A DNA stretch of 64,000 nucleotides from Halorubrum lacusprofundi ATCC 49239 (GTDB taxonomy: Archaea > Halobacteriota > Halobacteria > Halobacteriales > Haloferacaceae), in the NCBI RefSeq assembly GCF_000022205.1, contig NC_012029.1, forward strand, positions 868,001 to 932,000. The letters are read 5' to 3'. A program made the translations under genes and the position numbers. This document shows, one piece after another, positions 1 through 64,000 of the stretch. The notes beneath the pieces were generated by a model. That model was not told where the DNA came from. It was given only the letters and a program-made list of their open reading frames with translations, and did not search any database. Position 1 is the stretch's first letter, and every line of letters begins with the position of its first letter.

Positions 1-985
1 ACGTCGCGAACTCGTCGTCGAAGCGGTCGGTCCCCTCAGGCTCCGGCATCGGGATCAGCGTCTCGTCGGCGACGATCCGGTCGACCGCGGTCTCGATGTC
101 GTGGAACTCCCGCGGAAATCGGACCTTGCCCTCGTCGGTCCGCGCGTTGAGAACGGACTCGAACACGTGGATCCGATTCTCCGTCGCGCCCTCCGCGAGG
201 ACCCGTTCGCCGTCCCATCCCTCGTCGTACAAGTCTGGCGGGAAGAAGGGGGAGTTGACGCCGAGCGCGAGGAGGGGGCCGGCGATCCGGAGGGCGTAGC
301 GGAAGTGCTGCGGCAGGGTGTCGGCCTGCGCAACCTGGTAGTGCGGCTGGATCGAGGTGATGAGACTTTCGGGCATCACCGTATCCGCTGCAAGCGACAC
401 CCCGGGCGCCTTGACAACCGTCCCGCGGTGCTCGTCGCCGCCCGTGTTCGCCATCGCGTGGTACCGGACCGCGTCGCTCATGTTGACGGCGACGGTGACC
501 CCGTCGACGTCGACGCTGTCCGTGAGGTACCCGCGGGCCGTCTCACCAGTCGGCGGGATGGTCCAGAGGGCGTCCGAGACGAGCCGCATTCCCTCGACGC
601 CAGCGGTGTTCTCCGCGGCCTCCAGTCGCGCACGGACCTCTGCGAGCTGCGCCCGGAGGCCGTGATCAGAGAGCGGTTGCGGGCTCGTCGACATCTCGGC
701 GTTGTGGAGCCCGAGCTCCTTCTCGAACCCCATCAGCTCCAGCAGACGGCGGGGGACCCGCATCAGGGCGTACTCGCCCGCTCGTGACTCCTCGCTCCAC
801 CGCCCGTCGGCGACCGCGTAGAACTCGTACTCGAAGCCCACGATCGACTGGTGGTTGTCGAAGGCGCCGTCGCGGAGCCCCTGTTTGACGATCTCCGCCT
901 CCTCCTCGGCGCGAGCGTCGAACTCTTCGGGGTCGACCGCGAGCGCCTCACGGACCCCGTCGGCGAGGACGGACTCGGTGCTCAT
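1..985 (-). CDS. Glutamate-cysteine ligase (GCS2)-like protein, C-terminus outside window
   Basis: The frame is open from an ATG at 985 to the left edge, giving 328 residues with no stop, so the C-terminus is missing. An early GFEYEF motif resembles the acidic metal/ATP-binding start of GCS2-fold carboxylate-amine ligases. A later stretch, SIQPHYQVAQADTLPQHFRY followed by LLALGVNSPFF, matches the family pattern of a substrate-binding segment followed by a conserved N-S-P-F. Members form gamma-glutamyl or similar amide bonds using ATP. The substrate here is not deducible; gamma-glutamylcysteine synthesis is one known haloarchaeal role. It is divergent from the DNA ligase gene, with a 162-bp gap. 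Confidence 0.7.
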   Translation of the reverse strand, partial: MSTESVLADGVREALAVDPEEFDARAEEEAEIVKQGLRDGAFDNHQSIVGFEYEFYAVADGRWSEESRAGEYALMRVPRRLLELMGFEKELGLHNAEMSTSPQPLSDHGLRAQLAEVRARLEAAENTAGVEGMRLVSDALWTIPPTGETARGYLTDSVDVDGVTVAVNMSDAVRYHAMANTGGDEHRGTVVKAPGVSLAADTVMPESLITSIQPHYQVAQADTLPQHFRYALRIAGPLLALGVNSPFFPPDLYDEGWDGERVLAEGATENRIHVFESVLNARTDEGKVRFPREFHDIETAVDRIVADETLIPMPEPEGTDRFDDEFAT

Positions 986-1147
986 GGGACGGTCGACGAC
1001 TCCGGCCGGTAAAAAGGTCTGCGCCCGATCGGCGGCGTGGAAGCGATCGGCACGCGGCGTGGAGGACTACGCGGACGATCGCGATGCATCTGCGCCGAGA
1101 TCGACCCGTATCGGGGCGCTTTTGCCGAGCGATCGCCGATTCCGCGC

Positions 1148-2932
1148 ATGGAGTTCGCAGCGTTCGCCGACCGGGCGGAGGAGCTGGCGGCCGAGCCCGC
1201 CGACATCGGAACGACTCGCCTCGTCACCGACCTACTCGGGGCCGCCGGGGGAACCGACGAAAACGACGACGATCTCGCGACGGTCACCCGGTTCCTGCTC
1301 GGCCGCGTCTTCCCGGCCCACGACACCCGGACGCTTGACGTGGGACCGGCCCTCTGTCGCGAGGCGATCGCCCGCGCCGCCGGGCCGAACGTGACCGCCG
1401 ACGACGTGGAGGACCGACTGGCCGAGGAAGGCGAGATCGGTGCGGTCGCAGCAGGCTTCGAGTTCGGCGGCCAGCGAGGGCTCGCCGCCTTCGGCGAGGG
1501 GCGGGACCGGCTCACCGTCGCCGCGGTCGATGCGGAGCTACGCAGGTTGGCGGCCGCCGCCGGCGACGGTAGCGAGTCCCACAAGCGCGACGCCCTGTTC
1601 GGGCTGTTCAACCGGTGTGAGCCTGCCGAGGCGAAGGTTATCGCCCGGCTCGTGCTCGGCGAGATGCGGCTCGGCGTCGGCGAGGGGGCCGTCCGTGACG
1701 CGATCGCAGAGGCGTTTCTCGCGGGGAACCCGGAAGGCGACGAACGTGACGAGAGCGACACCGACGACGATCCGATTCTCCGCGCCGGCGACGAGGCGGT
1801 CGTAGCCGTCGAGCGCGCGCTTCAGGTGACCAACGACTACGGCCGCGTCGCGGTCCTCGCCCGCGATGAGGGGCTCAACGGGCTGCGCGCTGAGGGGCTG
1901 GCGGTCGGCCGACCGGTACAGGCGATGCTCGCGCAGGCCGGGACGGCGACCGACGCGGTCGAGGCGTTCGGCGAGGTCGCCGTCGAGACCAAGTTCGACG
2001 GTGCGCGGGTGCAGGTCCACTACGTGCCCGAGTCGGCCGCCGAGGGCGACGACGCTGCTGGCGGCACCGAACTCGGCCCGCGGATCTACTCGCGGAACAT
2101 GGACGACGTGACCGACGCCCTCCCGGAGGTCGTCGAGTACGTCGAAGCGCGCGTCTCGGTCCCTGTCATCCTCGACGGGGAAGTTGTGGCGGTCGACGAC
2201 GACGGCGATCCCCTCCCGTTTCAAGAGGTGCTGCGACGCTTCCGGCGAAAACACGACGTTGACCGGATGCGGGAGGAGGTCGGGCTCCGGCTCCACGCGT
2301 TCGACTGCCTCCACGCGGACGGCGAGGACCTGCTCGACGAACCGTTCCGCGCCCGCCACGACCGACTCGCCGAGGTTCTGTCCGACGCGGCCGCGAGCGT
2401 CGAATTCGCGGGCGATCCGGCGGCGATCGAGGCGGCGGAGGCGGCCGCGCTCGGCGCGGGCCACGAGGGCGTGATGCTGAAGAATCCCGAGGCGGCGTAC
2501 ACTCCGGGTAACCGCGGTCGCGACTGGCTGAAGCGCAAGCCCGACGTGGAGACGCTCGACGCGGTCGTGGTCGGCGCGGAGTGGGGCGAGGGGCGCCGAG
2601 CGGAGCTGTTCGGGACGTTCCTGCTCGGCGTGCGGGCGGGAGACGACGAACTCGCCACAATCGGCAAGGTCGCGACCGGACTCACCGACGAGGAGCTCGC
2701 CGACCTCACCGAGCGGCTGGAGCCCCACGTGGTGAGTGAGGACGGAACCGAGATCGAAATCCGCCCTGAGGTCGTCCTCGAAGTCGGGTACGAGGAGATC
2801 CAGACCTCGCCGACCTACTCGTCGGGCTACGCCCTTCGATTCCCGCGGTTCGTCGGCGTGCGCGACGACAAGTCGGTCGATGACGCCGACTCATTGGAGC
2901 GCGTCGTGCGCCTCGCCGGGGATGAGAAGTGA
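1148..2932 (+). CDS. lig: ATP-dependent DNA ligase
   Basis: 594 residues, the usual size of archaeal replicative ligases. The N-terminal DNA-binding domain occupies about residues 1-240. The adenylation domain contains the KFDG motif, whose Lys282 is the predicted nucleotide acceptor. A late LKRKPD (lysine near 462) fits motif V, and an OB-fold domain follows. It seals nicks with ATP, including Okazaki fragment joining. The ATG at 1148 (MEFAAFADRAEE) is preferred over the upstream in-frame start at 1037 because homologs start with this helical domain and the extra 37 residues are Arg-rich and unlike a haloarchaeal protein. The next gene follows after 49 bp on the same strand. Confidence 0.95.
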   Translation: MEFAAFADRAEELAAEPADIGTTRLVTDLLGAAGGTDENDDDLATVTRFLLGRVFPAHDTRTLDVGPALCREAIARAAGPNVTADDVEDRLAEEGEIGAVAAGFEFGGQRGLAAFGEGRDRLTVAAVDAELRRLAAAAGDGSESHKRDALFGLFNRCEPAEAKVIARLVLGEMRLGVGEGAVRDAIAEAFLAGNPEGDERDESDTDDDPILRAGDEAVVAVERALQVTNDYGRVAVLARDEGLNGLRAEGLAVGRPVQAMLAQAGTATDAVEAFGEVAVETKFDGARVQVHYVPESAAEGDDAAGGTELGPRIYSRNMDDVTDALPEVVEYVEARVSVPVILDGEVVAVDDDGDPLPFQEVLRRFRRKHDVDRMREEVGLRLHAFDCLHADGEDLLDEPFRARHDRLAEVLSDAAASVEFAGDPAAIEAAEAAALGAGHEGVMLKNPEAAYTPGNRGRDWLKRKPDVETLDAVVVGAEWGEGRRAELFGTFLLGVRAGDDELATIGKVATGLTDEELADLTERLEPHVVSEDGTEIEIRPEVVLEVGYEEIQTSPTYSSGYALRFPRFVGVRDDKSVDDADSLERVVRLAGDEK

Positions 2933-2981
2933 CACAGAGCCGATAGCCACCCTCAAGAATATCGCGGCCGAATATCTGTGC

Positions 2982-3716
2982 ATGACGGTTCGATACGATG
3001 ACTTTTCGGTGGAGTGGCTCGGCTACGCGACGGCGCGACTGGAGCCCGAGGGCGGCCCCGTCGCCTACACTGACCCGGGTCGATACGGCGTCCTCGACGA
3101 CTACTGGGCGCGGGACGGCGACATCGTCGTCGTCACCCACGACCATCACTACGACCCCGACGGCATCCGATCGGTCGCGCGCGAGGATGCGACGCTCGTG
3201 ATCTACGACGCGGTCGACTCCGCGGGGATCGACCGCGACGTGGAGTCGATCGACTCGCTCGCCGACGACTACGACGTGATCCGAGTTGACGACGAGGCGC
3301 GCGTCGACGTGGCGACCCCGGCCGGCGAGGTCGCCGTCTGGTCGGTCGCCGCGTACAACGACCCCGAGGGGCCCAACGCCGGGCCGGACGGCTCGGTGAT
3401 CCACCCGCCGGGGTTCGGCTGCGGATTCCTGCTCGGGCTCGGCGACCGCACCGTCTTCTGGCCCGGTGACTCCGACGCGTTCGACGGGTTCGCGGAGCTC
3501 GACGTGTCGATCTTCCTCGCGAACATCGGCGGCGGTGGGCTTGTTTCTGACCGCCACGCCGCCGCAGAACTGGCCGAGGCGATGGACCCCGACCTCGTCG
3601 TCCCGATCCACTACGACACCTTTGAGCAGTTGGAAGCCGACGGCGAGGCGTTCGCGGGCGACGTGGCCGCCCGCTCGATCCCGGTCGCGCTCGACGCGCG
3701 CTCGGCGAATCAGTAG
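2982..3716 (+). CDS. MBL-fold metal-dependent hydrolase (UlaG-like)
   Basis: 244 residues. The beta-lactamase fold is indicated by the early WLGYATARLE, the metal-binding THDHHYDPD near residue 50, a central FWPGDSD aspartate motif and a late PIHYDTF histidine. This order matches UlaG/RomA-like hydrolases, which use one or two metal ions to hydrolyse ester or amide bonds. The substrate is unknown. The ATG at 2982 is chosen because the longer frame back to 2736 lies wholly inside the DNA ligase gene. Co-transcription with the ligase is possible (49-bp gap), but a functional link is not evident. Confidence 0.85.
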   Translation: MTVRYDDFSVEWLGYATARLEPEGGPVAYTDPGRYGVLDDYWARDGDIVVVTHDHHYDPDGIRSVAREDATLVIYDAVDSAGIDRDVESIDSLADDYDVIRVDDEARVDVATPAGEVAVWSVAAYNDPEGPNAGPDGSVIHPPGFGCGFLLGLGDRTVFWPGDSDAFDGFAELDVSIFLANIGGGGLVSDRHAAAELAEAMDPDLVVPIHYDTFEQLEADGEAFAGDVAARSIPVALDARSANQ

Positions 3717-3769
3717 CGCCGCGAGAGGAGACCGTGTCGGCGACGACCCTCGCAGGGGGTACAGCTCGT

Positions 3770-4927
3770 CTACTGTCGTCGCGCGATCAGCGCCGCCGCG
3801 AGTGCCGCGATTAGGGCGGTGACGACGCCGAATCCGGGCGCTTGGCTCTCCGAGCCGTCTTCGCCGTCGCTCGTTCCGTCTTCACCGTCGCTCGTCCCGT
3901 TCTCGCCGTCGTTCGTCCCGTTCTCGCCGTCCGTCGTGTCCTCACCGTCGGCCGCCTCTTCATCTTCCGTCTGCAGCTCCTCGACCGCGGTCGCGAGCGT
4001 CTCCGTCGACTCGATCACACTGCGCGGCGCCGGCTGGTTGAGGTAGTTCACGTTCATCACGACGTAGTTGCCCTCGACCCCGGCGGTCGTACTGGCGTAC
4101 GGCTCCTCGTCGAGGATTGACGCCTCGGGGTCGGTGACGAGGATCAACTTGGGATCGGTCTGGAGGATGATCTCGTTCGAGAGCTGGGGGTAGCCGTCGC
4201 CTTCCGCGGCCGCGACGTTGTCGGTCCCGCCGATCTGCATGATCTCGTTAATGAACGTGTTCCCGCCCGCGACGAACCCGTCACCGAGCGGGTACAGGGC
4301 AGCGGGTCGGTCGAGGTCGGCGGTGCGGTTCTCGGCATCCGTGACGGCCTGATTCATTTCCTCGTTCGTTTCGGCGGCGGCCTCGCAGTTACCGACGAGA
4401 CGGCCGGTGATCTCCGTCTTTTCAGCGATGTCTTCGACCGAGGTCGCCGCAGGGAAGTGGTAGACGGTGAGGCCCTGTTCGCGGAGCGCCTCGACCTGTC
4501 CCGCCGACGCGTTCGGTGCGAGCACGAGATCCGGATCGGTGTCCACGACGCGCTCGACACTGACGCCGAACCCCTCGGCGGAGACGTCCGTCTTCTCGCC
4601 TGCGCCGTCGAGGTACGCGGCGTACTGCGTCACACCGACGACCCGGTCTCTCGCGCCGATCTCCCAGAGTGTCTGGGCGGCCGACGGATTGATCGTCGTG
4701 ATCCGCTCGGGCCGCTCGTCAAGTGTGATCGTCGTTCCCGTGGCGTCGGTCATTTCGACCGGGAATCCACACGCGTCGTCCGTCTGGTGGACGCTCGGAC
4801 CGCCGGTCGGGTTCTCAATCGTCGACGACTCCATCGTCGGCTGTGCGCCTGCGGCCGGGCCCGCGACGCCGCCCACGAGGGCGGTCGTCACGAGCAAGGC
4901 CATCGCGATGACGTACCTGTTTCGCAT
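3770..4927 (-). CDS. btuF: Cobalamin-type ABC importer substrate-binding protein with PGF-CTERM anchor
   Basis: 385 residues. A signal peptide (residues 1-28, ending AAG) is followed by a class III periplasmic-binding domain: ITLDERPERITTINPSAAQT near the start of the domain, DPDLVLAPN in the middle. After residue 330 comes a low-complexity linker of repeated DGENGTNDGENGTSDGED units with many N-x-T sequons. The protein ends in PGFGVVTALIAALAAAL plus arginines, a PGF-CTERM signal processed by archaeosortase A. It should capture the ligand at the cell surface and deliver it to the divergent BtuC/BtuD. Cobalamin is the best guess from the haloarchaeal family; haem or iron-siderophore cannot be excluded by sequence alone. 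Confidence 0.88.
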   Translation of the reverse strand: MRNRYVIAMALLVTTALVGGVAGPAAGAQPTMESSTIENPTGGPSVHQTDDACGFPVEMTDATGTTITLDERPERITTINPSAAQTLWEIGARDRVVGVTQYAAYLDGAGEKTDVSAEGFGVSVERVVDTDPDLVLAPNASAGQVEALREQGLTVYHFPAATSVEDIAEKTEITGRLVGNCEAAAETNEEMNQAVTDAENRTADLDRPAALYPLGDGFVAGGNTFINEIMQIGGTDNVAAAEGDGYPQLSNEIILQTDPKLILVTDPEASILDEEPYASTTAGVEGNYVVMNVNYLNQPAPRSVIESTETLATAVEELQTEDEEAADGEDTTDGENGTNDGENGTSDGEDGTSDGEDGSESQAPGFGVVTALIAALAAALIARRQ

Positions 4928-4989
4928 CGCATCGACGACGACGCTCGTCCAATAAGTATTTACCTACTACAAGTTTTGTTGGAGAACGA
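4928..4989. promoter_or_regulatory. Divergent btuF / btuC promoter region
   Basis: This 62-bp AT-rich gap separates two divergent start codons. AATAAGTATTTACC around 4951-4964 supplies TATA-like sequence in both directions, about 25-35 bp from each ATG. That spacing suggests leaderless or short-leader transcripts and shared regulation of the importer. No B12 riboswitch fold is visible, and there is no room for one. Confidence 0.55.
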
Positions 4990-6132
4990 ATGAGTGCCTG
5001 GGGACGGTCGGTCGGGTGGTCCGCAGCGTTAGCGGCGGCGCTGGCCGTCGTGGTAGTCGTAAGCGCCGCGATCGGTCCCGTCCGGATTCCGCCCGCTGAG
5101 GTGGTGATGGCGGTGTTAAACGCGCTTGTTGTTCCCGTCGGAGTCGAGACGACCTCGCATGGTGTCGGACTTCTCACACTTCCGAGCATCGACCTCGCGT
5201 ACCGGTCGCCGTTCGCCTTTCCCGTCAACGACGTGCACCAGCGGATCGTCGTCGGCGTCCGGCTCCCGCGGATCCTCATGGCCGCACTCGTGGGATTCGC
5301 GCTCGCGGCCGCCGGCACGGTGATGCAGGGGTTCTTCCGCAACCCGATGGCGGACCCGTCGATCATCGGTGTGTCCTCGGGCGCGGCGGTCGGCGCCGTC
5401 ACATTCATCGTCTTCCCCGTCGCGCTGTCGACGACCCTGACGCTCCCGGTCGTCGGCGCGGTCGACATAGCGCTCTCGTACGGTGCCGGCGTCAGCCTCT
5501 TCGCGTTCGTCGGGGCGCTCGTCGCCGCCTTCGGCGTGTACGCCATCGCGACCCGGCACGGTCGGACGCCGGTCGCGACCCTGCTCCTCGCCGGCGTCGC
5601 CGTCCAGACGTTTCTCGGCGCGGTCATCTCGTACCTCCAGCTGCAGGCCGGCGAGTCGCTCCGCCGGATCGTCGCGTGGCTGATGGGCCATCTCTCCGGG
5701 GCCGCGTGGAGTGATGTCGCCGTCACCGCGGTCGTCGTGCCGCCGCTTTTCGGCGTCCTGTTGGTGTACGCTCGCGACCTCAACGTCATGCTTCTCGGCG
5801 AGGAGGAGGCCCAGGGGCTCGGTATCGCGGTCGAGCGCACGAAGCGAATCCTGCTCGGGGCCTCGGCGCTGATCACGGCTGCGGGCGTCGCCTTCGCCGG
5901 GGTCATCGGCTTCGTCGGGCTGATCGTCCCGCACATGCTCCGGCTGGTCGTCGGCCCCGATCACCGCGTCCTACTCCCGAGCGCCGCGCTCGCGGGCGGG
6001 TCGTTCCTCGTCGCCGCCGACACGCTCGCGCGGTCTGGAAGCACGGAGTTACCGGTCGGAATCGTCACCGCGGCCGTAGGCGCGCCTTTCTTCATCTACC
6101 TGCTCGTGACCCGGGAGGTGCACGAGCTGTGA
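4990..6132 (+). CDS. btuC: Cobalamin-type ABC importer permease (FecCD family)
   Basis: 380 residues with about ten hydrophobic helices, typical of BtuC/FecCD permeases. RLPRILMAALVGFALAAAG followed by MQGFFRNPMADPSIIGVSSG is the classical family signature. FAGVIGFVGLIVPHMLRLVV near the C-terminus is the second hallmark, including the coupling region that contacts the ATPase. The protein forms the membrane channel of the importer. Its TGA overlaps the GTG start of the ATPase gene (GTGA), indicating translational coupling. The binding protein is encoded divergently 62 bp upstream. Confidence 0.93.
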   Translation: MSAWGRSVGWSAALAAALAVVVVVSAAIGPVRIPPAEVVMAVLNALVVPVGVETTSHGVGLLTLPSIDLAYRSPFAFPVNDVHQRIVVGVRLPRILMAALVGFALAAAGTVMQGFFRNPMADPSIIGVSSGAAVGAVTFIVFPVALSTTLTLPVVGAVDIALSYGAGVSLFAFVGALVAAFGVYAIATRHGRTPVATLLLAGVAVQTFLGAVISYLQLQAGESLRRIVAWLMGHLSGAAWSDVAVTAVVVPPLFGVLLVYARDLNVMLLGEEEAQGLGIAVERTKRILLGASALITAAGVAFAGVIGFVGLIVPHMLRLVVGPDHRVLLPSAALAGGSFLVAADTLARSGSTELPVGIVTAAVGAPFFIYLLVTREVHEL

Positions 6133-7403
6133 CCGCTGAACAGTCTCCCGCCGGCGACACCGATCCGTCGCCGGTCGCCGCCGAGATCCCCCCGATCGAG
6201 GTCAGCGACCTGTCGGTCTCTTTCGGTGACGTACCGGTCGTCTCGGGGGTCGATCTTCGGGTCGAGCGCGGGTCGATCGTGGGGCTCGTCGGCCCGAACG
6301 GTGCGGGGAAGACGACCGTCCTCCGGGCGATCAAGGGGACGCTCTCGCCCGGCGCCGGCGAGGTCCTGCTCGACGGTGACCCCGCCGAGTCGCTGTCCGC
6401 GCGCGAGGCCGGACGGCGGGTCGCCAGCGTCCCGCAGGAGACGAGTCTCGCGTTCGACTTCCGGGTGCGGCAGATCGTCGAGATGGGACGGACGCCGCAC
6501 CTCGGGCGGTTCGACGGCCACGGCCCCGACGACGAGCGTGCGGTCCGCGAGGCCATGGACGCCGGGGGCGTCGCGCGCTTCGCCGACCGAGCGATCACCG
6601 AGGTCTCCGGGGGCGAGCGCCAGCGGGTCCTGCTGGCCCGGGCGCTGGCACAGGAAACCCCGTCGTTGCTGCTTGACGAGCCAACGGCCAGCCTCGACGT
6701 GAATCACGCGGTCCGGACCCTCGAACTCGTCAGGCGGCTCGTCGACGACGGGCGCGCCGCGCTCGCGGCGATCCACGACCTCGACATGGCCGCGCGGTAC
6801 TGCGACGAGATTGTCGTCCTCGCGAACGGCGGCGTCCGGGCCGCCGGCCCGCCCGAGGATGTGTTGACGGCGGGGACGCTCCGGGACGCGTTCGACGCCG
6901 AGGCGTTCGTCGGCGAGAATCCGGCGACGGGATCGCCGACGGTCACCGCGTTCGACGGGGGCGGCGGGGGCGACTCGGCCGACTCGGCCGAACTGGCAGA
7001 GTTGCTCCGGATCCACGTCGTCGGGAGCGGTCAACCAGCAGGGCGGGCCGTCGCGCGACTGGCCGCGGCGGGTCACGCCGTCTCCGTCGGCGTCATTCCC
7101 GAGGGCGACGCGGCCGCTGGGATCGCTGCCGACGCGGATGCGCAGATCGTGACGGCGCCTCCGTTCGCGGCGGTCCCGCCCGAACGGCGGGCCGAGGCGG
7201 TCGTCTTCGCGCGGGAGGCCGACGTGACGGTCGCGGTCGGGGAGGCGGGGAAAGCGGGATCAGAAGCAGGCGGCGAAACCGCAGCGAACGCAGCGGTATT
7301 GACCGCAAGCGACCGAATCGCACACGTGGACGACACATTTGACGACGGCGAACTGCTCGACGCGGTACGCGGGAGAACTGCGGACACCGCGCCGGACCGA
7401 TAA
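6129..7403 (+). CDS. btuD: Cobalamin-type ABC importer ATPase with C-terminal extension
   Basis: 424 residues, GTG start overlapping the btuC stop. The ATPase domain covers about residues 18-265: Walker A GPNGAGKTTVLRA, signature SGGERQRVLLARAL, Walker B SLLLDEPTASLD and a switch histidine in AAIHDLDMAARY. Residues 290-424 form an additional alpha/beta domain starting LLRIHVVGSGQPAGRAVARL, which looks Rossmann-like and is absent from short bacterial BtuD proteins. Longer BtuD proteins are known in haloarchaea. The role of the extension is not clear; ligand sensing or regulation is a guess. Confidence 0.92.
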   Translation: MTAEQSPAGDTDPSPVAAEIPPIEVSDLSVSFGDVPVVSGVDLRVERGSIVGLVGPNGAGKTTVLRAIKGTLSPGAGEVLLDGDPAESLSAREAGRRVASVPQETSLAFDFRVRQIVEMGRTPHLGRFDGHGPDDERAVREAMDAGGVARFADRAITEVSGGERQRVLLARALAQETPSLLLDEPTASLDVNHAVRTLELVRRLVDDGRAALAAIHDLDMAARYCDEIVVLANGGVRAAGPPEDVLTAGTLRDAFDAEAFVGENPATGSPTVTAFDGGGGGDSADSAELAELLRIHVVGSGQPAGRAVARLAAAGHAVSVGVIPEGDAAAGIAADADAQIVTAPPFAAVPPERRAEAVVFAREADVTVAVGEAGKAGSEAGGETAANAAVLTASDRIAHVDDTFDDGELLDAVRGRTADTAPDR

Positions 7404-7451
7404 GACCGGGTGAAACGGCACCGTCGCTAACGGGTGTGAAAACGGGTATGA

Positions 7452-7755
7452 ATGGCGGACAAGCGGGGTGGCCCGGCGTTCCGACGTGGGGTATCCCGGT
7501 TGCCTTCTCCACCCCGCGACCCGACGAGCGACGGGCGTCCGGCGGTGGGCTGCTCGCTTCCGCGCCTGACCCAGTGTCGCCGACGAACCGCGACGGACCG
7601 CTCCTGCGAGCGGGCGTCGCGGACCGCTGTCCCCGGCGGACGAGGCTTCCACGTTGGCTCTCGGGGCCCGCGCCGGTCAGACCGGACGCGCCCGCTGTTC
7701 GGTCCCCGCTAAAGACTACCTCACGGGTGACGAGCGGGGCCTAACCGCCCGACCT
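7452..7755 (-). ncRNA. ffs: Archaeal signal recognition particle (7S) RNA
   Basis: On the minus strand, positions 7572-7548 read as the SRP helix 8 signature: GTCAGG, a GGAAG tetraloop region and AGCAGCC. This is the most conserved part of SRP RNA and binds SRP54. The flanking sequence is GC-rich, has no convincing ORF and is about 300 nt long, matching archaeal 7S RNA. GGCGG near 7750 can pair with CCGCC near 7456 to close helix 1, as expected for the archaeal form. The ends are estimated from this pairing and from the upstream TATA-like element, with about 5-15 nt uncertainty. The RNA is the scaffold for co-translational membrane targeting. Confidence 0.88.
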
Positions 7756-7781
7756 AGTCCACTTCGAAGTATACGGCTCCA

Positions 7782-7788
7782 CCTTAAG
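7782..7788 (-). promoter_or_regulatory. Box A (TATA-like) of the SRP RNA gene
   Basis: CTTAAGG on the minus strand lies about 27 nt before the estimated 5' end of the SRP RNA, the normal archaeal box A distance. No other AT-rich element is close by. Confidence 0.45.
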
Positions 7789-7831
7789 GGCCTTTCGTTC
7801 GCCGGATATCTGGTCGCGTCGTGAGCCGACG

Positions 7832-8245
7832 CTATGCCAGCAGCTCTCGGGCGTACGCGGCGGCGGCGACCGGTATCAACACGGAGAGCGCGACGACGAC
7901 GCGTGCGTGCCACACCAGCCAGAGGTTGTCGCGGAACATCGGACTCGGCTCGATCGCCGTCGCCCACGCCGCCGCGCTCAGGGTCGTCGCAACGCCGAGG
8001 ACGACCGCGGCGCCGGCGAGGGTTCCGGGGTCGAGGTTACCGCGCTCGACAGAGGCGACGACGACGACGCTGAGCAGCGCGAATAGGGCGATTCCGGCGC
8101 CACCGACGACTCCCGACGCGTAGTAGTCGGCGAGCTGCGACGCGTACGATCCCCCCGACAGGACCGCGTACGGTGCGGCGAGCGCGAGCACGGTGACGAC
8201 GCCGGCGGCGATCCCCACTCGACGCGAGATGTCGCGGAGCTCCAT
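7832..8245 (-). CDS. Four-helix membrane protein, haloarchaeal, unknown function
   Basis: 137 residues with a basic N-terminus (MELRDISRRVG) and four hydrophobic segments at about 11-31, 45-66, 73-95 and 108-132. No catalytic motif is visible. The ATG at 8245 is chosen because the frame upstream of it (to 8710) only mirrors the acidic gene on the other strand, while translation from 8245 gives a clean membrane protein. It stands alone, 76 bp beyond the 5' end of the SRP RNA. It belongs to the many conserved small haloarchaeal membrane proteins; I do not recognise a function. Confidence 0.7.
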   Translation of the reverse strand: MELRDISRRVGIAAGVVTVLALAAPYAVLSGGSYASQLADYYASGVVGGAGIALFALLSVVVVASVERGNLDPGTLAGAAVVLGVATTLSAAAWATAIEPSPMFRDNLWLVWHARVVVALSVLIPVAAAAYARELLA

Positions 8246-8401
8246 GTCCGAGGTTGGGTGGGGGACAGCGGTAAAAGGACCGGATTGGGGCGGGGTGTCT
8301 TCGCGAGGCGCTCTGTTCTCGAGGCGTCTGTCGCCGCGCCACCCCTCCTCGCGCCGACGCGCTCCCGTACCGTTTTGAGTCACCGGTGCGGAGGGGAACG
8401 C

Positions 8402-8860
8402 ATGAGCCTCGACGTCGATTCGCCGGAGCCGCCCGAACTCGCCGCCGTCGACCCGAACGAGTACGAGGACGCGGAGGTCGCTGGCGGCGAGTACCGCCGC
8501 GACGATCTGGAGGCGCTCCTCCACGAAGGCGCGTGGGAGGACGCGTTCTCCGAGTGGTCCGACACCACCGACATGGACGAGGAGGACTGGGCGATCGCCG
8601 TCGACCTCGGACTCGTCTCCCGATTCGACTTCTTCTGGGACGACTTCGCCGACCGCGTCGGCTACCACGCTCCCGGGCTCCCCGAAGACTGGAAGGAGCG
8701 CGACCTCCACCCAGATCTCGACTCGTGGGGGACCGTCTCCGCGATTAACGCGGGACTTACGGAGCTCGGGCAGATCGTTTGCGAGACGCTCAAAGAGGAG
8801 TACATCGACTGGGAGGCCGACTTCGAAGCGCCCGACGACCTGCCCGACTTCGAGGAGTAG
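8402..8860 (+). CDS. Conserved acidic haloarchaeal protein, unknown function
   Basis: 152 residues, very rich in Asp and Glu, with several aromatic-acid clusters (DFFWDDFADRVGYHAPGLP, EEYIDWEADFE). No signal peptide or membrane helix is present, so it is cytoplasmic. The ATG at 8402 begins MSLDVDSPEPPEL; the longer frame to 8258 has a basic, low-quality N-terminus and is rejected. Composition and codon use match the core genome. Neighbours face the other way, so there is no operon clue. I do not recognise a domain. Confidence 0.75.
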   Translation: MSLDVDSPEPPELAAVDPNEYEDAEVAGGEYRRDDLEALLHEGAWEDAFSEWSDTTDMDEEDWAIAVDLGLVSRFDFFWDDFADRVGYHAPGLPEDWKERDLHPDLDSWGTVSAINAGLTELGQIVCETLKEEYIDWEADFEAPDDLPDFEE

Positions 8861-8889
8861 CGCGCGGCGCTCCCGGGTGATTCAGCCGG

Positions 8890-9915
8890 TTAGTGCCCCC
8901 AGAGGTTCCCGTCCGGGTCGTACCGCGCATCCATAATTCGGTCCCACTGGGCGTCGGAGAGATCGAGGTCGGTCGCGGCGACGTTTTCCGCAAGTTGGTC
9001 GGTCGTGCGCGCGCCGACGATGGGAACGCAGGTGAACTCGTCCCACTCAGTGAGCCACGCGAGCGCGACCTGCGCGGGGGTCGCGTCACACTCGTCGGCG
9101 ACCTTGCGGACCGCATCGAGCACCCTCCAGCCGCGCTCGGAGAGGTAAAAGCGCTCGAACCGGTCGTCGAGGCTCGCTCGCGAGCCGTCCGGCGCGATCA
9201 CCTGCTTGGGATCGTCCGGATCGGCGCGCTCGTACTTCCCGGTGAGGAACCCGCCCGCCAGCGGAGAGTACGGGCAGACGGCCAGATCCTGATCGGCGCA
9301 CACGTCGAGGTACTCGCTCACGTCCTCGTAGTAGCCGGCGTGGTGGAGCGGCTGGACCACGTCGAAGCGCGCGTAGTCGTTGGCGTCGGCGGTCCACAGC
9401 GCTTTCATCAACTGCCACGCCGCCATCGTCGATGCGCCGAGGTAGTGGATCTTCCCTTCCGAGACAAGCTCGTCGAGGACCCGCATCGTCTCCTCGATGG
9501 GCGTCTCCTCGTCCCAGCGGTGGATGTAGTAGATGTCGAGGTAGTCGGTGTCGAGCCGGTCGAGCGTCCCCTCAACCTGCGCCCGGATGTGCTTGCGCCC
9601 CAGCCCCGAATCGTTGGGACCGGGCTCGCCGCGCCCGTCGAACGGGAAGTACACCTTCGAGGCGATCACGTAATCCTCGCGCTCGCGCTCCGCGAGCCAC
9701 TCGCCGATGTACTCCTCACTTTTCCCGTTCGGCGTCCCGTACACGTTGGCGGTGTCGATGAAGTTTATCCCGTGGTCCGCCGCCGCGTCGAGGAGTTCGT
9801 GCGCCTCCTCGCGGCCCGTCTCGACGACGCCGTTCGTCTCTCGTCCGAAGCGCCACGTCCCGAAGCAGAGCTCGGAGACGTTGAGACCCGTGTTACCGAG
9901 CCGTCGGTAGTCCAT
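8890..9915 (-). CDS. Aldo/keto reductase
   Basis: 341 residues. It starts MDYRRLGNTGLNVSELCFGT, the standard opening of the AKR superfamily. FIDTANVYG carries the catalytic Asp and Tyr, YVIASKVYFP contains the Lys, and YYIHRWDEETPIEETMRVLD contains the active-site His. The C-terminal half retains the NADPH-binding pattern PIVGARTTDQLAEN. It should reduce carbonyls with NADPH in the cytoplasm; the substrate is not predictable. The ATG at 9915 is preferred over a TTG two codons upstream. It is a single gene, convergent with the preceding acidic protein. Confidence 0.92.
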   Translation of the reverse strand: MDYRRLGNTGLNVSELCFGTWRFGRETNGVVETGREEAHELLDAAADHGINFIDTANVYGTPNGKSEEYIGEWLAEREREDYVIASKVYFPFDGRGEPGPNDSGLGRKHIRAQVEGTLDRLDTDYLDIYYIHRWDEETPIEETMRVLDELVSEGKIHYLGASTMAAWQLMKALWTADANDYARFDVVQPLHHAGYYEDVSEYLDVCADQDLAVCPYSPLAGGFLTGKYERADPDDPKQVIAPDGSRASLDDRFERFYLSERGWRVLDAVRKVADECDATPAQVALAWLTEWDEFTCVPIVGARTTDQLAENVAATDLDLSDAQWDRIMDARYDPDGNLWGH

Positions 9916-10019
9916 ACCCAACCCACCCGTTCTGTGGGCATAAAACGCCGTGACCCCGTTTCGGCCGATCGGGGCACCCCGGACTTGATGTTTAAGTCGA
10001 TTCCCCGCGGATAGTTATC

Positions 10020-10487
10020 ATGGAACACATAAAGTACGCGTACACTCGCGGGATGGACGACGCCGAGACGACCGAGCGGTTACGCACGGCGCCGTCTGGC
10101 GTCCTCTCGCCCGCACGGGGTAACGACGCGTACGCACTTCCGCTGGCGCACTACTACGACGGCGAGAAGCTCTACTTCCGTCTCGGATTACGAGACGGGA
10201 GTACGAAGCGGGCGTTCTGGGAGGCCACCGACACGGCCTGCTACGTCGTCCACGGCACAGAGCCTACCGACGATCCACAGGAGATCGACTCGTGGAGCGT
10301 CGTCGTCACTGGGCGGCTCACCGAACTGTCCGAGGCCGAACGCGAGCGCTTCGACACGGCGGAGATCAACCGTCACTTCACGCCTATCCGCGTCTTCGAC
10401 GAGGCCATCGAAGACGTCGACATCGTCATCGCCGAGTTCGTGATCGACACACTGACGGGACGAAAGACGCCGGCCGCAGATCGCTAA
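10020..10487 (+). CDS. Pyridoxamine 5'-phosphate oxidase-family (FMN-binding split-barrel) protein
   Basis: 155 residues. EERL-like helix ERLRTAPSGVLSPARGNDAY, then PLAHYYDGEKLYFRLG and DTACYVVHGTE, follow the split-barrel pattern of PPOX-class flavoproteins that bind FMN or F420. SWSVVVTGRLTELSEAERE is the typical third strand and helix. The haloarchaeal subgroup has no assigned substrate. The start ATG at 10020 lies directly after an AT-containing segment (GATAGTTATC), so a short leader is likely. It precedes ileS on the same strand by 78 bp. Confidence 0.82.
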   Translation: MEHIKYAYTRGMDDAETTERLRTAPSGVLSPARGNDAYALPLAHYYDGEKLYFRLGLRDGSTKRAFWEATDTACYVVHGTEPTDDPQEIDSWSVVVTGRLTELSEAERERFDTAEINRHFTPIRVFDEAIEDVDIVIAEFVIDTLTGRKTPAADR

Positions 10488-10565
10488 CGCCGGTTACGCG
10501 GCGTCGATGTGGCCGGGTGATGCCGACTCCGCCGTATTCAAATATGCGCGCGAAGACCAACGGAT

Positions 10566-13500
10566 ATGGACGATATCGACGACCAGTACACGCCCGCGGA
10601 CGTCGAGTCGGCGGTCGACGAGTACTGGGACGAGAGCGACGCCTACGATTCGGCGAAGGAGGCGCACGCCGACGACCCGCCCTTCTTCTTCGTGGACGGG
10701 CCGCCGTACACCTCCGGCCAGATGCACCTCGGCACGGCGTGGAACAAGACGCTGAAGGACGCGATCATCCGCCACAAGCGGATGACCGGCCACCGCGTCA
10801 CCGACCGCCCGGGCTACGACATGCACGGACTCCCGATCGAGGTGAAAGTCGAGGAGGAACTCGGCTTCGAGAACAAGCGGGACATCGAGGAGTACGGCAT
10901 GGAATCGTTCATCGAGAAGTGCAAAGAGTTCGCCCTACGCAATCGGGCGGCGATGGACGAGGACTTCCAGTCGATCGGCGTGTGGATGGACTGGGACGAC
11001 CCCTACGAGACGATCGATCCCGAGTACATGGAGGCCGCGTGGTGGGCGTTCTCGAACGTCGCCGATAACGGGCTCGTCGAGCAGGGGAAGCGCTCCATCT
11101 CGCAATGCCCGCGCTGTGAGACCGGACTCGCCAACAACGAGGTCGAATACGAGGACGTTGAGGACCCCTCCATCTACGTGAAGTTCCCGCTCGCCGACCG
11201 CGAGGGAAGTCTCGTCATCTGGACGACGACGCCGTGGACCATTCCCGCGAACACCTTCGTCGCCGTCGACGAGGACCTCACCTACAACGCGGTCCGCGCC
11301 GAGAGGGACGGCGAGAGCGAACTCATCTACGTCGCCGCCGACTGCGTCGAGGACGTGCTCCAGGAGGGTCGCTACGAGGAGTACGAGGTCGAAGCCGAGC
11401 TGTCGGGCGCAGAGCTCGTCGGCTGGGCGTACGACCACCCGCTCGCCGACCACGTCGCCGAATACCCGAACTTCGAAGGCGCCGGGCAGGTGTACGCCGC
11501 CGACTACGTCGAGGCCGACCGCACCGGACTCGTCCATTCCGCGCCGGGACACGGGGAGGAGGACTTCCACCGCGGTAGCGAGTTGGGCCTCGACATCTAC
11601 TGTCCGGTCGGTCCCAACGGCGAATTCACCGAGGCCGCCGGGGAGTACGCGGGCGAGTTCGTCCGCGACGCCAACGACGACATCGTCGACGACCTGGTCG
11701 CCGACGGCCACATGCTCGCGCACGGCACAGTGAACCACAGCTACGGGCACTGCTGGCGGTGTGACACCGGCATCATCCAGCTGGTCACCGACCAGTGGTT
11801 CATCTCGATCACGGACGTGAAGGAGGACCTCCTCGACAACATGGAGCAGTCCGAGTGGCACCCGCAGTGGGCGCGGGACAACCGGTTCCGCGACTTCATC
11901 GAGGACGCGCCCGACTGGAACGTCTCCCGCCAGCGCTACTGGGGGATCCCGATCCCGATTTGGGTGCCGGAGGACGCCGAGGCCGGGAACCTCGACGACG
12001 ATATGATCGTGATCGGCACCCGCGAGGAGCTCGGCGAGCGCGTCGAGGAGGACATCGACCCCAAGACGATCGACCTTCATCGCCCCGCCGTCGACGACCT
12101 GACGGTCGTCGAGGACGGGACCACCTACCGCCGAGTCGAGGACGTGTTCGACGTGTGGCTCGACTCCTCAGTGGCCTCGTGGGGCACGCTCGGGTACCCG
12201 AGCGATGAGACCGCCCACGACGAGCTGTGGCCCGCCGACTTCATCGTCGAGGCGCACGACCAGACCCGCGGCTGGTTCTGGTCGCAGCTCGGGATGGGAA
12301 CCGCCGCAGTCGGAGAAATTCCCTACGAAGAGGTCCTCATGCACGGGTTCGCCAACGACGAGAACGGCCGAAAGATGTCCAAGTCTGTCGGTAACATCGT
12401 CACGCCCGAGGAGGCGATCGAGCGCGCCGGCCGCGACCCGCTCCGCACCTACCTGCTCAGCCACGACCAACAGGGAGTCGACCTCGCGTTCGAATGGGAC
12501 GGACTCGGTGAGTTGCAGGGGAAGCTCAACATTCTCTGGAACGTCTTCCGATTCCCGCTAGAGTATATGGATCTCGACGGCTACGACCCCGCCGAGGCCG
12601 ACCTCGATGACGGCGAACTCGAACTCGTCGACGAGTGGGTGCTCTCCCGGCTCCAGTCCGTCGAGACGGAGGTGACGGAGGCGTGGGCCGACTACCGCGT
12701 CAGCGACGCCGTCAACGCCGTGATCGAGTTCGTTACGCAGGACGTGTCGCGCTTCTACGTGAAGGCGGTCCGCGACCGCATGTGGGAGGAGGCCGACTCC
12801 GCCTCCAAGCGCGGCGCCTACGCGACGCTCGCGACCGCCCTCGACGAGACGACCCGGCTGCTCGCGCCGATCGCGCCGTACATGACCGAGCGCATGTACC
12901 AGACGCTCGACGGTGAGGCCACGACCGTCCACCAGCTCGACTACCCGGAGCCCGACGAGGATCTCCACGATCCCGAGCTTGAGCGTGACGTGGCCGTCCT
13001 CCGCGACGTGGAGGAGGCCGCCGCGAACGCCCGTCAGCAGGCCGGTCGCAAGCTCCGCTGGCCCGTGCCGCGCGTGGTCGTCGAGAGCGACGACGAGAAC
13101 GTGATCGCCGCGGTCGAGCGGCTCTCGGATCTGATCGCCGACCGCGTCAACGCCCGCGAAGTGACCGTCACCGACGCCTTCGACGAGTTAGTCGAGACCG
13201 CCGAGCCGCAGATGGGTGCGATTGGTCCCGCCTTCGGCGCCGACGCCCAGAAGGTGATGAACGCGGTGCAGGGCGCGACCCGCGCGGCGGTCGAGGGCGG
13301 CGAGGTGACCGTCGACGGCGATCCGGTCGACCTCGCCGACGAGATGGTCGAGTACGTCGCGGAGCCGCCGGAACACGTCTCCGGTGCCGACTTCGACGGC
13401 GGCGCCGTCTACGTCGATACCTCCCTGACCCCGGAGATCGAATCGGAGGGCTACGCCCGCGACGTGATCCGCCGGATTCAGGAGATGCGCAAGGAGCTCG

Positions 13501-13718
13501 ATCTGGACGTGGAGGCCCGGATCCGCGTCGGCGTCACGGTCGACGACGATCGGGTGGCCGACTTCGTCGACGAGCACGCCGACCTGATCGCCGGCGAGGT
13601 GCGCGCCGACGCGTGGATCGACGACCCGAGCGACGCCGCGGACGCCGAGGGCGGTCTCGTCGAGGAGTGGGAGGTCGAAGGTGTCGCGGTCACGATCGGA
13701 ATCGAACCGGTCGCGTGA
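10566..13718 (+). CDS. ileS: Isoleucyl-tRNA synthetase
   Basis: 1,050 residues, the archaeal/eukaryal-type length. The HIGH-equivalent is HLGTA at about residue 54, the form seen in archaeal IleRS. GRKMSKSVGN carries the KMSKS loop with a lysine near 603. NVSRQRYWGIPIPIW in the middle is another class Ia hallmark. The large insertion between residues 180 and 400 is the CP1 editing domain, containing TTTPWTIPAN. The C-terminal part is the anticodon-binding helical bundle. It charges tRNA-Ile and edits Val-tRNA-Ile. It is a single transcription unit with no tRNA nearby. Confidence 0.97.
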   Translation: MDDIDDQYTPADVESAVDEYWDESDAYDSAKEAHADDPPFFFVDGPPYTSGQMHLGTAWNKTLKDAIIRHKRMTGHRVTDRPGYDMHGLPIEVKVEEELGFENKRDIEEYGMESFIEKCKEFALRNRAAMDEDFQSIGVWMDWDDPYETIDPEYMEAAWWAFSNVADNGLVEQGKRSISQCPRCETGLANNEVEYEDVEDPSIYVKFPLADREGSLVIWTTTPWTIPANTFVAVDEDLTYNAVRAERDGESELIYVAADCVEDVLQEGRYEEYEVEAELSGAELVGWAYDHPLADHVAEYPNFEGAGQVYAADYVEADRTGLVHSAPGHGEEDFHRGSELGLDIYCPVGPNGEFTEAAGEYAGEFVRDANDDIVDDLVADGHMLAHGTVNHSYGHCWRCDTGIIQLVTDQWFISITDVKEDLLDNMEQSEWHPQWARDNRFRDFIEDAPDWNVSRQRYWGIPIPIWVPEDAEAGNLDDDMIVIGTREELGERVEEDIDPKTIDLHRPAVDDLTVVEDGTTYRRVEDVFDVWLDSSVASWGTLGYPSDETAHDELWPADFIVEAHDQTRGWFWSQLGMGTAAVGEIPYEEVLMHGFANDENGRKMSKSVGNIVTPEEAIERAGRDPLRTYLLSHDQQGVDLAFEWDGLGELQGKLNILWNVFRFPLEYMDLDGYDPAEADLDDGELELVDEWVLSRLQSVETEVTEAWADYRVSDAVNAVIEFVTQDVSRFYVKAVRDRMWEEADSASKRGAYATLATALDETTRLLAPIAPYMTERMYQTLDGEATTVHQLDYPEPDEDLHDPELERDVAVLRDVEEAAANARQQAGRKLRWPVPRVVVESDDENVIAAVERLSDLIADRVNAREVTVTDAFDELVETAEPQMGAIGPAFGADAQKVMNAVQGATRAAVEGGEVTVDGDPVDLADEMVEYVAEPPEHVSGADFDGGAVYVDTSLTPEIESEGYARDVIRRIQEMRKELDLDVEARIRVGVTVDDDRVADFVDEHADLIAGEVRADAWIDDPSDAADAEGGLVEEWEVEGVAVTIGIEPVA

Positions 13719-13888
13719 CGACCTGATCGGGGCCTTCGCAGGTGAACGCACGACGGTCCGTGCGATCACGAAGATGTCAGACGCGGAACCGCCGCGTAAC
13801 TGATCGTTCTTACTATTCCCGTTCTCAGAGCCCTGCGAAACGTTGTCATCCCGAAACCTATAGGTGACTTCTCCACCCACGGTCGTAC

Positions 13889-14425
13889 ATGCATGTCCGG
13901 GCGGCGCGGCCCGACGATGCGGAGGCGCTGCGGACGGCGGTCTCGCGGGCCCGCGAGGCGACCGTCTTCGACGATATCGGAGCTCCCCTTCTCGACGTGT
14001 CCGCCGCCGGCGTCCGCGAGGCCGCCGCGGAGGCCGAGTGGTCGTTCCTGATGGAGGACGAAGAGGGGCCGGTGGGCGTTGCCATCGCTCACCCCGACGT
14101 GGAGGTAACGACCGACGAATCGACAGACGCGGAAGAATCGGCTGACGACGCGAGAGACGCAAACGGTGGCGACCGAGAGGCCGAACTGCTCGCGCTGTGG
14201 GTCCACCCGAACCACGCGGGCGAAGGCGTCGCGAGCGAGCTGCTCGCCCGCATCGCGTCATCGGTGGCCGACCGAGGCGTCGGAACCCTTCGCGCGACCG
14301 TTCCCGCCGACAGCCCCGGGGCCACGGAGTTCTTCAGCGCGCACGGGTTCGTCCACCGTGGCACCTGTCGCGGCCCGGCGGGTGACGAGTCGATCGTCGT
14401 CACCGACGTGGACGCGCTTCGGTGA
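13889..14425 (+). CDS. GNAT-family N-acetyltransferase
   Basis: 178 residues. The fold is clear: MHVRAARPDDAEAL opens, and LLALWVHPNHAGEGVASELL forms the acetyl-CoA pyrophosphate-binding strand and loop. ARIASSVADRGVGTLRATV and ATEFFSAHGFVHRGT form the C-terminal half. A 35-residue acidic insertion (about 75-108) sits before the CoA motif and is probably a surface loop typical of halophiles. It transfers acetyl groups from acetyl-CoA to an amine; the acceptor is unknown. It converges with the Lrp gene, leaving 47 bp between the stops. Confidence 0.88.
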   Translation: MHVRAARPDDAEALRTAVSRAREATVFDDIGAPLLDVSAAGVREAAAEAEWSFLMEDEEGPVGVAIAHPDVEVTTDESTDAEESADDARDANGGDREAELLALWVHPNHAGEGVASELLARIASSVADRGVGTLRATVPADSPGATEFFSAHGFVHRGTCRGPAGDESIVVTDVDALR

Positions 14426-14472
14426 CCGCGACGCGGACAGACCGAACTAGCTGATCGCCCGACGAACCGTCG

Positions 14473-14901
14473 TCACTTCAACCGTTCCTGGAGGAAGGAG
14501 GGGTGCGCCGCGGTGACGCCGTCCACGCCGAGGAGCTTCTCTGAGATGACGTCGCCGAGTTCGTCACCGTCGCTGGCGCGGACCTCAGCCATCAGCATGT
14601 GGTCGCCAGAAGAGGTGTACAGCGCCTGCACCTCGTCGAGATCCTTCAGCTTTCGAGTCGCGCCCACGTACTGTCCCGAGTCGACGTCCATCCCGACCAT
14701 CGCGATCGACTGCGACGAGAGCTTCTTCGGGTCGACCTCCGCGGAGTAGCCGACGATCACGCCCTTCTCTTCGAGGCGGTCGATGTACTTTCGCACCGTC
14801 GGCTTCGAGACATCGGCCCGGTCGGCTATCTCCGCACAGGAGGCCTGCGCGTCCTCCTCCAACACAGATAGAATCCGTTCTTCCGTCGATACCGTACTCA
14901 T
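14473..14901 (-). CDS. Lrp/AsnC-family transcriptional regulator
   Basis: 142 residues. An N-terminal winged helix-turn-helix (residues 5-50: RILSVLEEDAQASCAEIADR, then VSKPTVRKYIDRLEEKGVI) is followed by a RAM/AsnC ligand-binding domain (about 65-140). The family forms dimers and octamers, binds amino acids or other small effectors and represses or activates nearby genes. It lies 106 bp downstream of porB on the same strand. The adjacency suggests, but does not show, that it controls pyruvate oxidation or is controlled with it. Confidence 0.9.
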   Translation of the reverse strand: MSTVSTEERILSVLEEDAQASCAEIADRADVSKPTVRKYIDRLEEKGVIVGYSAEVDPKKLSSQSIAMVGMDVDSGQYVGATRKLKDLDEVQALYTSSGDHMLMAEVRASDGDELGDVISEKLLGVDGVTAAHPSFLQERLK

Positions 14902-15007
14902 ACTGATTCTTTGTCTCGGCAGAAAAAATACCTTGCGAATCGAAAAATCAGACGAACGGACGACGAATCGCAGCAGGATCGACGGGCGATCCCGGTCTAC
15001 GACCGCG

Positions 15008-15946
15008 TCAGGCGTGCTTGTCGAGGAACTTGTCGTGAGAGCGCTCCCACTCGTAGTCGTCGTCCCAGTACCGCTCGGCCAGCGGCTCCTCGGGCATCTC
15101 GCCGATCGCCTGCTTCTCCGCGCCGTAGGACTGCCGGTCCTCGTCGACGTAGAAGCGGCCGGTGAGGACCTCGCCCTCGTACAGCGACTCCTCGGTCTCG
15201 CGCATCATCTCTGCGGCCTCGACGCGGTCCGTCTTGTCGAAGTCGTAGTCGTCAGACTCGTTGACGTCGATGTAGGGGACGTACTGGCGCGCGTCCTTAT
15301 TCCACGTCGGGCACTGCGTCAGGAAGTCCACGTGCGCGAAGCCATCGTGCTCGATCGCTTCAATCAGGATCTCTTTGGCCTGGTTCGGGTTGACTGCGGC
15401 CGTGCGGGCGACGTACGAGGCGCCGGCGTTGAGCGACATCGAGAGCGGCTTGATCGGCTCCTTGGCGCTGCCGGACGGCTGCGTCTTCGACTTGTGGCCC
15501 TTCGGGCTCGTCGGGGAGGTCTGCCCCTTCGTGAGCCCGAAGATCTCGTTGTTGAAGACGATGTACGCCATGTCGTGGTTCTCCCGGGCCGTGTGGATGA
15601 AGTGGTTCCCGCCGATCCCGTAGCCGTCGCCGTCACCGCCGGCGGCGATCACTTCGAGGTCGGGGTTCGCGAGCTTCGCGGCGCGGGCCACGGGCAGCGA
15701 GCGCCCGTGGATCGTGTGGAACCCGTACGTGTCGAGGTAGCTGTTCAGCTTGCCGGAACAGCCGATACCGGTACACAGCAGAGTTTCCTCGGGCGTGCGC
15801 CCGACTTCCGGGAGCGCCTGCTTGAGCGCCTTCAGGACGCTGAAGTCGCCGCAACCCGGACACCAGGTCGGCTGGGGCTCGACGCCGGGGGTGTACTCGT
15901 CACGGTCGATCTCTCGTTCCTCTCCGATTGCTGAAAACGTGCTCAT
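15008..15946 (-). CDS. porB: 2-oxoacid:ferredoxin oxidoreductase, beta subunit (pyruvate-type)
   Basis: 312 residues. TWCPGCGDFSVLKALKQAL supplies cysteines for the Fe-S cluster, and LLCTGIGCSGKLNSYL follows. The thiamine diphosphate motif is GDGDGYGIGGNHFIHTARE with the downstream FNNEIFGLTKGQTSPTS. The enzyme decarboxylates a 2-oxoacid with CoA and reduces ferredoxin. The assignment to pyruvate rests on size: the 312/631-residue pair matches the known haloarchaeal Por enzyme, and a shorter 287/585 pair lies at 59-61.6 kb. The ATG lies 3 bp after the porA stop, so the two are coupled. Confidence 0.85.
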   Translation of the reverse strand: MSTFSAIGEEREIDRDEYTPGVEPQPTWCPGCGDFSVLKALKQALPEVGRTPEETLLCTGIGCSGKLNSYLDTYGFHTIHGRSLPVARAAKLANPDLEVIAAGGDGDGYGIGGNHFIHTARENHDMAYIVFNNEIFGLTKGQTSPTSPKGHKSKTQPSGSAKEPIKPLSMSLNAGASYVARTAAVNPNQAKEILIEAIEHDGFAHVDFLTQCPTWNKDARQYVPYIDVNESDDYDFDKTDRVEAAEMMRETEESLYEGEVLTGRFYVDEDRQSYGAEKQAIGEMPEEPLAERYWDDDYEWERSHDKFLDKHA

Positions 15947-15949
15947 GAG

Positions 15950-17845
15950 TTAGTCACCTGCGGCTGGGACGAAGGTGGTCTGATGGCCGGACGCATCGCC
16001 GTCGCCCTCGATGATCGCGGCCTCGAACCCGTCGACGATCTCCGCCGGCTCGAACGGGTTCCCGTTGTACTTCAACAGGCTCGACAGCTTCTCGCCGTAG
16101 CGGCCGAGGTTCTTCTGGATGAGCCCGCGGAACTGTCCGGACGCCGTCATCTCGACGACGAGGACCTCGTCGACGCTCTCGACGAACGCCTCGACCTGCT
16201 CCGTCGGGAACGGAAGCATGTCGGAGACGCCGTACGATTTCACCGAAATTCCGTCGTCGTTGAGCCGGCCGACCGCCTCCTCGACGGTGCCCTGCTGGCT
16301 GCCGAACGTGAGGATACCGTACTGAGCGTCGTCGGGACCGGCGTACGAGCCGGTGTCCTCGGTGTCGAGGTCGGCTCGGATCGCCTCCAGCTTCTGGGTC
16401 CGGCGGTCGATCTGCGCGACGCGGTTGTCCGCGTCCTCGCAGATGTGGCCGGTGGGGTCGTGTTCGTTGCCGGTCGCGAGGTAGCGGCCGCCCTTCTGGC
16501 CGGGGATCGACCGCGGGGAGACGCCGTCCTCGACGTCGTGCTGGAACCGGTGGAACTTCCCGTCGGCCGAGTGCGGCTCGTCGGCCAGCGCGTCCTCCGA
16601 GAGCGTCTTCCCGAGGGTCGGGTTCGGCTCGCGGTCGAAGTGGCTCTTCGGGACGTTCACCAGCTCGCCGCCGAGCTTCTGGTCGTACAGGAGGATCGAC
16701 GGGATCTGGTACTCGTAGGCCAGCCGGAAGGCGATTCGCGACTGCTCGTACGCCTCCTCGACGGTCCCGGGCGCCAAGACGACGCGCTGGGAGTCGCCCT
16801 GTGAGGTGTACAGGACGTGTTCGAGGTCGGACTGCTCCGGCTTCGTCGGCATCCCGGTCGAGGGACCGGCGCGCATGGCCTCAACGAGGACGACGGGAGT
16901 CTCCGTCATCTCCGCGAGCCCGAGCGGCTCCGACATCAGCGCGAAGCCGCCGCCGGAGGAGCCGGACATGGCCTTTACGCCGGCGTGCGAGGCGCCGACC
17001 GCGAGCGCGGCCGCCGCGATCTCGTCTTCGACCTGCTCGGAGATCCCGCCGAGCTTCGGCAGGTTCTTCGTCATGATGGTGAACACCTCGGTCCACGGCG
17101 TCATCGGGTAGCCGGCGATGAACCGGCAGCCCTCGTCGATGGCGCCGTAGGAGATGGCGTCCGAGCCGGACATGAGCAGCTGCGTCTCGTCGTGTTCGCC
17201 GGTCGGCACCGACACGTCCGAGGCGTCCACGTCGTACTCCTCGCGGACCTGGTCGTAGGCGATCTGGAGGATCTCGAGGTTCGGCTCGAGGATCTTCTCC
17301 GGCATCGCGTCGCGCATGAGGTCCTGGACGTGGTCGAGGTCCATCCCGGTGATCGCGCAGGTCGCGCCGACGCCGGCGGTGTTGCGCATGACCTCGCGGC
17401 CCTGATCGCGCGCGAGTCCGCGGAGGTCGAGGGAGTATACGTGCCAGTTGTTCTCCTCTACGCGCTCCTCGAAGTCCGGAATCTCGGAGGCGTCGAGGAG
17501 CCCCTCGTCGTACACGATGACCCCGCCCTCGCGGAGTTCGTCCAAGTTCTCCGAGAGCGGCTTGATCTCTTCGTTCCCGTAGATGGCCTCTTCCTGCGGG
17601 TTGCGGGCGAACGAGTCGCCGAGCGCGAGCAGGAAGTTGTAGCCGTCCCCGCGGGATTTCACCGGATCCGAAGACGCTCGGATCTCGGTGTAGGTGTGGC
17701 CCCCGCGGATCCGCGACGGGTAGTGGCGATGCGTGAAGACGTTGAGCCCCGATCGCATCAAGGCCTTCGCGAAGTTCTGGCTGGTCGAAGCGATCCCGTC
17801 ACCGGATCCCCCCGATATCCGCCAGATGAGTTCGTCGTCAGTCAT
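15950..17845 (-). CDS. porA: 2-oxoacid:ferredoxin oxidoreductase, alpha subunit with fused gamma domain (pyruvate-type)
   Basis: 631 residues. The N-terminal 200 residues are the gamma domain (ISGGSGDGIASTSQNFAKAL, then YPSRIRGGHTYTEIRASS). The alpha domain follows, with GYPMTPWTEVFTIM and the pocket sequence SGSSGGGFALMSEPLGLAEM. The fused gamma-alpha arrangement without a separate ferredoxin subunit is the haloarchaeal form. It forms an alpha2beta2 enzyme with PorB and makes acetyl-CoA, CO2 and reduced ferredoxin. It is first in the porAB operon. The start at 17845 is preceded by an AT-containing leader that also serves dphB in the other direction. Confidence 0.87.
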   Translation of the reverse strand: MTDDELIWRISGGSGDGIASTSQNFAKALMRSGLNVFTHRHYPSRIRGGHTYTEIRASSDPVKSRGDGYNFLLALGDSFARNPQEEAIYGNEEIKPLSENLDELREGGVIVYDEGLLDASEIPDFEERVEENNWHVYSLDLRGLARDQGREVMRNTAGVGATCAITGMDLDHVQDLMRDAMPEKILEPNLEILQIAYDQVREEYDVDASDVSVPTGEHDETQLLMSGSDAISYGAIDEGCRFIAGYPMTPWTEVFTIMTKNLPKLGGISEQVEDEIAAAALAVGASHAGVKAMSGSSGGGFALMSEPLGLAEMTETPVVLVEAMRAGPSTGMPTKPEQSDLEHVLYTSQGDSQRVVLAPGTVEEAYEQSRIAFRLAYEYQIPSILLYDQKLGGELVNVPKSHFDREPNPTLGKTLSEDALADEPHSADGKFHRFQHDVEDGVSPRSIPGQKGGRYLATGNEHDPTGHICEDADNRVAQIDRRTQKLEAIRADLDTEDTGSYAGPDDAQYGILTFGSQQGTVEEAVGRLNDDGISVKSYGVSDMLPFPTEQVEAFVESVDEVLVVEMTASGQFRGLIQKNLGRYGEKLSSLLKYNGNPFEPAEIVDGFEAAIIEGDGDASGHQTTFVPAAGD

Positions 17846-18016
17846 AGTGGTATGTGAGCCCGTGAGGGCCTAGTGACTCGACTTTGTATTGGTTACCTCT
17901 TAGGGCTTGCTATGGAATCACAAGGAACAATCATGAAAGACCTTTAGGTGCTACCCGCTGCGAACGGCCGCGATCCGTTCCGCGCCCTTTTACTCGCCGC
18001 CCGCCCGACGGGCCGT

Positions 18017-18814
18017 ATGCTCACATTCATCGGTCTCGGCCTCTACGACGAGCGGTCGATCACCGTCGAGGGGCGCGAGGCGCTCCGGTCCGCGGACCGG
18101 GTCTTCGCCGAGTTCTACACCAGCCGACTGGTCGGCGCCGACGTCGACGACCTGGAAGCGTACCACGACACGGAGATAGAGGTCCGGGCGCGCGAGGGCG
18201 TCGAGCAGGATCCGGAGGCGATCCTCGCGGCGGCGGAAGACGGCCACACCGCCTTCCTCACCGCCGGCGACACGATGATCTCGACGACTCACACCGACCT
18301 CCGGCTGCGCGCCGAGGAGCGCGGCATCGACACCCGCGTGATCCACGGCGTGACGGCCCAGTCGGCCGCGTCGAGTCTCACCGGGCTCCAGAACTACCGG
18401 TTCGGCAAGGCGACGACGCTCCCGTTCCCGTACGCTCACGGCGGCGACGACGTGCCCGGAAGCGTGATCGACACCATCGAGGCGAACCGCGAGCGCGGGC
18501 TCCACACCGTCGTCTACCTCGACATCAAGGTCGGCACCGGACCGACCGGCCCCGACCCGGACCACGAGGAGTACATGACCGCCGACGTCGCTGCCGGCCT
18601 TCTCGCCGACGGGTGGGAGGACGCGCTCGCGGTCGTCGTCGCCCGCGCGGGCTCGCCCGACGCGGTCGTCGCCGCCGACCGCCTGAGCGCGCTCGCGGAC
18701 CGCGAGTTCGGCGACCCGCTCCACCTGCTCGTGATCCCCGGCGACCTCCATCACGTCGAGGCCGACGCGCTCGTCGGCCTGGCGGGCGCGCCGGCGGAGC
18801 TCGTCGAGGAGTAA
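18017..18814 (+). CDS. dphB: Diphthine synthase
   Basis: 265 residues, the usual length. It opens MLTFIGLGLYDERSITVEG, the tetrapyrrole-methylase-like glycine-rich strand. FLTAGDTMISTTHTDLRLRA, IHGVTAQSAASSL and NYRFGKATTLPFPY are characteristic of DphB/Dph5. The enzyme methylates the modified histidine of elongation factor aEF2 using S-adenosylmethionine, during diphthamide synthesis. The ATG at 18017 is chosen over the upstream frame start at 17948 because homologs begin exactly at MLTF(I/V)GLGL. It is divergent from porA. Confidence 0.95.
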   Translation: MLTFIGLGLYDERSITVEGREALRSADRVFAEFYTSRLVGADVDDLEAYHDTEIEVRAREGVEQDPEAILAAAEDGHTAFLTAGDTMISTTHTDLRLRAEERGIDTRVIHGVTAQSAASSLTGLQNYRFGKATTLPFPYAHGGDDVPGSVIDTIEANRERGLHTVVYLDIKVGTGPTGPDPDHEEYMTADVAAGLLADGWEDALAVVVARAGSPDAVVAADRLSALADREFGDPLHLLVIPGDLHHVEADALVGLAGAPAELVEE

Positions 18815-18864
18815 CTCCGGATCGACCGGTTGTTTGATATCCCGGTCCAACGTTATCATAGTTC

Positions 18865-19251
18865 ATGGCAGACATTCCCATCGAGCGGCTGATGTCGACT
18901 GAGCTCGTCACGATCGACCCGGGGGCGGCCGCCGCGGACGCGGCGAACCGGATGCTGGAGACGGGAGTGAGTTCTATCCTCGTCGTCGACGACGACGGAC
19001 ACCTCGCGGGGCTGATCACCGCGACGGACTTCGTCTCGCTCGTCCGACGGAACGACCCGGAAGACGAGACTCCCGTCGAGGCGTTCATGACGACAGACAT
19101 TGTCACCGTGTCTCCCGACGATTCCGTCGAGGAACTCGCCGAGCCGACGGACCGAGGGTACACGCACCTGCCGGTGGTCACCGCGGACAGCAAGCTGGTC
19201 GGGATAGTCTCGACGACCGATCTCACGACGTACGTCTCGGAGCAGCGGTGA
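18865..19251 (+). CDS. Two-CBS-domain protein
   Basis: 128 residues made of two CBS motifs: residues 1-60 (MSTELVTIDPGAAAADAANR, SSILVVDDDGHLAGLITATD) and 68-125 (MTTDIVTVSPDDSVEELAEP, LPVVTADSKLVGIVSTTDL). Stand-alone CBS pairs bind adenosyl nucleotides and often regulate partner enzymes or transporters. The partner is unknown. It lies 50 bp after dphB on the same strand. A second protein of the same build is encoded at 19920, with 30-35% similarity by eye, so the two may be ancient paralogs. Confidence 0.9.
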   Translation: MADIPIERLMSTELVTIDPGAAAADAANRMLETGVSSILVVDDDGHLAGLITATDFVSLVRRNDPEDETPVEAFMTTDIVTVSPDDSVEELAEPTDRGYTHLPVVTADSKLVGIVSTTDLTTYVSEQR

Positions 19252-19297
19252 CCCTCCCGGCGGTGAGTGAATCGCTCGAAAGACAGTTCCCAGCCGA

Positions 19298-19525
19298 CTA
19301 GCGACCCGACGCGGATATCTGATCGTCGTACGTGGCGCCCGCCGCGATCAGGAAGCCGATTATCGCGGTGACGAGTGCGATGCTCCCGATAGCGACGACG
19401 GCGACGGAGAACAAGTCGTTCGGGAGGACCTGCGCGGACGTCAGCAGCGAGACCGCCGTGACGAATCCGATCAGCAGTAGGAGACGCCCGAGCCGCGCGG
19501 CGTCGATCCCGTTATCACTTGACAT
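19298..19525 (-). CDS. Small two-helix membrane protein
   Basis: 75 residues with two hydrophobic segments (about 12-33 and 39-63) and a short polar C-terminus (TYDDQISASGR). No motif is recognised. Its ATG lies inside the end of the upstream gene, giving an 11-bp overlap that indicates translational coupling. The two products probably act in the same membrane complex or process. Function unknown. Confidence 0.65.
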   Translation of the reverse strand: MSSDNGIDAARLGRLLLLIGFVTAVSLLTSAQVLPNDLFSVAVVAIGSIALVTAIIGFLIAAGATYDDQISASGR

Positions 19526-19772
19526 AAGCCCTGATCTCGTTGATGACGCCGTCGTATTCGTCGTCACTTGCCTCCGCACCGAGCGAGTGGATAGACTGAC
19601 AGATCCACATCCCTGCGGTGAAGTTCAACAGTGCAACGAACGACACCAGCCCGAGCTGCGAGTCCACAGTGAGCCCGATGAGGAATCCCAGCGGGAGCGT
19701 TATCGACATGATGGCGTGCGTGATCAACGACCGAGTTCCGAAGTCGTCCAACAAGCTGAGAACCCCTGCCAT
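19515..19772 (-). CDS. Small membrane protein, first gene of a two-gene unit
   Basis: 85 residues starting MAGVLSLLDDFGTRSLITHA, with two hydrophobic segments (about 17-38 and 42-63) and a charged C-terminus. The ATG at 19772 is preferred because a TATATA box lies 25 bp upstream, which would place transcription initiation at or next to the ATG, whereas the longer frame to 19835 would contain the promoter. It overlaps the downstream membrane gene by 11 bp. Function unknown. Confidence 0.65.
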   Translation of the reverse strand: MAGVLSLLDDFGTRSLITHAIMSITLPLGFLIGLTVDSQLGLVSFVALLNFTAGMWICQSIHSLGAEASDDEYDGVINEIRAYVK

Positions 19773-19796
19773 ATGAATAATATAGGCACGAATGCG

Positions 19797-19802
19797 TATA
19801 TA
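19797..19802 (-). promoter_or_regulatory. TATA box for the small membrane gene pair
   Basis: TATATA lies 25 bp upstream of the ATG at 19772 on the minus strand. This spacing predicts a leaderless mRNA, common in haloarchaea. Confidence 0.55.
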
Positions 19803-19919
19803 TGCTCGTCCGAACGACATCATTCCCCCGGCCATTCGCCAGCCCGTCGCGGAAGTCAGACTGATCGGACGGCGTCAGACACCGGAAGAGTAATCAGATC
19901 TGCTATCACATGGCATGGT

Positions 19920-20294
19920 ATGGATCTGAACGACCGGACCCGCGTCAGCGAGGTCATGTCGACACCCCTCGAAACGATCGGGGCGAACGAGCCGCTCCGG
20001 GAAGCGGCGCGTCGGATGAGCGATAGCGACATCAGCGCACTCGTCGTGACGACCGGCGGCGGCTGTATCGTCACACAAAGCGATATCGTCGGCGCCGTCG
20101 CCGAGGGGGAAGATACCACGGAGACGACGGTTCGGGACGTGATGACCCGGAACGTCGAGACCGTGACGCCGGACCTCATGATGGAGGAGGTGGCCGCGAT
20201 GATGACGATGTACGGCGTGAAACACCTCCCGGTCGTCGACGACGACTACGTCGGGATGGTTTCTTCGACCGATATCGCCGAACACCTTTCGTGA
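19920..20294 (+). CDS. Two-CBS-domain protein
   Basis: 124 residues with two CBS motifs: MSTPLETIGANEPLREAARR through IVTQSDIVGAV, then MTRNVETVTPDLMMEEVAAM through HLPVVDDDYVGMVSSTDIAE. The ATG at 19920 begins MDLNDRTRVSEVM; the longer frame from 19332 crosses the small membrane genes on the other strand and is not credible. It probably binds an adenine nucleotide. It sits 33 bp before the convergent end of the MgtC-type gene. Confidence 0.88.
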   Translation: MDLNDRTRVSEVMSTPLETIGANEPLREAARRMSDSDISALVVTTGGGCIVTQSDIVGAVAEGEDTTETTVRDVMTRNVETVTPDLMMEEVAAMMTMYGVKHLPVVDDDYVGMVSSTDIAEHLS

Positions 20295-20326
20295 GTGGGC
20301 CGGGGCCGGCAGGTCTCTCGCGGCGT

Positions 20327-21574
20327 TTATCGGAGGAGCAGCGGTGCACCGACCACGACACCCACCGCGATCAACACGAGGTTCCAGAACAGCACCGGCC
20401 GGACCAGTTCTCGCGTGATGCTCGCGGCGAACGCCGTCTTGACGAGGACGCTCGCGACCGTCCCCGCGACGACCCCCGCGACCGCGGTGTCGACGCTTAT
20501 CTGACCGGTTCCCAGAAGCGAGACGGCCGTGGTCGTCGCCGTCCCGGAGGAGACGAGTCCCGCGAGGAACGACGTGGCGACGAACCCGCCAGCGCCGAAC
20601 GTCCGCTCGGCGCCCGCCGAGACGACGAGCACGAGGAGGAACAGCGCTCCGAACGTCAGCGCGTTCCGGAGGCTGAACGGCGAGGTGAGCTCCGCCTCCA
20701 TCGTCGTCTGCCAGTCGCTGCGCCACACTGCGATGAGGATGCCCGCGACCGTGATTGCGCCCAGCGGCGCGCCCACGATCAGGGCGGCCTCGGGGACGAA
20801 GACGGCGACGACCGCGGCGTTCCGGAGGGCCATCGCGGCGTTCGCGAGCAGGATCGAGCCGACGGCGATATCGAGTAAGTCCGCCTGCCCCTTCGCGCGT
20901 TTGGCCATCTCGGCGACGACCGCGGTCGAGTTCACGAGCCCACCGAAGAAGCCGGTGACCGCGTAACCGCGCCCCTGGTACCGCTTTACAAGCACGTAGT
21001 TGACGAAGCCGATGGCGCTGACGGCGACGACCAGCGACCAGATGAGACGCGGCTGGACCGCGCCCCACGGGTCGATGGTCTCCGCCGGGAGCAGCGGGAA
21101 GACAACGAACGCGATGATCGTGAACTCGACCGCGCTGCGAACCTCCTCCCGCGAGAGCCCCCACGCGAACTGGTGAAGCTCGCGTTTCAACACGAGCAGT
21201 AGCGAGGAGAGCATCGCCACCGTCACCGCCTCGATGAAGAACTCCTCGACGACGAGCGCGCCGACCCCGTACGTGACGAGCATCGACACCGACGTAGTCA
21301 GCGAGAGCCCATCAACCGCCTCCTCGACAAAGCTCCGGACCGCGAGCAGCACCGCGATGGCGACGATCAGCGCCCCACCGACGATCAGGAGCCCGTCGTG
21401 GCCGAGCAGCGAGAACACGGCCGCCGCGAGACTGATCAGCGCGAACGTTCGGATACCTGCGGATTTTTGAGACCACTCCCGCTCTAGGCCCAGAAACATC
21501 CCCAGCGCGGTCGCCAAGACCAGCTTCGCGACGTTCGTCTGGAGGTAGACCAGCGGGTCGATGGCGCTCAACAC
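20327..21574 (-). CDS. MgtC/SapB-family membrane protein (DUF4010 type)
   Basis: 415 residues, GTG start. The first 140 residues form the MgtC-like domain: LATALGMFLGLEREWSQKSA is the signature with its conserved Arg-Glu, followed by GIRTFALISLAAAV. The C-terminal part (about 170-415) has a further eight or so helices typical of the DUF4010 group (GFFGGLVNSTAVVAEMA, SSGTATTTAVSLL). The role in haloarchaea is not established; bacterial MgtC domains relate to magnesium limitation. The upstream 180 bp is AT-rich around 21676-21700, the likely promoter. Confidence 0.85.
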   Translation of the reverse strand: MLSAIDPLVYLQTNVAKLVLATALGMFLGLEREWSQKSAGIRTFALISLAAAVFSLLGHDGLLIVGGALIVAIAVLLAVRSFVEEAVDGLSLTTSVSMLVTYGVGALVVEEFFIEAVTVAMLSSLLLVLKRELHQFAWGLSREEVRSAVEFTIIAFVVFPLLPAETIDPWGAVQPRLIWSLVVAVSAIGFVNYVLVKRYQGRGYAVTGFFGGLVNSTAVVAEMAKRAKGQADLLDIAVGSILLANAAMALRNAAVVAVFVPEAALIVGAPLGAITVAGILIAVWRSDWQTTMEAELTSPFSLRNALTFGALFLLVLVVSAGAERTFGAGGFVATSFLAGLVSSGTATTTAVSLLGTGQISVDTAVAGVVAGTVASVLVKTAFAASITRELVRPVLFWNLVLIAVGVVVGAPLLLR

Positions 21575-21754
21575 GGGGCGTCACCCCGTCGTCGCCGTCG
21601 CGGTCGCCCCGGGTCCCTACCCGACGGAGTCGTCGCGTGCATACGCTGAAGCAGTCGACAGCGACGCCTATAGCTTACCATATATGTCCATATAGTAACA
21701 TTCTGTAGCAGAGCGCAATCCCGAAATACGGGCGCTCACGTCTCGGACGCCGCG

Positions 21755-22717
21755 TCAGCGGTTGGTCGGCTCCCGTGGGAGTTCGAGCGCCTCCGTCAAG
21801 TCGTGCTCCTCGCCAGTGAGCAGGTAGAGCACGTCTTCGAGGATGACCACGAGCTCCGGCAGCTCTCGCACGACGAGGAAGGTGATGCCGATCAGCGCCA
21901 CGACCGCGAGCAGCTGGCTCATGATCCGGTCGGAGATCAGGAACGACACGCGGTAGGGGTCGCTCGCGCCGAACATCGCCAACACGAGGTCCGGGTACCA
22001 CTGCATGTACTGGTTGCCCGCGACCACCGAAATGAACGTCGTCCGGAGGATGTTGAGGACGTAGATGAGCGAGACCGACACCGCGAGCCCGCGGAGCTTC
22101 CGTCGCAGCGGCGCCTCGACCGCCGCGACGAGCCCGCCGAAGATCGCCATGCTCCCGAGTCCTGTACAGGCGAGCACGATGTCGATCCGGTAGGTGTGTC
22201 CGTCGTCGAGCGTCCACAGGTAGGCCGCGTTGTACCCCTCGCTGCTCGCCACCCGCTCCGGCACGTAGCCGAGTAGGTCGATGAGCATCCCGGTCTGGGT
22301 CGCGACCGCCTCGATGAGGATCCGGCGAGGCTCGGGGAACGCCATGCCGCCGAGCGTGAACGCCGGAATCGTCTCGAACGGGAGGTAGATGAACAGCATG
22401 ATCGCGATCGCTCGCGTGAGGGTGAACAGCGACCCCCGCCCGTTGTACAGCAGGTAGCCGGCGTATATACAGGCCGGAACCCCGACGAGCGCGAGGATCG
22501 ACTCGACGTAGCTCTGGTGCTCGAACGCGAAGTACGGCACCGTGGTCAGCCAGAAGAGCCCGAACAGCGCCCACGTGCCGGCCGCGAGCGAGCGACCCGC
22601 CGCCAGCCCGCGGCTGTCGAGCAGCCACGCGACGGCGAAGAGGATCGCGACGAGCCAAGCGAACGTGAACGTGTCCGGCAACAGAGTTAGAACCGCCGGC
22701 ACGCCGGAACCAAACAT
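21755..22717 (-). CDS. artA: Archaeosortase A
   Basis: 320 residues with about eight membrane helices. The catalytic cysteine is in LACTGLGSM, Cys184 counting from the ATG at 22717. Arginines fall at 225 (ILRTTF) and 264 (ISDRIM). From memory, these spacings of 41 and 80 residues match the C173/R214/R253 triad reported for the Haloferax enzyme. ArtA cleaves PGF-CTERM tripartite signals and links the new C-terminus to an archaeal lipid. Two substrates are encoded in this window: the binding protein at 3770-4927 and the surface protein at 33169-36240. It is next to spt5 but separated by 92 bp. Confidence 0.93.
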   Translation of the reverse strand: MFGSGVPAVLTLLPDTFTFAWLVAILFAVAWLLDSRGLAAGRSLAAGTWALFGLFWLTTVPYFAFEHQSYVESILALVGVPACIYAGYLLYNGRGSLFTLTRAIAIMLFIYLPFETIPAFTLGGMAFPEPRRILIEAVATQTGMLIDLLGYVPERVASSEGYNAAYLWTLDDGHTYRIDIVLACTGLGSMAIFGGLVAAVEAPLRRKLRGLAVSVSLIYVLNILRTTFISVVAGNQYMQWYPDLVLAMFGASDPYRVSFLISDRIMSQLLAVVALIGITFLVVRELPELVVILEDVLYLLTGEEHDLTEALELPREPTNR

Positions 22718-22809
22718 GTCCGAAGCGTCAGTCGGCGTCGGATAAAGCCCTTGTCGTTACCGACGAATCCTCGGGTAGATCGAACGAGAGATCGGAGCGG
22801 TCCGACCGC

Positions 22810-23262
22810 TCAGCGCTCGTCCGAGTCGAGCACGCGGATCTGGTCGCCACGGACCGTCACCGGAATCGGAACGGTCGCCTCGTACAGCTCGACAGTCACC
22901 TGGTCTTTCCCCTCGTCGATCCGCTGGACGCGGGCCTTCTCGCCTTTGAAGGGGCCGGCGATCAGCTCGACGATGTCGCCCTCGGCGATCCCCTCCACGT
23001 CGGGGGTCGGCGAGAGAAAGTGCTCGACCTCGGAGAAGGGGCTCTCCGCCGGGCCCTCCGAGCCCTGAATCACGCCGCGAGCGTGGGGGATCTCGTCGAG
23101 GATTCGGGCGAATACGCTCCCGTCGGTGGCCTCGACCATCACGTAGCTCGTCAGCTGGTCGGGGGCGATGACGGCTTGAATCTCCGGCATCTCCTTTTCC
23201 GCGAGCATGTCGGCGACGGTCCGCTCCTGCCTCGCGGTGGTCTTGACCGAGAAGATCGGCAT
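22810..23262 (-). CDS. spt5: Transcription elongation factor Spt5
   Basis: 150 residues. The NGN domain (about 1-85: MPIFSVKTTARQERTVADML, YVMVEATDGS, GVIQGSEGP) is followed by a KOW domain (about 95-125: GDIVELIAGPFKGEKARVQR). It binds the RNA polymerase clamp with Spt4 and promotes processivity. The ATG overlaps the TAA of secE by one base (TAATG), so the two genes are translationally coupled. The ftsZ-secE-spt5 order is widely conserved in haloarchaea. Confidence 0.95.
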   Translation of the reverse strand: MPIFSVKTTARQERTVADMLAEKEMPEIQAVIAPDQLTSYVMVEATDGSVFARILDEIPHARGVIQGSEGPAESPFSEVEHFLSPTPDVEGIAEGDIVELIAGPFKGEKARVQRIDEGKDQVTVELYEATVPIPVTVRGDQIRVLDSDER

Positions 23263-23438
23263 TACGCGCCGACCCCCGGCAGGAGGCTCATGATCGCGAA
23301 CATCAGGAAGCCGATGAAGCCGATGAGGAGGATCCCGGCCCCGGCGATCTTCGACACCTGGAGGAACTCGTCGGTGCTCGGCGTGCTCGCCAGTTTCAGC
23401 ACCCGAATGTAGCTGTTGAGGTCGTACGGAACGTCCAT
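23262..23438 (-). CDS. secE: Protein translocase subunit SecE (Sec61 gamma)
   Basis: 58 residues. An amphipathic N-terminal helix (YDLNSYIRVLKLASTPSTDE, then FLQVSKIAGAG) leads into a single membrane helix (about 36-54, ILLIGFIGFLMFAIMSLL). This is the standard archaeal SecE/Sec61-gamma layout, clamping the two halves of SecY. The gene lies between ftsZ and spt5; its stop codon shares one base with the spt5 start. Confidence 0.93.
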   Translation of the reverse strand: MDVPYDLNSYIRVLKLASTPSTDEFLQVSKIAGAGILLIGFIGFLMFAIMSLLPGVGA

Positions 23439-23567
23439 GTTACGAGAGAATTCGTGGTGATCCGGTTTTTACCTTTTGATGCGAGGCGGACGGGAAGGGG
23501 CGGATGAAAACGGACGGAGACGGACAGAGATCGATGAGTCGACCCGTATTCGTCGTCGACGGCGCGA

Positions 23568-24728
23568 CTACTCCACGTAGTCGATGTCTTCCATCTCGGG
23601 CGTTTCTCCTTCTCCCTCGGCCGATTCGCCGTTGCGGCCGTAGATCTGCGGCGACTCGACGCCGGTCACCACGATCATGGTCCGCATCTCGCCTTCCAGC
23701 TCCTCGTCAACGGAGGTTCCCCAGATGATCCGGGCGTCGGGGTCGATCCGGTCGTAGATCTCCTCGACGACGCCCTCTGCCTCTTCGATGGACATGTCGG
23801 TCCCGCCGGTGACGTTGACCAGCGCGGAGTTCGCGCTGGAGATGTCGACATCGAGCAGGGGCGAGCGGAGCGCCGATTTCACCGAGTCCTGCGCCTTCGA
23901 GTCGGAGTCGGACTCGCCGAGCCCGATCATCGCGACGCCGCCCTTCTCCATGACGGTGCGAACGTCGGCGAAGTCGAGGTTGACGAGTCCGGGCATCGTA
24001 ATGAGCTCCGTGATACCTTTCACCGAGCGCATTAGGACCTCGTCGGACACCTTGAACGCCTGCCGAACGGGGAGCTTCCCGACCGAGTCGAGCAGGCGAT
24101 CGTTGGGGACGACGATGACGGTGTCGCTCACGTCGCGGAGCCGTTCGAGGCCGGCCTCGGCGTTCGTTCGTCGGACCTCGCCCTCGGCAGTGAAGGGGGT
24201 CGTGACGATGGCGATGGTCAGGGCGCCCGACTCGCGGGCGGCCTTCGCGACGACCGGGGCGGACCCGGTCCCCGTGCCGCCGCCGAGCCCGGCGGTGACG
24301 AACACCATGTCGGAGCCGTCGATGGCGTCCTGGATCTCCTCTTGGGACTCGATGGCGGCCTCCTCACCGACCTGCGGGAGGGAGCCGGCGCCGCGACCTT
24401 GCGTCTTCTGCTGGCCCATAAGGATCTTCGTGTCGGCTTCGATGTTGACGAGGTGCTGAACGTCGGTGTTGGCCGCGACCAGCTTCGCCCCGTGGATCCC
24501 CTCCTCGGTCATCCGGTTGACCGTGTTGCCGCCGGCGCCTCCGCAGCCGACGACGGTGATGTTCGTCTGGAGGTCCTGGAGGACGTCCTGCAGCTCGTCG
24601 TCGGTCATCGTTCCGGTCTGAGGCGGGGCTCCGGCGGTTGCGCCGTTCTCGCCGGCGCCGGCCTCCCCGGAGTCATCTACCGGGGATTCCTCGGCTTCGT
24701 CGATGGCGTCCTCTACAATAGAGTCCAT
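23568..24728 (-). CDS. ftsZ1: Cell division protein FtsZ (FtsZ1 type)
   Basis: 386 residues. The GTPase core has [20 protein letters not shown], the tubulin signature [10 protein letters not shown] and VVPNDRLLD. The T7-loop segment [20 protein letters not shown] activates the neighbouring subunit's GTP. N-terminal (about 1-45) and C-terminal (about 360-386) tails are acidic and low complexity, as in haloarchaeal FtsZ1. It polymerises at midcell; FtsZ1 is involved in division and shape together with FtsZ2, which is not in this window. It heads the ftsZ-secE-spt5 cluster, 129 bp before secE. Confidence 0.95.
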
Positions 24729-24752
24729 TATATGGTGTGGTTGCGAGCCGGA

Positions 24753-24763
24753 CGTATTTATTT
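24753..24763 (-). promoter_or_regulatory. TATA element of ftsZ
   Basis: AAATAAATACG on the minus strand is 25-35 bp upstream of the ftsZ ATG, a normal archaeal box A position that predicts a very short leader. Confidence 0.5.
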
Positions 24764-24897
24764 TTGCCCGATCGTCTGACGCGAGTCAGACGGCGGGAGA
24801 CGGTCTTGAGAGCCGTCGAAACCGGCGTGTCAGCGATCGCTCGCGAGGGCGCTCTCGAGGGCGCTCTCGATCCGCCGACCGCGCTCGAACAGGGCGG

Positions 24898-26379
24898 TCA
24901 CTCAGAGGGTTCGGTAGGGGGCTCGGCGGCGGAGTCAGTGGGGGAGTCGATCGGGAATCGGTTTGTCCGCTCTCGCGACACGTCCGCCGGCGCGATCGTT
25001 TCGCCGTCGACTTCGACCGACTCCCCGCTCGCGAGCCGCCCGAACGCCGGCCCCTCCGGGACCCCACGCTTGGCGGCGAGCTCGGGATCGAACGCGGTCT
25101 CGCGCGCTATCACGGCGCCGTCGGTAATGTCGACCGTGTCGTACCCGCGCTCCAACACGCCCGCGAGGTCTGCGACGAGGTCGTCGTATCCGGGCGACAC
25201 CTCGTCGTCAGCGAACGCGACCGACCCGGCCGCTCGCGTTCCGGCCTGCTCGGTGTCGAAGGCGACCGCGTTCGTCTCCACGGCCACGCGGGCCGCGTCC
25301 GCGTCCACGCCCTGTGCCCGCGAGAGCAGGTCTTCCGGGAGGCCCCTGACGCGGATCGCGTCGGGTGACGCGGGGACGACCTCACCGAACCGGAGCCCCT
25401 CGTCGATCGTCGCGAGGTCGGACTCCAGCCGCTCGACCAGCGGCAAGGGGCGATCGCCGACCGCACGCACCCACGTCTCGCTCACGACACGGTGGCCGAG
25501 CGCCTCGACCGTCGCTTCGAGATCGGGCTTTTCACCCTCGATAACCGCCACATTCGCCTTGCTCCGCGCGAACGCCTGCTCGATCACGTCTCGGTTCGCG
25601 TCGGGCGCGCCAAGTTCTCCGAGCGCCCAGTCGGCGCCGACGTGTCCCACCGCCCACTCGGTCTCGCGGACAATTCGGGTGAACCGCGGGGCGTAGTGGC
25701 CGCCGCCAAAGCCGACGACGTGGCGGGGGTGGGGGTCGTCGTCGATCTCGTCAGTCGTTTCCCCTGCGTCAGTGACCAGATCCGCGTCGGTCCCGCGCAG
25801 GTCGAGCACCGCCCGCGCGACCGCCCGGGCCGCATCCGCGTCGGTCCACTGCGGCTCGTCGGAGCCGAGTTCGACGAACAGCGACGGGACGGACGTGTCC
25901 GTCGGGCCGTGGTGAGTGCACTCGATCCCCACGTCGTACCCCTCGGGAGCGTGCGCCGCCAGCGCCTCGACGACGCGCTTCTCGGCTCCCGGCGCCGCCC
26001 GAGCCAGCGTGTCCGGCTCGCCCCCGTATGGCGCAGGGCCGAAGTTCCCGGTGACGTGAGCCGTTAGTAGCTCTCCCGTCTCGCCGGAATGGCGGGAGAC
26101 GAACGCGAGGAACTCGGGGGTCTCGTCGGTGTCGTCGCTTGCCGCGTCGTTCGTCTCGTCACCTGCCCCACCACCGAACGCGGCCGCGGGATCGTCCAGG
26201 TAGATGTGGAGGTCGTCGAACTCCCGCAGCTCGAACCCGTCGGTCCGGTAGTACGTTCCGCCGCCGTCGGCGTCGGGACGACTCGGGTCGTCGCGGCGCT
26301 CCCAGTCGCCGAGGTCGAGCAGGTGCTCGCCGATGTGTTCCGAGGCGCTGTCGGCCCGGCTGACGACGATCGCTATCAC
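24898..26379 (-). CDS. dtdA: D-aminoacyl-tRNA deacylase (archaeal DTD2 type)
   Basis: 493 residues from a GTG at 26379. IVVSRADSASEHIGEHLL opens the family. SRHSGETGELLTAHVTGNF, ECTHHGPTDTSVPSLFVELG and VVGFGGGHYAPRF carry the conserved metal and substrate residues of archaeal DTD2. The enzyme removes D-amino acids wrongly attached to tRNA. A C-terminal region of about 150 residues (from SETWVRAVGDRP on) goes beyond the minimal archaeal enzyme and looks like a haloarchaeal extension. The ends are acidic and low complexity. It is a single gene; its upstream region carries the first copy of the hairpin element. Confidence 0.9.
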   Translation of the reverse strand: MIAIVVSRADSASEHIGEHLLDLGDWERRDDPSRPDADGGGTYYRTDGFELREFDDLHIYLDDPAAAFGGGAGDETNDAASDDTDETPEFLAFVSRHSGETGELLTAHVTGNFGPAPYGGEPDTLARAAPGAEKRVVEALAAHAPEGYDVGIECTHHGPTDTSVPSLFVELGSDEPQWTDADAARAVARAVLDLRGTDADLVTDAGETTDEIDDDPHPRHVVGFGGGHYAPRFTRIVRETEWAVGHVGADWALGELGAPDANRDVIEQAFARSKANVAVIEGEKPDLEATVEALGHRVVSETWVRAVGDRPLPLVERLESDLATIDEGLRFGEVVPASPDAIRVRGLPEDLLSRAQGVDADAARVAVETNAVAFDTEQAGTRAAGSVAFADDEVSPGYDDLVADLAGVLERGYDTVDITDGAVIARETAFDPELAAKRGVPEGPAFGRLASGESVEVDGETIAPADVSRERTNRFPIDSPTDSAAEPPTEPSE

Positions 26380-26466
26380 GCCTGTTGGTCAGGGTCGGGC
26401 AGCCGAATAGCCGTCGATACGATGTCGATGGAGCGGTGACGAACTTATTTGAATGCCCGGTCGATC

Positions 26467-26784
26467 GCTTATAAGTGAACGACGCTGATTCGGCGACGAA
26501 CACCTCCAAAGCCCCAGCCGTCGAGGAGGCCGCACACTCGTTGCGCGCTTCAGTCGCTCACTCCGTTCGCTCCTTCCAGTGCTTACGTCGCCTGCGGCCT
26601 CCTCGACGGCTGCCCCTTTGAATCCCACCCCGCACAGCACTGCAACCGCACCTCACGCCTCCCCAGCCTCGCCGGCGCGGCGCTCAAAAGCGCCGCGCCG
26701 ACTCCCTCGCACGCGCTCCTCGCGAGCCGATGGCCCGCTCGGAGGCGCGCGCCACCGCACATCGCTTATTTTCCATTTATAAAT
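26467..26784 (+). repeat. Hairpin-cassette intergenic element, copy 1
   Basis: About 318 bp of non-coding DNA between dtdA and the exchanger gene. It begins CTTATAAGTGAACGAC and continues with the conserved block GAACACCTCCAAAGCCCCAG. Next comes a perfect 19-bp inverted repeat (26516-26534 with 26593-26611), then CGGCTGCCCCTTTGA, a block ending CCTCCCCAGCCTCGC, and a GCGGCGCT/AGCGCCGC hairpin near 26678-26697. The closing block is GCTCGGAGGCGCGCGCC followed by an AT-rich end with TTTATAAA near 26777. The same ordered end blocks occur at 43661-44035 (reversed) and 62643-62966. No protein reading frame is convincing. Confidence 0.85.
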
Positions 26785-26826
26785 ATCGTCGTCGTCGACC
26801 ACCGATCCAGTGCGCCCGCCGCAGAC

Positions 26827-27777
26827 TCACGGCAGCAGCAGGTAGACGAACAGGACGTAGCCGACGACGAGAACGCTGCCGTCAACTCGCGAGATGCGGT
26901 CGCCGCGGTACATCAGCCCGACCAGCAGAGCGGTAAAGGCGAGTAGCGCGGGGAACTCGAAGCCGCGCACGCTGGGGGCCACGCTGATCGGCGTGACCAC
27001 CGCGACGATGCCGATGACCGCGAGGATGTTGTAGATGTTCGAGCCGACGACGTTGCCCACGCTGAACTCCGCCTCACCGCGGATTGCCGCGATGACGCTG
27101 GCGGCCAGTTCCGGCAGCGAGGTCCCCAGCGCCAGCACCGTGAGCCCGATGAAGATGTCGGAGAAGCCGGCGGCCGACAGCAGCGACTGCCCCCCATCGA
27201 CCAGCCAACTGGAGCCGACGACGAGGGCGACGATACCCCCGACGACGGCGGCAGCGTCTCGGACCCGCGCTTCCGGCATTTCCGCGCGCTCGGCGGCAGA
27301 GATCCCAGACTGGGTCTGCTGGACCCGTCGCAGGACGACGGCGGTGAACGCGACGAGGACAGCGAGCAGGAGGACACCGTCGACGGCGCCGATCTGGCCG
27401 TCCCACCCGAGGCCGACAAGAAGCAACGCCGCGAGCACCATGAACGGGATGTGACGTTCGAAAACCGTCTGAGAGATGTTGAGCGGGCGGATCAGCGCGG
27501 AGACCCCCAACACGAGTCCGATATTCGCGATGTTCGAACCGACGATCGCGCCCAGTCCGGTGTCGGTCGACACCGTGACCGCACCGAGGAGCGAGACGAA
27601 CAGTTCGGGGGCTGTCGTCGCGAACGCGACGACGGTGACCCCGACCGTCGATGCCTTCAGCCCGACCGCGAGCGCGAGGTCGCTGGCGCCTTTGACGAGC
27701 AGTTCGGCGCCGGCGTACAGGAGGGCGGCGCCACCGGCGAGCAGTAGGAGTTCCGTGAGCGGCGACCCGAGTAGCAC
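26827..27777 (-). CDS. Calcium/sodium antiporter (CaCA family, YrbG-like)
   Basis: 316 residues, GTG start, about ten helices in two inverted halves. Each half carries the alpha-repeat signature: GAIVGSNIANIGLVLGVSAL near residue 75 and SVGNVVGSNIYNILAVIGIV near 245. GTSLPELAASVIAA and TTAPELFVSLLGAV contain the ion-binding Glu residues. It exchanges Ca2+ for Na+ or H+ across the cytoplasmic membrane. It is a single gene, preceded by 103 bp and followed downstream by the first hairpin element. Confidence 0.92.
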   Translation of the reverse strand: MLLGSPLTELLLLAGGAALLYAGAELLVKGASDLALAVGLKASTVGVTVVAFATTAPELFVSLLGAVTVSTDTGLGAIVGSNIANIGLVLGVSALIRPLNISQTVFERHIPFMVLAALLLVGLGWDGQIGAVDGVLLLAVLVAFTAVVLRRVQQTQSGISAAERAEMPEARVRDAAAVVGGIVALVVGSSWLVDGGQSLLSAAGFSDIFIGLTVLALGTSLPELAASVIAAIRGEAEFSVGNVVGSNIYNILAVIGIVAVVTPISVAPSVRGFEFPALLAFTALLVGLMYRGDRISRVDGSVLVVGYVLFVYLLLP

Positions 27778-27880
27778 GGCTCCGAGTTGTCGTCGGCGTT
27801 TTAAAAAGCGTCGTGATTCCGGAGCGTCGGTGGTCTGTCGAGTGAGTCGATTTAGGGCGGTGCCGCGGACGTGCGCGGCC

Positions 27881-28075
27881 TCAGGCGTGCGTCGCCCGGA
27901 ACTCGCCGTGTTTCATCCCGGTGACGAACGCGATGGCACCGAAGACGACCATCGAGGGAAGGACCATCATCAGCGTCGTGGAAAGCGCCATCGGTGTCCC
28001 GAAGGCGACTCCGGCGGTTCCGAGGGCGACGATGAGCGCGACGATGCCGGCCGCACGCGGGAGGTCGAACTCCAT
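27881..28075 (-). CDS. Small two-helix membrane protein
   Basis: 64 residues (MEFDLPRAAGIVALIVALGT, second helix about 33-51, polar C-terminus KHGEFRATHA). The hydrophobic pattern and clean ATG support a real gene rather than a shadow. Single small proteins of this type are common next to haloarchaeal transporter genes. It lies 103 bp upstream of the exchanger on the same strand, so co-expression is possible. Function unknown. Confidence 0.7.
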   Translation of the reverse strand: MEFDLPRAAGIVALIVALGTAGVAFGTPMALSTTLMMVLPSMVVFGAIAFVTGMKHGEFRATHA

Positions 28076-28174
28076 GGCCGCGGTATGGTTCGCGAACCCC
28101 TAAGCGTTCGGCCCGCGGAAGCGCTGTCTCCGACACGCCGGCGGCTCTTCTTCTCTCCTCCTGCCGACGCGGCG

Positions 28175-29122
28175 CTACGCCTCGATGATCTCGCCGCTGT
28201 CGTCGTCCGCAGGCACTCGCAGCTCGCCGTCCATCGAGACGACCGCCTCGCCACCGACGCGCACCACGTCGCCCGCGACTCGGACGCGGACGTGTCCCGG
28301 TCGGTCAAGGAAGTGACCCTGCTCGAAGCGCAGTTCGTCGGGGAAGTCGCCGTCGAACGCGCCCACCTCGCGGAGGTAGGCCCCGACCGCGCCGCTCGCG
28401 GTCCCCGTCACGGGGTCCTCAGGCACCCCGATCGCCGGGGCGAACGCTCGGCCATGAAGCGTCGACTCGGCGTCGAGCGCGTCGAACGTGAACGCGTACA
28501 CGCCGGCCACGTCGTGTGCCTCTGTGATTGCCTCGATCGCCGCCATGTCCGGTTCAGCCTCACCGAGCCGTTCGAGGAAGTTCACGGGGACAACGAGCCA
28601 CGGGAGCCCCGTCGAGGCGACCGCGACCGGGAGGTCCGCGCCCACGTCGCGCAGGGCGGCCGGGTCGATCCCCAGCGCGTCGCCAAGTCGGTCCGCGTCG
28701 AGGCCGCCTCCGCTGTCCCCGTCGCTGCCGCTGTCCGGTTCGATCACGTCGACCGTCGGCGGGTTCTGACGCATCCAGACGGTTCCGTCGTCGTCGATCG
28801 TGATTTCGAGATCGCCGACGTTGGTCCGGAGGGTGCGGTCGCCGGCGTCGATCGCGCCCTCGGCGAACAAGGCGCCGTAAGTCGCGATCGTGGCGTGGCC
28901 ACACAGATCGACCTCGGTTGAGGGAGTGAAATACCGGAGCCGCTCGTCGGCGCCCTCGCCGGCGTCAAGCAGGAATGCGGTCTCAGAGGCACCCAACTCC
29001 GCAGCGATTCGTCCCATCCGGTCCTCGCTCAGTTCCCCGACGTCCGGAACGACGCCGGCGACGTTCCCGGCCAGCGGCTCGTCCGCGAACGCGTCGACGA
29101 GAAGCGTGCGTCGCGTCTCCAT
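28175..29122 (-). CDS. PhzF-family isomerase
   Basis: 315 residues. VDAFADEPLAGNVAGVV opens the family; ASETAFLL carries the conserved catalytic Glu; YFTPSTEVDLCGHATIATYG and DPVTGTASGAVGAYLREVG are the two hallmark loops of the DAP-epimerase-like fold. Members are isomerases or epimerases of unknown substrate; a phenazine pathway is not implied, as no other phz gene is present. It is a single gene, divergent from the phosphatase-superfamily gene. Confidence 0.9.
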   Translation of the reverse strand: METRRTLLVDAFADEPLAGNVAGVVPDVGELSEDRMGRIAAELGASETAFLLDAGEGADERLRYFTPSTEVDLCGHATIATYGALFAEGAIDAGDRTLRTNVGDLEITIDDDGTVWMRQNPPTVDVIEPDSGSDGDSGGGLDADRLGDALGIDPAALRDVGADLPVAVASTGLPWLVVPVNFLERLGEAEPDMAAIEAITEAHDVAGVYAFTFDALDAESTLHGRAFAPAIGVPEDPVTGTASGAVGAYLREVGAFDGDFPDELRFEQGHFLDRPGHVRVRVAGDVVRVGGEAVVSMDGELRVPADDDSGEIIEA

Positions 29123-29176
29123 GGGTCACCCTGACGGTCCGTCTTCAAAAGGGTCCCGAGGGAGCAAGAGACGGCG

Positions 29177-29218
29177 GTCGGTGGGAGGATGTCGGTGGGA
29201 GGGTGTCAGTGGGAAGGT
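29177..29218. repeat. 14-bp tandem repeat, three units
   Basis: Units of the form GTCGGTGGGAGGAT are repeated three times (29177, 29191, 29205) with one or two changes each, followed by a partial fourth. They lie between two divergent genes, about 75 bp before the ATG at 29291. This may be a short slippage array or stacked regulator sites. Confidence 0.6.
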
Positions 29219-29290
29219 GTCGGCCAACCGAGACCGAGACGTACGGAAAGCGATGTGAACTCTTTTGCCCTCCACGACGGATGTACCCCT

Positions 29291-30640
29291 ATGGGCCTCT
29301 TCGACCGGCTGCGAGGGAACGACACGCCTCGCGTGGCGTTCATCGGGATCGACGGGCTCCCCCACCGCCTCGTCGCCGACAACCCGGACACGTTTCCGAC
29401 GCTGTCGACGATCGCCGACAAGGGCGACGGGGGACCGATCGACAGCGTTGTGCCGCCCGAGTCGAGCGCGTGCTGGCCGGCGCTCACAAGTGGTGTGAAC
29501 CCCGGCGAGACCGGTGTGTACGGCTTTCAGGACCGAGAGGTCGGCTCGTACGACACCTACGTCCCGATGGGCCGCGACGTGCAGGCGACGCGAGTGTGGG
29601 ACCGAGTGACCGAGGCGGGCCTCAACGCGACGGTGATGAACGTCCCCGTCACGTTCCCGCCGCAGCGAACGGTCCAGCGCATGGTCTCCGGCTACCTCTC
29701 GCCCGACGTGGACAAGGCCGCTCACCCGGAGGAGCTCCGGAAGTACCTCACCGAGAGCGACTACAGGCTGTCGGTCAACGCGAAGCTCGGCCACCGGAAG
29801 GACAAAGCAGAGTTCATCGAGCAGGCCCGCCAGACGCTCGACGCCCGCGCGGAGGCGTTCTCCCGCTACGTCGAGATGGACGACTGGGACCTGTTCGTCG
29901 GCGTGTTCTCCACCCCGGACCGGATCAACCACTTCCTGTGGGGCGACTACGAGGACGGCGGCCCGTATCGCGAGGACATGCTCGCGTTCTACGCCGCCCT
30001 CGACGAACACATCGGGAACATCCGGAAAGCGCTCCCGAACGACGTTCGGCTCGTCGTCGGCTCCACGCACGGGTTTGCGCGACTCCGATACGACGTGTAC
30101 TGCAACGAGTGGCTCGAACGCGAGGGGTGGCTCTCGTACGAAGGCGGCGACGACCACGGATCGCTGTCCGACATCGCCGGCGACGCCCGCGCGTACTCGC
30201 TGGTCCCCGGACGCTTCTACCTCAACGTGGAGGGCCGCGAGCCCGACGGCGTCGTCCCCGAGTCGGAGTACGAGGCGGTCCGCGAGGAGCTCCGGGCCGA
30301 GCTCGAAGCGTGGGAAGGGCCGAACGGGAACCCCGTCGCGAAACGGGTCGTCGAACGCGAGACGGTGTTCCGCGGCGACCACGACGCTATCGCCCCCGAC
30401 CTCGTGGTGATCCCGCACGAAGGGTTCGACCTCAAGTCGGGATTCCGCCCCCACGATGCGGTGTTCGATCCCGACGGCCCCCGAACCGGCATGCACACGT
30501 TCGAGGACGCCGCCCTGTTCATCGATCACCCCGATGCAAAGGTCGAAGACGCGGACTTACTCGACGTTGCTCCGACCCTCCTGCGCCTGCTCGACGTCGA
30601 CTACGGCCGGACCGACCTCGACGGCGCGAGTCTCATCTGA
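29291..30640 (+). CDS. Alkaline phosphatase-superfamily protein (type I phosphodiesterase-like)
   Basis: 449 residues. FIGIDGLPHRLVADNPDTFP is the first metal-binding Asp region. PPESSACWPALTSGVNPGET contains the nucleophile loop (ACWPALTSG), and the sequence continues VYGF as in nucleotide pyrophosphatases. FSTPDRINHFLW supplies Asp and His ligands, and STHGFARLRYDVY replaces the usual SDHG motif with STHG, a deviation at a metal-site position. DVAPTLLRLLDVD near the end is typical. It lacks a signal peptide, so it is cytoplasmic. The substrate is unknown. Confidence 0.85.
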   Translation: MGLFDRLRGNDTPRVAFIGIDGLPHRLVADNPDTFPTLSTIADKGDGGPIDSVVPPESSACWPALTSGVNPGETGVYGFQDREVGSYDTYVPMGRDVQATRVWDRVTEAGLNATVMNVPVTFPPQRTVQRMVSGYLSPDVDKAAHPEELRKYLTESDYRLSVNAKLGHRKDKAEFIEQARQTLDARAEAFSRYVEMDDWDLFVGVFSTPDRINHFLWGDYEDGGPYREDMLAFYAALDEHIGNIRKALPNDVRLVVGSTHGFARLRYDVYCNEWLEREGWLSYEGGDDHGSLSDIAGDARAYSLVPGRFYLNVEGREPDGVVPESEYEAVREELRAELEAWEGPNGNPVAKRVVERETVFRGDHDAIAPDLVVIPHEGFDLKSGFRPHDAVFDPDGPRTGMHTFEDAALFIDHPDAKVEDADLLDVAPTLLRLLDVDYGRTDLDGASLI

Positions 30641-30652
30641 GGAGACGTCGAG

Positions 30653-31231
30653 ATGGAACGCACGCCAGACGGAACTCCGGTCGGCGTCGACGACCCGTAT
30701 GCGGTCGCCGGCGTCTGTGACCACCTCACCGACGACGGTCGCTGTCGGTTCGCGCTGACGCGGGCGGGTGACGACCCCGAGTTCGCAGCCGAACGACGCC
30801 GAGACGGGTACGCCTGTCACGTCGGCGCGGACGACGCGTGGCGCGCGTGTCCGCATTACCGGTCGACGACCGACGAGCGAGAGTGTTACCGGTGCGGGCT
30901 GACGGAAATCCGACTGGCTCACGCCGACGCCCGGCCGCTGGTGGAGGAACACCACCTATCGTACGGCGACACCGCTTCTGTCGACAATTCTTCCCCATCC
31001 GACGATCCCGACCCCGACACTTCCAATCCCGACGGCGACGCCGGGCCCCACGAGATCACCGTCGCGCTGTGTCGCTGGTGTCACACGAAGGTCCACAAGT
31101 CGTTCGCCCGGATCGACGACGACGCCAGTCCCGATCCCGAGGCGATCGCGGCACGAGAGAGTCGACGGAGCAAAGAACAGTTGGAATCCGCATTCGAGAC
31201 CGCGAGCGAGCGGTTCGATCCGGAAGGGTAG
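30653..31231 (+). CDS. HNH-like zinc-binding protein, haloarchaeal
   Basis: 192 residues. The N-terminal part has scattered Cys (CDHLTDDGRCRF, GYACHVG, ACPHYRS). The C-terminal part has the layout of an HNH fold: CYRCGL, then LVEEHHLSYG, then LCRWCHTKVHK. The C-x2-C pairs would hold a structural zinc, and the His-His could be the catalytic part. A 30-residue acidic loop interrupts it. Nuclease activity is possible but unproven. The ATG lies 12 bp after the phosphatase gene stop, so the two form an operon. Confidence 0.7.
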   Translation: MERTPDGTPVGVDDPYAVAGVCDHLTDDGRCRFALTRAGDDPEFAAERRRDGYACHVGADDAWRACPHYRSTTDERECYRCGLTEIRLAHADARPLVEEHHLSYGDTASVDNSSPSDDPDPDTSNPDGDAGPHEITVALCRWCHTKVHKSFARIDDDASPDPEAIAARESRRSKEQLESAFETASERFDPEG

Positions 31232-31282
31232 CGGGACGGAGAAGGACAGCGCAGTAGCGGAGGGTAGATACTACCCGGCGTG

Positions 31283-32050
31283 TCAGCCGTCGGGTTTCGG
31301 ACGGATCAGGTTCGCCAGCGCGACCAGCACACCAAGGAACCAGCCGAGCGGAACGGAGATGCCGACCCACATCAGCACGTACCCGAGGCCGGTGACGCCC
31401 CACTGCTGCCCGAACGTGTTCAGGTCGAACGCGCCACGGAGCGTCTCGTTGATCCCGCCGACGGCGAGGAACGTATCGAGGATCCAGCGCGCGAGCTCGT
31501 AGCTCGGATCGAGGATCACGTCCGAGATGGAGGGAGTCAGCAACGCGGCGACGACCGGAGGTAAGAAGATCGCCGTCATCGCGAACGGGTACGCGAGGAG
31601 GACGCTGACGAACCGACCGCCGACCTTCGAGAATCCTGCGGCCAGTCCGGCAGCGACGACGGCAACGACGCTGGCGCCGCCGATTCCGAGCATCACCTCG
31701 GTCGGCAGTTGGAAGTGCGCGAGGAGAGTTAACGAGCCCCACACGACCGTCGCGACGATCACCGCGCCGAGCACACCGAACCGCGCGACTGCGGAGTCGA
31801 GCTTCGCCGCGTAGTATCGGGTTGCGAACCCAACGAGCAGGAGCGGATACGCCACCGCCACGAGCGGCGCCCCGAAAATTGCCCAGAGGTAGTACCCGAC
31901 CGTCTGGACGGAGCTTTCCGGTTTCCACTTCCCTAATACCGCACTCGGATCGAGCTGTCTGGGGAAGACGACCTCCATCCACGTCTCGTGGAGACGAACG
32001 ACATCAAGGAGGAGCGCTTCCACCAGCCCGATTTGTCCTCGGCGTTCCAT
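31283..32050 (-). CDS. Multi-spanning membrane protein, unknown function
   Basis: 255 residues with about six hydrophobic segments. An amphipathic N-terminal stretch (MERRGQIGLVEALLLDVVRL) is followed by helices near 50-70, 85-105, 110-135, 142-165 and 215-240. No known transporter motif is visible. The ATG at 32050 is preferred to a GTG three codons earlier. It is convergent with the HNH-like gene and divergent from the lipoprotein gene. Confidence 0.7.
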   Translation of the reverse strand: MERRGQIGLVEALLLDVVRLHETWMEVVFPRQLDPSAVLGKWKPESSVQTVGYYLWAIFGAPLVAVAYPLLLVGFATRYYAAKLDSAVARFGVLGAVIVATVVWGSLTLLAHFQLPTEVMLGIGGASVVAVVAAGLAAGFSKVGGRFVSVLLAYPFAMTAIFLPPVVAALLTPSISDVILDPSYELARWILDTFLAVGGINETLRGAFDLNTFGQQWGVTGLGYVLMWVGISVPLGWFLGVLVALANLIRPKPDG

Positions 32051-32233
32051 TTGGCTCACCTCTCACACGACACACCGTGAACTTTGTGCCTTCGATCGGA
32101 CCACCGGATTCGGCGTGAATGCCTCGTCAGCTGAATCCGCTTGTTCCGGCTGAGCGCCCCCGAATTGCGAGATTATCAGTTTGGCATATCTACGGCGATA
32201 CGCTTAACCGTTCCAGTGGGAGAATCCATCAGT

Positions 32234-32902
32234 ATGCACAGACGCGGACTGCTCGCGGCCATCGCCGCATCGACATCCGTCGCGGTCGCCGGGTGCGCCG
32301 GCGGCGAGAACGGCAGCTACGAGTTCGACGCCGAACCGGCCAGCGTTCCGTCCTCAGCCGCGTCCGAGGCGGGGTACGAGGGAGAGGAACCGAAGCCGTT
32401 CACCATCGAACAGGAGTTCGACGTGGCCGGCGTGAACGCGCAGGTGTCCGCGACCACGTGGGCCGCCGGGTACGAGAACTCCGAGAACGGGTCAGCGCTG
32501 TTCGTGGCGAGCACGCCGAACGCGTCGGTGGGCGGGCAGTCGGTCAACCCGCTCGTCCGCGCGGACGACGCCGAGCTGATCCGACGGCTGTTAGAGCAGG
32601 TGGATCAGCGCGGGATCGGCGGTGAAGGCACCGACATCGAGGCGAGCAATATCGAAAATCGGGGGTCAGAGACCCGAACTATCCTCGGTGAGGAGGTGGA
32701 GATCTCGATCCTCGAAACGACCATCGACGCAGAGGTCGACGGCGGTGGCGGAGAGAGCGGCACGGTCGAGGACGTTCCGGTGTACCTGTACGTCGGGACG
32801 GTCCAACACGGGGAGGACGTGATCGCACTCGTCGGCGTCCACCCCACCGCCGTCGACGCCTCCGAGTCGCTGCTCTCCCTGATGGAACAGGTCGAACACT
32901 AA
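32234..32902 (+). CDS. Tat-exported lipoprotein, haloarchaeal
   Basis: 222 residues. MHRRGLLAAIAASTSVAVAG followed by C is a twin-arginine signal with a lipobox; Cys21 is the expected lipidated residue. The mature protein is acidic, with a structured core from about residue 50 (FTIEQEFDVAGVNAQVSATT) to the end. It resembles the family annotated as DUF6517 in haloarchaea, whose function is unknown. The ATG at 32234 is set by the signal peptide. It probably sits on the outer face of the membrane. Confidence 0.85.
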   Translation: MHRRGLLAAIAASTSVAVAGCAGGENGSYEFDAEPASVPSSAASEAGYEGEEPKPFTIEQEFDVAGVNAQVSATTWAAGYENSENGSALFVASTPNASVGGQSVNPLVRADDAELIRRLLEQVDQRGIGGEGTDIEASNIENRGSETRTILGEEVEISILETTIDAEVDGGGGESGTVEDVPVYLYVGTVQHGEDVIALVGVHPTAVDASESLLSLMEQVEH

Positions 32903-33044
32903 CCGCTCGTTCACTCTCCGCTTTAAACCAGAATTTCGCCCCGTATAGGCTGTGGTACGTCCGATAAGTAGCGATCAAAATCGTCCGACTGCACCGTCTT
33001 TGACAGTGACATTTCCGTAGACGGAAGCTTCGCAGTCCGCAACC

Positions 33045-33055
33045 AATTTATAAGT
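33045..33055 (+). promoter_or_regulatory. TATA element upstream of the surface glycoprotein gene
   Basis: AATTTATAAGT lies about 115-125 bp before the ATG at 33169. It would give an untranslated leader of roughly 90 nt, unusually long for this genome. No other TATA box lies closer. Confidence 0.4.
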
Positions 33056-33168
33056 AAATGATCCGAATACGACCACCTCGCGTTGTGAGACTGCGGTACG
33101 GACTCGTGGCGTCACGATCGACGGCCTGAGAGTCCGATAGCCGCTGCTCTAACAGCCGTGGACACGAT

Positions 33169-36100
33169 ATGGCTCGGAGAACAACGATCCGGTGTGCGGC
33201 GATCTGTAGTCTCGCTCTTTCATTCTGTGTTTTGTCCGTTATTGGAGTTGGAATTGGGGTAATCCCCGCGAATGGGGCAGTTTGGAGTATAGATGAGGCT
33301 GATAATATTGACATAGGATATAATGAAAATCAAACAATTAGCGGAATTAAAACACGAAATGGAGATAAGGATATCAAAATCCGAGTGGGAGATCTTGTTA
33401 CTAGGGGAGCTGAGTTTGACGGATCAAATTCGTCATATACGGTAGCTGATCGAACAGATGTGGCCAATTCAGATGTATATGTAAAAAACCGGAATAAAAA
33501 GAACGCAACGATTGTTGTTAATAAATCTATACCAGATGGATCTGAGTTTGATATAAAAATATCAAATATGAGTACAAAATACATGAGCGTATACAATGAA
33601 AATTTGTCAGACACAGATACAGACATCGAATATGTCATAGAGCAAGGGTACTCTGAAAGATATGTACAGTTTAGTATACACTCGTCTGCTGAAGTTGATT
33701 TCCAAAATGATACGTATAATAGCAAGACAGAGAAAGTTCATCTTGAAAAACTAGAATTGATAAATAACTCAAATTATGTAGTTATCTGGGAGAGATCTAA
33801 GGAAGGAAAGTTAGTTCGACAGATTGGGAGTTCACAAGGAAGTAAAAAAGAAATCAACGTTACTAGTGAGAATATAAGTGGCGAAGCAGAACTTGCAGGA
33901 ACAATACATCCGGGAAAAACAGAGCCGAATACAAACGTTATATATGCAGCAGATAATCGATCTGTTCAATTCCCAGTACCGATAACAGTAGTTAAAAAAC
34001 CGATACATTACTTTGACAATTCTTTAAATAAGAGTAACACCACTTCAGTTCTGTCAATAGTATTTAATACGGAAATAAGTTCAAAAGAAGGAAAAATATC
34101 TATAGAATTCTTTGATCAGTCTCGATCAACGATCAATATTAGTGAAGATAGTGAGAAGTACAGGATCGATGGAAATCGTGTTGATATTTCACTCAACGGC
34201 ACGTATACTGAGTCTGGTAATCAATTTCCGTATATAACGGAAATTTCAGCTGATGATCTCGAATCAAAACACTACGAGAGTACTTATTCTAAAACAAAAT
34301 ACTCTCCTCGTCGAATCGCTCACACTATTGAAAATAAAACAAACATTACCGCGACTCAAGGTACGTATATTGGGTTGAATTCTAGTACCTCTGCTACAAT
34401 ATCACTATCCTTGGAAGGACAAGATATACAACAGAATCACAGCTATGAACATGGAAATCTCAGTATTATCAACACTAGTGTGCTTTCAGAAGAGGAGTAT
34501 GTAATTCAATCAGAAACAAATATTAACCAAACACAACTTACTCTTGTCAATACTCCTTTCTCACCAAATGTACCAACTACATCTGTTGAAAATGGGATAG
34601 TTGCCGAATTTGAATCCACTCGATCTACTCGGTATATCGCTGCTAATATTCGAGGAAATTCAAAAGTAAATCGAACTACATTCATCATTAATAGATCCAG
34701 AACAAATGGTAAACTAGTGAATATCTCGGAAAGTGGGGACTACAATATAACTTTTATAAATGTCAATACTGGTAACACAGCCAATAAATCTGTAACTGTT
34801 CTAAAAAAGAAAGATCTTGAATCAAATTTCCCGATGTCGGCTGAATCTGTTCCTTCAGGTCAGATACTCCCTATCGATATCTCATCTACGTATAATACTT
34901 CTCTCGTTCACATTGATAACACAAGTACCAACACCACAGTAGCCACCATCAACCTCGAAACACCGGAAGAGGGCCAGACAACACTCGGGTTCAACACGTA
35001 TGCGGCGGCAAACGGGTCTCTCAACGAGAGCGTCAGCGTGACGGGGTCGGGAGCGTCGATCGAGTCGGTCACCACACCGGGAGCAAACGGGACGCTCCCG
35101 CCGGGTACCTACGAGATCGCGGTTCGCTCGGAGCACGGTATCGCCGAGACAAGCGATAACGCGACTGTGACGCTCGCGCGACGCTCGACGAACGGGCTCA
35201 CCACCTACGCCGGGACAGGGGTGACTCGGTCCGATCTCGGGAGCGCAGCGGCGGTGCGAGACGCCATCGAGGGCGACACGCTCTCGCAGTCGGAACGGGT
35301 CGGAACGAACGACACCGTGGTCTACGCGGTGAACGCGTCTGGGCTCGCTGGGCTGCCCGCGGCGCGGAACGCCACGGTCGAAACGGGTAACGATCTCGAC
35401 CGGCTCGACGGGTTCGAGTTCGGCGTTCGATCGGCAGGAGGCGACGACGGACTGACCACGAGCGACACGCTCGGTGAGACACCGCGCAACTCGACCGTCC
35501 ACGTCGACGAGACTGGACTCTACGTGATCGCCGACGGCACCGACGCGCTCCCGACCAACAGGGAATCGGAGCCCGGCGAGGAGTTCATCGCCGAGTTCCG
35601 AGTCATCGACGACCGCCTCCGCGAGGCCGCGTCGGATCCGCCGGATGGTCATCGCGTGACCTCGACAGTGACGTTCGCCGACACCGACCGAGGCAGTTTG
35701 CCGGGCGGTGACCGCGAACGGATCGCTTCCGGAGGTCCCGTCGCTGGGGGCGGAAACGGGAACGGCGGCGGAAGCACCGGAACGGGTGGCTCCGCGGGAG
35801 GTACGGCTCCGACCGGCGCCAGCGGAGGCGGCGGCCCGGAGGGACCGAACGCGGGTAGCGCGGCGGGAACCGCTGGGAACGACGATCAGATCGCTCCCGC
35901 TCGGGGAGTCGGGTTCGGGGTTCGGCCGAACGCCGAGCGTCGGACCCCGCTTTTGGACGGGCCGATCGCCGTGTCAGCGCCGACAAAGATCGGGGAGACC
36001 GGGGCGACTGGAGAGGACGGAACGCCCGGCGACGGCGCGCCGTCGATCGACGACGAGACCGACGACGAGACCGACGACTCCGAATTTGGCGCGGGCGAGC

Positions 36101-36240
36101 CGGATCGAGCGACGCCGACCTACGAGAACGCGCCGATCCGAGCGACCGCCGAAGACGTTCCCGGGTTCGGTCCGCTTCAGTCGCTGGCGGCCCTCGCGGT
36201 GACACTTCTAGTCGCGATCCGAACACGGCGGACCCGCTAA
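33169..36240 (+). CDS. Large N-glycosylated surface protein with PGF-CTERM anchor, mosaic base composition
   Basis: 1,023 residues. A signal peptide (about 1-37, ending ANGA) is followed by about 550 residues of beta-rich sequence with dozens of N-x-S/T sequons. Then come a region of about 250 residues resembling the BGTF/S-layer-type domain, a Gly/Ser/Thr-rich linker (about 855-895), an acidic tail, and VPGFGPLQSLAALAVTLLVA plus arginines, a PGF-CTERM signal for archaeosortase A. DNA from about 33230 to 34920 is AT-rich: two sampled 60-base lines (33481 and 34501) have 19 and 18 G+C, against 41 in the line at 35401. The junctions are in frame. It is likely an S-layer or cell-surface glycoprotein with an exposed, horizontally replaced N-terminal half. 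Confidence 0.85.
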   Translation: MARRTTIRCAAICSLALSFCVLSVIGVGIGVIPANGAVWSIDEADNIDIGYNENQTISGIKTRNGDKDIKIRVGDLVTRGAEFDGSNSSYTVADRTDVANSDVYVKNRNKKNATIVVNKSIPDGSEFDIKISNMSTKYMSVYNENLSDTDTDIEYVIEQGYSERYVQFSIHSSAEVDFQNDTYNSKTEKVHLEKLELINNSNYVVIWERSKEGKLVRQIGSSQGSKKEINVTSENISGEAELAGTIHPGKTEPNTNVIYAADNRSVQFPVPITVVKKPIHYFDNSLNKSNTTSVLSIVFNTEISSKEGKISIEFFDQSRSTINISEDSEKYRIDGNRVDISLNGTYTESGNQFPYITEISADDLESKHYESTYSKTKYSPRRIAHTIENKTNITATQGTYIGLNSSTSATISLSLEGQDIQQNHSYEHGNLSIINTSVLSEEEYVIQSETNINQTQLTLVNTPFSPNVPTTSVENGIVAEFESTRSTRYIAANIRGNSKVNRTTFIINRSRTNGKLVNISESGDYNITFINVNTGNTANKSVTVLKKKDLESNFPMSAESVPSGQILPIDISSTYNTSLVHIDNTSTNTTVATINLETPEEGQTTLGFNTYAAANGSLNESVSVTGSGASIESVTTPGANGTLPPGTYEIAVRSEHGIAETSDNATVTLARRSTNGLTTYAGTGVTRSDLGSAAAVRDAIEGDTLSQSERVGTNDTVVYAVNASGLAGLPAARNATVETGNDLDRLDGFEFGVRSAGGDDGLTTSDTLGETPRNSTVHVDETGLYVIADGTDALPTNRESEPGEEFIAEFRVIDDRLREAASDPPDGHRVTSTVTFADTDRGSLPGGDRERIASGGPVAGGGNGNGGGSTGTGGSAGGTAPTGASGGGGPEGPNAGSAAGTAGNDDQIAPARGVGFGVRPNAERRTPLLDGPIAVSAPTKIGETGATGEDGTPGDGAPSIDDETDDETDDSEFGAGEPDRATPTYENAPIRATAEDVPGFGPLQSLAALAVTLLVAIRTRRTR

Positions 36241-36311
36241 TGTGCGATCGATCGTGGATTCGCTACGGAGCTGGCGGTATCCTTTTGCTGGACCGCGTCC
36301 TTCGTGAGTGT

Positions 36312-36479
36312 ATGAGCGCCACTATCACCCCACCACGGGAGCGTGAGTGTGAGCTGTGCGGCCGCGAGGAGCGCTGGGACGACGACGCCGACGGGTGGCG
36401 GATCGAGGACGAGCCCGGGGATGTCTACTGCATCCACGAGTGGGACATCAACGGATCGTTCACCCCGCTGATCGAGTGA
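36312..36479 (+). CDS. HEWD-family small zinc-ribbon protein
   Basis: 55 residues: MSATITPPRERECELCGREE, then DVYCIHEWDINGSF. The CELC pair and the later Cys-x-His suggest a zinc site, and CIHEWD is the motif that names the HEWD family of small haloarchaeal proteins. Function unknown. It begins 71 bp after the surface protein gene; a separate promoter is likely. Confidence 0.8.
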   Translation: MSATITPPRERECELCGREERWDDDADGWRIEDEPGDVYCIHEWDINGSFTPLIE

Positions 36480-36779
36480 CCGTAATTCGGGACTGGGACT
36501 GCCGCTCTTGGCACTCTGCCTTCTCGTTCTCATCCCCAACTCTCTTTTCCTGATTTGACGATCGCTAAGTTACGCTCCGGATTTAACCACTTACGTCTCG
36601 GACGATTCCGCTGACGATCGGATTGTTTACTCGAAGATGGGTATCTTCTGATCGAACAGCGATTACGCTATTGGAACACACCCCTGATGAATAATTACCT
36701 TATATTCCCTAATGTGTGTACGATGGATCCTACCCCTATCAGGGTCATACCTTTAAGTGACCGATCCAGAGTGTGTGGC
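36480..36779. other. 300-bp AT-richer intergenic region upstream of gltB
   Basis: No reading frame of quality is present. The region is AT-richer than the core (for example around 36680-36715). It ends in the gltB promoter; its length suggests room for nitrogen-responsive regulation, but no specific operator is recognised. Confidence 0.5.
36751..36760 (+). promoter_or_regulatory. TATA element of gltB
   Basis: CCTTTAAGTG lies about 20-29 bp upstream of the ATG at 36780, predicting a leaderless transcript. This supports the ATG at 36780 over the earlier in-frame start at 36687. Confidence 0.5.
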
Positions 36780-39700
36780 ATGACCGAGCCACGTAGTAAC
36801 ACCCGGGAGGTATCGGAGCGGGATCTCTCGGGCCACGGTGGGGGGCTTGCGGCAGTAACGGACGAGCGTTCGAACTGCGGGATCGGCGGAATCGTTGATC
36901 TCGACGGCGATCCGAGCCACGGAACGGTGGCCGACGCCGTCGAACTGCTCGAGAACCTCGAACACCGCGGTACGACGGGCGCCGAGGAGAACACGGGCGA
37001 CGGCGCCGGCATCATGGTCGCGCGCCCCGACGACTTCTTCCGCGAGGTCGTCGACGCCGATCTGCCCGAGGTGTACGCCGTCGGCTCCGTGTTCATGCCG
37101 ACCGAACCGAGCGTGCAGGCCGAGATCCACGACGTTATCGCGGAGGTGTTCTCCGTGTACGGACTGGAGGTCTTGGAGTGGCGCTCTGTCCCGACGGACA
37201 ACGCGGATCTGGGCGCGACCGCGCTCGACTCCGAACCGGAGGTCGCCCAGCTGTTCGTCGCGCCCGTCGAGGGCGCCGGCCTCGCAGAGCGGTTCACCAG
37301 CGAGGAGACGCGCCCCGACGACGCCGACCCGGAGATCCTCGGCTTCGATCGCGCGCTGTACGCCGCGCGCCGCGAGATCGAGAACGCGGTGTCCGACATC
37401 GACGGCGCCGGCCGGTTTTACGTCTGCTCGCTCGACCGCCAGCGCGTCGTGTACAAGGGCCTCCTCAAGGGCTCGCAGCTCGCCGGCTACTATCCGGACC
37501 TGACCGACGAGCGCTTCGCGAGCCACGTCGCCTTGGTCCACGCGCGCTTCTCGACGAACACGCTCGGCGCGTGGCACCTCGCGCACCCGTACCGCAACAT
37601 CGTCCACAACGGCGAGTTCAACACGATCCGCGGGAACGTCAACTGGATGCGCGCCCGCGAGAACGACCTCGATCACCCGGCGTTCGGTGCGGAACTCGAC
37701 ACGATCAAGCCGGTGATCGACGATCCCAACCAATCGGACACCGCGAGCGTCGACAACGCGGTCGAGCTCCTCTTGCAGGCCGGCCGCGACCTCCCGCACA
37801 CCCTCCGGATGCTGATCCCGGAGGCGTTCCGCGACGACGACCTGATGGAGCAGGCTCGCGCAGATTTCTACGACTACCACGCCTCGCTCGTCGAGCCGTG
37901 GGACGGCCCCGCGCTCGTCATCGGCTTCGACGGCGACCGCGTCGCCGGCGTCCTCGACCGCAACGGGCTCCGCCCGTGCCGGTACGAGGTAACCGAGGAC
38001 AATCGACTCGTGGTCGGCAGCGAGGTCGGCGCGCTCCCGACCGAGCCAGCGGACGTGCGGCGCCGCGGCCGGCTCCAGCCGGGTGAGATCTTCGTCGCCG
38101 ACCCCGAGCAGGGGCGGATCGTCCCCGACGACGAGGTGTTCGACGACCTCACCGACGAGAAGTACGGCGAGTGGGTCGCCGAGCGGCAGGTCGCCCTCGA
38201 CGAGATCGTCGAAGAGGACGATGTCGCCGCCGGGGTCGAGTCAGAATCCGACGATAGCGACGACACCGGCGAAGACGGCGACGCCGAGCCCACCGTGCGA
38301 GCCCACCAAGCCGCGTTCGGCTACACCACCGACTCGCTGGACCATCTCGTCGAACCGATGGCGAGAGACGGAAAGGACCCGGTCGGTTCGATGGGCGACG
38401 ACACCCCGCTGTCGGTGCTCGCCGATGTCGACCGCCCGCTGTTCACCTACTTCAAACAGCTGTTCGCGCAGGTGTCGAACCCGCCGATCGACTATATCCG
38501 CGAGGAGCTCGTCACCTCGCTGGAGACCCGGATCGGCAACCAGCGCAACCTGCTGGACGAGACGCCCGAACACGCCGAGCAGATCGTCTCCGACACCCCC
38601 GTGCTCACCGACGCGGAGACGGCCGCGCTGCGCGAACTCCCTGGCCCGGGCGAACGCGAGCCGGCCGACAGAAAGGGCGACGAGCCGGACGCGTCGTCGT
38701 TCACCTCGGTAGTCGTCGACGTGACGTACGACCGCGACGGGTCGCTGGTCGACGCGGTGAATCGAATCCGTGAGGACGCCGCGACCGCAATCGAGGACGG
38801 CGCCGACGCCGTGGTCCTCTCGGACCGGGCGGTCGGGACGGACCGACTCGCGGTGCCGAGCCTGCTCGCGACCGGCGCGGCTCACCACCACCTCGTCCGC
38901 AACGGGCTGCGGAACCGCGCGGGGCTCGTCGTCGAGTCCGGCGAGCCGCACGAGGTCCACCACCTCGCGACGCTAGTCGGGTACGGCGCGGACGCGGTCG
39001 ACCCGTACCTCGCGTACGCCTCCATCGCCGACGTTGTCGCCGGCCCCGACGGCGCTGACGAGGACGAGGCGCTGGCCGCCTACCGGCACGCGCTGGAGGA
39101 CGGCCTCCTCAAGACGATGGCGAAGATGGGCATCTCGACGATGGAGTCGTACCAGGGCGCGCAGATCTTCGAGGCCGTCGGGCTCTCGTCGTCGTTCGTC
39201 GCCGAGTACTTCGAGGGCACCGAGATCCGCACCGAGGGGATCGGTATCGGAGAGATCGAAGACGACCTCCGGACGCGCCACGCGATGGCGTTCGGCGCCG
39301 ACCCCGAACTGGAGACCACCGGCGAGTACGAACACCGCTCGTCGGGGATCAAACACGGCTGGAACCCGCAGACGGTCGGGACGCTCCAGCAGGCGGTCCG
39401 GGGCGGCGACTACGAGCAGTACCAAGAGTTCGCGGAGTTGGTCAACGACGAGTCCGAGAAGCTACAGACCCTGCGCGGACTCTTGGAGTTCGAGTCCGAC
39501 CGTGACGCCGTCCCGGTCGAGGAGGTCGAACCGGTCGAGTCGATCGTCGAGCGCTTCTCGACGGCCGCGATGAGCCTCGGAAGCATCTCGCCCGAAGCCC
39601 ACGAGAACAACGCGATCGCGATGAACCGGCTCGGCGCGAAGTCGAACACGGGCGAGGGCGGCGAGCCTCCGGAGCGATTCGGCACCGAAAAGGAGTGTAA

Positions 39701-41483
39701 CGTCAAGCAGGTCGCGTCCGGCCGGTTCGGCGTCACCTCCGAGTACCTCGCGAGCGCAGACGAGCTGCAGATCAAGATGGCACAGGGGTCGAAGCCCGGC
39801 GAGGGCGGCCACCTCCCCGGCAAGAAGGTCAACGAGATGATCGCGCACGTCCGGTGTTCCACTCCCGGTGTCGGGCTCATCTCGCCGCCGCCACAACACG
39901 ACATCTACTCGATCGAGGACCTCAAGCAGCTCATCTTCGATCTGAAGGCTGCGAGTCCCGACGCCGATGTCAACGTGAAGCTGGTCTCCGAGGCCGGAAT
40001 CGGTACCATCGCGGCCGGCGTCGCGAAGGCGAACGCCGACGTGGTGCACGTCTCCGGCCACGACGGCGGGACCGGTGCCTCACCGAAGACATCGATCAAG
40101 AACGCTGGGCTTCCGTGGGAGCTCGGGCTTGCGGAGGCGAACCAGATGCTCCGCGCGACCGGCCTCCGGGACCGCATCCGCGTGACGGCCGACGGCGGGC
40201 TCAAGACCGGGCGCGACGTGGCGGTCGCCGCCGCGCTCGGCGCCGAGGAGTACGTGTTCGGCACCGCGTCGCTCGTCACCGCCGGCTGCGTGATGGCGCG
40301 ACAGTGCCACGAGAACACCTGTCCCGTCGGCGTCGCGACCCAGCGCGAGGACCTCCGCCAGCGCTTCCCCGGCCAGCCGGACCACGTCATCAACTACATG
40401 ACGTTCATCGCGCAGGAGCTCCGCGAACTCATGGCCGACCTCGGGTACACCGAGGTCGAGGAGTTCATCGGCCGGCCCGAGCTCCTCTCGCAGCGCGAGA
40501 CCGACCACGAGAAGGCCAAACACCTCGACCTGTCGGCGGTCATCGCCGAGCCCGCGGGCGACGCCCGCACGAAGACCCGCGAGCAGGACGACGCCGACAT
40601 CGACGACCTGCTCGACTGGGATCTCATCGAGGAGGCGAGCCCGGCCATCGAGGACGGCGCGCCCGTCGCGCTCACCCGCGACGTGGAGAACGTCGACCGC
40701 GCAATCGGCGCAACCCTCTCGAACCGGATCGTCTCCGAACACGGCGGTGACGGGCTCCCGGACGACACCGTCACTTGTCGGTTCGACGGCTACGCGGGCC
40801 AGAGCTTCGGCGCGTTCCTCGCGCCGGGGATCACCATGGAGCTGTCCGGCGCAGCCAACGACTATGTCGGCAAAGGCCTCTCCGGCGGCCGGATCGTGAT
40901 CAACACGCCCGAGGAAGCCGGCTACGACCCCGCCGAGAACGTCGTCGCCGGCAACGTCGGACTGTACGGCGCTACCGCGGGCGAGGTCTACGTCAACGGC
41001 GTCGCCGGCGAGCGGTTCGGCGTCCGCAACTCCGGCGTGAAGGCCGTCGTCGAGGGCGTGGGCGACCACGGCTGCGAGTACATGACCGGGGGCGCCGTCG
41101 CCGTGCTCGGCGACACCGGGCGAAACTTCGCGGCCGGGATGTCCGGCGGCGTCGCGTACGTGTACGACCCTGACGACCGGCTCGACGCCCGCGTGAACCG
41201 CGGAATGGTGTCGCTCTCGGAGACCCTCGATGAGTCCGACGAACGCATGCTCCGCCGGCTCGTCGAGAACCACCGCGCGTACACCGACAGCGACCGGGCG
41301 GCCGAGCTGCTCGACGACTGGGCGGCCGCGCTCGACGACTTCGTGCGCGTCTTCCCCGACGCCTACGCCGAGGTCATCGCCGAGGGCACGGGCGCCGACG
41401 TACGCGAGGAGCTGCCGGAACCCGCCGCCGCGGTTCCCGGCTCCGCGTCCGACGCGACCGAGCAGGCGTCGAGCGACGACTGA
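36780..41483 (+). CDS. gltB: Glutamate synthase large subunit
   Basis: 1,567 residues. The N-terminal class II amidotransferase domain has its nucleophile Cys in SNCGIGGIVD near residue 35, so about 34 residues should be removed in maturation. The central domain contains KMGISTMESYQGAQIFEAVG. The FMN domain contains SLGSISPEAHENNAIAMNRL, GAKSNTGEGGEPPER, HVSGHDGGTGASP and the 3Fe-4S loop CHENTCPVG. The C-terminal beta-helix (GGxxxG repeats) is complete. It makes two glutamates from glutamine and 2-oxoglutarate. No gltD-type subunit is adjacent, so reductant could come from ferredoxin or a distant partner. A 25-residue acidic insertion occurs near 490. Confidence 0.96.
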   Translation: MTEPRSNTREVSERDLSGHGGGLAAVTDERSNCGIGGIVDLDGDPSHGTVADAVELLENLEHRGTTGAEENTGDGAGIMVARPDDFFREVVDADLPEVYAVGSVFMPTEPSVQAEIHDVIAEVFSVYGLEVLEWRSVPTDNADLGATALDSEPEVAQLFVAPVEGAGLAERFTSEETRPDDADPEILGFDRALYAARREIENAVSDIDGAGRFYVCSLDRQRVVYKGLLKGSQLAGYYPDLTDERFASHVALVHARFSTNTLGAWHLAHPYRNIVHNGEFNTIRGNVNWMRARENDLDHPAFGAELDTIKPVIDDPNQSDTASVDNAVELLLQAGRDLPHTLRMLIPEAFRDDDLMEQARADFYDYHASLVEPWDGPALVIGFDGDRVAGVLDRNGLRPCRYEVTEDNRLVVGSEVGALPTEPADVRRRGRLQPGEIFVADPEQGRIVPDDEVFDDLTDEKYGEWVAERQVALDEIVEEDDVAAGVESESDDSDDTGEDGDAEPTVRAHQAAFGYTTDSLDHLVEPMARDGKDPVGSMGDDTPLSVLADVDRPLFTYFKQLFAQVSNPPIDYIREELVTSLETRIGNQRNLLDETPEHAEQIVSDTPVLTDAETAALRELPGPGEREPADRKGDEPDASSFTSVVVDVTYDRDGSLVDAVNRIREDAATAIEDGADAVVLSDRAVGTDRLAVPSLLATGAAHHHLVRNGLRNRAGLVVESGEPHEVHHLATLVGYGADAVDPYLAYASIADVVAGPDGADEDEALAAYRHALEDGLLKTMAKMGISTMESYQGAQIFEAVGLSSSFVAEYFEGTEIRTEGIGIGEIEDDLRTRHAMAFGADPELETTGEYEHRSSGIKHGWNPQTVGTLQQAVRGGDYEQYQEFAELVNDESEKLQTLRGLLEFESDRDAVPVEEVEPVESIVERFSTAAMSLGSISPEAHENNAIAMNRLGAKSNTGEGGEPPERFGTEKECNVKQVASGRFGVTSEYLASADELQIKMAQGSKPGEGGHLPGKKVNEMIAHVRCSTPGVGLISPPPQHDIYSIEDLKQLIFDLKAASPDADVNVKLVSEAGIGTIAAGVAKANADVVHVSGHDGGTGASPKTSIKNAGLPWELGLAEANQMLRATGLRDRIRVTADGGLKTGRDVAVAAALGAEEYVFGTASLVTAGCVMARQCHENTCPVGVATQREDLRQRFPGQPDHVINYMTFIAQELRELMADLGYTEVEEFIGRPELLSQRETDHEKAKHLDLSAVIAEPAGDARTKTREQDDADIDDLLDWDLIEEASPAIEDGAPVALTRDVENVDRAIGATLSNRIVSEHGGDGLPDDTVTCRFDGYAGQSFGAFLAPGITMELSGAANDYVGKGLSGGRIVINTPEEAGYDPAENVVAGNVGLYGATAGEVYVNGVAGERFGVRNSGVKAVVEGVGDHGCEYMTGGAVAVLGDTGRNFAAGMSGGVAYVYDPDDRLDARVNRGMVSLSETLDESDERMLRRLVENHRAYTDSDRAAELLDDWAAALDDFVRVFPDAYAEVIAEGTGADVREELPEPAAAVPGSASDATEQASSDD

Positions 41484-41514
41484 TTCGGACTCGGCGGGGC
41501 TCGCTTTTTAAGCG

Positions 41515-41519
41515 CTTAC
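41515..41519 (+). terminator. Oligo-T termination signal after gltB
   Basis: A run of five T (GCTTTTTAAG) lies 32 bp after the gltB stop, before the convergent ABC exporter gene ends. Archaeal RNA polymerase terminates at such U-runs. No strong hairpin precedes it. Confidence 0.4.
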
Positions 41520-41533
41520 CTGTTCTGGCCGTT

Positions 41534-43570
41534 TCAATCGTCGAGCGTCTCGCTCTCGACGGTCTCCCCTTCCATCGCCCGCTCGACCGCGCGGTCGACG
41601 TGGCGCTCGTGGGCGCGCTCGACGAACTCCTCCGGAAGCTCATCGATCTCGCCGGCCTGCACGCCCCAGAGCTTCGCGTAGAGGCCGTCAGCGTCGAGGA
41701 GATCGTCGTGAGTCCCGCGCTCGGCGACCCCGCCGTCCTCCAACACGAGCGTCAAGTCCGCGTCGGTCACGGTCGAGAGCCGATGCGCGATGACGAAGGT
41801 GGTGCGGTCGGCGGCGAGTTCGTCGAGCGAGCGCTGGATGAGCATCTCCGTCTCGGTGTCGACCGCGGAGATCGCCTCGTCGAGGATCAGGATCGCGGGA
41901 TCCTGTAAGACGACCCGCGCGATGGCGACGCGCTGGCGCTGGCCGCCGGAGAGCTTCACGCCGCGCTCGCCGATCCGCGTGTCGTAGCCGTTCGGCAGCG
42001 AGTCGATAAACTCGTGCGCCTCGGCGGCCTTCGCGGCCTCGATCACGCGGTCGCGGACCTCGCTTTTCGCGTCAGCGCCTGCGCTTCTGCCCTCGGTGTC
42101 GACGCCCGTGAACCGCCCGTACCGGATGTTCTCGGCGATGGTGCCGTCGAACAGCGTGGTGTCCTGCGCCACGTAGCCCACGTTCGATCGGAGGCTCTCG
42201 ACGGTGAGGTTCCGTACGTCGTGGCCGTCGACCCGGACCGCGCCTTCGGTCACGTCGTACAGCCGCAAGAGGAGTTTGAGGAGGGTCGACTTTCCAGCAC
42301 CGGTCGGACCGACCAGCGCGACGGTGTCGCCGGGATTGGCCTCGAAGGAGACGTTCCGGATCACCTCCTCGTCAGCGTCCGCGGGGTCGACGAGAGCGTT
42401 CTCGGCGTAGGCGAACGAGACGTCGTCGTACTCGACGGCGCCGGCGACGCTGCTGCTTTTTCCCCCGAGATCGATCGCGTCCTCGCCGTCCGTGATTCGG
42501 ATTGGGATGTCGCGGAGGCCGAAGACGCGCTCGCAGGAGGCCTTCGCGTTCTCGTACTGGTCGATGATGTTCGACACCTCCGCCAGCGGGGCGACGAACT
42601 GCTGGGTCAGGAGGACGAACGTGACGAACGTCCCCACCGTGAGCGTCGTCGAGAACGGGCCCGGCGGCCCGGCCGAGAGCCAGTACCCGCCGACCGCGAA
42701 GGTGGCGGCGAACGCGAGACCGGCGAACAGCTCCATCCCCGGCCGGTAGACGTAGTTGAGCCGGAGGATCGACATCGTGCGCTCGAAGTACTGCTGCGAG
42801 GCGGTCTCGACGCGGTCGCTCTCGTGGGCCTCGGTGTGGGAGGTCTTGACGAGTTCGACACCGGCGAGGGCGTTTTCGAGCGCCGTGTTGAGGTCGCCGA
42901 CGACGGAGCGTTGGGCGACGTACCGCGGCTCGACCGCCCGCATGAACCACACCGTGAAGAGGATCATCAGGGGGATGACAGAGAGGGTGACCACTGCAAG
43001 CTCATGGTTGTAGTAGAAGAGGACGCCCGCGATGCCGACGAGCATCACGCCGAGGCGCGCGGAGTTCTGGAGCGCGTTATCCAGGAAGACCTCCAGGTTC
43101 GAGGCGTCGTTGTTGAGGACGCTCATCACCTCGCCGGTCTGTTTGTCGTCGAAGAAGGTCATGTCGAGCCGCTGCATCCGGTCGAAGGAGTCGGTCCGGA
43201 CCGCGTGCATCACGCGGTGTGCGAAGTTGTTCGCGGCGATCCCGTAGATCCACGTGAAGACGCCGGTTATGAGGAACGACCCGACGATGAGCGCGACCGA
43301 GAGCCGGAACTGCGCGGGCCCCGCGGTCGGTAACCACGCGTCCGGAACGATCGGGAGGGTGTACGGGCCGGTTCCGGTGAAGACGGCGTCGATGGCGACA
43401 CCGAGCACGACCGGCGGGACCAGCCCCGCGACGCGGGCGATCACATTCGCGGCCATCCCGATCGCGAGCCAGTGTGCTTCGAGAGCGCCGTACTCGCGGA
43501 ACAGTCGCAGGAGGGGCCGATCGACCCGATCGCGGTACACTTCGAAGGCGTTGCGATCGTCGGCAGCCAT
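41534..43570 (-). CDS. ABC exporter with fused membrane and ATPase domains
   Basis: 678 residues. A six-helix exporter domain (about 35-340) includes FAHRVMHAVRTDSFDRMQRL and FFDDKQTGEVMSVLNND, the coupling loops of type I exporters. The ATPase domain (about 390-640) has Walker A GPTGAGKSTLLKLLLRLYD, signature LSGGQRQRVAIARV, Walker B ILILDEAISAVD and the switch VIAHRLST. It works as a dimer and exports lipids, peptides or drugs; the substrate is unknown. The ATG at 43570 is chosen because the longer frame to 43822 enters the repeat region and has a non-haloarchaeal Arg-rich composition. Confidence 0.93.
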   Translation of the reverse strand: MAADDRNAFEVYRDRVDRPLLRLFREYGALEAHWLAIGMAANVIARVAGLVPPVVLGVAIDAVFTGTGPYTLPIVPDAWLPTAGPAQFRLSVALIVGSFLITGVFTWIYGIAANNFAHRVMHAVRTDSFDRMQRLDMTFFDDKQTGEVMSVLNNDASNLEVFLDNALQNSARLGVMLVGIAGVLFYYNHELAVVTLSVIPLMILFTVWFMRAVEPRYVAQRSVVGDLNTALENALAGVELVKTSHTEAHESDRVETASQQYFERTMSILRLNYVYRPGMELFAGLAFAATFAVGGYWLSAGPPGPFSTTLTVGTFVTFVLLTQQFVAPLAEVSNIIDQYENAKASCERVFGLRDIPIRITDGEDAIDLGGKSSSVAGAVEYDDVSFAYAENALVDPADADEEVIRNVSFEANPGDTVALVGPTGAGKSTLLKLLLRLYDVTEGAVRVDGHDVRNLTVESLRSNVGYVAQDTTLFDGTIAENIRYGRFTGVDTEGRSAGADAKSEVRDRVIEAAKAAEAHEFIDSLPNGYDTRIGERGVKLSGGQRQRVAIARVVLQDPAILILDEAISAVDTETEMLIQRSLDELAADRTTFVIAHRLSTVTDADLTLVLEDGGVAERGTHDDLLDADGLYAKLWGVQAGEIDELPEEFVERAHERHVDRAVERAMEGETVESETLDD

Positions 43571-43660
43571 GGGCGTACGAGCGCGGCGAGCCAAATGTAT
43601 CCGACGGCTTCGGCGGGCCGTTCCGGGTCCCGATCGGGAGGACGATCGGAGTGTCGATGG

Positions 43661-44035
43661 CTTATAAATGACGTGCGGCCGGCGCGTGCCTCCGAGCGCC
43701 CTATGGGCGCGAGTAGGGAGAGACCGAAGCGCCTCGCTGTCACCGGCGCATCGCGCCGGCTGCAAGCGAGAGCTTCGCTCTCGCCCTGCCGCGAGGACGA
43801 AGCACGGCGATGCAAGCACCACAGCGAAGCTCTCTCGTCATCGCCGGAAATCGGAAATTTCCGGCTAGCAGTCAGAATCCGACGGATTCTGACGACATCA
43901 CGAGACGCCTTCGGCGTCTCGAACGACAGCGAGTCGCGCGAGTCGTCGCGGCTGGGGCTTTGGAGGCGTTCCCAGTGAGTAGACGGAGACTCACGAGATC
44001 CTCACTTACGCGTCCAATCGTCGGACCGCTTATTA
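43661..44035 (-). repeat. Hairpin-cassette intergenic element, copy 2 (reversed)
   Basis: About 375 bp between the divergent exporter and SRPBCC genes. Read on the minus strand it shows the same end blocks as copies 1 and 3: GGAACGCCTCCAAAGCCCCA at one end, and GCTCGGAGGCACGCGCC followed by a TTATAA end at the other. Internally at least six perfect hairpins occur: 43696-43710 (GCGCCC), 43743-43759 (CCGGCGC), 43766-43784 (GCGAGAGC), 43844-43864 (CCGGAAAT), 43871-43893 (GTCAGAATCC) and 43901-43921 (CGAGACGCC). Their loops are 3 nt, except 5 nt at 43844 (CGGAA). The internal set differs from the other copies. Confidence 0.85.
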
Positions 44036-44057
44036 GGCACCGGCCGAACCTCCCTGC

Positions 44058-44648
44058 GTGGACGAACTCGTCGTGAGCACAGATGTGCACGCCGACCCCG
44101 AAGACGTGTACGCGTTCCTGCTCGACTTCCCGCGGTACGCCAACTACTCGAAGTACCTTCGGGAAGTGCGGACACTGGAGGGCGAGGGCGGACCGGGTAC
44201 CTGCTACGCGCTAACGTTCGCGTGGTGGAAGATCACCTACACGGCCCACTCGCGTGTGACCGGCGTCGAGCCACCCGAGCGGATCGACTGGGAGATCACG
44301 AAGGACATCGACGCCGGCGGGTGTTGGCGGGTGACACCGGCGGAGTCGGAGGGCGCCTCCGACCCCGCCGCCTCTGACAGCAACGACGCCAACGACGCCA
44401 ACGACACCGACGACGATCTGACCGACCGACCGTGCAAGGTCGCGCTCGAAGTCGAGTTCGACCCCGGCTCAGCAAGCTCGGACGCGCTCGATCTCCCGAT
44501 GCTCGTCTCGCTCGACTGGGTGGTGAAAAAGGCGATTCCCTTGATCAGAGGCGAGGCCGAGCGTGTCATCGAGCGCGCCGTGCGTGACCTCGAGGGGTCG
44601 AATCGCGACGTCGATCTCGACGTGTACGTCGATTCCGCGCGGATCTGA
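44058..44648 (+). CDS. SRPBCC (START-like) family protein
   Basis: 196 residues, GTG start. VVSTDVHADPEDVYAFLLDF and PRYANYSKYLREVRTLEGEG are the opening strand and helix of polyketide-cyclase/START-like domains. AHSRVTGVEPPERIDWEITK fits the next strands, and AERVIERAVRDLEG the long C-terminal helix. An acidic Asn/Asp-rich loop near 110-130 is an insertion. These proteins bind hydrophobic ligands; the ligand is unknown. A GTG five codons downstream is an alternative start. Confidence 0.82.
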   Translation: MDELVVSTDVHADPEDVYAFLLDFPRYANYSKYLREVRTLEGEGGPGTCYALTFAWWKITYTAHSRVTGVEPPERIDWEITKDIDAGGCWRVTPAESEGASDPAASDSNDANDANDTDDDLTDRPCKVALEVEFDPGSASSDALDLPMLVSLDWVVKKAIPLIRGEAERVIERAVRDLEGSNRDVDLDVYVDSARI

Positions 44649-44692
44649 GCGCGTGTGGGAGTCAGTGTCGACGGTGTCGCCGAGTCGAAGGT

Positions 44693-44703
44693 CTTAATAT
44701 ATC
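44693..44703 (+). promoter_or_regulatory. TATA element of the tRNA-Ala gene
   Basis: CTTAATATATCC lies 28-38 bp before the mature tRNA 5' end, a standard box A position for a stable RNA gene. Confidence 0.6.
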
Positions 44704-44730
44704 CAGCGGGGAACGAATGAATGCGTACGA

Positions 44731-44802
44731 GGGCTCGTAGATCAGTGGTAGATCATCCCCCTGGCACGGGGAAGGCCCGGGGTTCAAATCCCCGCGAGTC
44801 CA
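44731..44802 (+). tRNA. tRNA-Ala (GGC anticodon)
   Basis: 72 nt with a full cloverleaf. The acceptor stem is GGGCTCG/CGAGTCC with one G-U, the D stem GATC/GATC, the anticodon stem TCCCC/GGGGA with loop CTGGCAC (anticodon GGC), and the T arm CGGGG-TTCAAAT-CCCCG. The discriminator is A; CCA is not encoded. It decodes GCC and GCU. The accessory island begins directly after it, which suggests it served as an integration site in the past. Confidence 0.97.
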
Positions 44803-44934
44803 CTACCGTTTTGCGGCTGTGACCAGAGTTCTTCACTGCAAGGTAGGACTCTTCTAACAGCTAGATTCGAAACTTTTGGGCTAGACTCTTCGTTCTAAGT
44901 TCTCGTTTGTAGAGAAATGAGAAATTGTGAAATT
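44803..44934. other. Start of accessory island, no gene seen
   Basis: 132 bp of visibly AT-richer sequence immediately downstream of tRNA-Ala. No reading frame or tRNA 3'-end duplication is seen. Confidence 0.5.
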
Positions 44935-45077
44935 GGGCCTTGTTTAGACGCTCCCGAGAACGTGGGCTAGTGTCTGTGTCGGCTGAACGATATCTGTCTA
45001 TGAGAGCCTCTCTATTCGATTTTGCTCTTCAGATAGCGACCGTTCCGTCCGATCTACGTTGCGTCTAAACAAGGCCC
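44935..45077. mobile_element. 143-bp MITE with 17-bp perfect terminal inverted repeats
   Basis: GGGCCTTGTTTAGACGC at 44935-44951 is exactly inverted at 45061-45077. The interior holds no reading frame, so this is a non-autonomous element. A clear target-site duplication is not visible at the flanks. It sits immediately upstream of a PAS-kinase remnant and may have truncated it. No full-length element with these ends is in the window. Confidence 0.8.
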
Positions 45078-45320
45078 ACAGGGTGTATTCAGGGAGATTA
45101 TTGCCAACGCTACACCGACGATCTTCTGTGTGAGGAACCCTCAGCGACCATCGGCAAGTTCATCCATAAACTCCTCGCAAACGAAAAAGCGGAGACGTTC
45201 GCAGCGAACATTGATCAAGCACTACAAACAGGGGTCGTCCAGGAATTGGAATACTCGTTGCCTATTGAGGGGAAGACCCGTACATTCGCCGGCTACATGG
45301 CTCATGGATGCGGATGTTGA
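45078..45320 (+). pseudogene. Fragment of a PAS-domain sensor kinase
   Basis: The frame open from the MITE edge to TGA at 45318-45320 gives about 80 residues. The stretch YTDDLLCEEPSATIGKFIHK and then NIDQALQTGVVQELEYSLPI resembles the second half of haloarchaeal PAS domains (pattern: LLY-DP-x2-IG then N-x2-ALETGEVQ-x-EYSL-VEGE-x-RTF). There is no start codon, no kinase part and no continuation, so it is a relic truncated at both ends. The MITE marks the 5' break. Confidence 0.65.
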
Positions 45321-45331
45321 TGAGCCGCTCG

Positions 45332-46156
45332 CTATTCCCACTGTTCTTGTGCTCGGGATGGGCGATCGCGTACGTATATGTCGTCACGGACTTCCTGGAA
45401 TGTATTTATAAGTTCCGCGACTGCATGGGTAATCGTCTCGAAGTACTCCTCGCCGAGTTCGGCAGTTGCATCGCTTGGATCTCCCCATACCCCCGTGTCA
45501 CTGACTCGGTAAAATGCACCCTTTCCGATGGGGAGATGATCCAGTAACGCACCAGGATTCTCAATGTCTTCCGGCATATCTGGGTCATCGTACGGCGTTT
45601 CCGACAGGTCAACCAGCCCTTCGTTTATAGCCATAACTGCCGCTGTTTCACCGATATTTGCATGCCAGCCCGCGTCGAACGAGAGATAATCCTCCATGTC
45701 GTCGCTGCTTAATGCGTCCCAGTACGGGAATGCGTAGGCGTAGTGTTCTTCTGGCAGATCATGTGACGCTTGATTCGCTCCGACTTTTGCCGCCCAGTCG
45801 TTCGTCAGATGCCCTGAAATGAATACGATATCGGTGAACCCGCTCTCGGCTAATGAGTATGCCAGGTCTCGGACAACCGTTGCAAGTGTCCGGTAGGGGA
45901 GGTAGGTGATACCCTCATATCCGGCGTGCATATCTGAGGCCCCGTAGTTAATCGGCGGCCCGACGAGCGCATCCGTATCTTCAGCGATACGCTCGCAGAT
46001 TTCGGTCGGTATCATTGAATCCGTCCCCATCGGTAGGTGTGGCCCATGCTGCTCGGTCGTTCCAACAGGGATTAGCGCAGTCGGCGTCTCACTACTGTCC
46101 AAATACGCCTCTACTTCCGGATGTCGTAGTTCGTCAAGCCTTCGTGAAACTGACAT
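45332..46156 (-). CDS. Creatininase-family amidohydrolase
   Basis: 274 residues. IPVGTTEQHGPHLPMGTDS carries the conserved Glu, His and Asp metal ligands. FISGHLTNDW replaces the usual N-GHGGN with S-GHLTN but keeps the His. GWHANIGETAAVM keeps the H-x4-E-T pair. The family hydrolyses cyclic or linear amides with two metal ions; members act on creatinine, FAPy compounds in flavin/F420 synthesis, or peptides. Creatinine itself is not implied. It is an isolated gene in the island with lower G+C than the core; the AT-rich tract at 46160-46195 upstream is its likely promoter. Confidence 0.88.
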   Translation of the reverse strand: MSVSRRLDELRHPEVEAYLDSSETPTALIPVGTTEQHGPHLPMGTDSMIPTEICERIAEDTDALVGPPINYGASDMHAGYEGITYLPYRTLATVVRDLAYSLAESGFTDIVFISGHLTNDWAAKVGANQASHDLPEEHYAYAFPYWDALSSDDMEDYLSFDAGWHANIGETAAVMAINEGLVDLSETPYDDPDMPEDIENPGALLDHLPIGKGAFYRVSDTGVWGDPSDATAELGEEYFETITHAVAELINTFQEVRDDIYVRDRPSRAQEQWE

Positions 46157-46333
46157 TGCAACTAACTATTATAATAATCAATAAATAAGTAATTTATTAT
46201 CAGTATCTGAATACGAAGGCGAGTGAACACGGGACTCCAAATCGCACCGCAGGACGGGCATTTTTCCGTGTGATATCACAGTTGCTTCACCAGATTAGGC
46301 AAGAGCGACGCAAACATCAACGCTCAGAATAGA

Positions 46334-46666
46334 CTAACCATCGAACTCGTTTAGATACAATTCCTTCCGCTCCAGCACGTTCGGGATCGTCCTTCGCGAT
46401 ACTCCAGAGTGGCGTGAAGCCTTTCGGTGGGACCAGTCTTCGTCCTCGACCGCGACGATCGCGTCGACGGCGCCGTCCTCGACGAGGTCCATCAGCTCAC
46501 GGTAGCCGGCACGATCTGTGTCGGTCCCAGTCGACTTGTCGGCGAGGACGTGGTTGGCGTCGACGTCGAGGCCGAGATCGCGTGCGTAGTCGAGCAGGTT
46601 GTCGCGCTGTGTGTTGAGCTCCTGGTCGCGGATCGAGACCCTCGCGTAGACAGCTGCGTTTGCCAT
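46334..46666 (-). pseudogene. Serine recombinase (resolvase) with large internal deletion
   Basis: 110 residues. The N-terminus is a normal resolvase start (AVYARVSIRDQELNTQRDNL) with the nucleophile Ser11 and the conserved Arg. The sequence then runs from GAVDAIVAVEDEDW directly into a C-terminal helix-turn-helix (RKASRHSGVSRRTIPNVLER). Full-length haloarchaeal relatives carry about 70-80 further residues between these parts, including the second half of the catalytic domain and the long E helix. The frame is preserved, but the product cannot form an active recombinase. A DNA-binding leftover role is conceivable. Confidence 0.75.
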
Positions 46667-46703
46667 GCTCCTGCCCGCATGTCAGGTTGTATTAAAAATA
46701 GGG

Positions 46704-46750
46704 GGCTACTCGCCAGTTGGGCGAGAAGGATGTGCTTCTCGCCATATCTG
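46704..46750 (+). repeat. R1 hairpin repeat, copy A
   Basis: GGCTACTCGCC-AGTT-GGGCGAG is followed after 9 nt by CTTCTCGCCATATCTGA. The central GGCGAG can pair with either flanking CTCGCC, giving two mutually exclusive hairpins. Copies occur at 49385-49423 and 53255-53302 in the same orientation. This copy lies between the 5' end of the resolvase remnant and the 3' end of a small membrane gene. Confidence 0.75.
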
Positions 46751-46796
46751 AACGTCCGGCTCTCACCCAATTCCCGGATACCCCCTCTTACTCAAC

Positions 46797-47054
46797 TTAT
46801 CTTCCTGAAGAAATAAAGATGAGTAACAATACGAGAACGACGATCAAACCCAGTGGACCAACTAAAGCAGCGATAGTAGACCCAACTGAAGAACTGAGTT
46901 CCAGACATGCCTCAGCGAATGCTCCTGAATCATCACAACGCGCTGCGAATGGGGAGAGAATTCGGAGTCCGATCAGACCGACCACAGCTGCGATTATAAG
47001 GGAGAAAACAGCGCCGACAATGGCACCTGGTGAAATCTCGCCCTGACTATCCAT
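46797..47054 (-). CDS. Small two-helix membrane protein of the island
   Basis: 85 residues: hydrophobic segments at about 10-32 and 60-80, with a loop holding two cysteines (ARCDDSGAFAEACLELSS) that could form a disulfide outside the cell. No domain is recognised. It is flanked by repeats R1 (3' side) and R2 (5' side), which are directly joined without a gene at 49385-49522. A perfect palindrome lies 8 bp before its ATG. It may be cargo of a small mobile cassette. Confidence 0.6.
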   Translation of the reverse strand: MDSQGEISPGAIVGAVFSLIIAAVVGLIGLRILSPFAARCDDSGAFAEACLELSSSVGSTIAALVGPLGLIVVLVLLLIFISSGR

Positions 47055-47062
47055 GGGAACCT

Positions 47063-47082
47063 CTCATTACCGGGGTAATGAG
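47063..47082. promoter_or_regulatory. 20-bp perfect palindrome upstream of the small membrane gene
   Basis: CTCATTACC-GG-GGTAATGAG, a perfect 9-bp inverted repeat with a 2-bp centre, lies 9-28 bp before the ATG at 47054. It overlaps the expected transcription start region, so an operator for a dimeric repressor is plausible. Confidence 0.5.
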
Positions 47083-47140
47083 CCTCCAGTGAAATATCTG
47101 CCTAGAATTAGCTGCGCATCAATATTCGACACTCCATCAC

Positions 47141-47222
47141 TTGTCGGACACAGAAATACTAGTGGCTCTGTTTAAGTCCTCGATCGGTGATCGTTCGTAG
47201 ATGCCCTGCTGGATACAGAGCG
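47141..47222 (+). repeat. R2 repeat, copy A
   Basis: From TTGTCGGACA through ATACTAGTGGCTCTGTTTAA, then TCCTCGATCGGTGATCGTTC and GTAGATGCCC. It is about 75-80% identical by eye to 49445-49522. GGCTCTGTTTAAGTCC resembles insertion-sequence terminal repeats of the region (compare GGCTCTGTTGAAATCC at 53034), so R2 may be the edge of a lost element. Confidence 0.65.
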
Positions 47223-47334
47223 TGAGTGTGGTACAAACCGAGGTAGGTCTGCGGACGGGAGTGATCACCCAGTACAGGAGATGCATTTAGCAATACAGGA
47301 CGACACCCAACCGCTTGGAATCGCTTTGGATGTT

Positions 47335-47715
47335 TTATGATTGCTCTCGCACTATCTCTCGACACGATTCGATGAATTCGATCAGGTCTCGACCGGCGTC
47401 TCGTGAAACACTGATGAGAATCGTTTCCGATTCAGAATACGGAATCTGAATCACGCACGCGTTCTCGTGATAGTCGATAAGGGCGCGTCGTTCCCCTACT
47501 GGTGTGCCTTCCAGTGCGGGCGATAGAAACGGATTTTCGAGGCGGAAAGTTTCTACAATCTCTGCGTAGGCCTCTTTTGAGTATTCCCGTTGAAGATCGT
47601 CTTTGAGATAGCGAATTTCGTGATCGTTATCGCGGACGATGACCACCGTTCGAAGACCGTCGCCAACCAAGTCATATACGTACTCTGTAAGTAGATCTGC
47701 AATCTCTTCGACCAT
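47335..47715 (-). CDS. Conserved haloarchaeal protein, unknown function
   Basis: 126 residues from the ATG at 47715 (MVEEIADLLTEYVYDLVGDG). LRTVVIVRDNDHEIRYLKDD, a glycine-free middle and YSESETILISVSRDAGRDLI suggest a small alpha/beta domain. Related short haloarchaeal proteins often lie near sensor kinases and Bat-type regulators, as here (kinase genes at 48069 and 49584). An in-frame ATG at 47775 would add 20 residues (MKTDINTKAILLNSVPRSIH) and remains possible. It is cytoplasmic. Function unknown. Confidence 0.65.
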   Translation of the reverse strand: MVEEIADLLTEYVYDLVGDGLRTVVIVRDNDHEIRYLKDDLQREYSKEAYAEIVETFRLENPFLSPALEGTPVGERRALIDYHENACVIQIPYSESETILISVSRDAGRDLIEFIESCREIVREQS

Positions 47716-48068
47716 GTGAATCGATCTTGGTACCGAGTTCAATAAGATTGCTTTTGTGTTAATATCGGTCTTCATCTGATTGTCCAATAGGTCCTGATGC
47801 TGAGACTTAGGAGGGAGATCTCGATGGAGAAGGCAGGCACGTTTACTGACCAGCCGATTCAGTACTAACCAACCAAAACAAACGAAGTCGTCGTACTGCA
47901 CTCGTCCTCTGTATTCAGCAGGTTACCTATCCCGTTCAACACGGCCGCGGATCCGTATCGAACGTACGGCCACATACCCAGATCGACAAGCAATAAACGT
48001 TATTCTGATTTCTAAGTCCCGGGATTTTTGTTGTGTGGTCTTTAATTTGATCCCATAAAGATACCTTA

Positions 48069-49283
48069 ATGAAATCACTCAATAGTTCAGATTTACTTTC
48101 TGACAAGGAGGCCCGAAATGAGCTCTATGACCTTTTACATCAAAGTCTCTCCAGGAAACAAGCCATAGAAAGGGTAGTCGAAATTGGAACGGGGTACCTC
48201 GATCTGGACCACGGTCACATCGCCAGTATCAACGAAGCCGAAAATCGGTGGGAAGTCATCGGATCAACGGACTCACCCGAAGGCCCGTATCCCGATGGCC
48301 TCACTTCGGAGTTGAGTGACTCATACTGCCGTCATACGTTTCAACAAACAGCACCACTCGCGTTACACGACGCTGGCAATCAGGGCTGGAGTGATGATCG
48401 CGCGTACCAGCTCCAGCAGCTTGAAACCTATCTCGGGATACGCATCGACGTGTTTGGTGAGTCATATGGGACGATCTGCTTCGTTGAATCAGAGGCGCGA
48501 GAGGAGCCATTCTCCGAGGAGGAACATATTTTCATTGAGCTGGCGGGTCAGATACTGAGTAAAGTACTCGAAGAAACCCACCATGAAAAGGACCTTGCCA
48601 ACCGAGATCGTTTGATTTCGGTTCTCAATCGTGTGCTTCGTCACAATCTCCGGAATGATTTGAATGTCGTTCGTGGTTACGCACGACTGATCATAGAACA
48701 GACATCTGGAGACGAGGCTAGGTTAGCCTCAGTCATTGAATCGAAAACGACCGGACTGATTTCTCTCGCCGAAAAAGCGCGAACACTGGAGAATCTTACG
48801 CGATCTGTCCCAGTTTCACGGCCGGTGGACATTGTTCCAATGGTACGCAAGGCGGTGAGTGACGTTTGTGATAATAACCCCTCAGTCAACTGCTCGCTCG
48901 ATACTCCAGAGCAGGCCATGTCGTTTGCGGCCCCACAACTATCGGATGCAATCTCGGAACTGCTAGAGAATGCGGCCAAACATGCAGGAGATGAACCGTC
49001 GATAGACGTGGTGGTTCATCAGGGATCTGATCACGTTACGGTGCAGATCGAGGATGACGGTCCCGGGCTGCCACCAAGTGAAAGTAGGATACTTTCCGGT
49101 GAAAATGAGCAGCCATTACTCCACGGAAATGGTCTTGGGCTTGCGCTTGTCTACTGGATAATTACCAACCTCGATGCCGAGATCGAAGTGGCAACAGCGC
49201 CTTCCGGAACGACCGTTGAAGTACATCTGCAACGGGCAGAATCGATTCAACGGGAGCACAGTAAATCAGGGGATACGGCCTGA
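48069..49283 (+). CDS. GAF-domain histidine kinase
   Basis: 404 residues. A GAF domain (about 20-170: GYLDLDHGHIASINEAENRW, YCRHTFQQTAPLALHDA, YGTICFVES) is followed by a haloarchaeal-type dimerisation/H box (VLNRVLRHNLRNDLNVVRGY) with the phospho-His near 215. The ATPase domain has N box ELLENAAKHA, G1 VQIEDDGPGLP and G2 GNGLGLALVYWI. It is intact. No membrane segment is present, so it senses a cytoplasmic or diffusible signal. No response-regulator gene is adjacent apart from the broken one at 52672-52914. Confidence 0.9.
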   Translation: MKSLNSSDLLSDKEARNELYDLLHQSLSRKQAIERVVEIGTGYLDLDHGHIASINEAENRWEVIGSTDSPEGPYPDGLTSELSDSYCRHTFQQTAPLALHDAGNQGWSDDRAYQLQQLETYLGIRIDVFGESYGTICFVESEAREEPFSEEEHIFIELAGQILSKVLEETHHEKDLANRDRLISVLNRVLRHNLRNDLNVVRGYARLIIEQTSGDEARLASVIESKTTGLISLAEKARTLENLTRSVPVSRPVDIVPMVRKAVSDVCDNNPSVNCSLDTPEQAMSFAAPQLSDAISELLENAAKHAGDEPSIDVVVHQGSDHVTVQIEDDGPGLPPSESRILSGENEQPLLHGNGLGLALVYWIITNLDAEIEVATAPSGTTVEVHLQRAESIQREHSKSGDTA

Positions 49284-49306
49284 ATTAGAGCGTGTCTGTT
49301 AACTTG

Positions 49307-49522
49307 AACCTCTATCTTTAGCTCACCCTTCTTGTCAAGTGGAGGGGGTTCAGCTGGCTTGATCTCTCTCATTTTAAATTGAAGTGGCTACTCGCCTGGC
49401 GAGATGGACTTCTCGCCATATCTAGGCGACCAATATTCCTCAATTGTCTGTCATATAGATACTAGGGCTCTATTTATATCCTCGGTCGATGATTGTTCGT
49501 AGATACCCTTCTGCATACAACG
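49307..49522 (+). repeat. R1 joined directly to R2, copy B
   Basis: 49307-49384 matches the sequence before R1 copy C (for example CCTTCTTGTCAAGTGGAGGG and CTCATTTTAAATTGAAG). The R1 core at 49385-49423 is a shortened hairpin. It continues with CCAATATTC, then the R2 block (ATACTAGGGCTCTATTTATA and on) to 49522. Compared with copy A, the roughly 350 bp holding the small membrane gene are absent. The region is otherwise gene-free. Confidence 0.7.
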
Positions 49523-49583
49523 CGCGTACCTCGCACAGAATTATCACCATATTCGACTCAGCGGATTGGTCAACACAGTCCGC

Positions 49584-51602
49584 TTAGTTATCCGGATCAT
49601 CTGAACATGTCGCTCGGAACTCGAACCGTGCGCCGCCTTCCGTGCTGTCTGTAAGGGTAACGTCCCAGCTGTGAGCTTGGGCAATTCGTGAGACAATTGT
49701 GAGTCCGATACCGCTTCCGCTGTAGCCTGTCGTATAACCGTGATCAAACACGGTGTCACGTTCGTCAGGGGGAATACCGTCACCGGTATCTTCAACGTAG
49801 AACCCGTTTTCAAGCGGTCCGACCCGGACAGTCACGTCTGGGCCACCGTGCCCGACCGCATTCCGGAACAGATTTTCGAAGAGTGTCGTGATCTGGCTTG
49901 CGTCGCCAGTTACTGTGCACGGTTCCGTTGACAGGGTTGCTGACCGCGTGTCTATCAACTCCCATGCGTCGCGGGCCACCTCAGACACCGACACTAGTTC
50001 GTGGTTTTCGTCGGGGATGCCATAACGTGCGAGTGAGGTAAGATCGGTAATGAGCTCCTGAATGCGGGTGAGAGCCGTATCAATCGTTTCTAAACGGGAT
50101 TCCTCACCGGTTTCCCGATATAATTCCAAGTTTCCGGACGCAACTGATAACGGATTGCGTAAATCGTGTGAGACCATACTGGCAAACTGTTCGAGCCGTT
50201 CGTTTTGGGCTTCTAACTCCGCTTCTCGCTCACGTAACTCCTGTTCGGTGGTGACCTGGGAGAGTGCAGTGGTAAGATGGGCGGTAAGTAGTTCACCAAC
50301 GGTTACGTCTTGTGAATCGAACTTCGAGGGCGTTGGTGACCCGGCCATCAAGATACCATACTCACCCAGCGGGAGGTACAACTCGCTGCGAATCGGTGAC
50401 TCCGGGTTGTAGATATCTGTGTCAGTCTGGATATCATCAATCGCTGTCGCGTTTCCATCCGCAAACACCCGCCACGCGATACTCTGTCCGTCACGAAACG
50501 TCGGGGGGTCACCGATGAGCTCCAGAACACCATCAGTGTATGCAACAGGTGCCAGTTCCTCGTTCTCCGCGTCGTACAGGTGAATCGCATTCGCCTGTAG
50601 ATCCAAGATCTCATGAGCGGCGACAACCCCGAGTTCGGCTACTTCCTCGATCGTCTCAGCGGACAATAACCGTGGTATCTCTCGATTGAGTGCTTCGAGT
50701 TGCCGTTCTCGTTCTTTACGTTCGGTGATTTCTGTGGATACGCCGAACACGCCCTCCACTTCACCAGCAGCATCCAGCACAGGGACTTTCAATGAGAGAT
50801 ACGTTCGCTCGTCACCATCCACCGTGATTTGTTCTTCAGTCTCAATCGGTTCGCCTGTTTCGAGGACACGACGATCGTTCGCCTGGACGGTTTCGGCCAT
50901 GTCCGGCGGGTGGATATCCGCATCGTACTGTCCGATGAGCTCCTCGGAGTCCACATTGAACAACCGCTCGTATTCGGCATTCACAAACACATATCGACCC
51001 TCAGTATCTTTCAGATACATCACTGCGGTCGTATTGTCGAGAATGAGATTGAGCCGACGCTCTGCCTCTTGGAGATCTGAGAGGACGTGTCGCCGATCAA
51101 GGTAGGCCGTGACGAGCTGTAGAACCGTGGTGATTAGCTCTCGTTCTTCGGGGAGAAACACATCACCATCGGTTTCTGACACTGAGTCGATCGTATAGCC
51201 AATTATAAGTGTGAGTTCATTACCGGCGGTGGTCACGTCTTGGACTGAGAGTTGGTGAACTGGTGGTTCGTACTCCGGAGAGGTGAACTCGGTCTCATCG
51301 ATAGAGAGCGAAGCAACTGCCGCTTCTGTGAACTGGAGAGACTGTGAAAGGTACGTAACGACTTGCTGGAGTTGCCCTGCCAGCTGGCCGTCACTGTCGG
51401 TGAGTAGATCGCTGATCGTTTGAATTGCAGTGAGTTCTTTCACTCGTTCTCGCAGTTCGTGTTCCGTTCGGTACTGGGCAACTGCGTGACCGATGCGTGT
51501 GGCAAGCCGGTCGTACTGTTCTGAGCCTCGTTTCTGTAGGTAATCGGTCACTCCGGCAGAGATGGCTTCGCTGGCGATTTCTTCTGAGCCTTTCCCTGTA
51601 AA
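49584..51602 (-). pseudogene. Receiver/GAF/PAS/GAF histidine kinase, 3' part, split by IS
   Basis: Encodes about 670 residues after the insertion point: the end of a receiver domain (FTGKGSEEIASEAISAGVTD), a GAF-like region, a PAS domain (LILDNTTAVMYLKDTEGRYV), a second GAF (IPRLLSAETIEEVAELGVVA), H box SMVSHDLRNPLSVASGN, N box LFRNAVGHGG, G1 VEDTGDGIPPDE and G2 GYSGSGIGLTIV. All kinase motifs are intact. A GTG at 51551 could start a 655-residue product lacking most of the receiver. The 5' part is at 52672-52914. Confidence 0.85.
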
Positions 51603-51603
51603 G

Positions 51604-52671
51604 AGGGTGTCATAGAATAGTTCTCATAGCGTGATGACGGTGCTTCCTGGATTGTCTCCGCGTTCGTCGTTGGTGATCGCAATAACGAGACGAAGGCACA
51701 GCGCGAGGAACACTTGTGCTCGTGCGTGGACGCGGCCTCGGGCGCGAACGTGCCCGAGGCCGCAGTCCTTGACGGCGTCGTTGGTTCGTTCGACTCCACT
51801 CCGGCGGTTGTACGTCTCGTCTAGCGTCGATTGCTTCAGCTGAACGTCCTCGCTGTGTTCGTCGATGCGGGCTTCGACCCTGTACTCGATGTCTTTCGGA
51901 TCGTCGGTGTTTCGTGCGTTGTACGGAGCGACTGGCACGACCCCTGCGGCCAGCAGGTGGTCGTGCCAGCCGAGCGTGTCGTAGGCGCTGTCTCCAAGCA
52001 TCCAGATCGGTTTCTCGACGGCGAGCGCGTCACACGTGACGCGCATCGCCGTCTCCTCTGGCGCTTGCTTGCTCTCGGTGAACTCCGCGGCAATCGGGAT
52101 CTTTTGCCCGGTCGAGACGATCGTACAGCCGTAGCCGTGGTAGTACTCTTCGGCGGTTGGATCGTAGCCTTTCGACGCGTCTTGGTCGGCGGGCATCGTC
52201 CTCACGTCGGTGGAATCGATGGAGTAGGTCAAGTCGAGCAGGCCGCGGCAGGCGGCCTGCTCGACGAGGCGGTCGAAGACCTCGTCGACGACGTGTTCGA
52301 GGTCGGTGAGGAAGCGATCGACCGCGTCTCTCGACGGCGGTCGATCGAAGCCACAGCTGAGCCAGACGACCGTGTTCTGGAGTTCTCGCGTGACTGGACG
52401 GATGCCGTAGACGTTCTTGTAGTAGCAGTGCAGGAACGCTCGGAAGAGTGCTGGTGGGTGATGATCTCGTGTTCGCCCCCGGCGAGCGGGGGCGAACACA
52501 TCGAATTCTTCGAGAAAGTCGAACTCAAGATGCTCGAACAACGCGAGCGTCTCGGTCGCCATTACATTGAAGAACTCGTCGATAGAAGTCTCCTCTTGCA
52601 GGATGCTGGCGCTCGTAGACACAGTTCCAACATCCTGCGTCTTCGTGTGTGACGCTTTCTATGACACCCTC
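51604..52671 (-). mobile_element. Complete IS5-family (ISH11-type) insertion sequence, 1,068 bp
   Basis: Terminal repeats GGGTGTCATAGAA at the left are inverted at the right as TTCTATGACACCC. TGTAAAG flanks both sides (51597-51603 and 52672-52678), a 7-bp target duplication. Length, duplication size and transposase type fit the ISH11 group as I recall it; the name is an inference. The intact transposase and perfect duplication indicate recent insertion. It interrupts a receiver-histidine kinase gene. Confidence 0.9.
51624..52622 (-). CDS. IS5-family (ISH11-type) transposase
   Basis: 332 residues, GTG start. The DDE catalytic residues are visible: Asp in YSIDSTDVRTMP, Asp in LGDSAYDTLGWHDH, and Glu in VERTNDAVKDCGLGH. 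An N-terminal helical region (residues 1-110) with YYKNVYGIRPVTRELQ should bind the terminal repeats. The frame fills the element from 12 bp inside one repeat to 35 bp inside the other. It is intact, so the element may be active. It acts by cut-and-paste. Confidence 0.93.
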   Translation of the reverse strand: MSTSASILQEETSIDEFFNVMATETLALFEHLEFDFLEEFDVFAPARRGRTRDHHPPALFRAFLHCYYKNVYGIRPVTRELQNTVVWLSCGFDRPPSRDAVDRFLTDLEHVVDEVFDRLVEQAACRGLLDLTYSIDSTDVRTMPADQDASKGYDPTAEEYYHGYGCTIVSTGQKIPIAAEFTESKQAPEETAMRVTCDALAVEKPIWMLGDSAYDTLGWHDHLLAAGVVPVAPYNARNTDDPKDIEYRVEARIDEHSEDVQLKQSTLDETYNRRSGVERTNDAVKDCGLGHVRARGRVHARAQVFLALCLRLVIAITNDERGDNPGSTVITL

Positions 52672-52914
52672 TGTAAAGAGAATAAACGGCAATTCCGGGT
52701 GAGTTTCACGAACTGTGCGTAAGAACTCAAGTCCATTCTGGTCGGGCATCTCATAATCACTCACGATACACGTAATCGGTTCCGTCTCGATGAGTGTTCG
52801 CGCGTCGTGGATGCGTGTCGCAGTATGTATCGTCGCCGCAGGGAGCTTGCGTTGTAAAAAAGTGGTTGTAAGATCCAAGAAATCCGTGTCGTCATCGACA
52901 CAGAGAAGATGCAT
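52672..52914 (-). pseudogene. Receiver domain, 5' part of the IS-split histidine kinase
   Basis: 81 residues from the ATG at 52914 to the insertion: LLCVDDDTDFLDLTTTFLQR has the acidic pocket and CIVSDYEMPDQNGLEFL the phospho-acceptor Asp; the sequence breaks at LPFILFT. Beyond that the frame enters the IS and ends after about 48 foreign residues. Joining FILFT to GKGSEE at 51596 (removing the IS and one TGTAAAG) restores a continuous 751-residue protein. Confidence 0.87.
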
Positions 52915-53172
52915 AAAAAGAGTGTATCACACCCTTATCCAAATACTTTCTCAAAATACATTCTTTAGAGCCTTTGTACGGATACTATCAAGGTGCTACC
53001 GCCGATTCGGCTTACGAAGGTGTTCCTAAGATACGGCTCTGTTGAAATCCTTAGCACATCAGTTGGAACCTCTACTGTAGCTGGCAGATCTCGGGATGGT
53101 CAGTCCGCAGGCGGGTTCTATCGGCTGATTCAGGATTAATTTGGAGAAGTAACAAAACTCTTGTGCTGATTA
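52915..53172. other. Gene-free stretch with an isolated IS-end-like sequence
   Basis: No reading frame is convincing. GGCTCTGTTGAAATCC at 53034 looks like the terminal sequence of a haloarchaeal insertion sequence, but no partner end or transposase is associated. The AT-rich 52915-52980 part is the likely promoter region of the split kinase. Confidence 0.45.
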
Positions 53173-53302
53173 TATCCTCTATATCCAGCATGTCCTTCTT
53201 GTCAGGTAGAGGGGGGTTTAAGCCGGCTTGGTCTCTCCCATTTTAAATGGAAGCAGCTACTCGCCAGTCTGGCGAGATGGACCTGCTTCTCGCCATCGCT
53301 GA
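53173..53302 (+). repeat. R1 repeat with upstream block, copy C
   Basis: CCTCTAT, CCTTCTTGTCAGGTAGAGGG, CCCATTTTAAATGGAAGCAG and the R1 core (53255-53302, CTCGCC-AGTC-TGGCGAG then CTTCTCGCCAT) match copy B in order. R2 does not follow; instead a truncated reading frame on the minus strand runs into R1 and is cut by the IS6 element. Confidence 0.7.
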
Positions 53303-53579
53303 GATTAACACTCTCGGTAGAGTACTTCGCCGGCAGGACCGACTGCCCTACCAGGGGCACCATTCCACTAACGAAAAGATTTGACTTTACCAGTTCTATC
53401 CCCTTCTTTGCCGCCCAAACTACGAACCGAATGAGAGCCTGTACGAAAAATATCTTGAGACCGATCCTACCGATAGATATCGAGATCGCAGATATCTCTG
53501 GAAGATCGATCCCTTCGATACTGATAGACAGGAAGTCCGGTATTTTGTTGTAGTACGAATAAATCTTCTCAGCGATTGA
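53202..53579 (-). pseudogene. 5'-truncated gene fragment cut by the IS6 element
   Basis: An open frame of 126 codons runs from the IS edge to TGA at 53202-53204, without a usable start codon. The first 85 residues look protein-like: IAEKIYSYYNKIPDFLSISI, then an amphipathic stretch and the hydrophobic IFFVQALIRFVVWAAK. The last 40 residues translate the R1 repeat and are probably not original. It is likely the tail of a small membrane-associated protein. I recognise no family. Confidence 0.5.
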
Positions 53580-53580
53580 A

Positions 53581-54271
53581 GGTCGCGTTAAGTTTGGCGT
53601 GAATTGTGATAGACGGCGACGGCTTCGAGCCAGTTTTGAGCTGTCTCTAGCGCGACATTGCTGAAACTATTTGTAAACGATGATGTACGTCATTCTATTT
53701 CCCAAAAGACACGTTCGATAGCATTCCGATTTCCATGTTGAATGATTTGAAATCGACACCCATCCTCAGCAAGAACTGGTCCAAGATAGTCTACGTCATC
53801 GACGAGAAATTTCACATCATCGAGCTGGTAGCGCCGGTGTAGCTCGGTCAGAAACCAGCGCGCTGTCTGTTTCGTTGCGGTCGGATAGAGGCTTACGTGA
53901 AAAATTTCGTTCGTATACGGATCAACCGCGCCGTACAGCCAGAATTGCTGACCGTGGAGACGGATCATCGTTTCGTCAACCGCGAGTTGATCCACAGAGA
54001 CGGTCGAGATCGGCTGTCGATCGGCTTTATGAACCCAGTTGTGGATAGCGACGTGACTCCGATCTATTCCGTATTCCTCGAGAAATTTACTCACCTCGCA
54101 TAGTGACATACCGGCCAAGTGACAGCGGATCCCTACTTCAATCGCACAGAGCGGCGTTCGATCTCGCTCCACAAACGACAAGTCAATCCACGCGATACCA
54201 TCGTTGAGGCGGTCGAATTCTGACATAGACACTCAGAACTCGTCCGCCTCATCCTCTAACTTAACGCGACC
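53581..54271 (-). mobile_element. IS6-family insertion sequence, 691 bp, with defective transposase
   Basis: Perfect 14-bp terminal repeats, GGTCGCGTTAAGTT at 53581-53594 and its inverse at 54258-54271. The flanks (CGATTGAA left, GGGTAGGC right) share no direct repeat, unlike a fresh IS6 insertion. The right end abuts the purB region, the left end cuts a gene fragment. It therefore marks the junction of island and core. Confidence 0.88.
53588..54232 (-). pseudogene. IS6-family transposase with premature in-frame TGA
   Basis: The first 180 residues are normal: WIDLSFVERDRTPLCAIEVG, HNWVHKADRQP, the first Asp in LAVDETMIRLHG, the second in FLVDDVDYLGP, and Glu in NAIERVFWEIE. A TGA follows at codon 181. 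Reading on in the same frame gives 33 residues that continue the family (RTSSFTNSFSNVALETAQNW, ending HNSRQT) to a TAA at 53588-53590. One nonsense change of an Arg codon has therefore removed the C-terminal helix region, and the element is probably inactive. Confidence 0.88.
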
Positions 54272-54300
54272 GGGTAGGCACCACTAACCCTCTTGTGGCG

Positions 54301-55761
54301 TTACTCGTCGATCTCGTCGACCAGCTCGTCGGCGACGCCGACATAGCCCGCTGGAGTCAGCGCCTTGAGTTCTTCGCGGACGCCCTCGTCGACGTCGAGG
54401 TCGTCGAACAGATCGCGGAAGTCGTCGAGGGTAACGCGCTTCCCGCGGGTGAGATCCTTCACGCGCTCGTAGGCGTCCGTGTCGCCCTCGCGCCGGAGGA
54501 TCGTCTGGACGGCCTCGCCGATCACCTCGGGCGTCGCCGCCAGCTCCTCGCGCATGACGGTCTCGTTCGGGACGACCGTCGCGAGCCCGTCGCCGGCCTT
54601 CGAGTAACCGATCAGGCAGTGCGCGAGGGCGGCGCCCATGTTGCGCTTGACCGTGGAGTCTGAGAGGTCGCGCTGAAGCCGCGAGGTCGTCACGTAGTCG
54701 GCGAGGAACGTGAGATCCGAGTTCGCCTTCGAGAGGTTCCCCTCGCTGTTCTCGAAGTCGATCGGGTTCACCTTGTGCGGCATCGTCGAGGAGCCGGTCT
54801 CCCCCTCGACGGTCCGCTGGCCGAGGTAGCGGTCGGAGACGTACAGCCACGCGTCCAGGTCCAGATCGAGGAGGATGTTGTTGACGCCCCGCAGCGCGTC
54901 GAACAGCGCCGCGAGGTCGTCGCAGGGGTTCACCTGCGTCGCGAGCGGCGTGTGTTCCAGATCAAGCCCGCGCACGAACGACTCGGCGAACGCCCGCCAG
55001 TCGACATCGGGGTAGGCCGCGTCGTGGGCGGCGTAGGTGCCCGAGGCGCCGGCGAGTTTGCCGGAGAGGTCGCCGTTCGCGACGACGACTCGGCCGAGCG
55101 CGCGGCCGAGCCGCGAAGCGTACACGGCCATCTCCTTGCCGAACGTCGTCGGCGTCGCAGGCTGACCGTGGGTGTGCGCCAGCATGGGCGTCCCGCGGTG
55201 CTCCTGCGCGAGGTCGACGAGCGCGTCCCGAACCTCGCGAATCGCGGGCACGATCGCCTCGCTCACGGCCTGCTTCACCAGAAGGCGTTGGGCGAGGTTG
55301 TTCACGTCCTCGCTCGTGAGCCCGAAGTGGATCCACGGGTACAGGGCCTCGCTGTCGGCAATCGTTCCGGAATCGTCCAACCCGTCCAATCGAACCCGCA
55401 GGAAGTACTCGACCGCCTTCACGTCGTGGTTGGTCGCGGCATACCCCTCGGCCCCCTCGACCTCCAGCGCCTTTATCAGGCGGGCGTCCTCGGCGGAGAA
55501 CTCCTCGTAGACCGCGCGAAACGCCGCCTCGGCTTCCTCGTCCAGCGCGATCGGCGTCGCGTCGAGGGCTGCGAGTTCGATCAGATACTCGACCTCGACG
55601 CGGGTCCGGGCGCGCATGAGCGCGGCTTCGCTCGCATACGGCGACAGCGGTGCGGTCCGAGCGGCGTACCGCCCGTCGAGCGGTGACACCGCCGCGAGCG
55701 GGTCCGACCGCGATAGCCCTGCGATGTCGTCGTCGCCCGCCGGTTCGGAGTCGTCGGTCAT
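54301..55761 (-). CDS. purB: Adenylosuccinate lyase
   Basis: 486 residues. VSPLDGRYAARTAPLSPYAS opens the fumarase-superfamily enzyme. HFGLTSEDVNNLAQRL and MLAHTHGQPATPTTFGKEMA carry catalytic His residues, and GSSTMPHKVNPIDFENSEGN is the superfamily signature with the catalytic Ser loop. It splits adenylosuccinate and SAICAR, releasing fumarate. The ATG at 55761 is used; the longer frame to 55896 crosses the promoter of the divergent purine gene. It is divergent from the purN-purH fusion. Confidence 0.95.
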   Translation of the reverse strand: MTDDSEPAGDDDIAGLSRSDPLAAVSPLDGRYAARTAPLSPYASEAALMRARTRVEVEYLIELAALDATPIALDEEAEAAFRAVYEEFSAEDARLIKALEVEGAEGYAATNHDVKAVEYFLRVRLDGLDDSGTIADSEALYPWIHFGLTSEDVNNLAQRLLVKQAVSEAIVPAIREVRDALVDLAQEHRGTPMLAHTHGQPATPTTFGKEMAVYASRLGRALGRVVVANGDLSGKLAGASGTYAAHDAAYPDVDWRAFAESFVRGLDLEHTPLATQVNPCDDLAALFDALRGVNNILLDLDLDAWLYVSDRYLGQRTVEGETGSSTMPHKVNPIDFENSEGNLSKANSDLTFLADYVTTSRLQRDLSDSTVKRNMGAALAHCLIGYSKAGDGLATVVPNETVMREELAATPEVIGEAVQTILRREGDTDAYERVKDLTRGKRVTLDDFRDLFDDLDVDEGVREELKALTPAGYVGVADELVDEIDE

Positions 55762-55899
55762 GTCCGCGACTGCCGCCGGAGCGAGCAAAAGCGTGTCGAT
55801 GAGAGTCGCACGGACGTGGATCCGTTTCCGCCCTCCATCCGGTTCTCGGGAGACATATATCCGCGAACGTGAATACACACCCGGACCGGACCGCAATCA

Positions 55900-55905
55900 A
55901 TATAC
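55900..55905 (+). promoter_or_regulatory. TATA element of the purN-purH gene
   Basis: ATATAC lies 24-29 bp before the ATG at 55929, predicting a leaderless mRNA and supporting that start. Confidence 0.5.
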
Positions 55906-55928
55906 GCGATCGGTCGGACCCATCGTGT

Positions 55929-57536
55929 ATGAAGATCGCCGGACTCGCGAGCAACCGGGGACGGAACCTCAGACACATCGCCGACGCCGCGCCGGGTGAT
56001 GCGGAGCTGTCGGTCGTCCTGACCAACCGCGAACAGGCGCCCGTGCTGGAGGCCGCCACGGAACGCCGGATCCCGACCGAGGTCGTCGAGCGCGAAGACG
56101 GGGAGTCGCGCGAGGCCCACGAGCGACGGATCCTCGACCGACTCGCCGATTACGACTTCGATCTCGTCTGTCTGGACGGGTACATGCGCGTGCTCACCGA
56201 CGAGTTCCTCGACGCAGCCCCAACGACGCTGAACGTCCACCCGTCGCTTCTCCCCGCGTTCCCCGGTACGGACGCCCACGAACAGGTGATCGACGCCGGC
56301 GTCCGCACCACCGGCTGTACCGTCCACGTCGTCACCGAGGCGGTCGACGCCGGCCCGATCGTCACGCAGGAGCCGGTACCCGTCTACGAGGGCGACGACG
56401 CCGAGGCGCTGAAAGGCCGAGTACTTCACGACGCCGAGTTCACGGCGTACCCGCGAGCAGTGCGGTGGTTCGCGGAGGACCGAGTGACGATCGAGCGCGG
56501 GGGCGACGACGACGCTCCCGTGAACGTGACCGTTGACGGCGACACCGGCGGCGACTTCCCCGAGCGGCGGTTCGTCTCCGAGGAGCGCGCCGACACGCTG
56601 CGGTACGGCGAGAACCCCCATCAGGACGCCGCGCTCTACGTCGACGACGGCTGCGAGGAGGCGAGTGTCGTCGGCGCCGATCAGCTGAACCCCGGCGCGA
56701 AGGGGATGGGGTACAACAACTACAACGACGCCGACGGCGCGTTGAACCTCGTCAAGGAGTTCGACGAGCCCGCCGCCGCCGTGATCAAGCACACGAACCC
56801 GGCCGGCTGCGCAACGAGCGACACGGTCGCTGACGCGTACGACCGCGCGCTCCGCACTGACGCGAAGTCTGCGTTCGGCGGTATTGTCGCGCTGAATCGC
56901 GAGTGCGACGCCGACACCGCCGACGCCATCGTCGACTCGTTCAAGGAGGTCGTCGTCGCGCCCGGCTACACCGACAGCGCGCTCGATGTGCTCCGGGAGA
57001 AGAAGAACCTCCGCGTGCTCGATGTCGGCCCCCTCGGTGAGGGTGATGAGCGCTTCTCCGAACGGTTCACGGAGAAGCCGGTCGTCGGCGGGCGGCTGGT
57101 TCAAGAACGGGACCGCCAGTCGCCGACCGCCGGCGACCTCGACGTGGTCACCGAGCGCGAGCCCACCGACGAACAGCTAGCAACGATGGTGTTCGCGTGG
57201 AAGACGCTCAAACACGTGAAATCGAACGGGATCTTGTTCGCGACCGGCACCGAAACGGTCGGCGTCGGGATGGGGCAGGTGTCTCGCGTCGACGCCGTCA
57301 CGCTGGCGGCGATGAAGGCGGAGAAGGACGCCGAGGGGAAATCTGCAGAGGGCGCGGTGATGGCCTCGGACGCCTTCTTCCCGTTCCCGGACGCGATCGA
57401 AGAGGCGGCGGAGGCCGGGATCGAGGCCGTGATCCAGCCCGGCGGCTCGGTCAACGACGAGGACGTGATCGCCGCGGCCGACGAACACGACATGGCGATG
57501 GCGTTCACCGGCTCGCGCTGCTTCCGACACGACTGA
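55929..57536 (+). CDS. Fused GAR formyltransferase (PurN-like) / AICAR formyltransferase (PurH C-domain)
   Basis: 535 residues. Residues 1-190 are the PurN-like domain: [34 protein letters not shown], and [20 protein letters not shown] with the catalytic Asn-His. Residues 205-535 are the AICAR transformylase part of Pur[43 protein letters not shown] and [19 protein letters not shown]. The N-terminal IMP cyclohydrolase (MGS-like) domain of bacterial PurH is absent; haloarchaea use PurO for that step. Both domains use 10-formyl-tetrahydrofolate. This fusion is known in haloarchaea. Confidence 0.94.
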
Positions 57537-57573
57537 GCCGTTCGAAGTGGTTAGGCCTCGTCCGACTCCATCC

Positions 57574-58809
57574 CTACGACCCCAACTGCTCGCGCGCGAA
57601 CTTCGCCAAAAGCGGGATGTCGTCGAGGTGGAGCAGCTTCGCCATCGACGCCTTCTCCCCTTGATTCGCCTTCTCGAGCGTGTTCTCTTCCGTTTTCCGG
57701 AGGTCGCGCATGAACCGGTCGTACCGCTCGTTCGGCGCGAGGTACAGCAGCCGCGTGAGCATCAGCCGCGACTTCATCCGCGGGGCCACGTCGCGGTGCC
57801 AGAGCCGCTCGTAGACGGCGAGGCTCTCCGCATCGAGGCGACGCTTCGAGTCGGTGAGACACCGGTCGACGGTGGCCGCCGCGGCGCGAGCCGACTTCAT
57901 CCCCTTGTGGATCCCCTCGCCCCAGAGGGGGTCGATGGAAGGGACCGTATCTCCGATCGCGAGGAAGCGGTCGGTGTGCATCTGGTCGGGCATCTGGATG
58001 TGCGCGGAGCCCCGGTGGACCTTCCCGTTGATCTTCGTCGCGTCGGCGAAGCGGGGGTCGCGGTCGATCCACGCGTCGAGGTAGCCGTCGACGGTCTGGC
58101 TCTCCTGTGCGAACTCGCGGTGGCGGTCGTTCTGGATGTAACAGATCCCGACCTTCGCGGTGTCCTCGCCGGTTGCGAAGATCCACGAGTAGCCGCCGGG
58201 CGCGATGTCGTGGTCGAGTCGGAGCATCATCGACCGCCGTAGATCGGCGTACTCCGGGTGGTTCATCTCGACGCCCTCCATCTCGTACTCGATACCGATC
58301 GCCTGATTTTTGCGTTCGAGATCGACCACGTCGAGCGCGCTCGCGATCGGTGCCGCGGGACCGGTGGCGTCGACGACCACCTCTGCGTACACCTCCTCGT
58401 CGCCGTTGTACCGAACGCCCTCGATGACGCCGTCGTCGTCGAGGATCGGCCGGGACACCCGCGAGTCGAACCGGTACTCGGCGCCGCTCTCGCGGCCGTC
58501 CGCGACGAGGAACCGCTTGAAGTCGGCGAACTCTAACACCGCGCCGGGCTGGTAGCTTTTGTAGTGGTTGTTGGGCGACTCCAACACCACGTCGTCGGTG
58601 TACGACATCACCACATCGTCGGGGATCCCGAAGGAGGACATCATCGACGGGAACGTCCCGGCGGTCGACTTGTTGCTCTGGCGGGGGAACTCGTCTTCCG
58701 ACTCCGTTTCGAGAACGACGACGTCGTAGTCTCGCGTCGCCAGATCGCGAGCGCACTGAGCGCCCGCCGGTCCGGCACCCGCGATCACGACGTCGTAGCG
58801 ATCAACCAT
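57574..58809 (-). CDS. Geranylgeranyl reductase-family flavoprotein
   Basis: 411 residues. [20 protein letters not shown] is the FAD-binding Rossmann motif; [15 protein letters not shown] and [20 protein letters not shown] are the GD and second FAD motifs of the GGR family. Members saturate the isoprenoid chains of archaeal lipids or reduce related polyprenoids. The ATG at 58809 ([11 protein letters not shown]) fits the family start; 17 extra residues upstream are unlikely. It is convergent with the purine gene. It may act at the membrane surface. Confidence 0.88.
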
Positions 58810-59010
58810 ATACCCGTGAATACGGACCCACGTAATTAGGCTTGCTGAAACCGGTCGCAAACAGGCTGTGACCCGGCTGGGTCGCCGGATTTTGGCGATC
58901 CACTGAGGTCGGAATTACGGTGGGTATCGCGATCGCGATCTCGATCGGAAAAGGCGTCGGCCGCAGATCGGGGTGCAGGTAGAGAAACCGCCTGCGTGCT
59001 CGGGGGCGGT

Positions 59011-59874
59011 TCAGTAGAACTCGCGGACGAGGTCCGTCGCGCCCTCGGGCGCGCCGTCCGGGATGACGGACATGTCCTCGTCGACGCCGTGACGCTCGTG
59101 GTACGGCACCGACTCCTCGTCCTGGTAGATGATACCCTGATGCTCCGTATCGTCGTCGAAGATGACGTCTTTGGCGGCCTCCTTGTCGCTGGGATCGTGG
59201 TCCGACTCCTTCAGATCGACCAGCGAATCGCGGAAGTAGTCGTACGTGTCCACGTCGTTGAACGTCACGCACGGCGAGTAGACGTTCACGAAGCCGAACC
59301 CGTCGTGTTCGACCGCCTTCTGGATGATCTCCTGATGGCGGAGCGCGTCCGAGGAGAACGACTGCGCGATGAACGTCGCACCCGACGCCAGCGCCAGCGC
59401 GTGCGGGTTGACCGGGGGCTGTTTGGGGCCCTCGGGGCTCGTCGACGTCTCGAAGTCCTCACGGGAGGTAGGCGAGGCCTGCCCCTTCGTCAGCCCGTAG
59501 ATGCGGTTGTCCATCACGACGTACGTCATGTCGACGTTGCGCCGGACGGCGTGGACGAAGTGGCCCGCGCCGATGGAGTAGCCGTCGCCGTCGCCGCCGG
59601 CGACCATCACTTCGATGTCGGGACGGGCCATTTTGACGCCGGTCCCGACCGGAAGCGCGCGTCCGTGGACGCCGTGGAGCGCGTAGCTGTGCATGTACGT
59701 GCCGATCTTTCCGGAACAGCCGATGCCGGCGACGACGAAGGTGTTATCGGGGTCGTTGCCCGTCTCCGCGAGGGCCTTCATCATTCCGTTCATGGTGCCG
59801 AAGTCGCCGCATCCCGGACACCACGTCGGCTGCTTGTCGGACTTGAAATCGGTGAATCGAATGTCTGAGCTCAT
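59011..59874 (-). CDS. korB: 2-oxoacid:ferredoxin oxidoreductase, beta subunit (2-oxoglutarate-type)
   Basis: 287 residues. TWCPGCGDFGTMNGMMKALA and GIGCSGKIGTYMHSYALHG carry cluster Cys residues. The thiamine motif is GDGDGYSIGAGHFVHAVRRN with MDNRIYGLTKGQASPTS. It is clearly paralogous to PorB at 15008. Assignment to 2-oxoglutarate rests on the 287/585 size pair, matching the known haloarchaeal Kor enzyme. It yields succinyl-CoA and reduced ferredoxin in the citric acid cycle. Its ATG lies 3 bp after the korA stop. Confidence 0.83.
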   Translation of the reverse strand: MSSDIRFTDFKSDKQPTWCPGCGDFGTMNGMMKALAETGNDPDNTFVVAGIGCSGKIGTYMHSYALHGVHGRALPVGTGVKMARPDIEVMVAGGDGDGYSIGAGHFVHAVRRNVDMTYVVMDNRIYGLTKGQASPTSREDFETSTSPEGPKQPPVNPHALALASGATFIAQSFSSDALRHQEIIQKAVEHDGFGFVNVYSPCVTFNDVDTYDYFRDSLVDLKESDHDPSDKEAAKDVIFDDDTEHQGIIYQDEESVPYHERHGVDEDMSVIPDGAPEGATDLVREFY

Positions 59875-59877
59875 TGG

Positions 59878-61635
59878 TTACGCCTCCACCCCCGCCGCGA
59901 GGGTCTCCTTGATGTCATCTGCGAGTTCGTCCGCCTTGAACCGCACGCCGTTGTACTTGTTTATCCGATCGACGCGAGCCAAGACGTCGTGTTCGATGAG
60001 GTTCGCGAACTGACCCCGCTCGTTGCACTCCACGACGATGACGTTCTCCGCCGCCTCGACGTCCTCGGAAAGGTCCGGGCGCGGGAAGATGTACGGCACG
60101 GAAAGCACCCGCACGTCGACCCCCTCGTCGGCGAGGAGATCGACCGCCTCGGCGAGCGCTCCCTCGTTCGACCCCCACGAGATCACGAGCGTGTCGGCGT
60201 CTGCGTCGCCGAACTCGCGCGGGCTCCAGTCCTCGCGCTCCTCGGCGGTATCGACTTTCCGGTTGCGCTTATCGACCTGCTCGACGCGCATCCCGGTATC
60301 CTCGGTCCGACGACCTTGCTCGTCGTGTTCGAGGCCGGTGGACATGTGCGCGCCGTCGGCGGTGCCGGGGAACGCCCGCGGCGAGATCCCGTCGTCGGTG
60401 ATCTCGTGGGGCTGGAAGCCGCCCGACTCGCTCATGTGGTCGTCGATCGTCGTCTCGTCGACGACGAAGCCACGGTCGATCTCCACCTCGTCCATGTCGA
60501 AGGTGTCCGGCGTGAACGTCTGCTCGGTGACCGCCATCGAGAGGTCGGCGGTGAGGTAGACGGGGAGCTGGTACTTCTCGGCGAGGTTGAACGCCTCGAC
60601 GGTCTTCCAGAAGCACTCCGCGATCGTCGTCGGTGCGAGCACGAACCGGGGGACCTCGCCGTGGCCGCCGTACAGCATTCCGTTGAGGTCGCCCTGCTCC
60701 TGTTTCGTCGGCATCCCGGTCGACGGGCCGGAGCGCATCACGTTACAGATGACGAGCGGCGTCTCCGAGGTCGCGATGAGCCCGAACGTCTCCGTCATCA
60801 GGTCGATCCCGGGACCGGACGTGGCGGTCATCGACCGCGCGCCCCCGCGGGCGGCGCCGAGCGCCATGTTGATCGCGGACAGCTCGTCTTCCGCCTGCAC
60901 GACGTGGCCGCCGTATCGCTCGATCCGGCCCGTGAGATACGTCATCACGTCGGTCGCGGGCGTGATCGGGTAGCCGGCGTAGAAGCGGCAGCCCGCCGCG
61001 ATGGCGCCCATCCCGATGGCCTCGTCGCCGTTGAGGAGGACGTAGTCCTCGTCAGTAGTCTCCAAGTCGTAGTCGAACTCGTGGTCGTACTCCTCGTCGA
61101 CGTACGACTGTCCAGCGCGGGCGGCCTCCTTGTTGTTGTCGACGAGCTTCTGCCCCTTATCCGCGAAGCGCTTTTCGAGCGCGGAGTCGAGGTTCTCGAT
61201 GGGGAACTCGGCGACCTCACAGGCCGCGCCGAGCGCGACGACGTTGCGCATGATCGCTCCGCCGGCCTCCTCGGCGAGCCGCTTGAGCGGAACGTCGATC
61301 CCGATCATCTCGTCGGGGATCTCCACGTCCTGCATCGTGGTTCGCTCGCCGTCGTAGATGATCACCGACCCCTCGTGGAGCTCGTCGAGGTTCTCCTCGA
61401 TGGTCCGGGGGGTCAACGCGATGAGCACATCGAGCCGGTCAACGACGCTCTGTACCTTGTCGACGGAGGTTCGCACCTTGTAGGCGGTGTAGCCGCCTCG
61501 GATCCGCGAGGCGAAGTCCTTCGACGTGAACACGTGTCGACCCGCCCGAGAGAGCGCTTGCGCAAAGATCTTCCCGGTCGAGTCGATGCCGTCGCCGGCC
61601 TCCCCGCCGACAGCCCAGTTGAAGTCCGCAGCCAT
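59878..61635 (-). CDS. korA: 2-oxoacid:ferredoxin oxidoreductase, alpha subunit with fused gamma domain (2-oxoglutarate-type)
   Basis: 585 residues. The gamma domain (about 1-190) has GGEAGDGIDSTGKIFAQALS and FASRIRGGYTAYKVRTS. The alpha domain has FYAGYPITPATDVMTYLTG, SMTATSGPGIDLMTETFGLI and MPTKQEQGDLNGMLYGGHG. It forms the alpha2beta2 enzyme with KorB and starts the korAB operon. Pairing within a 3-bp gap mirrors porAB, consistent with an ancient duplication. Confidence 0.86.
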   Translation of the reverse strand: MAADFNWAVGGEAGDGIDSTGKIFAQALSRAGRHVFTSKDFASRIRGGYTAYKVRTSVDKVQSVVDRLDVLIALTPRTIEENLDELHEGSVIIYDGERTTMQDVEIPDEMIGIDVPLKRLAEEAGGAIMRNVVALGAACEVAEFPIENLDSALEKRFADKGQKLVDNNKEAARAGQSYVDEEYDHEFDYDLETTDEDYVLLNGDEAIGMGAIAAGCRFYAGYPITPATDVMTYLTGRIERYGGHVVQAEDELSAINMALGAARGGARSMTATSGPGIDLMTETFGLIATSETPLVICNVMRSGPSTGMPTKQEQGDLNGMLYGGHGEVPRFVLAPTTIAECFWKTVEAFNLAEKYQLPVYLTADLSMAVTEQTFTPDTFDMDEVEIDRGFVVDETTIDDHMSESGGFQPHEITDDGISPRAFPGTADGAHMSTGLEHDEQGRRTEDTGMRVEQVDKRNRKVDTAEEREDWSPREFGDADADTLVISWGSNEGALAEAVDLLADEGVDVRVLSVPYIFPRPDLSEDVEAAENVIVVECNERGQFANLIEHDVLARVDRINKYNGVRFKADELADDIKETLAAGVEA

Positions 61636-61970
61636 ACTATAACGGGGCTTTCGCCGGACTCATCAAAAGACTTCTGGAAGGAGCCATTGGCCCATTTCTG
61701 AACGTTCGTTTACTACTTTGCAAATATTGTCAATTACGATAGTGTACTAGCCGGTGTTTCAGGTGTTTATTGGACAAACGTTTTCCAAATTCTTCACGAT
61801 CAACCCTCTGCGTCAACGGAGTTTCGACGGTCGTCGAATCGGTTCGGTCGCCCGCGCGCTCGCGAGAGCCCTCTGCGTCGGCGACAGCGGCGAGTTTCAC
61901 GACGGTTTGCGATGCGGGCAGCACCGACGCCGACGGGAACACGTTTGTGTCTCCCGATCGGATCGGATGT
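61636..61970. other. 335-bp intergenic region between korA and the FNR-like gene
   Basis: The first part (61636-61790) is AT-rich and holds the korA promoter in the minus direction. The rest can be read as an N-terminal extension of the FNR-like gene, but that extension is Ser/Arg-rich and unlike the family. No RNA gene is recognised. Confidence 0.5.
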
Positions 61971-62615
61971 ATGGACACGACAGCGACGGTCAGCGCGGTC
62001 GAGACGGTCGGCCGCGACACGTACGCCCTCCGGTTCGACGCGCCAGACGGCTTCGCCGCCGAACCCGGTCAGTTCGTCAAGCTCGGCACGGAGATCGACG
62101 GCGAGTCGGTCGCCCGCTTTTATACCCTCTCGTCGCCGACCATCGACGACACCTTCGAGGTCACGGTCGGCATCGACACCGACGAGGGTGGCGAGTTCTC
62201 CGCGTTCCTCGCGGATGCCGAGGCGGGCACGGAGATGACCCTCTCCGGCCCGTTCGGTGACCAGCACTACGACGGCGAGCCGCGCGCGGTGGTCATCGCG
62301 GGCGGTCCCGGCGTCGGCCCGGCGGTCGCCATCGCGGAGCGCGCGCTCGACGACGGCGCCGAGGCTGCGGTCGTCTACCGCGACGACGACGTGTCGCACG
62401 CGGATCGCTTGGGCCGACTGGAAGCGCGTGGCGCCGCGGTTCACCTGCTCGACGCGGACGACGAGCTTGACGACGCGGTCGCCGAGGCGCTGACGGGCAG
62501 CGAGGGCGAGACCGTCTTCGTGTACGGCTTCGCCGACCTCGTCGCTGACGCGGAGGCCGCGATCGAGGCCGCCGGCAGCGACGCCGACGCCGCGAAGGTC
62601 GAGAACTTCGGCTAG
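61971..62615 (+). CDS. FAD/NAD(P)-binding oxidoreductase (ferredoxin reductase-like)
   Basis: 214 residues. RFDAPDGFAAEPGQFVKLGT and FYTLSSPTIDDTFEVTV are the FAD-binding strands of the ferredoxin-NADP reductase fold (R-x-Y-T/S-x-S pattern as RFYTLSSP). VIAGGPGVGPAVAIAERALD is the nucleotide-binding loop. There is no Fe-S domain. It passes electrons between NAD(P)H and a ferredoxin or other carrier; given the divergent korAB, ferredoxin recycling is plausible but inferred. The ATG at 61971 is set by the family start. Confidence 0.85.
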   Translation: MDTTATVSAVETVGRDTYALRFDAPDGFAAEPGQFVKLGTEIDGESVARFYTLSSPTIDDTFEVTVGIDTDEGGEFSAFLADAEAGTEMTLSGPFGDQHYDGEPRAVVIAGGPGVGPAVAIAERALDDGAEAAVVYRDDDVSHADRLGRLEARGAAVHLLDADDELDDAVAEALTGSEGETVFVYGFADLVADAEAAIEAAGSDADAAKVENFG

Positions 62616-62642
62616 ACGCGACTCGTGGTGCTCTAGCTGCTC

Positions 62643-62966
62643 GTTTATAAGTGGACGACTGTGGATCCGCGGAGAACACGTCCAAATTCCCAGTCGCCGG
62701 CGGCAAAGCCGCCGGCTGCCCCTTTGAGTCAACCCTAACCGCTCCGCAACCGCACCCTCACACCTCCCCAGCCTCGCGGTTCGCACTCTCCGAGCGCTCA
62801 CCGCGTCCAGCGAGAATCGAAGATTCTCTGGCAGCCGGCGCGTAGCGCCGGCGACCTCGCGCGGCGCTCTCGCCGGCGGCTTCGCCGCCGGCTGTCAGAG
62901 TGACCTTCGGTCCCTCACTACTCGCGGCCGTTTATAAACGGCCGCTCGGAGGCGCGCGCCACCGCG
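62643..62966 (+). repeat. Hairpin-cassette intergenic element, copy 3
   Basis: About 324 bp between convergent genes. It begins GTTTATAAGTGGACGAC, then GAACACGTCCAAATTCCCAG. Hairpins follow at 62696-62716 (GCCGGCGGC, loop AAA), 62812-62828 (GAGAATC, loop GAA), 62834-62852 (GCCGGCGC, loop GTA) and 62872-62892 (GCCGGCGGC, loop TTC). A 20-bp palindrome centred on TTTATAAA (62925-62944) is followed by the closing block GCTCGGAGGCGCGCGCCACC. CGGCTGCCCCTTTGA and CCTCCCCAGCCTCGC are shared with copy 1. Confidence 0.87.
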
Positions 62967-62979
62967 GATCCGACACGGA

Positions 62980-64000
62980 TCAGTCCCCGAAGTAGTCGGC
63001 CAGTCGCTCTGCGGCCTCGGCAGCCCGCGGCGTCACCAGGGCGAACCGGATCCACTCGCCGCGGGCGGTGCCGAACGCGTCGCCCGGCATCCCGGCGACG
63101 CCGGCCTCGTCGATCAGGCGCTTGACGTTCTCCATCGTTCCGGGGAACCCCTCGAAGCGCGCGAGCACGTAGAACGCCCCCTCCGGGCGGGTGTACTCCG
63201 CGCCCGCCGCGTCGAGCGCGTCGGTGAACGCGTCCACGCGGTCAGCGAGCAGTTCGCGGGCTTCCGCGTAGTAGCTCGGCGGCGTCTCCGCGAGCGCGTG
63301 GTGGACCGCGTACTGGGAGGGACGCGCCCCGGCGACGTTCACGAGCATGTGCCGCGTCTTGGCGTCGCCGACGTGCGCCTCGGGGAAGATCCCGTACCCG
63401 ACCCGGAATCCGGTGATCGCCATCGACTTCGAGAAGCCGCTGGTGACGATCACGCGATCGGAGTCAAGCATCAGCGCGGACTCGAACTCGCCGGTCAGAT
63501 CGAAGTGGTCGTACACCTCGTCGACCATGACGAGGGCGTCGACCGCGTCGGCGACCGCGACGACCTCGCGGACTGCGTCGAGGTCGTACACGGCGCCAGT
63601 CGGGTTGTTCGGCGTGTTCAGGACGATGAGGGCGGTGTCTTCGCTTGCGGCCTCGCGGATCGCGTCGACATCGAGCCCGCCGTCGCGCTCGGTCGGGACG
63701 AGCGTCGACTCCCCGCCGAGCATGTCCGTCTTGCCGGGGTAGTACGGGTAGACGGGATCCATCAGTAGCGCCTCGTCGCCCGCGTCACGCTCGAATGCGC
63801 GCGCTATCGCGAGGTAATTCGCCTCGCCGGTTCCGTTCGTGACCACCACGCGGTCGGCGTCGACGTTCCGACGCTCGGCGATCGCCTCGCGAAGCTCCAA
63901 CAGTCCCTCGCTCGGCGGGTACTGGAACTCCGCTGAGGGGAGGTCGGCGTACTCACGGAGCGCCTCCCGGAGGGTGGCCGGTGGCTCCCAGTCGGGATTG
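62980..64000 (-). CDS. Pyridoxal-phosphate aminotransferase (class I/II), N-terminus outside window
   Basis: 340 residues are visible; the frame is open to the right edge (NPDWEPPATLREALREYADL at the edge), so the start is missing. NGTGEANYLAIARAFERDAG, LNTPNNPTGAVYDLD, VMVDEVYDHFDL and SGFSKSMAITGFRVGYGI (PLP Lys in SKS) are fold type I hallmarks. The Arg in RVGYG and the late GEWIRFALV fit class I. It transfers amino groups between amino acids and 2-oxoacids; the substrate is unclear. Convergent with the FNR-like gene, separated by the third hairpin element. Confidence 0.93.
   Translation of the reverse strand, partial: NPDWEPPATLREALREYADLPSAEFQYPPSEGLLELREAIAERRNVDADRVVVTNGTGEANYLAIARAFERDAGDEALLMDPVYPYYPGKTDMLGGESTLVPTERDGGLDVDAIREAASEDTALIVLNTPNNPTGAVYDLDAVREVVAVADAVDALVMVDEVYDHFDLTGEFESALMLDSDRVIVTSGFSKSMAITGFRVGYGIFPEAHVGDAKTRHMLVNVAGARPSQYAVHHALAETPPSYYAEARELLADRVDAFTDALDAAGAEYTRPEGAFYVLARFEGFPGTMENVKRLIDEAGVAGMPGDAFGTARGEWIRFALVTPRAAEAAERLADYFGD

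Follow-up and report, generated by a model that had tools for sequence, protein, structure and literature searches.

REPINs have been treated as the sole case known among prokaryotes of an intragenomic sequence population that is stably maintained (PMC8049555), and the function of REP sequences has been argued from G.T pairing together with their placement between unidirectional or convergent genes (PMC3733652). In haloarchaea, the PATEs, MITEs and SMRs of Haloquadratum are classed by their transposon-like ends, the IS605-derived PATE carrying near-terminal palindromes that match IS605-type ends (PMC3119063). The family described here shares with these haloarchaeal repeats that it is non-coding, intergenic and palindrome-bearing, but it is recognised by a covarying fold across most of the class, and its closest functional analogue appears to be the bacterial REPIN/BIME population. 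The BOX elements of pneumococcus, which are modular intergenic repeats with fixed ends and a variable middle, resemble it in all three respects, whereas the haloarchaeal family exchanges whole stems and not one repeated middle module; we know of no sequence relation between the two. HEARO and omega RNAs, which are multi-copy large folded RNAs, likewise resemble it as large folded RNA-like elements encoded in many copies, but no nuclease gene lies adjacent to the copies that we read, and Rfam has no match. The family is large and apparently undescribed so far: Rfam 15 returned no family above the gathering threshold for the element and otherwise weak chance matches, and a literature search by keyword and by literal sequence found no description of it, so that neither source holds a match to a described repeat family.

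The window analysed is a stretch of 64 kb (G000:C2:868001-932000) from a 3,692,576-base genome (G000) of three contigs. A previous sequence-only reading had reported at least six perfect stem-loops at 43661-44035, and a hairpin scan recovered six with the stem and loop sizes given there (Table 1). Only two 250-bp bins of the window, at 43750 and 62750, contain at least four hairpins with stems of at least 7 bp, all remaining bins containing at most two; the dense bin near 62750 is another copy of the family. The sequences also bear out that reading on the end blocks, which recur at 26467 and 62643 with their order kept and their orientation reversed. Within the copy at 43661-44035, the conserved fold includes the hairpin at 43696 (stem 3) and the long stem 1; the other five hairpins, at 43743, 43766, 43843, 43871 and 43901, have the appearance of exchangeable modules that were inserted. 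It is an atypical copy, for the middle linker retained by most others (CTGCCCCTTTGAGTCCCACCC...CCTCCCCAGCCTCG) is missing. The copy is flanked by a gene for an ABC transporter and one for a polyketide-cyclase-like protein; the two are divergent and each have their own promoter motifs. Elsewhere in the window, two long perfect hairpins at 52233-52265 and 52469-52499 (stems of 14 and 13 bp, 5-nt loops, about 200 bp apart) stand by sequence outside the element family, and an Rfam scan located the archaeal SRP RNA at 7453-7764 (-) and a tRNA gene at 44731-44802 (+).

Table 1. Features of the three family copies in the 64-kb window (window coordinates).
Feature	Position	Strand	Remarks
TATA-like CTTATAAATG	43661..43670	+	Right end of element, upstream of G-rich strand
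Right domain (stem 3 region)	43675..43734	+	Model R1 match G000:C2:911675-911734; covariation
GGCGCGTGCCTCCGAG block	43681-43696	+	Within right domain; inner hairpin 43696-43710
Hairpin	43696-43710		6 bp, loop 3
Exchangeable module, two adjacent hairpins and short linker	43743..43784	+	Hairpins 43743-43759, 43766-43784
Hairpin	43743-43759		7 bp, loop 3
Hairpin	43766-43784		8 bp, loop 3
Stem 1 5' arm (CCGCGAGGACGA)	43789..43800	+	G-rich strand; partial pairing with 43941-43952; stem-1 counts
Three inserted hairpins (43843-43865, 43871-43893, 43901-43921)	43843..43921	+	Apical part of stem 1
Hairpin	43843-43865		9 bp, loop 5
Hairpin	43871-43893		10 bp, loop 3
Hairpin	43901-43921		9 bp, loop 3
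Stem 1 3' arm, then conserved block CGGCTGGGGCTTTGGAGGCG	43941..43968	+	Left block on - strand: CGCCTCCAAAGCCCCAGCCG
Left TATA-bearing module, degenerate remnant	43969..44035	-	54-57 bp unit, tandem in other copies
Second copy	26468..26758	-	G-rich strand is -
Second copy, left end			Left TATA 26468-26476; left block 26501-26520
Second copy, stem 1 arms	26516-26534 and 26593-26611		
Second copy, linkers			Linker 26610-26630; linker 2 26651-26671
Second copy, right part			Stem 2 26673-26700; right domain 26699-26758
Third copy	62643..62965	-	G-rich strand is -
Third copy, left end			TATA 62643-62650; left block about 62676-62696
Third copy, stem-1 hairpin and linkers			Hairpin 62696-62716; linker 62716-62730; linker 2 62761-62776
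Third copy, right part			Inserted hairpins 62812-62892; right domain 62900-62965

Across the whole genome, there are 104 matches to the left block CACCTCCAAAGCCCCAGCCG with up to three mismatches against a single match for the reversed control pattern, so that its recurrence is not due to chance; the right block has 94 matches against 14 for the reversed pattern (up to two mismatches, this genome). A covariance model of the right domain, that is, of the right-hand hairpin (R1), finds 70 copies at E<0.01, all of them on the 2.735-Mb main chromosome and none (0/70) on the other two replicons, which make up 26% of the genome (P about 8e-10 under random placement). According to our own gene calls, 116 of 120 family copies are intergenic. 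As deduced from about 45 copies read in this genome, the C-rich strand begins with a left module of 54-57 bp (TTATAA, about 26 nt, CACCTCCAAAGCCCCAGCCG), which is single or repeated in tandem up to five times, and continues with stem 1 and its conserved apical part, the linker CTGCCCCTTTGAGTCCCACCC, a C/A-rich stretch with CCTCACGCCTCCCCAGCCTCG at its end, stem 2, the linker TCCCTCGCRCG, stem 3 and GCGCGCGCCACCGC, often followed by a second TTATAA. Tandem left modules, up to five and of exactly 54 or 57 bp, are found at G000:C2:466230-466465 (L059) and 581804-581937 (L067), where the TATA-like motif is degenerate in some inner units and the CCAAAGCCCCAG block is retained. Minimal copies, in which the left end nearly abuts the right domain and the middle domains are absent, occur at G000:C2:2504870-2504924 (L013) and 128548-128604 (L040). 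The element was rejected as a CRISPR array: the tandem 54-57 bp left modules (1-5 units) have no unique spacers, and a match to CRISPR-DR20 is far below threshold.

On the G-rich strand, the core reads GGYGGGACUSAAAGGGGC-[stem 1]-apical domain (GACGYAAGSACCGCAG / GAGGASCGCAGCGAGY)-[stem 1']-GGGGCUUUS; its internal loop (GGG/GGG) hardly varies, and AAAG pairs with CUUU in a helix. Conserved single-stranded linkers connect this core hairpin to two further stems in Halorubrum. The stems covary and the linkers remain fixed. For the class-wide core hairpin, 51 sequences drawn from three GTDB families were aligned independently with MAFFT, and the structure that was counted comes from this same alignment: 24 of 30 pairs changed on both sides, pairing is kept in 96.4% of the cells, and covariation scores 0.613 compared with 0.154 for shuffled and at most 0.084 for slid controls. 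The right hairpin (75 copies) has 93.9% of cells paired, 12 of 17 pairs changed on both sides and a score of 0.354 (shuffled 0.100, slid at most 0.085), although these counts lean toward the model because the alignment was fitted to it. Stem 1 is 90.1% Watson-Crick in 191 elements versus 71.3% with shuffled partners, and among 14 orthologs of the locus at 43661, 51-56 pairs are predicted, 28-30 of them with two-sided changes. Outside Halorubrum, stems were selected at six or more of nine matches and the shuffled control was unmatched, so that their 93.6% pairing overstates the contrast. One-mismatch stems, counted across the variable hairpins, were too few to be of use. In the core alignment (A5), both the GGG/GGG loop (columns 15-17 and 124-126) and an adjacent GGGUGGG tract are almost invariant; in principle, loop and tract might assemble into a quadruplex that has the hairpin for its loop.

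The evidence bears out the sequence-only reading in that the element is modular, structured and non-coding and its stems change with compensation between fixed linkers. It also decides the case of chance palindromes in GC-rich intergenic DNA, which a GC content of 64% might suggest since it makes short hairpins common: linkers are identical in hundreds of copies where reversed controls are near zero, and covariation is far above both shuffled and slid controls, which together refute an origin by chance to the point of leaving it practically no probability.

Were both strands to fold, the two kinds of mismatch, G.T and A.C, would be expected in equal numbers. On the C-rich strand, A.C mismatches exceed G.T mismatches in the right hairpin (48:15), in stem 1 (87:20) and outside Halorubrum (22:5, a count less affected by stem selection than the pairing percentage), amounting to 157 to 40 in the pooled data, where sequences and not independent events are counted. 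The excess occurs at usually-G-C and usually-A-T pairs alike and is therefore not accounted for by any one mutational bias; the mismatch bias puts the wobble pairs on the G-rich strand (the + strand of the window at 43661-44035), which is thus probably the folding strand. MFE z-scores point in the same direction (-6.45 vs -3.67 for an ortholog, -7.02 vs -5.58 for the copy at 43661-44035), but fold predictions alone were rejected as a strand test as both strands beat their shuffles. The asymmetry fits RNA and single-stranded DNA alike, G.T beating A.C in DNA too, and does not separate the two. The sole sharply spaced promoter-like motif is TTATAA at a fixed 32 nt before the left block (148 modules), and its direction is that of the C-rich strand, not the G-rich one. 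On the G-rich strand, TTATAA is found 17-21 nt upstream of GGCGCG in many copies with looser spacing, and the right-end TATA-like motif is lost in some orthologs and therefore not obligatory.

Gene context was evaluated with our own codon-usage predictions, which may err, after removal of gene calls overlapping elements. Neighbouring genes are convergent at 33% of 93 Halorubrum elements compared with 18% of element-free gaps, and where the neighbours are in tandem, the flanking genes run in the direction of the C-rich strand in 33 of 46 cases and of the G-rich strand in 13. As an earlier orientation count was stronger and a smaller one showed no effect, the orientation result is provisional; the convergent excess itself is moderate. 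Such an excess would be expected if the elements were bidirectional transcription terminators or stabilisers of mRNA 3' ends between genes, and hairpins are able to terminate transcription in Haloferax volcanii (PMC7237163). We nevertheless consider this improbable: the copy at 43661-44035 lies between divergent genes with their own promoter motifs, the convergent excess is absent in the smaller sample, and terminators have no need for conserved linkers and apical loops.

The R1 model finds copies in all 53 Halorubrum genomes and in none of 118 other genomes of the same family, and the right block is present in 51 of the 53. The left block, with a maximum of 301 matches in one genome (G021), is numerous outside Halorubrum only in G227, in which the family linkers are unchanged around different stems and a different upstream region. 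By contrast, 281 of 394 genomes of the class, from 67 of 86 genera, contain the core linker, for which reversed controls gave no or almost no matches; single matches with two mismatches may be due to chance, but high counts such as 119 (G170), 95 (G227), 88 (G072) and 84 (G210) are not. The three-domain form is found in Halorubrum, G227, G072, G201 and some members of family f6, core-only hairpins in many genomes including those of genus g6, probably Haloferax, and doublets in genera g29, g10 and g61, where a hinge of about 25 nt separates the head-to-head units. Doublets outside Halorubrum (L338-L342, L413-L418) consist of two facing core hairpins with matching outer ends and are REPIN-like. 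The attribution of the element to "this lineage" by the sequence-only reading is not borne out: only the three-domain form bearing these end blocks is confined to Halorubrum, and the core hairpin extends through most of Halobacteria. Further copies in related genomes and compensated stem changes, whose absence that reading had named as refuting it, were both found. Copy number ranges from few to hundreds among species, and in copy-rich species the elements would take up some 2% of the genome, as estimated from G021 with its approximately 190 copies, each about 330 bp long. Five plasmid records have a family match, the named non-Halorubrum records with partial matches being large non-mobilizable replicons of Halobaculum, Halorussus and Haloarcula, and the phage records searched gave none. 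A viral origin was rejected: 2.9 million viral contigs contained three exact matches, none with the surrounding fold.

At 43661-44035, 19 species carry an element at the same position with different stems, and in G003, which lacks it, the two flanking genes are adjacent. The site at 62643 is occupied in several species and without the element in G023 (L213), and four compared species have no element at 26467; some element positions are polymorphic. Orthologous copies have identical linkers and different stems. Exact shared stretches of at least 60 nt occur in 1.12% of within-genome pairs versus 0.126% between genomes, about nine times as often, and such long modules common to copies within a genome indicate that stems are also exchanged. 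A two-hairpin module, GTC[GCCGGC..GCCGGC]TGNCA[GAG..CTC]GCTG, is found in both orientations and nearly always inside elements. Two-sided changes in orthologs together with shared modules imply that compensatory change and module exchange both operate, which agrees with the earlier proposal of exchanged stems, hairpin pairs being gained and swapped inside the element. The designation "mobile" from the same source fares less well and seems doubtful, as copies keep their position across species, neither secondary replicon of this genome has any, very few are found on plasmids, and phage records contain none. Nor did 200-kb colinear comparisons (G021 with G049, and G028, G043 and the window with each other) reveal a clean insertion with target duplication: they showed shared positions or wholesale-different spacers and no precise empty site, and spacers at element-free sites are diverged or replaced.

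These histories also bear on decaying non-autonomous transposons of the MITE or PATE kind, functionless and with hairpins that are relics of transposon ends. The intergenic, repeated and nested modules of variable copy number would suit such an origin, and haloarchaea harbour MITEs, PATEs and SMRs (PMC3119063). Pairing should vanish in relics, however, and the two-sided changes through which 24 of 30 core pairs were kept argue strongly against pure decay; with an identical site in 19 species, no copy on the secondary replicons of this genome and no clean empty site or target duplication in the compared loci, we regard this origin as improbable.

With REPINs, REPs and BIMEs the family has in common short palindromic units, tens to hundreds of intergenic copies and mosaic assembly, as well as doublets in some genomes, near absence from plasmids and vertical persistence (PMC8049555). 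The G.T bias in stems is shared with REPs, and G.T pairing and gene placement, from which REP function was argued, are the same two lines of evidence used here (PMC3733652). The haloarchaeal family differs in being archaeal, in a larger fold of several domains whose internal loops and linkers are conserved, in its class-wide core, in stems that differ completely among copies and in having no obligatory RAYT-type Y1 transposase. As in REPINs, its copies are many and mainly intergenic (104 left-block matches; 116/120) and are inherited vertically and not carried by plasmids (19 species; 0/70 on secondary replicons; five plasmid and no phage records), but a RAYT gene is missing from several element-rich genomes. 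In the flanks of about 90 internal hairpins, judged by eye, there is no regular GTAG/CGTC tag. The inverted doublets with a hinge in g29, g10 and g61 have matching short ends, whereas Halorubrum copies are single three-domain units whose ends have only GCGGTG..CCTCC in common, in inverted order. A Y1 transposase was rejected as the driver: several element-rich genomes (e.g. G015, G018, G028, G045) have no match to PF01797, and since some genomes with about 70-100 copies have no Y1 transposase, the RAYT type is unnecessary for high copy number. At L222 (G036), toward the far side of the spacer, a transposase-like gene is followed by ATCAAAGCCCTACCC...GGGTAGGGTAGTT, which bears a faint likeness to the core end AAAGCCCC..GGGGCTTT.

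The likeness could go further, to a REPIN-like DNA element whose hairpin is recognised and copied as single-stranded DNA by a putative ssDNA-acting enzyme and has no role as RNA. The head-to-head doublets of several genomes, whose hinge measures about 25 nt and whose ends match (GAACAGCCAGAAAGCCCC / GGGGCTTTCTGGCTGTTC), the occurrence of two-hairpin modules in either orientation and high extragenic copy number would be in keeping with this, as would the very low presence in plasmids and viruses, which is also seen for bacterial REPINs (PMC8049555). Genomes that lack a Y1 transposase and yet have about 70-100 copies tell against it, and fixed internal-loop sequences and a three-domain fold exceed what a recognition hairpin needs; we consider it unlikely, if by no means negligible.

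On balance, we think it probable, by a modest measure, that the locus belongs to an old population of intergenic repeats, passed on vertically across the haloarchaea, whose G-rich strand acts as a structured RNA. From the sequences we infer RNA rather than single-stranded DNA, and in the best reading the population works like REPINs and BIMEs, with a high copy number that is independent of a RAYT-type Y1 transposase. The G-rich strand would act as a structured RNA, which a protein would probably bind through the core hairpin. New copies would arise rarely, by some copying mechanism; recombination or gene conversion between the conserved linkers would swap whole stems and two-hairpin modules among copies, and selection for the fold would maintain stem pairing. 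Against this structured-RNA reading stands that the G-rich strand has no sharply spaced promoter-like motif, that the fixed TTATAA points in the C-rich direction and that tandem genes run more often with the C-rich strand (33 to 13). A purely functional gene would not show such a range of copy numbers and such polymorphic positions.

More tentatively, and with somewhat less than even confidence, the family may represent an undescribed class of structured RNAs ancestral to most of Halobacteria, kept in up to several hundred copies that are inherited vertically and preserve the fold despite continual replacement of their stems, and thereby an archaeal counterpart of REPINs that has no RAYT-type transposase. 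With a second, archaeal population that has a larger and strongly covarying fold, the question why such populations persist becomes testable, for which Haloferax with few copies and Halorubrum with many are tractable hosts, and the class-wide core with its nearly invariant GGG/GGG loop provides a concrete target in the search for a binding protein or an RNA function.
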